Origin: Flavobacteriales bacterium
Lineage (GTDB): Bacteria > Bacteroidota > Bacteroidia > Flavobacteriales_D > JAHECK01
Direction: 5' to 3'
Assembly (NCBI GenBank): GCA_030591505.1
Contig: JAUVAY010000007.1
Coordinates: 1-38,394 of the forward strand
DNA length: 38,394 bases
Positions within the stretch are counted from its first letter, which is position 1. Each line of letters begins with the position of its first letter. The translations under genes and the position numbers were made by a program. Below are positions 1 to 38,394 of this stretch, one piece after another. The notes beneath the pieces were generated by a model, which had not been told where the DNA came from, searched no databases, and saw only the letters and a program-made list of their open reading frames with translations.

Positions 1-2
1 CA

Positions 3-290
3 ATAAAACAACAATTTAAAGTTCACTGGCCAGCTCCGGGAACCCCTGCATTTGCATTACCAGTTTATGATCTTTATCGGGATCCTCGTGAAATGAAACC
101 TTTGAGTGTTAGTGGAATGTGGACTGTAGGATATTTTGAAGAAATGCTTCATCGTCATATGGCTTTTAAAAAGAAATTTCCAGATAGAGAAGAAACTGAA
201 GGGGCTCCTTATGAAGGGATTGCCAATCTTCGACCTGAGACAAAGGTATTTATAGAAGCTTACGAAAAACGCCAAAAACTACTAAAATAA
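3..290 (+). CDS. Sulfatase (arylsulfatase-like), C-terminal fragment; 5' end lies outside the window
   Basis: Frame 3 is open from the window start: IKQQFKVHWPAPGTPAFALPVYDLYRDPREMKPLSVSGMWTVGYFEEMLHRHMAFKKKFPDR..., resembling sulfatase C-terminal tails (PVYDLYRDPRE). The listed ORF at 93 is an internal Met. Confidence 0.65.
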   Translation: MKQQFKVHWPAPGTPAFALPVYDLYRDPREMKPLSVSGMWTVGYFEEMLHRHMAFKKKFPDREETEGAPYEGIANLRPETKVFIEAYEKRQKLLK

Positions 291-319
291 GGTTTAGATC
301 AATTAAATAGATAATTTAC

Positions 320-1411
320 ATGAATCACCATATTTTTTCGAAATTAATAGTTGCTCTAATCTTGCTAAGCTGTTTGGCATGCAAGCATGAAAAACAACAG
401 AAATCTAATGGCAATATATCCATAAATGTTGCTGGTTACAACTATGACCGTATTCGAGCCATTATGGATGGACGGGTTTCGATAGAAGGAGCGGATGTTA
501 ATTTTAATGTTGAAAACATTTATAATTTAAATAACCATGTTTTTGGACCTGAGAATACGTATGAGGTTACTGAAATGGGACTGATCCCATATATTACACA
601 ATATATTAATAATGATTTCAGGGAATATACATTGATTCCAGTTTTTATCTCACGCATATTCCGACATAGGAATGTGTTTGTAAGTGCTAACTCTGGAATA
701 GATAAGCCCGAAGATCTAATTGGTAAAAAAGTTGGTACACCCGGATACGGGATGAGCGCCAATACATGGATACGTGGTTTTTTATTAGATGAATATGGAG
801 TAAAAGCTGATGATTTTCAGTGGATTCAAACCACAAAAAGTTCTGATGGAGGGACACTTAATTCAGATCTGGGCAAATATTATTTTGGTGATGATTTTCC
901 ACTTGAAATAGGGCCTGAAGGAGTAGACGAGTCAGAATTGCTGCTTAGTGGACAATGTGATGCCTTAATCACTGCAATCACACCAAAAGCCTTTCTGGAT
1001 GGTAATCCAAAGATCAAACGTTTATTCCCCGATGTAAAAGCGGCTGAAATAGACTATTACAAAAAAACCCAATTATTCCCAATAATGCATGTAGTTGCCA
1101 TTCGAAATGATGTAATAAAAGAGAACCCGTGGTTACCAAAAGCAGTTTTTGAAATGTATAGTAAGGCAAAGCAAAAAGCATATGACGACATGGAAACTAC
1201 AACTTCCTTAAAAGTGACTCTACCGTGGGTGACACAGGAATTTGAAGACACTCGCAAACTTATGGGGGATAATTACTGGAAATATGGTATTGAGGCCAAC
1301 CGCAAAGAGCTTGAAGCAATTATGCGCTACGTTTATGAACAAGGTCTTGTAGAGCACCAAATTACCTTTGAAGAATTATTTGCTCCTTCTACACTTGAAC
1401 TTCAAGAATGA
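320..1411 (+). CDS. Periplasmic binding-protein-fold lipoprotein, NMT1/TAXI or 4,5-dihydroxyphthalate decarboxylase-like
   Basis: 363 aa; N-terminal lipoprotein signal (LIVALILLSCLACKHE); PEDLIGKKVGTPGYGMSANTWIRGFLLDEYGV typical of NMT1/DHP-decarboxylase-like SBP fold. Confidence 0.7.
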   Translation: MNHHIFSKLIVALILLSCLACKHEKQQKSNGNISINVAGYNYDRIRAIMDGRVSIEGADVNFNVENIYNLNNHVFGPENTYEVTEMGLIPYITQYINNDFREYTLIPVFISRIFRHRNVFVSANSGIDKPEDLIGKKVGTPGYGMSANTWIRGFLLDEYGVKADDFQWIQTTKSSDGGTLNSDLGKYYFGDDFPLEIGPEGVDESELLLSGQCDALITAITPKAFLDGNPKIKRLFPDVKAAEIDYYKKTQLFPIMHVVAIRNDVIKENPWLPKAVFEMYSKAKQKAYDDMETTTSLKVTLPWVTQEFEDTRKLMGDNYWKYGIEANRKELEAIMRYVYEQGLVEHQITFEELFAPSTLELQE

Positions 1412-1798
1412 ATATTCCGTTAATATTGATCTGGTTAATAGTATTTGTTTGCAATTGAGTTTTATATCTTGTTTGTTGCAGTCAAGTCTTCTTTCAGCTT
1501 GAATCGAACTCCTAATATCTACCAATTGATTTTCATTTAATACTTTTGAAGAAATACAATATTCAAAAGGAATATTTGAAAGACACATTGATATGAATAA
1601 AAACGCACACAACAAAAAATATAGTGCATTTGGCAGATACTACTCAATATGAAGGTGATAGAATTAAATAAACATAGTAGCAAATTGAAAAATAGGAACG
1701 TTGAAATACCAAACGCACCATATTCAAACCGTTAGAAGTAATTGGGTATGGTAAAGGCACATAGTTTACACTTTTTAACTTTAAACTAAAGCCATATT

Positions 1799-2062
1799 AT
1801 GAATTCAGCAGAAATTAAAATTGATCTATTCAGGAAATTGGACTCTTTGAAAGGTAAAAGCTTGAAAGAAGCATATGGTATTTTAGTTAATTACATTAAT
1901 AGCAATAGTAACCCTAATGATTGGGATGGTTTGTCTGAGGAGCAAATCGAAGGGATTAAGCTTGGATTATCTCAACTGGAAAATGGGGAAGGCAGGGAAC
2001 ATAAAAATGTAATTTCTGACCTTAGAAAAAAGTACCTCAATGGCTTTAAAAAAGCTCATTAA
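1799..2062 (+). CDS. Small antitoxin-like / hypothetical protein (87 aa)
   Basis: ...DWDGLSEEQIEGIKLGLSQLENGEGREHKNVISDLRKKYLNG resembles Bacteroidota addiction-module antitoxin-like tails (WxxLxxEQxxxIxxxLxxLxxGxxxxHxxVxxxIRKKY). No toxin ORF next to it. Confidence 0.5.
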   Translation: MNSAEIKIDLFRKLDSLKGKSLKEAYGILVNYINSNSNPNDWDGLSEEQIEGIKLGLSQLENGEGREHKNVISDLRKKYLNGFKKAH

Positions 2063-2079
2063 TAACTCTTTATGATTAT

Positions 2080-2271
2080 CTATCCTGCCTGCATATCCTC
2101 AGCTCCCGGTAGCATTCCAGAAAGTTTTCCAGGTTCGTGTATTAAAATAGGAATATGCTGTGGACAAATCCAATAGCTCTTTTTCATATAGCTTAATTGT
2201 ACCAATGGTACTTGTTCATCATCTCTTTTGCAGAACACACAGCTTTTTTCCTTATCATTATTCATTTTCAA
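2080..2271 (-). CDS. Small putative zinc-binding protein (63 aa, CxxC...CxxH)
   Basis: CVFCKRDDEQVPLVQLSYMKKSYWICPQHIPILIHEP: paired CxxC and CxxH. Confidence 0.55.
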   Translation of the reverse strand: MKMNNDKEKSCVFCKRDDEQVPLVQLSYMKKSYWICPQHIPILIHEPGKLSGMLPGAEDMQAG

Positions 2272-2331
2272 GTTGTTTAAAGTAAGTGGGAATCTAGATT
2301 CGATTCATATCGAATGCTAAGGTAAAAATAA

Positions 2332-3084
2332 TCAATTACTCAACGATTCTTGAACTTTCTTCTTATAACTTCTACTTATTGGTAGGTCTACTTCATTTAT
2401 ATTTAGACTATCACGATTGAAAGATGATATTTTGTTTTTATTAACGATAAACGATTGGTGAATTCTAATGAAATTCTGTGGGAGTCGTTCTGCTAAATGA
2501 CTTATTTTTTCTTTTGTTTCTATGGGATTAGCATGATCAGAAACAATTTTCACATAATCTCCCAAACTCTCTAAATACAAAATGGAAGTGAGAGGAATCT
2601 GCTTATTCTTTCTATTTTCCTTTACAAGAAGATTTACTTGTGTGGTTTTTTTTAATTCACTTTCTACTTTGGCTAATTCCCCTTCTCCTTTAAAGTAGAA
2701 TCTGACCAAGCGTATAAATGCCAATCCCAATACAACAAAATATAAGGTAATGGTCAATACGAATATATCGGTAGTTACCGGATTCATATTAGCGTAATCG
2801 TATTCTGCCAAGATTATTAAAGCAGCTGTGATCACCATCATTTCAAGATTTAGCGATACGATCAATAGGTAAACACAATAGAGAAAAAAGCTGAAGTACT
2901 TTTTTGTAAATAAATACTTTGGGACTAAGAAATAATTAAAAAAGTAGCTTGTACCAATTAAAACAGGTATCAGCATACTTACGAAATAGAATGAGGTTGC
3001 ATAACTATGATAGGACTTTCCAAAAATGAGGGTAAGCAAGATCACTATGAATACCCAAAATGCTACATGTCTTCCAACTTTCAT
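2332..3084 (-). CDS. Membrane-anchored LytTR DNA-binding regulator
   Basis: Several N-terminal TM helices followed by a LytTR domain (ILYLESLGDYVKIVSD...LPQNFIRIHQSFIVNKNKISSF...LPISRSYKKKVQESL). Confidence 0.85.
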   Translation of the reverse strand: MKVGRHVAFWVFIVILLTLIFGKSYHSYATSFYFVSMLIPVLIGTSYFFNYFLVPKYLFTKKYFSFFLYCVYLLIVSLNLEMMVITAALIILAEYDYANMNPVTTDIFVLTITLYFVVLGLAFIRLVRFYFKGEGELAKVESELKKTTQVNLLVKENRKNKQIPLTSILYLESLGDYVKIVSDHANPIETKEKISHLAERLPQNFIRIHQSFIVNKNKISSFNRDSLNINEVDLPISRSYKKKVQESLSN

Positions 3085-3185
3085 TCGGCTAATTTGAGTA
3101 AAAATATGTATTCAGCTAAAAAATGTCGTTAAATAACCGGTTTAGCAACGGATTCTACCTTGATATCAGTCTTCCTCCGATCTAC

Positions 3186-3215
3186 ATTTGATCAAATTAT
3201 GTTTAACTAAATTTA
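3186..3215 (+). promoter_or_regulatory. Candidate Bacteroidota-type promoter with overlapping palindrome
   Basis: TTTG (3187-3190), 17 nt, TAAATTTA (3208-3215; consensus TAnnTTTG); perfect 12-bp palindrome ATTTGATCAAAT (3186-3197) overlaps the -33 box, upstream of the ATG at 3223. Confidence 0.4.
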
Positions 3216-3222
3216 CAAAACG

Positions 3223-3588
3223 ATGATGGATCTTTTTAACATGGGTGGAAGCCTTTTTATGGGAGTGCTGACACTTCTTTTTCTTCTAATAATAGTAATT
3301 TCTGTTAGAAACGCGGTAATACTACTTAATAGCAATCCAGTTTCTATACGTCAACTAAGTATGATGAAGTCGATTGGCTTATTCGCATTGGTATTCGGTA
3401 TTCTGGGACAACTGATCGGCTTATATTCCGCTTTTGAAATGATAGAACAAGTAGGTTCGATATCGCAAGGAATGCTTGCGGGTGGTTTAAAAGTGAGTTC
3501 GATCACGACGATTTATGGCTTAATTATTTACCTATTTTCCTTTCTACTATTCTTTGGTGAAAGTGCCTGGAATCGAAGGCTTGAATAA
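3223..3588 (+). CDS. Small MotA/TolQ/ExbB-like membrane protein
   Basis: 121 aa, three hydrophobic segments, GLFALVFGILGQLIGLYSAFEMIEQVGSISQGMLAGGLKVSSITTIYGLIIYLFSFLLFF resembles a TolQ/ExbB channel core. Confidence 0.6.
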   Translation: MMDLFNMGGSLFMGVLTLLFLLIIVISVRNAVILLNSNPVSIRQLSMMKSIGLFALVFGILGQLIGLYSAFEMIEQVGSISQGMLAGGLKVSSITTIYGLIIYLFSFLLFFGESAWNRRLE

Positions 3589-3659
3589 GCCGATTTCTAT
3601 TTCCATTTTCCTAATAAAATAATTCTGCTGTTTTACAAAGAAAACTCCTTTCCTTGCTG

Positions 3660-3667
3660 TATTTTTG
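3660..3667 (+). promoter_or_regulatory. Candidate -7 element TATTTTTG upstream of icd
   Basis: Matches TAnnTTTG; no clear -33 box at the expected spacing. Confidence 0.3.
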
Positions 3668-3690
3668 TAAGCCTTTTTGATATGCTTTAA

Positions 3691-5958
<2,268 letters not shown>

Positions 5959-6228
5959 TAGTAAAGATTTATTTCTATTTTCCGCAGATAACGCTGATTT
6001 TAATGTTTGAGTAGTTTTTTAATTAATGAACATTTACTATTCTGAATTTACCAAATGCTTTTTCATTTGTAAGTGATGCATTTTTATGATGCTCACAATC
6101 TGCGATTATCTGCGAGATCTTCGGGACAAATATTTTAATTAAAATTTAGCACAGTAGTTGTTAAGACAATAACATATTTAAATTCTAGTCGTACTAAAAG
6201 AGTGTTTGAGTTTGAAAAAGACTAATTA

Positions 6229-6693
6229 ATGAAGAGAATTATACTATTGATTTTAATAATTTTCACAGGGGTCACTACATTAAGTGCACAAAGTTCTGTT
6301 GAAAGAAAATTTGAGAAATTCATTAGATCAAGCACCCAAGGAAATGGTAAGATAGAATTCGAAAGCATTTGTTTTATTGATTCCTCTTATACATTTAACG
6401 AGTATACTGAAGAATTCAAATTAATTCTGACAACCTTGAATAATGAACTTTCAAAAAGTAAAGACTATCAAATAGAGCGTAATCGAAAGTTTATAACTGC
6501 ATCATTTACAGCGCTTGTTTATAATGAGATCGGTAAAGAGATCGGTATAAGATCGTACCGAATAGAGTTTATTAAAAAACGAAAGACTTTTGAAATTTTA
6601 GGGGTAACCGTAAACCATACTAATCAATGGAAAAAAGCGGAAGGTTGCTGGAAGAAGGTAAGGAAATTAAAAGAACCCGATTATAAATCCTAA
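6229..6693 (+). CDS. Hypothetical secreted protein (154 aa)
   Basis: Signal peptide MKRIILLILIIFTGVTTLSAQS; no family recognised. Confidence 0.6.
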   Translation: MKRIILLILIIFTGVTTLSAQSSVERKFEKFIRSSTQGNGKIEFESICFIDSSYTFNEYTEEFKLILTTLNNELSKSKDYQIERNRKFITASFTALVYNEIGKEIGIRSYRIEFIKKRKTFEILGVTVNHTNQWKKAEGCWKKVRKLKEPDYKS

Positions 6694-6730
6694 TTTTTGA
6701 GTATTTCAACTTTGAGCTTCTAACTCATCT

Positions 6731-7465
6731 CTAATTAACCTTTTTCAACTTTATCACTCCAAATTTATCCATTACCAACATGATGATATAGGTTGGATCG
6801 ATCTCATGCCAGCGAACGCCTCCAAAATTAGCGCTATTACCGTTTTTATGGTGGTTGTTATGATAACTTTCACCAAGCATTAAAAAGTCGAAGGGGAGTA
6901 AATTTTTTGAAGTATCTTTTAGTTTGAAATTTACATATCCATAAACATGTGCAAACCAGTTAATTATCGCTCCGTGAATCGGGGCCATTAAGAATGCAAC
7001 AGGTAGTAAAAACCATTGCCACCATGCAGTCGTGAATTCTACAAAGAATAAAGTGTACGCTATTCCCCATCCCAACCTTGAAACCCATGAGCTGGCAAAA
7101 CGATCAAAAGCTGCCCATTGAGGAACATTGTCTGTAAATTGTTTATCTACTTCGATTTGCTTTTTATTAATAGACTGATAAACTGATTTCGTGCGCCACA
7201 TCATTGCAAATACATTCTCATCATACTTAGGTGAATGAGGATCCTTTTCTGTATCTGCATAGGCATGATGCATTCTGTGCATAACACCATATCCATAAGC
7301 ACTTAGATAGTTTGGTCCTTGAAATAGCCACGTAAATATAAAAGCTAGTTTCTCAAAAAATGGCGACATAGTATATGTTTGGTGGGCCGCATAGCGATGA
7401 AGAAAAAATGTTTGAAAAAACAAACCTCCATACCATAAAATGATAATAAAAAGTAAAATGATCAT
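6731..7465 (-). CDS. Acyl-CoA / fatty acid desaturase (stearoyl-CoA desaturase-like)
   Basis: Histidine boxes HRYAAH, HRMHHAY (ADTEKDPHSP) and ESYHNNHHKN in a membrane protein. Confidence 0.9.
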   Translation of the reverse strand: MIILLFIIILWYGGLFFQTFFLHRYAAHQTYTMSPFFEKLAFIFTWLFQGPNYLSAYGYGVMHRMHHAYADTEKDPHSPKYDENVFAMMWRTKSVYQSINKKQIEVDKQFTDNVPQWAAFDRFASSWVSRLGWGIAYTLFFVEFTTAWWQWFLLPVAFLMAPIHGAIINWFAHVYGYVNFKLKDTSKNLLPFDFLMLGESYHNNHHKNGNSANFGGVRWHEIDPTYIIMLVMDKFGVIKLKKVN

Positions 7466-7493
7466 GATTATATATCCAATAATTACCTTGTTT

Positions 7494-7524
7494 CTAATAT
7501 ATTAAATAGGGTCAAATATATTAG
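7494..7524. promoter_or_regulatory. Inverted repeat CTAATATATT-N11-AATATATTAG upstream of the desaturase
   Basis: Perfect 10-bp arms at 7494-7503 and 7515-7524; the minus-strand TATATTTG (7520-7513) inside the right arm matches TAnnTTTG. Confidence 0.5.
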
Positions 7525-7601
7525 ATATTTAATCATATAATAGACTTCCTAGCAATCATTTATAATGAATTTATCAAGACTTGATTTTACCGTTATTTCA
7601 T

Positions 7602-8021
7602 TTAATCTAAAAGAATTATCTCAAGTTCAAAATAGTTGCCGTCATAGTAAAATTGCGACTCTTCGAATCTGGGAGCACGGAAATTAGGGTTTAAGTTGTT
7701 AGAAAAACCGTAAGGTTCTTTCGGTATTCCAAAAAAAATAAAATCCATCTCACCATTTGAATTCAAATCATGCATTATGCTTATGGCATAGTTCCCCTTT
7801 GGAATAGTATCGATCACAATCAACATAGCAAGGCTATCTACTTTTTTAAGTATGAAAATGTATTGTTCTGTAAGACTTAAGAACACTTCTGGGTCATCAT
7901 ATATTCCGATATGAAGATCTCCCTGAATACTTGTGATATTATTGATCTTTATCACGAGTTGAGCATTTGACTTAGCGCTTATCGCAACAATAAATAACAA
8001 AATAATAAAAATCTTTTTCAT
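7602..8021 (-). CDS. DUF2141 domain-containing secreted protein
   Basis: Signal peptide; GDLHIGIYDD...IPKGNYAISIMHDLNSNGEMDFIFFGIPKEPYGFSNN is typical DUF2141. Confidence 0.85.
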   Translation of the reverse strand: MKKIFIILLFIVAISAKSNAQLVIKINNITSIQGDLHIGIYDDPEVFLSLTEQYIFILKKVDSLAMLIVIDTIPKGNYAISIMHDLNSNGEMDFIFFGIPKEPYGFSNNLNPNFRAPRFEESQFYYDGNYFELEIILLD

Positions 8022-8036
8022 TAAATTCCTCCAATT

Positions 8037-9053
8037 CTAAATCTCACTCTTCCAGGCAAAGACATACTCGCTTAATCGATGATAATCCCCAATTCCTTCC
8101 TGGTTTTGAAGCTTTAAATACCGGTCGATCATCTCGTCAGACATTTCACTAATTGGACCGCTATATTCCTCGTAACGCTCTTTACGATCATGAATATGTT
8201 TTTGCATTGTTGGTGTAAACAACGATATCATATTTTCAAATGTATCCTTATCTCTAATTTTATAATAGAATAAGAGTTCATATAATAAATGCATTTGAGC
8301 CGAATACCTGACACTTTCATTTTCATTCGACATACAAATAATATAGGCCAGGAAATCAGCTTCATGCTCTGGTGCAACTCCTGCGGCGTGACACCATTCA
8401 TGCGCAATGGTAAATGGACGATCGATCGGGCCTAATTTAATTTCATATTGAGCCTGCCCTGTATAAGGGAAGTACATTCCAAGAATTCCCATGCGAAGAA
8501 AAATTCCTTCGGGATGAACAGGAACTGGTTTCACCTTACTTTTATATAAAAAGGGGTATTGTTCTGCTAATTGAATGCAAGATTTTAGTAAAGAGTTATC
8601 ATAATCCGTGTTTTCACCTTTGTCAAAAGAATCGCTGAGTTCAATACAGGATTCTAGTGTTCTCATCGTTAAAACCAAATGGGTTGAATCATCAACATTT
8701 GAGAATTCGATATCAAGTTTATCATTATCAACTAAAGGCGTGCGGTAATAATTAAAGCCCCAAAGCCAATAAAACAATACAATGAGGAAGAATAGAAATT
8801 TAACTCCTTTAATAAATCCCTTTTTAATTATGGATTGAATTAATATGAATAAACTTATAATAATAAAGGCCCAGGCAATACTTTGATCGAAAAAATCGGC
8901 AACCCGATCCAAAAACAATCTAAAAAATGGATAGATTATTCCGCCATAAATAGCCTCCCCAAGCGTTGGATAGACAAAAAAGAAAAGACCGCTAAAGATT
9001 GTTATAAGAACAAAAATTATCCATGAAATATGTTTTCTTAATTGCTGATTCAC
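8037..9053 (-). CDS. DUF3810 domain-containing membrane protein (putative metallopeptidase-like)
   Basis: N-terminal TMs; FLRMGILGMYFPYTGQAQYEIKLGPIDRPFTIAHEWCHAAGVAPEHEADFLAYI. Confidence 0.85.
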   Translation of the reverse strand: MNQQLRKHISWIIFVLITIFSGLFFFVYPTLGEAIYGGIIYPFFRLFLDRVADFFDQSIAWAFIIISLFILIQSIIKKGFIKGVKFLFFLIVLFYWLWGFNYYRTPLVDNDKLDIEFSNVDDSTHLVLTMRTLESCIELSDSFDKGENTDYDNSLLKSCIQLAEQYPFLYKSKVKPVPVHPEGIFLRMGILGMYFPYTGQAQYEIKLGPIDRPFTIAHEWCHAAGVAPEHEADFLAYIICMSNENESVRYSAQMHLLYELLFYYKIRDKDTFENMISLFTPTMQKHIHDRKERYEEYSGPISEMSDEMIDRYLKLQNQEGIGDYHRLSEYVFAWKSEI

Positions 9054-9128
9054 AGGGTTTATTTTAAAATTAAATATAGGTCATTGTATATTATATTTTT
9101 TATAAATAATGGTAATTATTTAATTGCC

Positions 9129-9136
9129 TACTTTTG
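9129..9136 (+). promoter_or_regulatory. Candidate -7 element TACTTTTG upstream of the DEAD-box helicase
   Basis: Matches TAnnTTTG about 34 bp upstream of the ATG at 9170. Confidence 0.35.
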
Positions 9137-9169
9137 CGCGATTGAGATACACTTTGCTTCAACATCACT

Positions 9170-10456
9170 ATGAATTTTTCTGAATTTAAACTTACACGTC
9201 AATATTATAATGCACTGGATGATCTTGGTTTTACCGAGGCTACGGAAATTCAGGAGCAAGCCATTCCGAAGATACTTTCTGGCCATGATATAATTGGTGT
9301 TGCCCAAACGGGGACAGGAAAAACAGCGGCGTATATGCTACCGCTACTGAAAAAAATGAATTATGCTCAAGGTGATGATTGTCGGGCATTAGTTTTAGTC
9401 CCAACAAAAGAGTTGGTTCTTCAGGTTGAGTCAATGTCTCAGGCCTTAGCAAAATATACCGATATTAGAATAGTAGCACTTTATGGTGGTATTGGTTGGA
9501 AAGCACAAGCCGAGGTGATTAAAAAAGGAGTAGACATAATTATTGCTACACCCGGTAGGTTTTTGGAATTGTACCGCAAAGAAGCTTTATACCCCAGAAA
9601 GATCAACACCTTAGTGCTAGACGAAGCAGACCGAATGATGGATATGGGGTTCATTAATCAATTGCGAGATATTCTTGAGCTTATTCCCGTTAAAAGACAA
9701 AACATTTTACTTTCTGCCACTTTTGGAGAGCGAGTGGAAAGGCTTTCGGAAGAGTTTTTAGAATTCCCGGTGAAATTGGAGATTGCTACTTCTGCAAGCA
9801 CCCCAGAGAAGGTAAAACAGATGGTTTATGAAGTGCCTAATCAACGGACGAAAATTGAATTTTTAAAAGAACTATTGAGTGATGCAGAAACATTCAATCG
9901 GGTTTTGGTATTTGTCAGGAAAAAGGAAATTGTTGAGAATATCGCTAAGTATATAAGTAGGACGAACGATGAGACGGTTAAAACCATTCATTCAAATAAA
10001 GGACAAAACTCTAGAATCAATGCGATCAATGCATTTAAAGAGGGTGAGTTACGGGTTTTGGTTGCCAGTGATGTAGCGAGCAGGGGAATAGATGTAAGTG
10101 AAGTAAGTCATGTGATAAACTTTGATGTTCCTAGAAATTATGAAGATTACGTACACAGGATAGGACGTACTGGAAGAGCAAAAATGGAGGGGACCGCCAT
10201 TTCATTTATGAATAAAGCGGAGCGTTACCACATTAAAAAGATCGAAAAATTGATCGGTCAGAAAATAGAGCGAAAAGATATGCCCTCTTTTGTTGAAGTG
10301 TTTCCTGCTACCAAAATAGAGGCAAGGGATATTGAAATGGAGATTGACAAGCAAAAAAGAAGGGAGGACCCTAACTATCAAGGTGCTTTTCACGAAAAGA
10401 AGGGGAGGATAAAAGCGAGGAATAAGAAGAGGAGTTTAAAAGGGAGAAGGAATTAG
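9170..10456 (+). CDS. DEAD-box RNA helicase, RhlE-like
   Basis: AQTGTGKTAAY, PTKELVLQ, ATPGR, DEAD, SAT, HRIGRTGR motifs with a basic C-terminal tail. Confidence 0.95.
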   Translation: MNFSEFKLTRQYYNALDDLGFTEATEIQEQAIPKILSGHDIIGVAQTGTGKTAAYMLPLLKKMNYAQGDDCRALVLVPTKELVLQVESMSQALAKYTDIRIVALYGGIGWKAQAEVIKKGVDIIIATPGRFLELYRKEALYPRKINTLVLDEADRMMDMGFINQLRDILELIPVKRQNILLSATFGERVERLSEEFLEFPVKLEIATSASTPEKVKQMVYEVPNQRTKIEFLKELLSDAETFNRVLVFVRKKEIVENIAKYISRTNDETVKTIHSNKGQNSRINAINAFKEGELRVLVASDVASRGIDVSEVSHVINFDVPRNYEDYVHRIGRTGRAKMEGTAISFMNKAERYHIKKIEKLIGQKIERKDMPSFVEVFPATKIEARDIEMEIDKQKRREDPNYQGAFHEKKGRIKARNKKRSLKGRRN

Positions 10457-10514
10457 TAGAGTGTACTTCCCTGAATAGTGTTGACCGTTTTATTGGGATG
10501 AAAGATTCTTTTTC

Positions 10515-10643
10515 TTTAACCACAATTCGCTCAGAGTAGGCTCGAAGGACACTATGAAAAATAGATTAATGATGGTTAAAACTTAGTTCTATTTATTTTT
10601 TCCAGTGAACTTTGTGTAATTTCTTTGTGCCATTGTGGTTAAA
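10515..10643. repeat. Intergenic repeat-like segment bounded by inverted repeat TTTAACCACAAT / ATTGTGGTTAAA
   Basis: Perfect 12-nt arms at 10515-10526 and 10632-10643; interior right side reads CTTTGTGTAATTTCTTTGTGCCATTGTGGTTAAAT. Confidence 0.5.
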
Positions 10644-10713
10644 TAAAAAAGGGTCAAATATATTCAGGGAAATACACTTTCCATATTCTGACATCTGACT
10701 CTGACATCTAGGC

Positions 10714-11733
10714 TCAGCTTCCCACTTTCAGTCTAGGATCTGGCTTTACATCCATTCCCACAAAATCCTTATTCAGGTACTTATAATATGCCGTTACTCC
10801 AATCATAGCAGCATTATCTGTGGTGAATTCTAGAGGAGGGATAAATACTTCCCATCTTTTTTTTGTCCCCATTTCACGTAATTTTTTAGCCAGATAGGAG
10901 TTTGCAGAAACTCCACCGCCAATAGTAACTGTTTTAATACCCGTTTCCTCTGAAGCTCTTTTTAATTTACCGATGAGTATTCTAACAATGGCATGTTGTA
11001 TCGAAGCGCAGAGGTCATTGATGTTGTCTTTTATAAAATTAGCATCTCGTTTGACCTCCTTTTGTAAAAAATACAGAATGGCTGTTTTGAGTCCACTATA
11101 ACTAAAATTTAAACCTTGAACCCTTGGATAAGGGAACTCAAATTTTTCAGGATCTCCTTTCTTTGCCAGCTCATCTATTTTTGGTCCGGCAGGATAGGCT
11201 AAACCTAATAACTGACCTGCTTTATCGAAAGCTTCACCTGCAGCGTCATCGAGTGTACTTCCTAAAATGGTCATGTCTAAGTAATCGTCAACTCTCACTA
11301 TTTGTGTATGCCCACCTGAAACAGTAAGGGCTAAAAATGGAAATGAAGGATATGTCTGATCTTTTTTTATTTCAATAAAGTGAGCCAATATATGCGCTTG
11401 CATATGATTTACCTCTATCATGGGAATATTCAGTGCCTGTGCAAAGGATTTGGCAAATGAAACACCAACAAGTAATGCACCCATTAAACCAGGTCCACGT
11501 GTAAAAGCAATAGCTTCAATCTCACTTTTACTAATCGCTGCTTTTCTAATGGCCTCTTGAATAACAGGAACAATATTTTTTTGATGTTCACGTGAAGCTA
11601 ATTCAGGAACAACACCTCCATAATGTTGGTGTATGTCTTGATTGGCAATAATATTAGACAGTACTTTTCTATCATCAAGTATAGCAACCGAAGTTTCGTC
11701 GCAAGATGATTCTATAGCAAGGATTAGTGACAT
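10714..11733 (-). CDS. tsaD: tRNA N6-adenosine threonylcarbamoyltransferase TsaD
   Basis: AIESSCDETSVAI, MQAHILAHF, LTVSGGHTQI, GGVSANSYLA motifs. Confidence 0.97.
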   Translation of the reverse strand: MSLILAIESSCDETSVAILDDRKVLSNIIANQDIHQHYGGVVPELASREHQKNIVPVIQEAIRKAAISKSEIEAIAFTRGPGLMGALLVGVSFAKSFAQALNIPMIEVNHMQAHILAHFIEIKKDQTYPSFPFLALTVSGGHTQIVRVDDYLDMTILGSTLDDAAGEAFDKAGQLLGLAYPAGPKIDELAKKGDPEKFEFPYPRVQGLNFSYSGLKTAILYFLQKEVKRDANFIKDNINDLCASIQHAIVRILIGKLKRASEETGIKTVTIGGGVSANSYLAKKLREMGTKKRWEVFIPPLEFTTDNAAMIGVTAYYKYLNKDFVGMDVKPDPRLKVGS

Positions 11734-11823
11734 TGATTTATTTTCACAAAATTACGCTTAAAAACATGAATTATAGGGGCTTCCACGAGGCTTTTTTATA
11801 TTTTAGTCGGTTGTAGTAGAATA

Positions 11824-14800
11824 ATGAACGAAAGGCTAAGGAAAATATTAAAAAAGTGGATTATTGGCTTAACGCTATTTTTCATTGCATTGTATATTGC
11901 TTTTAATTCATCCATTGCTCAAACGAAACTAACTCAGTCACTTGGAAACTATTTTGGCAATAAATGGAATACCACAGTTAGCCTTGATCGTATTCATCTG
12001 GAGCCTTTTCAGCGATTAGGGATTGACAATTTGTACATTCAAGATTTGCATGGTGATACTTTGCTCTATGCGGAAAAGATCTATATAAATTTTAAGCGAC
12101 TCAATATTTTTAAAGGTATTTATTCAATTGAGGACTTTAAATTAGATAATGCACGGGTTTTTCTAAGAACCTATAAAGGGGAGGATAAACTTAACTTCTC
12201 ATTTATTATTGATTCTTTTGAAAAGGATACACAGGAATTAGACAGTACAATAGTAGAACAGCTTTTTAAAACAAGTATTGATGAGCTGGAGATCGTTAAT
12301 TCTCATTTTATTTTTCAAAATCAGAATGTGATTGATACCTCTTTTGGAATACATTACTCTGATTTGGATGTGAATAAAATTAATGGCCATTTTACTCATG
12401 TTTCTATCGTAAATGATTCCATTCATTTTCATATTGAATCGCTTAATGCCACAGAGAAGAGTGGGGTTGTAATAAATAATCTTGAATCTCGAGGTCATAT
12501 AAATGGAAAAGGATTTGATTTTGAACCATTGATGATCAGTATGAACGATTCCCGAATAGATGCAAATAGATTGGCATTTAAATATGGGAAATGGGAGAAT
12601 TTTGTTGACTTCATTACGAAAGTGAAAATGTTAGGAGATTTTAACCTGGCAAAGATCAAAATGAATGATATTTCCTATTTCGCCCCGGCACTTGAAGGAT
12701 GGAATCAGGAGTTTATGTTAAGTGGAATAATATCAGGAAGAGTAAATAACTTGTCCGGTCATGATTTAACGATTATGACAGGTAATGAAACATCCTTCGA
12801 AGGTGATTTTAATATGGACGGCTTGCCAGATATTGAAACAACGTTTATTACTGTTGAAGCTAAACGATTACATTCTGAGGTGTCTGATTTGGAGAATATT
12901 CAACTATATCCTTTTAAGGAAGGAAAACTTATTCAATTGCCTGAATCAATGAAGCATGGTGGGGAATTCACATTTAAAGGTGATTTTACAGGCTTTATAA
13001 ATGATTTTGTTGCTTTTGGAAGATTAGAAAGTTCAAGAGGGAATCTGATTTCCGACCTTTCGTTGAAACAGTTAGAAAACGATTCATTGTTGTTTTCAGG
13101 AAGTATAGCTTCAGAAAACCTTGAATTGGGCTTCCTGATGGGGAATACCTTATTTGATAAACTGGATTGTAATATTGAAGCAAAAGCCTATACGCATAAC
13201 GGAAATTTTGTATCGATAGAATTAAATGGTGAAGTAGACAAAATAGGTTTTAATAATTATAATTACACTAACATAGAGTTAAATGGCTTGCTAAAGCCTA
13301 ATTACTTTTTTGGAAAATTAACGATTAATGATCCAGCGCTAAACATGGATTTTAGTGGAGAAATAAACATTAAAGATAATTACCTAGACCTTGATTTTAA
13401 TACAGATCTTCTCTATGCAGATCTTGGTGCATTGAAGATCCTCCCAATAAAAAATTACTCTGGGTTATCAGGAAAGATTGATTTAAAATTTTCAGGAAGC
13501 GAATGGACCTCTCTTCTTGGAGGTATGGAAGTAACTAATCTTGAGTATTGTTCTGATAGCGCAACCTTTAATTTTGGTAGTATAGTTTTAGAGAATGATA
13601 CTTTAAGCAAAAGTAAGATCCTTATTTTGAGTAGTGATCTGCTAAGTGGTGAGATACAGGGGAATTATGAATTGGCAACTGTAGTTGATGATATACTATG
13701 GGAAATTAGTACGGTTATTCCATCTTTTATTGATTACGATTCGAGTTATATACCTAATCAGGATTTTGATTTTGAATTTGTTTTTCACGATATTTCTTTC
13801 TTGCGATCTTTAAATATAATCGACATCAATGTTTCATCTGAAGCTCAGCTATACGGAAAAGTAAGCCCGCTTAAGAATCAAAGTTATTTGAATTTTAATG
13901 CGGAGGAATTTTATTTTAAAGGATTCACATTGAATTATCCGGAACTGTTTATTGAATCGAATGGGAAGGATATTTTTATCGAACTGATAAGCGACCTTAT
14001 ACATTATATGGATGGACCAAGCTATTTCATAGAAAATGAAATGGTCGCTATTGCCATTAATGATACATTGCTAATTGATTTTGAATGGTCACAAGTAGAT
14101 AGAACAAAGGGGATTATAAACCTTGAAAGCGCGTTTTTACCTCATGGTGAAATCGAAGTTTCAAGCAATGGATCAATGTTTACATTTTTGGATAAAAAAT
14201 GGTCAATAAGTGATGATGGGCTAGTTAGATTTGATTCACTTAAGGTTAACTTTAATACAGTAGAAATTGCTTCGGAAACTCAAAAAATTCGACTGAACGG
14301 TGAGTATGCAACACTATCAAAGGATACGCTACAGTTAGAGGTCGATAATTTTGAGTTAAGTAACTTTAATTATATGCTTCAGCAGTTTGATTACAAGGTT
14401 AATGGTATATCGAATGGTTATTTTCATTGGATCATGGAGGAGAATTCAATTAACCTGGAAGCTGACCTTAGAATAAATAATGCTGACTTTAACGATTACT
14501 TTTTAGGGGATATAAATATCCTTTCAAAAAAGAGTTCAACTGATTCTTCTTTTCATGTTGAAGTAAGTTTACTTGATGAAAAACTGGAGAAGCTTAAAAT
14601 TGTAGGGAACATTAATCCCAACTCTGAAGATGAAATGATGGATCTTACTGTAGATTTTAATAAATTCGATCTTGATGTTTTAAATCACACCAATATTCCC
14701 GGTATATCAGATATAAAAGGAAACACAATTGGAAGTGTAAACATTGCAGGTTCACTCAAGAAGCCCACATTGATCGGTTCTCTCGAAATACAAAATGGTG

Positions 14801-16281
14801 GGTTGTTTGTTGATATTCTTGGGACCCATTTTACCTTTGATAACAAGATTGATATTTATGAAGATTTTATCGCATTAGACCCTTTCGAATTATATGATAA
14901 AGAAGGACGAAAGGGGATAGGCTATGGCACAATACTTCATGAACATTTAAAAGAATGGAATTATGACTTTTCATTAGAGATAGATAACTTATTGATAATG
15001 GACCTTAAAAACGATGTTGATGCATTATTTTATGGAAAGGCATATGGGACGGGGAATGCAAATATTTGGGGCTATAATAAGTTATTATTTATAGATGTTG
15101 TGGCGAGCACAAATAAAAACACAGAGATATTTATACCTATTAGAGAAAAGAGTTCGGTTGAGAAAATAGCTTTTATAGAATTTATTAATAGAGACAGCAT
15201 GTCAGTACTAAATACTTACGTCAAGCCTATTATAGATATTTCTGGTGTGGAAATGAATTTGGAAATAGATGTTAACCCTAATGCAGAAGTACAGCTTATT
15301 TTTGATGAAGACTCAGGTGATATTTTGAAAGTCAGGTCTGATGGAATACTTCAATTAATCATCGATAAGGAAAATGGCTTTACCATGGCCGGTTCTTTAG
15401 AAACCTATGAAGGAGAATATCAATTCACTTTTGAATCAATCTTAAGTAAGAGATTTTCCATCCCAACCGGATCTATTGTCTGGCTAGGTGATCCGTATAA
15501 TGCAAATGTTGATATTACTGCTGTTTATAGAACGCGTGCCTCTTTGGCCCCAATTATGATCGGTGAATCAGATCTATATAAAAGCCGCGTAAACACGAAT
15601 GTTTACCTTGAACTTGATGGGAATTTACAATCGCCTGATATTGCTTTTGATATTGAATTACCTGATTCTGACGAGAAAGAACGAACGTTTCTTAGATCTG
15701 CCACTTCCACAACCGAGGACATGAATAAGCAAGTTGTTTCACTCTTACTCTTCAATTCATTTCAAAGTACTTCCGGATGGGATGAAAGTGGAGGTTTTGC
15801 ATCAACGAATACTTTTGAGCTTTTATCGAATCAGGTATCTTCCTGGCTATCTCAAATCTCTGATGAAGTGGATGTAAATGTGCATTATCGCCCTGGAACG
15901 GAAACCTCTGGACAAGAAGTTGATGTTGGACTGACCACGGATATTTTAAATGAACGATTAACCGTTACAACACAAGTTGGATTTAAAGATCAAACTCTAA
16001 ATCCAAATCCAAATACAACAGCCAATAATATTGTAGGTGATTTTATTTTGGAATATAAACTGACCAAAGATGGGAGAATTCGATTAAAAGGGTTTAATAA
16101 ATCAAATGATAATTTAAATACATCAATTTATAAGCAATCACCTTATACCCAAGGGATTGGTATAGTGTTTAGAAAAGATTTTGATGGTAATTTAAAACGT
16201 AAGCATAGCGATAAAGAAAAGCTTCAGAAAAAGTATGAAGAGGAAGATAAGGACACTAAAGATGTCGAAAAAGAAAATTGA
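11824..16281 (+). CDS. tamB: Translocation/assembly module TamB-like protein (DUF490)
   Basis: 1485 aa, N-terminal membrane anchor, AsmA/TamB-like beta repeats, C-terminal TamB domain (MAGSLETYEGEYQFTFESILSKRFSIPTGSIVWLGDPYNANVDITAVYRTRASL). Confidence 0.85.
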   Translation: MNERLRKILKKWIIGLTLFFIALYIAFNSSIAQTKLTQSLGNYFGNKWNTTVSLDRIHLEPFQRLGIDNLYIQDLHGDTLLYAEKIYINFKRLNIFKGIYSIEDFKLDNARVFLRTYKGEDKLNFSFIIDSFEKDTQELDSTIVEQLFKTSIDELEIVNSHFIFQNQNVIDTSFGIHYSDLDVNKINGHFTHVSIVNDSIHFHIESLNATEKSGVVINNLESRGHINGKGFDFEPLMISMNDSRIDANRLAFKYGKWENFVDFITKVKMLGDFNLAKIKMNDISYFAPALEGWNQEFMLSGIISGRVNNLSGHDLTIMTGNETSFEGDFNMDGLPDIETTFITVEAKRLHSEVSDLENIQLYPFKEGKLIQLPESMKHGGEFTFKGDFTGFINDFVAFGRLESSRGNLISDLSLKQLENDSLLFSGSIASENLELGFLMGNTLFDKLDCNIEAKAYTHNGNFVSIELNGEVDKIGFNNYNYTNIELNGLLKPNYFFGKLTINDPALNMDFSGEINIKDNYLDLDFNTDLLYADLGALKILPIKNYSGLSGKIDLKFSGSEWTSLLGGMEVTNLEYCSDSATFNFGSIVLENDTLSKSKILILSSDLLSGEIQGNYELATVVDDILWEISTVIPSFIDYDSSYIPNQDFDFEFVFHDISFLRSLNIIDINVSSEAQLYGKVSPLKNQSYLNFNAEEFYFKGFTLNYPELFIESNGKDIFIELISDLIHYMDGPSYFIENEMVAIAINDTLLIDFEWSQVDRTKGIINLESAFLPHGEIEVSSNGSMFTFLDKKWSISDDGLVRFDSLKVNFNTVEIASETQKIRLNGEYATLSKDTLQLEVDNFELSNFNYMLQQFDYKVNGISNGYFHWIMEENSINLEADLRINNADFNDYFLGDINILSKKSSTDSSFHVEVSLLDEKLEKLKIVGNINPNSEDEMMDLTVDFNKFDLDVLNHTNIPGISDIKGNTIGSVNIAGSLKKPTLIGSLEIQNGGLFVDILGTHFTFDNKIDIYEDFIALDPFELYDKEGRKGIGYGTILHEHLKEWNYDFSLEIDNLLIMDLKNDVDALFYGKAYGTGNANIWGYNKLLFIDVVASTNKNTEIFIPIREKSSVEKIAFIEFINRDSMSVLNTYVKPIIDISGVEMNLEIDVNPNAEVQLIFDEDSGDILKVRSDGILQLIIDKENGFTMAGSLETYEGEYQFTFESILSKRFSIPTGSIVWLGDPYNANVDITAVYRTRASLAPIMIGESDLYKSRVNTNVYLELDGNLQSPDIAFDIELPDSDEKERTFLRSATSTTEDMNKQVVSLLLFNSFQSTSGWDESGGFASTNTFELLSNQVSSWLSQISDEVDVNVHYRPGTETSGQEVDVGLTTDILNERLTVTTQVGFKDQTLNPNPNTTANNIVGDFILEYKLTKDGRIRLKGFNKSNDNLNTSIYKQSPYTQGIGIVFRKDFDGNLKRKHSDKEKLQKKYEEEDKDTKDVEKEN

Positions 16282-17094
16282 TCACATTTCTTGCTTTTGT
16301 ATTTCCTTATGATGCAATAGCCTTTTTAACTCTAATTCAAAATCGGTCCTAGATAACTTATAGTACAATCTACTGTCGTGAGCAAGTGAAAAAGCACCGT
16401 TTTGCTCAGATATCACAATAGCTATTACATCTGTTTGTTCAGCGATTCCTAATGCACTTCTATGTCGTAATCCGGTTCCTTTAGGCATACTCTTATTGTC
16501 AGAAAGGTTAAGAACACATTGAGCCATCTCTATCTTATTATTTTGGATAATAATAGCACCATCATGCAGCGGACTCTCCTTTTGAAACATTGATATAATG
16601 AGGTCTGAATTCACTGTTGCATCTATAACCTGACCACCGACAACAAACATAGTTGGGTTCGACTCTCTTCCTACCACAATTAATGCACCTATCTTATACT
16701 GCGACATATATTCACAAGCCTTTAAAATTGGTTGAAGGTCGATTGCATCTTCATCTACATCTTTGAAAAATTTATTAAAAAAGCTCCCCTTGTTTCTTTT
16801 AAAGAAGTCACGATTTCCAAGCATAAGTAGAAATTTCCTGAGTTCTTGTTGAAAAACGATTATCAAAGCGATCACTCCAACACCAATAAACTGTCCGAGT
16901 ATCTCGCTTAACATCTGCATTTGCAGTGCTTCAACTACTTTCCATAATACGTAAATAGAAAGTATGCCAAGAAAAATATTAATTGCTGCTGTACCTTTTA
17001 CAACATAGTATAGCCTGTAAATGAGGTACGCTACCAGCAGAATATCAACGATATCGAGCCATCTAATATCAATAAATAGGTAAAAATTATTCAT
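16282..17094 (-). CDS. cdaA: Diadenylate cyclase CdaA (c-di-AMP synthase)
   Basis: N-terminal TMs; DAC domain motifs DGAIII and GTGLRHRSALGIAEQTDVIAIVISEQNGAFSLA. Confidence 0.95.
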   Translation of the reverse strand: MNNFYLFIDIRWLDIVDILLVAYLIYRLYYVVKGTAAINIFLGILSIYVLWKVVEALQMQMLSEILGQFIGVGVIALIIVFQQELRKFLLMLGNRDFFKRNKGSFFNKFFKDVDEDAIDLQPILKACEYMSQYKIGALIVVGRESNPTMFVVGGQVIDATVNSDLIISMFQKESPLHDGAIIIQNNKIEMAQCVLNLSDNKSMPKGTGLRHRSALGIAEQTDVIAIVISEQNGAFSLAHDSRLYYKLSRTDFELELKRLLHHKEIQKQEM

Positions 17095-17103
17095 TGTTGT
17101 GGT

Positions 17104-17958
17104 CTAAATTTCCTTTTGCATAAATGTAAATAATTTAATGAGCTCTTTTGCTTCATTTACGTCGTGTACACGTAATATTTTAACCCCTTTCTCTAATGCT
17201 ATGGTATTTACGACAGTACTACCGGTCTTTGCATCATCAGGTTTTACCCCTAGTGTTTTGTAAATAAATGACTTACGAGATAAACCGACTAACATTGGAG
17301 CATTTAATGTTTTAAATTCATTTAAATGATTTAGTAAATAAAAATTTTGTTCTATTGTTTTTGAAAAACCAAATCCCGGGTCAATGATGATATCATGAAC
17401 ACCAAGTTGATTTAGCTTTTCAATTTGTTGACTAAAGAATGTAAATAAGTCGCCAATAAGGTCAGTATACTGCGTATTGCTTTGCATATTTCGGGGATTA
17501 CCTTTCATATGCATTAGAATATATGGAAGTTTTAATTGAGCAACAGTATTAAACATTTCCGGATCCGCCTGACCACCACTTATATCATTGATCAGCAAAG
17601 CTCCGGCATCAGCAGCTTGTTTGGCTACTTTACTTCTGAATGTATCGATTGAAACGATGGTATCGCTAAAATTCTTTGAGATGCTTTCAATAGCAGGTAT
17701 AACACGCTCCAATTCATCCTCTTCAGCAACATCAGCCGCTCCAGGTCGTGATGAATAACCTCCAATATCAATTATATCAACACCTGCATCCACCATTTGG
17801 CCTACTTTCTCTAACAGTATATCCTGTGTGACTCTACTTTTGCTGTAAAATGAATCGGGTGTTATATTTAAGATCCCCATCACTAAAGGAGAGGATAATT
17901 CTTTTAATTGTCCACCGAAATTGAGTGTATTATTTTGGTAAATTGATGTATATTTCAC
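17104..17958 (-). CDS. folP: Dihydropteroate synthase
   Basis: VMGILNITPDSFYSKSR, DIIDIGGYSSRPGA, SIDTFRSKVAKQAADAGALLINDISGG, DPGFGFSKT. Confidence 0.97.
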   Translation of the reverse strand: MKYTSIYQNNTLNFGGQLKELSSPLVMGILNITPDSFYSKSRVTQDILLEKVGQMVDAGVDIIDIGGYSSRPGAADVAEEDELERVIPAIESISKNFSDTIVSIDTFRSKVAKQAADAGALLINDISGGQADPEMFNTVAQLKLPYILMHMKGNPRNMQSNTQYTDLIGDLFTFFSQQIEKLNQLGVHDIIIDPGFGFSKTIEQNFYLLNHLNEFKTLNAPMLVGLSRKSFIYKTLGVKPDDAKTGSTVVNTIALEKGVKILRVHDVNEAKELIKLFTFMQKEI

Positions 17959-18007
17959 GCTACAATTTTACGGAATAAAAATAGATCAAACTAAGGACAA
18001 ATTCTAG

Positions 18008-18559
18008 ATGAGTCAAAAGACAAGTGGACAATTTGATAGTGTAATTAAACTATGTGAGGATATTTTTCTAAAGAAAAATAAGGACTATGGTACAGCATGG
18101 CGTATTTTAAGAACTTCCTCGCTTACCGATCAGTTATTTATAAAGGCAAATAGAATTAGAACTATACAGGATAATGAATTACAAAAAGTAGAAGAAGGGA
18201 TAATCCCGGAGTTTATAGGGATCGTTAATTATTCTATTATGGCGTTGATACAATTGGATCTTGTTGATGATAAGCGCATGGAGTTGGAAGGAGAAGAAAT
18301 TGAAAAGCTATATAATAAGTATTCTGCAACTGCCAAACAGCTAATGATGGATAAGAACCATGATTATGGTGAAGCGTGGCGCGATATGCGAGTTAGCTCC
18401 TTATGTGACCTTATATTGATGAAGATCTTGCGCGTAAAACAAATTGAAGATAATGACGGACAAACCTTAATTTCTGAAGGCTTGGATGCGAACTATCTTG
18501 ATATGCTAAATTACGCAGTTTTTGCCTTGATCAAATTAGAAATTGAAAAAACAGATTAA
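18008..18559 (+). CDS. DUF1599-family protein with two tandem domain copies
   Basis: Internal duplication: KNKDYGTAWRILRTSSLTDQLFIKANRIRTIQDN and KNHDYGEAWRDMRVSSLCDLILMKILRVKQIEDN. Confidence 0.85.
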   Translation: MSQKTSGQFDSVIKLCEDIFLKKNKDYGTAWRILRTSSLTDQLFIKANRIRTIQDNELQKVEEGIIPEFIGIVNYSIMALIQLDLVDDKRMELEGEEIEKLYNKYSATAKQLMMDKNHDYGEAWRDMRVSSLCDLILMKILRVKQIEDNDGQTLISEGLDANYLDMLNYAVFALIKLEIEKTD

Positions 18560-18587
18560 ACCCAAACAATACCAACTTTAAGTAATT

Positions 18588-19856
18588 ATGAAATTACTAC
18601 TTTTTATTTCCAGAGTTTTTGCCGGTTCCGTTTTAGTTGTATCCGGATTAGTAAAAGCGAATGACACATTAGGATTCAGCTATAAAATGGAAGAATATTT
18701 CTCGGCTGATGTTTTAAACATGGAATTTTTAGTTCCCTATGCACTTGCAATAGCTATTATTGTTTGCATTGCTGAAATTGTATTAGGATTAGCTCTCATT
18801 ACAGGAGTAGAAATAAAAATTGCTTCATGGTTAGTGATGGTCCTTCTGGTATTTTTTGCTTTCCTCACCTTTTATTCTGCATACTTTGAGAAGGTTTCCG
18901 ATTGTGGATGTTTTGGAGATGCGATCAAATTCACACCATGGCAGTCGCTTATGAAGGATATTGTGATTTTCATATTTGCCTTACCTGCTTTTATATTAAG
19001 GAATAAGATCAATATGAATACTGAAGAAGAAGATAGGAAGTACTTTATTGCTTCATTAATGTTTATTGCATTATTTGCTTCCTTTATGCTCGATTGGTCT
19101 TTTCCAATTTGGTTTGCACTTGCCTTCTTTGTATTAACGATGGTTGTTAAGAAGATCGCTGAAGGAAGATCATCAGAATGGATAATTTTTGGTGTTGCGA
19201 TAGTATTATCATTATCATTTTCTTACCATACATATTCTCACTTACCGATCAAGGATTATCGTCCTTATGCTATTGGAAAAAGTATTACAGATCAAATGAC
19301 CATACCTGAAGGGATGCAAGGAGATATATACGAAACTGTATTTGTCTATAAAAACACTGATACAGGAGAGGAAATGACTTTTGATCAAAGCAATTACCCA
19401 TGGCAAGACTCAACATGGGTATGGGTAAGCACGGATAATAATTTGATTTCGAAAGGATATGAGCCCCCTGTTCATGATTTTGTAATTTCTGATAGTGATG
19501 GATATGAGTTACAGGAAGATATTCTTGCTGAAGAAGAAGCAGTGATTTTGGTGATACTTTATGACATGCAAAAATCAAACGTAGCGGCAATGGAAAAGAT
19601 AAATGCATTTGTTAAAGATGCTGATGAAAATGGCACTTATGTCTATGGTTTGACCGCATCGCTTTATGATGAAGTAGAAGCGTTTAAGCATGGTAATCAG
19701 GTGCCGGTTACTTTTTATAGTGCAGATGAGACGATGTTAAAGACCGTAATAAGATCGAACCCGGGAATTGTAATAATTAAAAAAGGAGTTGTTATTGGAA
19801 AGTGGCATTATAATGATCTCCCACTGTTTAACGAATTAAAAAAATCTTTGCTTTAA
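18588..19856 (+). CDS. BT_3928-like membrane protein: DoxX/MauE-like N-terminus plus thioredoxin-fold-like C-terminus
   Basis: DoxX-like helices with SDCGCFGDAIKFTPWQSLMKDI; C-terminal VILVILYDMQKSNVAAMEKINAFVKDA...NPGIVIIKKGVVIGKWHYNDLP. Confidence 0.8.
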   Translation: MKLLLFISRVFAGSVLVVSGLVKANDTLGFSYKMEEYFSADVLNMEFLVPYALAIAIIVCIAEIVLGLALITGVEIKIASWLVMVLLVFFAFLTFYSAYFEKVSDCGCFGDAIKFTPWQSLMKDIVIFIFALPAFILRNKINMNTEEEDRKYFIASLMFIALFASFMLDWSFPIWFALAFFVLTMVVKKIAEGRSSEWIIFGVAIVLSLSFSYHTYSHLPIKDYRPYAIGKSITDQMTIPEGMQGDIYETVFVYKNTDTGEEMTFDQSNYPWQDSTWVWVSTDNNLISKGYEPPVHDFVISDSDGYELQEDILAEEEAVILVILYDMQKSNVAAMEKINAFVKDADENGTYVYGLTASLYDEVEAFKHGNQVPVTFYSADETMLKTVIRSNPGIVIIKKGVVIGKWHYNDLPLFNELKKSLL

Positions 19857-21155
19857 GTGTTTACTTTCATCATTCGTAAATTACTCTATGGAATATTGGT
19901 ATTATGGGGCGTTGTTAGCTTTGTATTCCTGATCTTTAGTATAAAACCAGGTGATCCTGCACGAATGATGGGTGGACAGCATGCTACTGCAGAAGTAATA
20001 GCTGCTATAAATAAAGACTTGGGACTTGATCTCCCTTTATACAAACAGTATTTATTTTATATCAATGATCTTTTACCGATCTCCATTTTAGAAAAGAATA
20101 ACGAAGATTCTAGAATTTACGCTGATCCTGAAAAATATTCTGTTTCTTTTTCTATTCCGATAACGGAAAACCGAATGATTGTGCTTAAGAAACCCTACTT
20201 AAGAAGAAGTTATCAATCACGTAAAAAAGTTTCAGATATTATTTGGGAAGCGTTTCCTGGAACTTTTGTCTTGGCTATTGTAGCAATGACATTTGCCTTG
20301 ATCATTGGCTTGTTTGCCGGTGTGTTTTCAGCACTTTATAAGGGATCATTTTTTGATAATTCTACTTTGTTTCTTTCTGTATTGGGAATGTCAGGACCGT
20401 CTTTCTTTATGGCTATCTTGATTTCATGGTTAGGTGGATATGTTTGGTATGAACAAACTAATTTACCTATGCTTCCTTTTGTACTGTTTATCTTTGGGAT
20501 GATCGCTTATGCTTTTAGGAGGATTAAAGAAAAGAAGAAAGTATGGCCTTTAAGTATGGTATCCTTAGGGTTTAAGTACTTTTTTATAGGATTTCTTCTT
20601 TGGACTTTTATATCATTAATTCACTTCTTGTTTCCAGCTATTAATTTAAGTCTGTTTACTGGAACTTTTAGTTTACCAGGAACAGGGTTGGATATGACTG
20701 GATCTATGTATGAGTACGACGTGTATACCGGAAAATATCTAAGTCTGCAAAATCTACTACTCCCGGCGCTTACTTTAGGTATTAGACCCCTTGCTATTAT
20801 CGTTCAATTAACTAGAAGCTCTATGATCGAAGTGATGGATCAGGATTATATTAGAACAGCAAAAGCAAAGGGCTTATCCTCATGGGAAATAGTTTGGAAG
20901 CATGCGATCAAGAATACATTAAACCCTATAATTACTGCAGTGTCAGGTTGGTTTGCATCCATGTTAGCAGGTGCTGTATTTGTTGAATATGTTTTTGGAT
21001 GGAAAGGACTGGGACTTGAGTTATTTAATTCATTAATTAAAGATGATTTACCCGTTGTAATGGGTTCAGTTTTATTTATAGCAACTATTTTTGTTATCAT
21101 GAATATCTTGGTAGATATACTATATGGAATATTAGATCCAAGAGTAAGAATATAA
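19857..21155 (+). CDS. ABC transporter permease, DppB/OppB type
   Basis: VVSFVFLIFSIKPGDPARMMGG; RSSMIEVMDQDYIRTAKAKGLSSWEIVWKHAIKNTLNPIITAVSGWFASMLAGAVFVEYVFGWKGLGLELFNSL. GTG start abuts the upstream TAA. Confidence 0.93.
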   Translation: MFTFIIRKLLYGILVLWGVVSFVFLIFSIKPGDPARMMGGQHATAEVIAAINKDLGLDLPLYKQYLFYINDLLPISILEKNNEDSRIYADPEKYSVSFSIPITENRMIVLKKPYLRRSYQSRKKVSDIIWEAFPGTFVLAIVAMTFALIIGLFAGVFSALYKGSFFDNSTLFLSVLGMSGPSFFMAILISWLGGYVWYEQTNLPMLPFVLFIFGMIAYAFRRIKEKKKVWPLSMVSLGFKYFFIGFLLWTFISLIHFLFPAINLSLFTGTFSLPGTGLDMTGSMYEYDVYTGKYLSLQNLLLPALTLGIRPLAIIVQLTRSSMIEVMDQDYIRTAKAKGLSSWEIVWKHAIKNTLNPIITAVSGWFASMLAGAVFVEYVFGWKGLGLELFNSLIKDDLPVVMGSVLFIATIFVIMNILVDILYGILDPRVRI

Positions 21156-21159
21156 AATT

Positions 21160-21912
21160 ATGAGGAAGAGTATTGTAGCAGGAAATTGGAAAATGAATAT
21201 GAGTCATGTTGAAGCATTGAATTTGTATAAATCATTATCGGCACTGGAAGAATCATTTCCTTCTAATGTGGAGGTATTGGTTGCTCCACCATACGTTTAC
21301 TTAAATGAATTGAACAATATAGGAAAGGGTTCGAGAGTAAAAGTAATAGCTCAAAACTGTGCCAGTAATGAAAGTGGAGCGTATACAGGAGAAGTTTCAG
21401 CTTCAATGCTTCGTTCTATTGGTATTAACAGTGCGATCGTAGGGCATTCGGAACGGAGGCATGTTTTTGGAGAGAGCATTAGAGAGGTTACAGAGAAGGT
21501 TCTTATGCTTCTTAAACAAAATATGCAGGTTGTTTTTTGTGTAGGTGAACAATTGAGTGAACGAAAAGGAGGATCTCATTTTAATGTGATCAGTGATCAG
21601 TTACAATCTGTATTATCACTTGAACCTAGTTTATTTGAAAAAATTGTTGTGGCCTATGAACCCGTATGGGCTATAGGTACGGGAGAAACAGCTTCACCGG
21701 AACAAGCACAGGAAATGCATTCTTTTATTCGTTCAAAATTAAATGAAGTCTATGGTAAGCAATCCAATCAAACAAGGATTCTTTACGGTGGAAGTGTAAA
21801 ACCCAATAATGCCTCCGAAATATTTGGAAAACAAGATGTTGATGGTGGCCTTGTTGGAGGAGCATCTTTAGACGCTTCCGTATTTGCTGAGATTATTAAA
21901 GCAGCTGGGTAA
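21160..21912 (+). CDS. tpiA: Triose-phosphate isomerase
   Basis: RKSIVAGNWKMN, AIVGHSERR, VVAYEPVWAIGTG, ILYGGSVKPNNA, DGGLVGGASL. Confidence 0.98.
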   Translation: MRKSIVAGNWKMNMSHVEALNLYKSLSALEESFPSNVEVLVAPPYVYLNELNNIGKGSRVKVIAQNCASNESGAYTGEVSASMLRSIGINSAIVGHSERRHVFGESIREVTEKVLMLLKQNMQVVFCVGEQLSERKGGSHFNVISDQLQSVLSLEPSLFEKIVVAYEPVWAIGTGETASPEQAQEMHSFIRSKLNEVYGKQSNQTRILYGGSVKPNNASEIFGKQDVDGGLVGGASLDASVFAEIIKAAG

Positions 21913-21918
21913 TTTTTT

Positions 21919-21954
21919 GAATTACGCCCCGATAGCTATCGGGGACGAATTACG
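21919..21954. repeat. Short palindromic element flanked by 8-bp direct repeats
   Basis: GAATTACG - CCCCGATAGCTATCGGGG - AC - GAATTACG: 18-bp perfect palindrome (21927-21944), direct repeats at 21919-21926 and 21947-21954. Confidence 0.75.
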
Positions 21955-21963
21955 AATCAGGAT

Positions 21964-24282
21964 CTAGAAATAATAGTTGATTCCTAATGCTGGTAATATC
22001 GGCAATTGATTCACTACTTCTGCAGTAAACCTGTCTACATAAAACACGTTTGCCCTATCGTAAACGTTGGTTACACTCACATCGATCACTAATCTTGATT
22101 TTTTACTGAATTCAAATGTTTTCTTTACTCCTATATCTAAACGATGATAAGTAGGGAGTCGACCAGTATTCAGATCGCTTAATAAATATTGTAAAGCCTC
22201 ACTATTACTTGTGGTAATATTAGTATTGATTCCATCAGCTAACGTTTGTCCTTCATAAAACCCAGATGTTTGTGTGAACGGGAAACCTGATCCAAAATTC
22301 CAACGGGCATTTACTTCCCAGGTCTTATCTTTTCCAAATTTACGACTGGCAACAATATTTATGTTATGGCGACGGTCATATACGGGATTATAACTTTGTA
22401 AGCCATCCCATCTATCAGATTTTCCATAAGAATAAACTACCCAGATGAAATTTACACGATCCGTATATTTCATAATAAAATCAGCTCCAATAACAGTTCC
22501 TGTTTCAACAATATAGTCTGTTTTGAGGTAGTCAGGTACATCTGGTGTAGTTTCATTGAATACTTTAAATCTATTAGCATTTATTAACTGATCATAATAT
22601 TTATAATAGCCTTCAATATTGATATTTAAATGCTCATTTATATCGTATTCGAAACCAGCGATCAAGTGAGATGCTTGTTGAATAGATTTATCAATGGTCT
22701 TTATATCTCCGGATTCAGTCAGCATATCATCTGGAAGGCTCTCTGGCGAGGTGACATAACCATAAAAAAGATTTACTACATCACGATCAGAATTTGTTGC
22801 TACTAAATTTTGCGAGTAGAGTCCGGCAGAAGCTTTGATTCTGAAAAGAGGGGAGATGTTGTATTTTAAAGCTAAACGAGGTTCAGGTGAAAAATGATTA
22901 ATAGAAGAATAATAAATAAACCTAAACCCGGCATTTATAATAAGTTTTTCATTTGCCAATAAGAACTTATACAAAGCATACGCTGCAATGTCTGTTGTGT
23001 TACTGGTTTGACTTAGCTGTTGACCAAAAGAATTAAAAAATGAAAAATCAGTACCTAATCCACTAACATCAAATCCATATTTTAATTCATTCTTACCAAT
23101 GAAGTACTTCATATCTAGTCCAAGACTAAAGTTACTTATATCGCTTCTTCTAGGGTCATTGGATTCTTCTGTTAATTCAATTCCATAATTTGAAAAATTA
23201 AACCGTCCTTCAAGTAAAACTGCTGAAGTAGCAGGTACCAAAACGAAACTCATTCCAGCACCCCAATTATTCCAATTAAGTTCACTAAAATCGTTGAACT
23301 TGACCCTGTCATTAAAAGAGAATCCATTTAAATTCACTTTTGTACCATTACCTGAACCAAAGCTCACTTTACCAAAAAGGTCGTTGTATTCGAAGGGAAG
23401 TCCATCACCATCATTTATATAGGGATAAAAGATCGTTGAAGATTGATCTAAATAGGATGTTTTCGCAGAAAGTAAATAGGTTATTGCCCCATCGTCATTC
23501 GTTTTTTGTTTTTTTAACGGACCTTCTACCGATACTTTAGCGCCAAAAGTGCTTAAGCTAACAGAACCACTATGTTCTTTTTTATTTCCATCACGTGTAG
23601 TTATGTCCAGAACAGAAGAAATACGGCCTCCATATTGTGCTCCAAAACCACCCGTATATATATCGGCATTTTTCATTACATCTGTATCGAAAACAGAGAA
23701 TAAACCAATTGAGTGGAAGGGCTGCATAATGGTCATTCCATCAAGAGTTACACGATTCTGAACTGGTGAACCCCCACGAATAAATAACTGTCCACCTTGG
23801 TCTCCAGTAAATACAACACCTGGAATGACTTGCATATATTGAGCAATATCAGGTGTTCCACCAACCGAAGGTAATAATTGTATTTCCTTGCTTGAAACAC
23901 TGGTAACCGACATTTTAACTCTTGTTTGTCTTTCTTTTGTTTCTGCTGAGATCGTCACTTCGTCCATCTCAATGGCGCCCGATTTCAAGGTGATCTTAAT
24001 ATTAAGTATATCTCCACTTCTTAATACGATATCCTCTCTGTACTCCTCGTAACCGATTGAACTTACAATAAGCGTATAACTCCCGGTTTTAACTTTGGAG
24101 ATGGTATAATACCCATTTACATCCGTTGAAGAACCGTATGTTGTACCGTCAAGGTAAACATTAGTAAAAATAACTGGCTCACCTGATTCTTCATCGAAAA
24201 CAAAACCTCTTACCGTTCCGGTTTGAGCAATAGTAACGATGGAAACGAATAGAAATAATAGTGTGGCGTATAATTTATTCAT
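21964..24282 (-). CDS. TonB-dependent receptor with N-terminal carboxypeptidase-like domain
   Basis: Signal peptide, GTVRGFVFDEESGEPVIFTNVYLDGT, plug motif GQLFIRGGSPVQNRVTLDGM, C-terminal barrel ending in YF. Confidence 0.93.
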   Translation of the reverse strand: MNKLYATLLFLFVSIVTIAQTGTVRGFVFDEESGEPVIFTNVYLDGTTYGSSTDVNGYYTISKVKTGSYTLIVSSIGYEEYREDIVLRSGDILNIKITLKSGAIEMDEVTISAETKERQTRVKMSVTSVSSKEIQLLPSVGGTPDIAQYMQVIPGVVFTGDQGGQLFIRGGSPVQNRVTLDGMTIMQPFHSIGLFSVFDTDVMKNADIYTGGFGAQYGGRISSVLDITTRDGNKKEHSGSVSLSTFGAKVSVEGPLKKQKTNDDGAITYLLSAKTSYLDQSSTIFYPYINDGDGLPFEYNDLFGKVSFGSGNGTKVNLNGFSFNDRVKFNDFSELNWNNWGAGMSFVLVPATSAVLLEGRFNFSNYGIELTEESNDPRRSDISNFSLGLDMKYFIGKNELKYGFDVSGLGTDFSFFNSFGQQLSQTSNTTDIAAYALYKFLLANEKLIINAGFRFIYYSSINHFSPEPRLALKYNISPLFRIKASAGLYSQNLVATNSDRDVVNLFYGYVTSPESLPDDMLTESGDIKTIDKSIQQASHLIAGFEYDINEHLNINIEGYYKYYDQLINANRFKVFNETTPDVPDYLKTDYIVETGTVIGADFIMKYTDRVNFIWVVYSYGKSDRWDGLQSYNPVYDRRHNINIVASRKFGKDKTWEVNARWNFGSGFPFTQTSGFYEGQTLADGINTNITTSNSEALQYLLSDLNTGRLPTYHRLDIGVKKTFEFSKKSRLVIDVSVTNVYDRANVFYVDRFTAEVVNQLPILPALGINYYF

Positions 24283-24391
24283 GAAAAATTTTAATAGGGT
24301 AACAAAAATAACAATTTGTAGAGCTATTTGGAATGTGATTTACATACGGTAAAAAATAGCCCATTAAGTGTATGTAGACAATTATATATGG

Positions 24392-25393
24392 TTAATTCAT
24401 TATTTTATTTATTAATTCTTTCATCCATTCATTGTGGTCATTTGCCCCAACATTATATCCTTTCGATTTCATGTCGTATTCTCTAATCATATTGATGACA
24501 TTTACCACTTTCATCGCTGAATAATTCCTAGCAGCAACTTTATATTCCTTTACAAAAAATGGATTAACACCTAATACCCTTGCAAGATTAGCATCCGTTT
24601 TATCTTTCGTATAATAAAAAAGCATTAAGCGATTAAAATAATTGAAAAGATTAATGGATAGAAGGGGAAAAGGATGACTCTTTAAATTTTCACCGTAATA
24701 AAGTATTATCTGATTGGCTTTTTTAAAATTCTTTGTTCCAATTGCTTTTTGAAGTTCAAAAATGCTAAAATCCTTACTTATACCAATTTTACTCTCTATA
24801 TCAACGGCGCTTATAGTATCTCCTTTTTGCATACCAATAAAGAGTTTTCCTAGCTCATTAACCAGTTTCGAGATCTCATTCCCTAAATGGTCGGTCAGGA
24901 TTTGTGCACTTAACACATCTATTTTATAGCCCTGATGCTTACAATAATCAATGATCCATGGAGGAAGCTTATAGTCAGGAATTTTAACACTGTTAAAAAG
25001 AACAGCATTTGGATTTTTCTTAGGACTGTAAGCATTCTTTCTACCATCAAAGTTTTTGCCCTTCATAACAATAACAAAGGTGGTAGTGGCAACAGGGTTA
25101 ATTAAGTATGCTTCGTATTCTCCGAGGTTTTTAAGCTTTTGGGCTTCTTTGATGATGACGATCCTACGATCAGACATCATTGGATATTGTTTAGCTATTG
25201 AAAGAATGGATGCCGGATCACTTTCCATTCCATAAAAAATATCCATGTTAAAGGACCTTTCTCCTTCATTCAGGATGTCGTTTTCAATTGACTGAACAAT
25301 CTCGTCAATAAAAAACGACTCCATTCCCCCAATAAGATAGACTGGTGCAATTTCCCCTTTCTTAATTTCACTAATGATCTTTTTATGGGGCAT
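24392..25393 (-). CDS. holA: DNA polymerase III subunit delta
   Basis: 333 aa; PVYLIGGMESFFIDEIVQSIE, LSIAKQYPMMSDRRIVIIKEAQKL, LGNEISKLVNELGKL. Confidence 0.93.
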   Translation of the reverse strand: MPHKKIISEIKKGEIAPVYLIGGMESFFIDEIVQSIENDILNEGERSFNMDIFYGMESDPASILSIAKQYPMMSDRRIVIIKEAQKLKNLGEYEAYLINPVATTTFVIVMKGKNFDGRKNAYSPKKNPNAVLFNSVKIPDYKLPPWIIDYCKHQGYKIDVLSAQILTDHLGNEISKLVNELGKLFIGMQKGDTISAVDIESKIGISKDFSIFELQKAIGTKNFKKANQIILYYGENLKSHPFPLLSINLFNYFNRLMLFYYTKDKTDANLARVLGVNPFFVKEYKVAARNYSAMKVVNVINMIREYDMKSKGYNVGANDHNEWMKELINKIMN

Positions 25394-25395
25394 CT

Positions 25396-26169
25396 TTATT
25401 CAAATCTTAGGTGACGCACAGACTTTCCATCTTCCTTAATTTCTTTAAGTGCATCAATTCCAATTTTTATATGATCTTTCACGAAACTTTTCGTTACTAA
25501 ACTATCACTTTTAGTTGTTTTAACACCTGAAGGAATCATTGGTTGATCCGTGACCAGTAAAAGTGCTCCTACAGGTATTTGATTTGCAAAACCAACAGAA
25601 AAAAGCGTGGCTGTTTCCATATCAATAGCCATAGCTCTGATCTTTTTTAAGTACTTTTTGAATTTATCATCATGCTCCCAAACTCTTCGGTTTGTTGTGT
25701 AAACAGTTCCTGTCCAATAATCTTTTTGATGGTCTCGAATAGTTGAAGAGATCGCACGCTGTAGGTTAAATGCGGGCAATGCAGGGACTTCTTCAGGGAA
25801 ATAATCTTTACTAGTTCCTTCTCCTCTAATTCCGGCAATAGGTAGTATAAAGTCACCAATTTTATTCTTCTTTTTTAATCCCCCACACTTTCCAAGAAAT
25901 AAAACAGCTTTTGGGCGAATAGCACTTAAAAGATCCATGATGGTTGCTGCATTTGCACTTCCCATTCCGAAATTTATCATGCTTATACCATCCATAGTAG
26001 CACTGGGCATTGCTTTGTCAGAGCCAACAACTTTAACATTATGAAGTTCTGCAAAAGACTCAACATAATTATCAAAATTTGTCAAAAGAATATACTTTCC
26101 AAATTCTTCAAGCTCCACACCTGTATACCTAGGTAACCAATTTTCTACTATTTCCTTCTTTGTTTTCAT
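25396..26169 (-). CDS. amn: AMP nucleosidase
   Basis: INFGMGSANAATIMDLLSAIRPKAVLFLGKCGGLKKKNKIGDFILPIAGIRGEGTSKDYFP; AIDMETATLFSVGFANQIPVGALLLVTD. Confidence 0.92.
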   Translation of the reverse strand: MKTKKEIVENWLPRYTGVELEEFGKYILLTNFDNYVESFAELHNVKVVGSDKAMPSATMDGISMINFGMGSANAATIMDLLSAIRPKAVLFLGKCGGLKKKNKIGDFILPIAGIRGEGTSKDYFPEEVPALPAFNLQRAISSTIRDHQKDYWTGTVYTTNRRVWEHDDKFKKYLKKIRAMAIDMETATLFSVGFANQIPVGALLLVTDQPMIPSGVKTTKSDSLVTKSFVKDHIKIGIDALKEIKEDGKSVRHLRFE

Positions 26170-26212
26170 ACTTCACTTTTATAGACCTTAAAATTAATTT
26201 AAATTCGTTGAT

Positions 26213-26665
26213 GTGAGTTCGAACTTGATTAAATTAAATTTACCTGAATTACCTGTACGTGTTAAGGTTGAAGATGATGTTGAAAAAATATTTGACCCAA
26301 TACGTAAAAAGTGGCTGCTCTTAAGTCCGGAAGAATGGGTGCGACAGTATTTTCTTCTCTTTATGCATCATGTTTATAAGTATCCATTAAGCTTAGCAGA
26401 AACGGAAAAGAAATTTGATCTTTTTAATACGATCAAACGTGCTGATATTGTTTTTTATAATCGAGAACTAAATCCACAAGTAATTGTTGAATGCAAGGCA
26501 CCATCAGTAAAATTAAATAAAGAGGTCTTTGATCAGCTTATTAATTATCATATGGCATTGAAAGCTGAATATTTGATCATCACAAATGGTATGGAGCATT
26601 ATATATTCCAATTTATTAAAGGAAAAGTGAAGTTTCTTAAGGAGATACCTAGCTATTTAGGTTAA
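26213..26665 (+). CDS. Stand-alone type I restriction HsdR N-terminal (HSDR_N-like) domain protein
   Basis: 150 aa, GTG start; EEWVRQYFLLFMHHVYKYPLSL...KRADIVFYNRELNPQVIVECKAPSVKLNKEVFDQLINYHMALKAEYLIITNG: PD-(D/E)xK-like D...ExK. Confidence 0.85.
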   Translation: MSSNLIKLNLPELPVRVKVEDDVEKIFDPIRKKWLLLSPEEWVRQYFLLFMHHVYKYPLSLAETEKKFDLFNTIKRADIVFYNRELNPQVIVECKAPSVKLNKEVFDQLINYHMALKAEYLIITNGMEHYIFQFIKGKVKFLKEIPSYLG

Positions 26666-26684
26666 ATAAATAACAACTTAAATG

Positions 26685-26710
26685 CATAATACTCTCGTTA
26701 GAGTATTATG
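26685..26710. terminator. Perfect 11-bp hairpin CATAATACTCT-CGTT-AGAGTATTATG; no T-tract
   Basis: Arms 26685-26695 and 26700-26710, 20 bp after the HSDR_N stop. Confidence 0.5.
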
Positions 26711-26742
26711 TTAAAGTCTGGTGTTTGTTAGACGAATATTTT

Positions 26743-26750
26743 TAATTTTG
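26743..26750 (+). promoter_or_regulatory. Candidate -7 element TAATTTTG upstream of DUF5606
   Basis: Matches TAnnTTTG; TTTG at 26724-26727 could be a -33 box, though the 15-nt spacing is short. Confidence 0.4.
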
Positions 26751-26767
26751 CCTGCAAATTTAGATCT

Positions 26768-27238
26768 ATGAATTTAGAAGGAATCATTTCAATCTCTGGT
26801 AAACCTGGCCTTTATAAGGTCGTATCAAAAAGAAAAAATGGATTGATAGTTGAGTCTATCCCTGAACAAAAAAAACTTAATGTTTTTGCGTTGGATAAGG
26901 TAAGCGCGTTGGATGATATTAGTATTTATACTTATGAAGAGGATATTCCACTTAAAGAAGTTTATTCAAAGTTGTTTGAATTAGAGGAAGGAAAGAAAAG
27001 TATAGATCATAAAGAAAGCGGTGACAATTTGCGCAAAAAAATGATACAGATCTTACCGGATTTTGATCAAGACAGAGTTTATTCATCAGATCTAAAGAAA
27101 TTATTCCAATGGTATAATCTGCTTATTTCAGCTAATTTATTAGTGGCTGATGTGGAGGAAGAGAAGGAAGTGGAGGAAGTGAAAGAAGTGAAGGAAGTGA
27201 AAGAAGTGAAAGAAGTGAAGGGAGTGAAGAAAAAATAG
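26768..27238 (+). CDS. DUF5606 domain-containing protein
   Basis: MNLEGIISISGKPGLYKVVSKRKNGLIVESIPEQKKLNVFALDKVSALDDISIYTYEEDIPLKEV; low-complexity tail. Confidence 0.9.
   Translation: MNLEGIISISGKPGLYKVVSKRKNGLIVESIPEQKKLNVFALDKVSALDDISIYTYEEDIPLKEVYSKLFELEEGKKSIDHKESGDNLRKKMIQILPDFDQDRVYSSDLKKLFQWYNLLISANLLVADVEEEKEVEEVKEVKEVKEVKEVKGVKKK
27164..27226 (+). repeat. In-frame 9-bp tandem repeat (7 units, [K/E]-[E/G]-V)
   Basis: aaggaagtg gaggaagtg aaagaagtg aaggaagtg aaagaagtg aaagaagtg aagggagtg. Confidence 0.9.
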
Positions 27239-27273
27239 AATTAAATATAAAAGAAAGAACCAATATATATATC

Positions 27274-27663
27274 ATGAAAAAAACAGTCATATTCCTATTG
27301 CTTACCGTTTTATCGTTTAGTGCGTATTCGCAGACTAAGAATAAATCAGTTGCTTATCCACCCAATACTTCAAAAAACATTAAAGGCTCCTCTTTATTTA
27401 TTCAAATTATAGGACTTGAACAGATAGATGGGAATAGTATAAAATTCATTGTTAAAATTGGAGATGAAAATAAGTTCTATATTCAGAACGATCGTGAATT
27501 CGAGGTATTTGATCAAATTCAATCAGAAGTATCTTCATATCAAACACTTCCAGATGTACTTAATTATTTAAAAAGTAAAGGTTTTGAACTTGAGTATTAT
27601 ACGAGTATTGCACTTGATGGTATGTTACGTCATGATATGATCTTTTCATTTGCGACCAATTGA
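27274..27663 (+). CDS. Hypothetical secreted protein (129 aa)
   Basis: Signal peptide MKKTVIFLLLTVLSFSAYSQT; no family recognised. Confidence 0.7.
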   Translation: MKKTVIFLLLTVLSFSAYSQTKNKSVAYPPNTSKNIKGSSLFIQIIGLEQIDGNSIKFIVKIGDENKFYIQNDREFEVFDQIQSEVSSYQTLPDVLNYLKSKGFELEYYTSIALDGMLRHDMIFSFATN

Positions 27664-27692
27664 TAAAAAGAGAAAAGTATTTAAATCGAGAG

Positions 27693-27718
27693 AACCCGTT
27701 TGAAACGGGTTTTTTTTA
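27693..27718 (+). terminator. Rho-independent terminator
   Basis: AACCCGTT-TGA-AACGGGTT followed by a T-run, 30 bp after the stop codon at 27663. Confidence 0.9.
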
Positions 27719-27724
27719 TGTGTT

Positions 27725-28111
27725 TTAGTTTAGCTTTTGCAGACTAATCATTAGAAATTCAGGAATATATACTTTAAATGTATAACCATTCTCAAGGTTC
27801 TTAAATAAATAATAGCCTTTCATCTTGCCTACATGAGTAGTGAAATCACAGGCTGATTCGTACTTAAAATGCTGGTAGCTTTTTATAAGAGGTTGTTTGC
27901 CTATCACACCTTCCCCATCAACCTGTCTTACATTTCCCAATCCATCTGTAATATGCCAATGTCGATTTAGCAAACGCACAGGAAATTCGTTGGTGTTAGT
28001 AATCTCTACAGAATAGGAAAAGAGGAATTCTCCGTTGTTCTCATTTGAGAAAACGGGTTCGTATCGAGATGATACCTTTATCTCTATTCCACTTGTTACA
28101 GCACTCTTCAT
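27725..28111 (-). CDS. apaG: Co2+/Mg2+ efflux protein ApaG family
   Basis: GIEIKVSSRYEPVFSNENNGEFLFSYSVEITNTNEFPVRLLNRHWHITDGLGNVRQVDGEGVIGKQPLI. Confidence 0.95.
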   Translation of the reverse strand: MKSAVTSGIEIKVSSRYEPVFSNENNGEFLFSYSVEITNTNEFPVRLLNRHWHITDGLGNVRQVDGEGVIGKQPLIKSYQHFKYESACDFTTHVGKMKGYYLFKNLENGYTFKVYIPEFLMISLQKLN

Positions 28112-28201
28112 TACTAATTATTAAGATAAAAGTAAAAAAATATCTCAAACAAACATTTTATATAATGAATGCAGACATAATATTTTAGATCTGTTATTTA
28201 T

Positions 28202-29470
28202 TTAAAGATGTGAAACAGCAAATTGTAGACCTACTATTCTGTCGTACATTTTATCAGGATCTTTATAATAAACAATAACAGTATAGTCATTATTCGTTTG
28301 AAAATGGGTACCCTCGATGAATGCCATTTGGCCAGAAGCCTCATCATCAGGCAAAAAGAAATAAGCGTAGTTATAGTACCCCTGCTTTATGAAAATGCGT
28401 TTTTTGTAAGCATTTCGTTCGAAATCATATTCAAGTTCATACTTATTGCTGTATTCATAATTGCTAAATTGCCCACCTATGTATAAGCCTGCATTGTGTA
28501 CGGGAAAATCGAAAGGAAGAGTAAAATAGACCCATACATAATCTGCCTCGGTATCAAAATTTAATGCATAATCGATTTTGATTAAATAATTACCATTAAG
28601 GTCTTCCCAAGTAGAGTAGCGCTTAAATGTTTTTTTTTCGTCAGGGTGAAGAAATACCCTCACCCTTGATGAATCTTCATTGATGATTGCGATTCTCTCA
28701 GATTGGTAGCGAAGGTCCTTAATATCAAAATTTCGGTATTCATTTCCACCGTCAAAACTCGACTTCTCTTCAAAGTCGTAGATTAACTCACTTCCCTTTA
28801 TAAACTTTGGTTGTAAACCAGTAATAGCATTGTCCCAGCGATTATTCTGCATTACTACTACCTTAATTTCATCATAGGGATTGAAAATTTGTAACCGACC
28901 AACATTAACATTAAAGTCAACTTCTTGTCGGTAATCTCTGTCAGCAACAACACTCGATGATTTAACTTTTATTTTAACACTTGCTTCATTTTCATAAACC
29001 ATAAAACGCTGTGTTATAATAAGTTTGTCGTGATCCATTCCTTCGAAAACTTTAAGGATGTAATTTCCTGATGTTAGTAGTTCTACATCTCTATTTGGTA
29101 ATTCAAGCGAATAATGCGTGTAATCTTGAAGCGTATTAACAGAATATAAATAGTCGTACAACTCATTTTCATTAAAACCATTCATATAATCATTTAAGCG
29201 CAGATCGGAAACCTCCCAATTAGCATTGCAATGGATAATGCTATAATAATAGATCGACTGTTCATCGTTGAGATCATCAAATGCAAAATGTACTTTGTCT
29301 GAAGAGTTTAATTGAATAATTGCAGGATTCAATGGAAACCCGACTTTATAACACTGTACCGTCTCGATGCCTTTTTTGAAAACTTTATTCTCTAATTGTG
29401 AATAGGATGTAATAGAAATTGAGGAAGAAAATAAAAAGAGTAATAAGAACTTGAAGTAGTAATGTTTCAT
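28202..29470 (-). CDS. Type IX secretion system plug protein (DUF5103)
   Basis: Signal peptide after the likely start at 29470 (MKHYYFKFLLLFLFSSSISITSYSQ); IIHCNANWEVSDLRLNDYMNGFNENELYDYLYSVNTLQDYTHYSLELPN typical of DUF5103. The ORF track extends to 29539. Confidence 0.88.
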   Translation of the reverse strand: MKHYYFKFLLLFLFSSSISITSYSQLENKVFKKGIETVQCYKVGFPLNPAIIQLNSSDKVHFAFDDLNDEQSIYYYSIIHCNANWEVSDLRLNDYMNGFNENELYDYLYSVNTLQDYTHYSLELPNRDVELLTSGNYILKVFEGMDHDKLIITQRFMVYENEASVKIKVKSSSVVADRDYRQEVDFNVNVGRLQIFNPYDEIKVVVMQNNRWDNAITGLQPKFIKGSELIYDFEEKSSFDGGNEYRNFDIKDLRYQSERIAIINEDSSRVRVFLHPDEKKTFKRYSTWEDLNGNYLIKIDYALNFDTEADYVWVYFTLPFDFPVHNAGLYIGGQFSNYEYSNKYELEYDFERNAYKKRIFIKQGYYNYAYFFLPDDEASGQMAFIEGTHFQTNNDYTVIVYYKDPDKMYDRIVGLQFAVSHL

Positions 29471-29583
29471 AATTTGTTTAATAGCACAAAATAAGTCGAA
29501 ATTTATGCAACATTTATACCTAAATTTATTTTTGGTCATTTAATGTTTGTCTTTGTAATATTATACATCCAAAATACCCAATT

Positions 29584-30495
29584 TTGACAAAACGATTCAC
29601 GCTACTTTTATTTCTATTTTTCATTTTGATTCCGGGTAAAGAAGCGGCTTGTCAAAAAGATAGCACTAAAGTAATTAAGCAAAGTAGCAAAAGAGTAATT
29701 GTTTTTTCTAGTCAAGGTCTCTTGGCTATTGGTTCACTCGCTTATCTACAAAACACCTGGTATTCCAATTTTAATACGGGGAAATTTCGCACTATTGATG
29801 ATAGTGGCCAGTGGTTGCAAATGGATAAAATAGGGCATATGGCAACGGTGAATATGGTGAGTAATGTTAATTATCATGCCTATAGCTGGGCAGGATACTC
29901 AAATAAACAAGCGACGTGGATGGGCTTTGGTCTAACGTGGAGTTACCTAACAGCCATAGAAATAATGGATGGCTACTCTGAAGGATGGGGTTTTTCCTGG
30001 AGTGATATAGCTGCAAATACCATTGGCGGAGCATTGTTTGTAGCACAACAGTTAACATGGGAAGAACAAAGAATTCTAATGAAATTCTCTTATCACGCTA
30101 CAGAATATGCCGCCATGCGACCGGAGGTTCTTGGTTCAACTTCTGCTCAACGGATTCTAAAAGATTATAATGGACAAACCTATTGGCTTTCTGTCAACCC
30201 GCAATCATTTTTCAAAGAGAGAAAAGTATTTCCAAAATGGCTAAACTTAGCCTTGGGTTACTCTGCTGATGGGTTATTGGGAGGGAAATCGAATGTTGGT
30301 GATGACTATGATTTCAGTGATATTCCACGAATTCGACAATTTTATTTTTCTCCCGATATCGATTTTTCTAGGATAACAACTAAAAGTAAATTCCTCAAAG
30401 GACTATTTGTTGTTCTAAATATGATAAAAGTTCCGGCACCAACACTTGAAGTTGATCAAAATGGAGATGTGAAATTTTACTTTTTTTACTTTTGA
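29584..30495 (+). CDS. DUF2279 domain-containing protein
   Basis: TTG start, signal peptide; WLQMDKIGHMATVNMVSNVNYHAYSWAGYSNKQATWMGFGLTWSYLTAIEIMDGYSEGWGFSWSDIAANTIGGALFV. Confidence 0.85.
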   Translation: MTKRFTLLLFLFFILIPGKEAACQKDSTKVIKQSSKRVIVFSSQGLLAIGSLAYLQNTWYSNFNTGKFRTIDDSGQWLQMDKIGHMATVNMVSNVNYHAYSWAGYSNKQATWMGFGLTWSYLTAIEIMDGYSEGWGFSWSDIAANTIGGALFVAQQLTWEEQRILMKFSYHATEYAAMRPEVLGSTSAQRILKDYNGQTYWLSVNPQSFFKERKVFPKWLNLALGYSADGLLGGKSNVGDDYDFSDIPRIRQFYFSPDIDFSRITTKSKFLKGLFVVLNMIKVPAPTLEVDQNGDVKFYFFYF

Positions 30496-30499
30496 AGAA

Positions 30500-31426
30500 A
30501 TGAATACTCCCAAGATATTTATCCTACTGTTAGTTGTCTTTTGTTTCGATATATCGCTTCAAGCTCAGGACGTAGTAAAAGTTGTAACTCTTGAAGGGGT
30601 TGATATTTCCGCTGTTGCTGATGATTTTGACACGAAGGCTTTTATCGAAAAAGTAAAGAATGATAACACCTTTTACCTCGCTTTCAAGGCACTAAATTAT
30701 TATCCAGCGCGATACAATGCATGGTTAAAGGTTTTTAAAAGGGGAGAAAAAGAAAAAGGACATGTTAATAGAAGTGCAGAACGCTTCAAGTCAGAAGACC
30801 TCATGTGGGTAGTTATTACGGAAGAAGAAATTAAAGGAAAGGTCAAGAAGAAAAATGGTAAATATAAGTACCTGACAGCCGAAGTATGGGATGAAGTTTT
30901 TTTTCCGGTAGAGAAGAAGAAGGTAAATATGAAACCTACCCGGGAATTTGAAAAGAACAAAGACTTAAGCAGTTCAGAGAAACACCGAATGGAGGTAAAG
31001 CAAATGATGTTTAACCCCGGTTTAGAAGTTGATGGGATTCCATTTATTGGGAAAAAGATGGGCATTTTCGAAGAGCTTATGCATGAATACTATGAATATA
31101 GCGTGTATCAAACAAATTATAAAGATTCGATCGAATGTTTAGTATTTGAAGCGGAGATAATGGAAGGTTTTAGAGAAGGGAAAACAGTTATTAAATCCTT
31201 GTTAACCTATTTCGATAAAGAGACTTATGAGGTTCTTAAACGAGACATCCACCTAAAGTACTTCAGTCTGCCTATTGATTTTGATATCTATATAAATGTT
31301 GAAAATCAACGGGTGAATGGGGTTTTATTACCTGAAAAGATCTATTACAAGGGTTTTTTTGACCTTCCTTTTATGAAAAAGGAAGAAATTGAGTTTATGC
31401 TCTATGATTTTGACTACTTGTTTTGA
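30500..31426 (+). CDS. Hypothetical secreted protein (308 aa), possibly LolA/lipoprotein-sorting-like
   Basis: Signal peptide ILLLVVFCFDISLQAQD; 4 bp after DUF2279; beta-rich C-terminus. Confidence 0.6.
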   Translation: MNTPKIFILLLVVFCFDISLQAQDVVKVVTLEGVDISAVADDFDTKAFIEKVKNDNTFYLAFKALNYYPARYNAWLKVFKRGEKEKGHVNRSAERFKSEDLMWVVITEEEIKGKVKKKNGKYKYLTAEVWDEVFFPVEKKKVNMKPTREFEKNKDLSSSEKHRMEVKQMMFNPGLEVDGIPFIGKKMGIFEELMHEYYEYSVYQTNYKDSIECLVFEAEIMEGFREGKTVIKSLLTYFDKETYEVLKRDIHLKYFSLPIDFDIYINVENQRVNGVLLPEKIYYKGFFDLPFMKKEEIEFMLYDFDYLF

Positions 31427-31522
31427 TTGTTAAAAAATCGTAGTAATTAGCGCGTAAATAAAGTGAGTTAAAGTCACGAATATTTACCTTTACAATTAGT
31501 CAAAAACCGACTACAAACGACT

Positions 31523-34500
31523 ATGTTTCTTATTTTTGATACCGAAACTACGGGGCTTCCCCGTTCTTATACTGCACCAGTAAGCGATCTTGAGAATTGG
31601 CCCAGAGCTGTTCAGATAGCATGGCAATTACATGATAGCCTTGGGCAACTTATCGAAGTTAAGAACTATATCATTAAACCCGAAGGTTTTACCATCCCTT
31701 TTAATTCTGAAAAAATTCATGGGATCAGTACAGATCGAGCGCTTAAACAAGGAGTTGATCTAAAATGGGTTTTAGAGGAATTTGCTAAAGTATTAAAGCA
31801 AACTTCATTCAATGTAGGGCATAATGTTGAATTCGATATCAACATTATGGGTGCCGAATTTCTTCGTAATGGGATGGAAAACCCCTTACCGGAAATGTTG
31901 GAGATCGACACGATGAAAAACTCAGTTAATTTCTGTGCTATTCCCGGAGGTAGAGGTGGAAAGTTCAAGTACCCAAACTTGGGTGAACTACATCAAAAGC
32001 TTTTTGATGAAGGATTTGGAGAAGCACATAATGCTTCTGCTGATGTTGAAGCGACGACTCGGGTGTTTTTTGAATTAGCCAGACTGGGAGTTATTCCTCC
32101 TTCAATGCTGAATTTTAATTCAGAACAGTTTAAAGAATTTAAAGAGGCGAATCCTAAGCAAATAAAGGCAATAGGACTAAATATCGAACCCTATGCGCCG
32201 GAAGAACTTGAAGAAATTATACCTGATGAGCAGCGAGTTGAAGATGTAGATAAAATATCAATTGAAGAAGGCTTGGAGCGACTCAAAGATGTTCCATTCT
32301 CTCATTTACATAATCATTCTCAATTCTCCGTACTTCAGGCTACATCAAAACTTGATGCCTTAATAGATCAGGCCGTTAAATATAAAATGCCAGGCTTAGC
32401 AGTTTCTGACCTTGGAAACATGTTCGCTGCCTTTAAATTTGTAAGTAAAGTACTGGCTCATAATAAGCATGTTGAAGGAGTAAATAAAGAGTTAGAGGCG
32501 GAAGGAAAAGAGCCGACAGGTCATACGATTAAGCCTATAGTTGGGTGTGAATTCTATCTGTGTCAAGATCTTAATGATAAGACGAAGAAAGATAATGGAT
32601 TTCAGATCGTTGCATTAGCAAAGACGAAAAAAGGATATAAAAACTTGGCTAAATTGTCATCTATGGCCTTCCTTAATGGCTTTTATTATGTTCCAAGGAT
32701 CGATAGAAAATTGCTTCTGGAATATAAGGAGGATATCATTATTACGAGTGGGGGAATCAGTGGCGAAGTCGCTGATCTACTATTGAATGTTGGTGATAAG
32801 CAAGCCCTGGAGGCGATGCTGTGGTGGAAGGAACATTTTGGGGAAGACTTCTACCTTGAACTACTCCGACATAATTTAGATGAGGAGAATAGGGTGAATG
32901 AAGTGCTTGTTGAATGGGGAAAGAAGCACGACATAAAGTATTTTGCATCGAATAATACCTTTTATATTGATAAAGAGGATTCAAAAGCACACGATATACT
33001 GCTTTGTGTTAAAGAAGGGGAAAAGGTGGAGACACCTATAGGTAGAGGAAGAGGATTTCGCTATGGTTTTCCTAATGATGAATTCTACTTCAAGAGCAGC
33101 GATGATATGAAAAAGCTTTTCGGAGATCTTCCGGAAGCTATTGAATGTACGAATGAGATCGTAGATAAAATCGAGATCTATGACTTAGCAAGTGATGTTT
33201 TGTTACCGAAATTTGATATTCCTGATGAATTTAAGGATGATAAGGATGATGAAGATGGAGGGAAAAGAGGGGAGAATGCCTATTTGCGTCACCTAACTTA
33301 CGAAGGGGCTAAAAAGCGATACAAAACTATTTCTGAAGAACTTCGTGAGCGCTTGGATTTTGAATTAGCTACTATTGAAAAGACGGGCTATCCAGGGTAT
33401 TTTCTGATCGTCCAGGATTTTACAAGTCAGGCTAGAAAAATGGGTGTTTCTGTTGGTCCTGGAAGAGGGTCAGCTGCAGGTTCTGCGGTCGCTTATTGTA
33501 CAGAGATCACCAATATTGACCCCATTAAATATGACCTTCTATTTGAGCGGTTTCTGAATCCTGACCGTGTGTCAATGCCCGATATTGATATTGATTTTGA
33601 TGATGAAGGTAGAGGGAAGATCATCGATTGGGTAGTAAATAAATATGGTTCAAGTCAAGTTGCACAGATCATTACTTACGGCTCGATGGCAGCTAAATCC
33701 TCCATTCGAGATACAGGAAGAGTGCTTGGATTACCACTTAATGAGACAGATCAGTTAGCAAAATTAATTCCGGATAATATCTCCTTATCCAAACTCTTTA
33801 CCCTTGATGATAAAGCCTTAAAATCGAAGGTTAGTTCAGAGCAGATGCCTAATGCTATTGCGATGAAGGGTAGAGCGGAAGATGGTGATCTTGCTGCACA
33901 AACGATAAATCAAGCCCGTAAAATAGAAGGTTCGGTAAGAAATACTGGAACACATGCTTGTGGAGTGATCATTGCACCAGATGATCTTACCAACCACCTT
34001 CCGGTTTCTATGGCGAAGGATTCGGATCTTTTGGTTACTCAGTTTGATAACTCGGTAGTAGAGGCGGCTGGACTCCTAAAAATGGATTTCCTGGGTTTAA
34101 AAACACTGTCCGTAATAAAAGATGCTATTACCTTGGTTAAGGAAGGCCATGGAGTTGTAATAGATCCTGATGAGATACCTCTAGATGATAAGAAAACTTA
34201 CGAATTGTATCAGAAAGGGTGGACCAATGGGACATTCCAGTTTGAATCTGTAGGGATGCAGAAACATCTGCGTAACCTGAAACCTGACAAATTTTTGGAT
34301 CTTATTGCGATGAATGCCTTGTATCGTCCGGGACCTATTGAGTACATTCCAAACTTTATTGCCAGAAAAAATGGGAGGGAAGAGATCGTTTACGATGTAC
34401 CCCAAATGGAGGAGTATTTGGCCGAGACCTATGGTATTACGGTGTATCAGGAGCAGGTAATGCTACTCTCACAAAAACTTGCTGGATTTACTAAAGGTGA

Positions 34501-35887
34501 AGCTGATGTTTTACGAAAGGCGATGGGGAAGAAGAACCCTGTTCTTTTGGGTAAACTAAAACCTAAGTTTATTGAAGGCTGCGATAAAAATAAAATTGAT
34601 GCTGAGAAAGCGGAGAAAATTTGGGTCGATTGGGAGAAATTTGCTGCTTATGCTTTCAATAAATCACATTCAACTTGTTACTCGGTTGTAGCTTTTCAAA
34701 CGGCCTATTTAAAAGCGCATTACCCTGCAGAATATATGGCTTCGGTGCTTACGCACAACATGAATGATATAAAGAAGGTGACTTTCTTTATGGAAGAGTG
34801 TAGGAGAATGGGATTGGCTGTATTAGGGCCTTCTGTTAACGAATCAGGACTAAAGTTTAGGGTTAATGAGAAAGGAGAAATTCGCTTTGGATTAGGAGGA
34901 ATAAAAGGGGTAGGTGAAAATGCTGTACAGAGTATAATTGCCGAAAGAGTAGAGAATGGTTCTTTTATTTCTTTACCGGACCTTACAAAAAGAGTGGAGT
35001 CTAATCAGGTGAATAAAAGGGTATTGGAAAATCTTGGCTTGGCTGGAGCTATCGATACTTTCGGATTGAACCGTTCCCAACTTTTTAAAGCGGATGAAAA
35101 GACGGGCAGGTCTTATATTGAGACCGCTTTACGCTTTGGATCAAAATATAAAGAATCACAAAATAGTAGTCAGGTCTCTATGTTCGAACAGAGCGATCAG
35201 TTCGACATGCCAGAGCCGATGGCGCCCATAGAACCTGAGTGGGGTACGCTGGAGAAGTTAAAGAAAGAGAGAGAGGTAGTCGGTATTTTTATTACCGGTC
35301 ACCCTTTGGATGATCATTCATTTGTAATTAAGAATTTTTGTCGAAATCAATTAAGTGATCTTGAGGACCTGGATAAATTGAAAGAGAGATCTCGGAATAT
35401 TAGTGTAGCAGGAATGATCACCAATGTTGATCATCGTATTTCTCAAAAAGGAAACCCCTGGGGACGTTTTACATTGGAAGATTATAATGGAAGTTACCAA
35501 TTCTCACTGTTTAGTAAGGATTATTTACGTTTAAGGAATTTTATTAATACCGATTGGTTTGTTTTTATTGAAGCGACCGTATCTTATAATGATTATAGGA
35601 ATAGTACGGAATTGAAGATCAAAAACATCATCATGCTTGCTGAATTAATGGATATTAAAGCGAAAGCATTACAAATTGACATTGACTTAGAAACGATGGA
35701 TGCAACATTGGTTGAAGACCTTGTTAATATCTTAGATCAGCCTCAAGGAAAGTTGGGTGTTAAAATACGTTTCTTTGATAATGGTAACATGATTCAATTG
35801 AAGTCGAGGAAGAAGGGGATTAAACTGAATAAAGAAACTACAGACCATCTGGCGATGATGGATAATGTGAAAGTTAGATTGATTTAA
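31523..35887 (+). CDS. dnaE: DNA polymerase III subunit alpha with fused N-terminal DEDDh 3'-5' exonuclease
   Basis: Exonuclease motifs FDTETTG, NVGHNVEFDINIMG, HNASADVEATTRVF; PHP region from about 32295; polymerase motifs VGPGRGSAAGSAVAYC, PDIDIDFDDEGR, YRPGPIEYIPNFI, YQEQVM, FNKSHSTCYS. Confidence 0.96.
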   Translation: MFLIFDTETTGLPRSYTAPVSDLENWPRAVQIAWQLHDSLGQLIEVKNYIIKPEGFTIPFNSEKIHGISTDRALKQGVDLKWVLEEFAKVLKQTSFNVGHNVEFDINIMGAEFLRNGMENPLPEMLEIDTMKNSVNFCAIPGGRGGKFKYPNLGELHQKLFDEGFGEAHNASADVEATTRVFFELARLGVIPPSMLNFNSEQFKEFKEANPKQIKAIGLNIEPYAPEELEEIIPDEQRVEDVDKISIEEGLERLKDVPFSHLHNHSQFSVLQATSKLDALIDQAVKYKMPGLAVSDLGNMFAAFKFVSKVLAHNKHVEGVNKELEAEGKEPTGHTIKPIVGCEFYLCQDLNDKTKKDNGFQIVALAKTKKGYKNLAKLSSMAFLNGFYYVPRIDRKLLLEYKEDIIITSGGISGEVADLLLNVGDKQALEAMLWWKEHFGEDFYLELLRHNLDEENRVNEVLVEWGKKHDIKYFASNNTFYIDKEDSKAHDILLCVKEGEKVETPIGRGRGFRYGFPNDEFYFKSSDDMKKLFGDLPEAIECTNEIVDKIEIYDLASDVLLPKFDIPDEFKDDKDDEDGGKRGENAYLRHLTYEGAKKRYKTISEELRERLDFELATIEKTGYPGYFLIVQDFTSQARKMGVSVGPGRGSAAGSAVAYCTEITNIDPIKYDLLFERFLNPDRVSMPDIDIDFDDEGRGKIIDWVVNKYGSSQVAQIITYGSMAAKSSIRDTGRVLGLPLNETDQLAKLIPDNISLSKLFTLDDKALKSKVSSEQMPNAIAMKGRAEDGDLAAQTINQARKIEGSVRNTGTHACGVIIAPDDLTNHLPVSMAKDSDLLVTQFDNSVVEAAGLLKMDFLGLKTLSVIKDAITLVKEGHGVVIDPDEIPLDDKKTYELYQKGWTNGTFQFESVGMQKHLRNLKPDKFLDLIAMNALYRPGPIEYIPNFIARKNGREEIVYDVPQMEEYLAETYGITVYQEQVMLLSQKLAGFTKGEADVLRKAMGKKNPVLLGKLKPKFIEGCDKNKIDAEKAEKIWVDWEKFAAYAFNKSHSTCYSVVAFQTAYLKAHYPAEYMASVLTHNMNDIKKVTFFMEECRRMGLAVLGPSVNESGLKFRVNEKGEIRFGLGGIKGVGENAVQSIIAERVENGSFISLPDLTKRVESNQVNKRVLENLGLAGAIDTFGLNRSQLFKADEKTGRSYIETALRFGSKYKESQNSSQVSMFEQSDQFDMPEPMAPIEPEWGTLEKLKKEREVVGIFITGHPLDDHSFVIKNFCRNQLSDLEDLDKLKERSRNISVAGMITNVDHRISQKGNPWGRFTLEDYNGSYQFSLFSKDYLRLRNFINTDWFVFIEATVSYNDYRNSTELKIKNIIMLAELMDIKAKALQIDIDLETMDATLVEDLVNILDQPQGKLGVKIRFFDNGNMIQLKSRKKGIKLNKETTDHLAMMDNVKVRLI

Positions 35888-35927
35888 AAAATGCAGTTAG
35901 GCAGACATTTAAGAAAAATAAATAACG

Positions 35928-35935
35928 TAATTTTG
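35928..35935 (+). promoter_or_regulatory. Candidate -7 element TAATTTTG upstream of trxA
   Basis: Exact TAnnTTTG match 56 bp upstream of the ATG at 35991. Confidence 0.4.
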
Positions 35936-35990
35936 CCTTCTGTTTTAAGAATATAATAACGGGTCGTTTTGACCACAAAAGAAAATAATA

Positions 35991-36311
35991 ATGGAAGTAA
36001 TTTTTGACAATGCAAATTTTGAAGAAAAGGCAATAAAGTCTGATAAAGTAGTAATGATCGATTTCTGGGCGGAATGGTGTGGACCATGTAGAATGGTTAG
36101 TCCTATTGTTGAAGAAATTGCAAATGAATATGGAGCTGATCAAGCAGTGATCGGTAAAGTAAATGTTGATGAAAACCCTGAGATCTCAATGCGTTTTGGA
36201 ATTCGTAACATTCCAACGATTCTTTTTCTAAAAAATGGTGAAGTTGTTGATAAACAAGTAGGTGCAGTTCCAAAACACGTACTTGAAGAAAAGCTTAAAA
36301 GCCACATGTAA
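35991..36311 (+). CDS. trxA: Thioredoxin
   Basis: MIDFWAEWCGPCRMVSPIVEEIA...VDENPEISMRFGIRNIPTILFLKNGEVV. Confidence 0.97.
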   Translation: MEVIFDNANFEEKAIKSDKVVMIDFWAEWCGPCRMVSPIVEEIANEYGADQAVIGKVNVDENPEISMRFGIRNIPTILFLKNGEVVDKQVGAVPKHVLEEKLKSHM

Positions 36312-36326
36312 GATATATTTAATACT

Positions 36327-36378
36327 AAAAAAGGCCATCCATAATCCCAATAGCTATCGGGACGGGATGGCCTTTTTT
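36327..36378. terminator. Bidirectional terminator whose loop carries a copy of the palindromic element
   Basis: AAAAAAGGCCATCC (36327-36340) pairs with GGATGGCCTTTTTT (36365-36378); loop contains CCCAATAGCTATCGGGAC. Lies between convergent trxA and the PPIase. Confidence 0.9.
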
Positions 36379-36415
36379 ATTTTATTATCATAGCTTAAAA
36401 CCCATGGTAATAAAA

Positions 36416-36850
36416 TTAATCTTCAACCTCAACCTTTTGAATTACATCTCCTTCTAGAATATCATCGATCACATCCAAACCATCAACAACTTTTCCAAAA
36501 CAAGTATGCACACCATCAAGGTGGGAAGTATTGTTACGGCTGTGGCATACAAAAAATTGTGAACCACCTGTGTTTTTCCCTGCATGGGCCATAGAAAGTA
36601 CTCCTCTGTCGTGGTATTGATTTTCTCCGCTTGTTTCACAGTCGATCGAATAACCGGGACCACCCGCTCCAGTACCATTTGGGCACCCACCCTGAATTAC
36701 AAAGTCAGTTAGAACACGGTGAAACGTAAGTCCATCATAATATCCATCTTTTGCTAGTTTTACGAAGTTAGCAACCGTAGCCGGTGCATCATTGTCGTAA
36801 AATTCGATACTCATCGTACCTTTATCGGTGATCATTTTTGCTTTTGTCAT
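36416..36850 (-). CDS. Cyclophilin-type peptidyl-prolyl cis-trans isomerase
   Basis: [42 protein letters not shown]. Likely start MTKAKM at 36850; the ORF track extends to 36874. Confidence 0.95.
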
Positions 36851-37067
36851 AGTATGTTTTTTTAAAGAGTGCAAAGATATGATTTGTGTCTTAATATGTT
36901 AAGATATCTGCTTCTGATTAATTACCTTTATTGTAAACTCCGAAGGAATGTAATTATTATTGCCGTAGATGAAACCTACGGGTAGAGATGTAGAAATACG
37001 GGTTGTTATTTGGCGGAGTTTTTGCGGATTGCAAAAATCTGTGACAAATAAAGAGTCAAAATAGATA

Positions 37068-37928
37068 TTGATTTTGATGATGGTTAAAAAAAGAAAAATT
37101 GCTTTAGTATTAAGTGGAGGAGGAGCAAGAGGAATCGCTCATGTTGGACTATTAAAGGCATTGAATGATAATGGGATTTACCCTAAGGAAATATCAGGAA
37201 CCTCCATGGGAGCGATCATCGGTTTATTATATGCAGCAGGATTAAGTCCAATTGAAATTATAAACAAGATAGAAGAGCTTAAGTTCTATGATCTGATATC
37301 TTCTTTTGGGAAAATTAGAAAGCGATCCTTAGACATTCTTTACCCAATTATTAAAAAAGCGATTGGTGTTACTCGATTCGATCAATTAGAGATCCCATTA
37401 CATATCGCAGTGAGCAATGTTAATTATGGTCGGGCTGAAATGATAAGTAAAGGGGATTGCATCCATGCAGCCCTCGCTTCAGCAAGTATCCCATTTGTAT
37501 TTAGGGCCTATTCTAATGGATCAATGGATTTTGTAGATGGCGGATTATTAAATAATTTCCCTATAGATCCCTTTCTTGGAAGTGATTATTCAATTATTGG
37601 CTGTGATGTAAACTATTTAGGATTTGTAAAAGATACAAATAGGATGCTGCCTTATATAGAAAGGACAATTCGAATGGCATTGTTTCAAAATGTAAGAATT
37701 CGAGAAAGGCTATGTGATTTTCTTTTAGAACCTAAGGATATTGGAGAATACACTTCATTTGATTTCAAAAGTGCGAGAAAACTATTTGAAATTGGTGAAA
37801 AGGATGCGCTGAATAATATGGATCAGCTCAAAGCGGCCATTGATAAAGAGAACAATAAAAAAGATCAGCAACACTGTTTAAAAGAGCTTCTTAAAGCTGA
37901 CCAGATCGTGGAAGAAAGGGAGTTTTAG
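37068..37928 (+). CDS. Patatin-like phospholipase family protein
   Basis: LVLSGGGARGIAHVGLL, GTSMGAIIGLLYA, DGGLLNNFPI. Confidence 0.93.
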   Translation: MILMMVKKRKIALVLSGGGARGIAHVGLLKALNDNGIYPKEISGTSMGAIIGLLYAAGLSPIEIINKIEELKFYDLISSFGKIRKRSLDILYPIIKKAIGVTRFDQLEIPLHIAVSNVNYGRAEMISKGDCIHAALASASIPFVFRAYSNGSMDFVDGGLLNNFPIDPFLGSDYSIIGCDVNYLGFVKDTNRMLPYIERTIRMALFQNVRIRERLCDFLLEPKDIGEYTSFDFKSARKLFEIGEKDALNNMDQLKAAIDKENNKKDQQHCLKELLKADQIVEEREF

Positions 37929-37975
37929 CATTGTAATTCTGTTTGCAAATTGTACCTCGAAATGTTTCACTCAAC

Positions 37976-38287
37976 GCTTACGCTAAAGCTTCAGCGACAG
38001 CGTAAAGCACTGAAAGAAAAGGCCTTGTTATTTAATAAGATGGCTTTGCGTTCTTAGCTTCTCAATATTTATTGAGCCTTTACAAATCTTTGCGAGAAAT
38101 AATTCTAATGCTAGCCTGAAACAAATTCCGAAAGCGAGGAACAAACACTAATAATTAATAAGAAAACTCTTTTTTAAAGTAATCACTATTTTAAAGCACT
38201 GATCTACCTTGAGATAGTAAACTTTACTCTGTGCAACTCCTTTTTCCTTAGTGAATCTTTGCTCCTTCGCTAAAGTGCTTGTTGCAC
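37976..38287. repeat. Degenerate intergenic repeat-like tract
   Basis: GCTTACGCT (37976-37984) and AGCGTAAAGC (37999-38008) nearly inverted; GCTTTGCGTTCTTAGCTTC, AATCTTTGCGAG, CTCTGTGCAACTCC, TTAGTGAATCTTTG words; GTGCAAC (38231) / GTTGCAC (38281). Confidence 0.4.
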
Positions 38288-38394
38288 AACATCGCTGAAC
38301 AGAGATTTTGACATCAAGAGACGTGTTCTAACGTCATTTGTTTTCGTGGCCTTACCACTAGATAATACCGAGTAGATACTTGTTGTTTGGTCGG

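Follow-up and report, generated by a model that had tools for sequence, protein, structure and literature searches.

The window, by which we mean the whole stretch of 38,394 nucleotides analysed, carries an 18-bp palindrome between the genes for triosephosphate isomerase and a TonB-dependent receptor. We think it fairly probable that this palindrome is a fixed-sequence micro-insertion, TCCCGATAGCTATCGGGA along with its symmetric variants, that has spread among members of the phylum Bacteroidota, with approximately 3 bp replaced at each insertion. Judging from empty orthologous and paralogous sites, the palindrome behaves as an insertion, in agreement with the first-pass annotation of this DNA, which had favored mobility over a plain terminator. 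The replacement of about 3 bp by the 18-mer is well supported, and the phylum bias toward Bacteroidota is strong.

The query site and the copies in the host genome

The perfect 18-bp palindrome, CCCCGATAGCTATCGGGG (positions 21927-21944, no strand assigned), is followed by AC and is framed by the octamer GAATTACG on both sides (21919-21926 and 21947-21954), letter for letter as originally described. Its placement between two convergent genes has also been confirmed, these being tpiA, encoding triosephosphate isomerase (21160-21912, plus strand; PF00121, E 3e-90), and a gene for a TonB-dependent receptor with carboxypeptidase-regulatory and plug (PF07715) domains (21964-24282, minus strand). 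The left octamer, starting 6 bp past the last base of tpiA, represents a unit of a heptamer array (21919-21926, plus strand) that is present elsewhere in the genome, with the same flank found at other copies of the palindrome, and the right side holds the array units GAATTAC GAATCAG (21947-21960, plus strand), with one other locus (L010) carrying GAATTACGAATTACGAATTAT at the equivalent place.

The unit in question, TCCCGATAGCTATCGGGA, of which the query is the C..G outer-pair variant, has been recognized at 225 distinct sites, mostly in other genomes. As these loci were retrieved by palindrome search, the sample consists by design of exact or near-exact copies, and several loci that share a genus are only partly independent of one another. 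The unit has sharp edges, the outer pair being T..A at 203 of the 225 sites and C..G at 14, and past this pair the information in the flanks is low, A being rare at the next position. Among near-copies, double changes keep the pairing in 13 cases and break it in one. Half-sites mainly belong to decayed palindromes, and a larger element bounded by half-sites was rejected.

When the host assembly (2.93 Mb, 213 contigs) was searched with the 16-bp core of the query, CCCGATAGCTATCGGG, allowing up to one mismatch, 16 places were found (the reversed control producing none), which settles a point raised at first pass, of whether the palindrome occurs only once or twice in the genome. These copies occupy two main contexts. 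One is the AATTACG/CGTAATT heptamer sequence, as seen at the query and at five other loci (L005, L007, L009, L010, L022), and the other is the loop of a terminator-like stem, typical of most of the other host-genome copies (L002, L004, L006, L008, L011-L015, L065). The window itself contains two matches at up to three mismatches, 0.01 being expected from dinucleotide shuffles. The second of these (36345-36362, no strand assigned), with three mismatches at that search and one mismatch to TCCCGATAGCTATCGGGA, lies inside the loop of a terminator. This is a bidirectional intrinsic terminator in the thioredoxin/cyclophilin intergenic space (36330-36377, no strand assigned), recognized from RNA fold and gene calls, with a hairpin and a T-run and with folds of -28 and -33 kcal/mol (z -5.9 and -7.7). 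The query hairpin also folds stably (z -3.0 for the plus strand RNA), but no T-run or U-tract follows it on either strand, and thus the query palindrome is not a canonical terminator. Any influence that it might have on the transcripts converging from tpiA and the TonB-receptor gene would be hypothetical. No known Rfam RNA family was matched in positions 20000-38394.

The stable fold, the frequent terminator position in the host genome and the perfect dyad of fixed sequence would all suit a functional site maintained by selection, which could serve to terminate transcription or act as the operator for a dimeric DNA-binding protein present throughout the phylum. However, besides the missing U-tract, the palindrome also interrupts tRNA fragments and occurs within some coding frames, and most genomes of the order do not possess any exact copy, and we consider such a site unlikely. 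Overall, the palindrome is mostly intergenic: 30 of 180 copies fall in long open frames, compared with 455 of 540 positions chosen at random. At two loci (L112:4183 and L177:3930) it lies within long frames that it leaves open, contributing residues that are PIAIG-like or PDSYRD-like, and at L112 it stands just ahead of the DFVLTDIQMP motif of a response regulator; a few still-open reading frames thereby acquire in-frame residues.

Empty sites and the bases replaced

GAATTAC arrays without the palindrome also occur in the host genome, and the AATTACG-type flank recurs at five other copies; because of this, the octamer repeat is two units of a (GAATTAC)n-type array and not the target-site duplication that it had been taken for at first pass. 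One of the palindrome-free arrays (L025, G000:C165:26157-26234) consists of approximately 11 tandem GAATTAC heptamers. The minus-strand sequence of the query is CGTAATTCGT-palindrome-CGTAATTC, and an unbroken array would show AATT at the palindrome position, so that the query palindrome apparently replaced 4 bp (AATT) of the heptamer array.

Comparison with the congener, one other genome of the host genus, supports insertion at several places. In this genome, orthologous terminators lack the palindrome at five loci (L002, L004, L006, L011, L015; the alignments are approximate in less conserved spacers), and so does the equivalent of the terminator copy at 36345-36362. At the tpiA-TonB junction, the congener is missing both the array and the palindrome, and no GAATTACG is left. 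Thus the junction without the palindrome, which the first-pass annotation had proposed to look for, does exist, but the single octamer expected there does not, and, as the array and the palindrome are missing together, the query has no informative orthologous empty site in which the array is still in place.

The clearest orthologous pair comes from the genus of G123, in which the filled site reads AATTCGGC-TCCCGATAGCTATCGGGA-CGTAATTC, with CGTAATT-C as the right flank, and the empty ortholog in G105 (L382) reads AATTCGGC-ATT-CGTAATTC. At another G123 site, the relatives are missing the array plus the palindrome entirely. These comparisons, made at the level of species, show the palindrome present in one species of a genus and absent from the orthologous site in another. 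The search of the G123 genus also returned other short dispersed repeats, located at positions 484-527 and 1261-1352 of the sequence used for that search, that are present in many copies in this genus and are apparently unrelated to the palindrome.

Paralogous sites present a similar picture. Of 220 sites, 41 have a palindrome-free local copy of their flanks, compared with 13 of the 600 intergenic controls, and thus the rule rests on a minority, approximately 80% of the sites having no local empty copy. The gap is 3 bp in 16 of these 41 and 4-6 bp in another 17. Tandem arrays around the palindrome are mostly of period 7, and exactly 3 bp are missing at the palindrome in 9 of 12 arrays of this period and in 2 of 4 arrays of period 8. 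Period 7 is also the commonest among short arrays in the intergenic controls, and so these arrays are a background feature of the genomes studied. The rule was first spotted by eye in some of the loci later counted, the counting having taken all sites along with controls.

These data bear directly on the proposal of a transposon scar with an 8-bp target-site duplication. Flanking direct repeats of at least 7 bp are indeed enriched, being present at 19.6% of the sites versus 2.5% of partner-shuffled controls. However, these repeats are accounted for by the tandem arrays, in which period 7 predominates and 3 bp are absent at the palindrome; the congener's empty site does not contain GAATTACG; and a duplication is contradicted by the 3-bp replacement at the orthologous site and in tRNA fragments. 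Likewise, in terms of DNA transposons or MITEs, filled copies are missing about 3 bp that are present in the empty ones, and the half-site search detected neither lone half-sites of a larger element nor larger relatives with the same inverted ends. We thus consider a duplication scar highly improbable.

tRNA-gene fragments and candidate enzymes

In tRNA-gene fragments, the palindrome recurs at the same loop positions. Nineteen of 221 sites are located within 150 bp of tRNA genes, 4.3 being expected from the same loci, and near these genes the palindrome sits within partial copies of the tRNA. In the D-loop, the replaced bases are nt 14-16 (starting at nt 14 or 15), and in the T-loop they are nt 58-60 (starting at the nt-58 equivalent), in both cases the loop bases that adjoin the stem and come first on either one strand or the other. 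Two T-loop fragments carry symmetric variants, TCCCGAAAGCTTTCGGGA in place of AAT at L080 and TTCCGATAGCTATCGGAA at L190, and one locus (L214) has an insertion in the variable loop. This locus has one intact tRNA-Asn, and upstream of it stand, in tandem, three tRNA-Asn-like copies whose variable loop carries the palindrome (L214:1600-2170); two of the three are still called tRNA genes by ARAGORN. Insertion alone does not account for the tie to duplicated tRNA pieces; perhaps an insertion survives only where it strikes a spare tRNA copy.

One candidate cause is a GIY-YIG endonuclease cassette entering tRNA genes, with the palindrome as the mark left behind. At eight loci (L073, L081, L092, L115, L142, L178, L190, L214), small GIY-YIG frames are no more than approximately 210 bp away from the palindrome, a clear excess over the GIY-YIG density in the loci, and in L214 and L092 the gene adjoins palindrome-bearing tRNA-gene fragments. 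However, palindrome-rich and palindrome-free genomes are not distinguished by their GIY-YIG gene counts, the palindrome is present at only 2 of 30 GIY-YIG loci, and the one small GIY-YIG gene of the host genome has no palindrome nearby. We rejected GIY-YIG as the sole cause on the grounds of the gene counts, and view the cassette as an unlikely source of the palindrome. At three loci (L214:1600-2600, L092:1500-1950, L178:5740-6120) GIY-YIG genes are found beside or between palindrome-bearing partial and intact tRNA genes, an arrangement that looks like a cassette duplicating tRNA ends; a search for a viral relative of one GIY-YIG protein found none.

Another candidate is a RAYT (Y1, TnpA-REP) transposase moving a REP/REPIN-like element. 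The palindrome is, like such elements, multi-copy, intergenic and palindromic, the host genome has Y1_Tnp matches at four places, and Y1 matches are somewhat more numerous in the palindrome-rich than in the palindrome-free genomes chosen. On the other hand, while the transposase that the first-pass annotation had proposed to look for does have matches, the palindrome is found at none of 30 Y1 loci, and the host genome's own Y1 genes have no palindrome nearby. Y1_Tnp was also undetected in six palindrome-rich genomes (G109, G264, G249, G360, G218, G378), some of which are incomplete drafts. No 5' tetranucleotide tag is conserved over the 225 sites, and a GTAG foot is not found. IS200/IS605-type insertion, moreover, is not known to remove target bases, unlike the loss of approximately 3 bp observed here. 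A RAYT-driven element appears quite improbable, and we see no explanation for the distribution of the palindrome in either RAYT (Y1) transposases or GIY-YIG nucleases.

Distribution, related elements and possible origin

The recurrence of the palindrome among Bacteroidota, suggested at first pass, now has numbers attached to it. Of 399 genomes from the order, 70 contain the exact 16-mer core, with up to 33 copies per genome, and the reversed 16-mer is found in none of the 399. A scan of GTDB representatives with the 18-mer detected at least 118 stretches, and among the 80 titles listed, 79 name Bacteroidota, with several orders represented, while the remaining title carries no information on the phylum. 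The 16-mer is also found in 42 viral contigs, versus one for a permuted palindrome of equal composition. In six of the viral contigs (L222, L231, L232, L245, L248, L258) the palindrome interrupts repeated sequence of the CCTCACCCC..CTCTCCAAAGGAGAGG type, with 5-6 bp replaced.

Among known elements, Rickettsia palindromic elements (RPE) are also palindromic insertions, intergenic and occasionally within genes, but they are much longer and are known only from Rickettsia, and we know of no 3-bp replacement rule for them. REP/REPIN elements mobilized by RAYT are likewise short, palindromic, intergenic, multi-copy and capable of forming hairpins, but the palindrome described here has neither the GTAG tag nor a linked Y1 transposase, replaces approximately 3 bp, and maintains one sequence phylum-wide. 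REPs with a CGTC tag have been reported from Bacteroidetes, among others (Di Nocera, 2013; PMC3733652), and, like the palindrome, they are short and have no dedicated transposase; the query even has CGTC beside the palindrome on the minus strand. We rejected membership in this group, as the 225 sites have no conserved tag and the CGTC of the query stems from the abutting CGTAATT array. Mitochondrial GC clusters, or hairpin elements, are short GC-rich repeated hairpins inserted intergenically, with the stem under structural constraint (PMC4478555, PMC2800124); these differ in being organellar, in sequence, in length (42 nt for GC42) and in having AG target nucleotides. No prior description of the palindrome was found in open-access text, in which sequence strings are seldom printed, so that an earlier account is possible.

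As to the origin of the micro-insertion, each event would exchange about 3 bp of target sequence, in most cases purine-N-pyrimidine and often ANT, for the 18-mer, a net addition of 15 bp. The insert is probably joined to broken DNA, either as a hairpin or as a symmetric tag on the ends. The break itself would arise where a stem meets its loop, or else at a dyad site of weak specificity, and repair may then proceed in one of two ways, through addition of a self-complementary hairpin at the break or through addition of the same 9-nt tag to both ends. In the latter version a palindrome is the automatic outcome, since the same nine bases tag both ends. The preference for the loop base next to the stem resembles hairpin-nuclease cutting as known from SbcCD. 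Survivors would be found where the insert is tolerated, such as terminator loops, intergenic seven-base arrays and partial tRNA-gene duplicates. More tentatively, a phylum-wide activity, conserved among the orders of Bacteroidota, may cut loop-stem junctions or weak dyads, remove 3 bp and add the 9-nt TCCCGATAG to both ends prior to ligation, leaving one and the same palindrome at each break that it mends; such an activity, if true, would represent either end-tagging repair of a sequence-specific kind or a minimal hairpin that is mobile although it has no gene of its own.

In conclusion, the fixed 18-bp word common to a whole phylum, the loss of about 3 bp and the constant positions in tRNA loops imply a conserved enzyme or a nucleic-acid donor. 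If real, the micro-insertion would present a minimal mobile or repair-signature element and a genome-wide marker of DNA break sites in Bacteroidota, and the spread of non-coding palindromes without a linked transposase would become directly testable.
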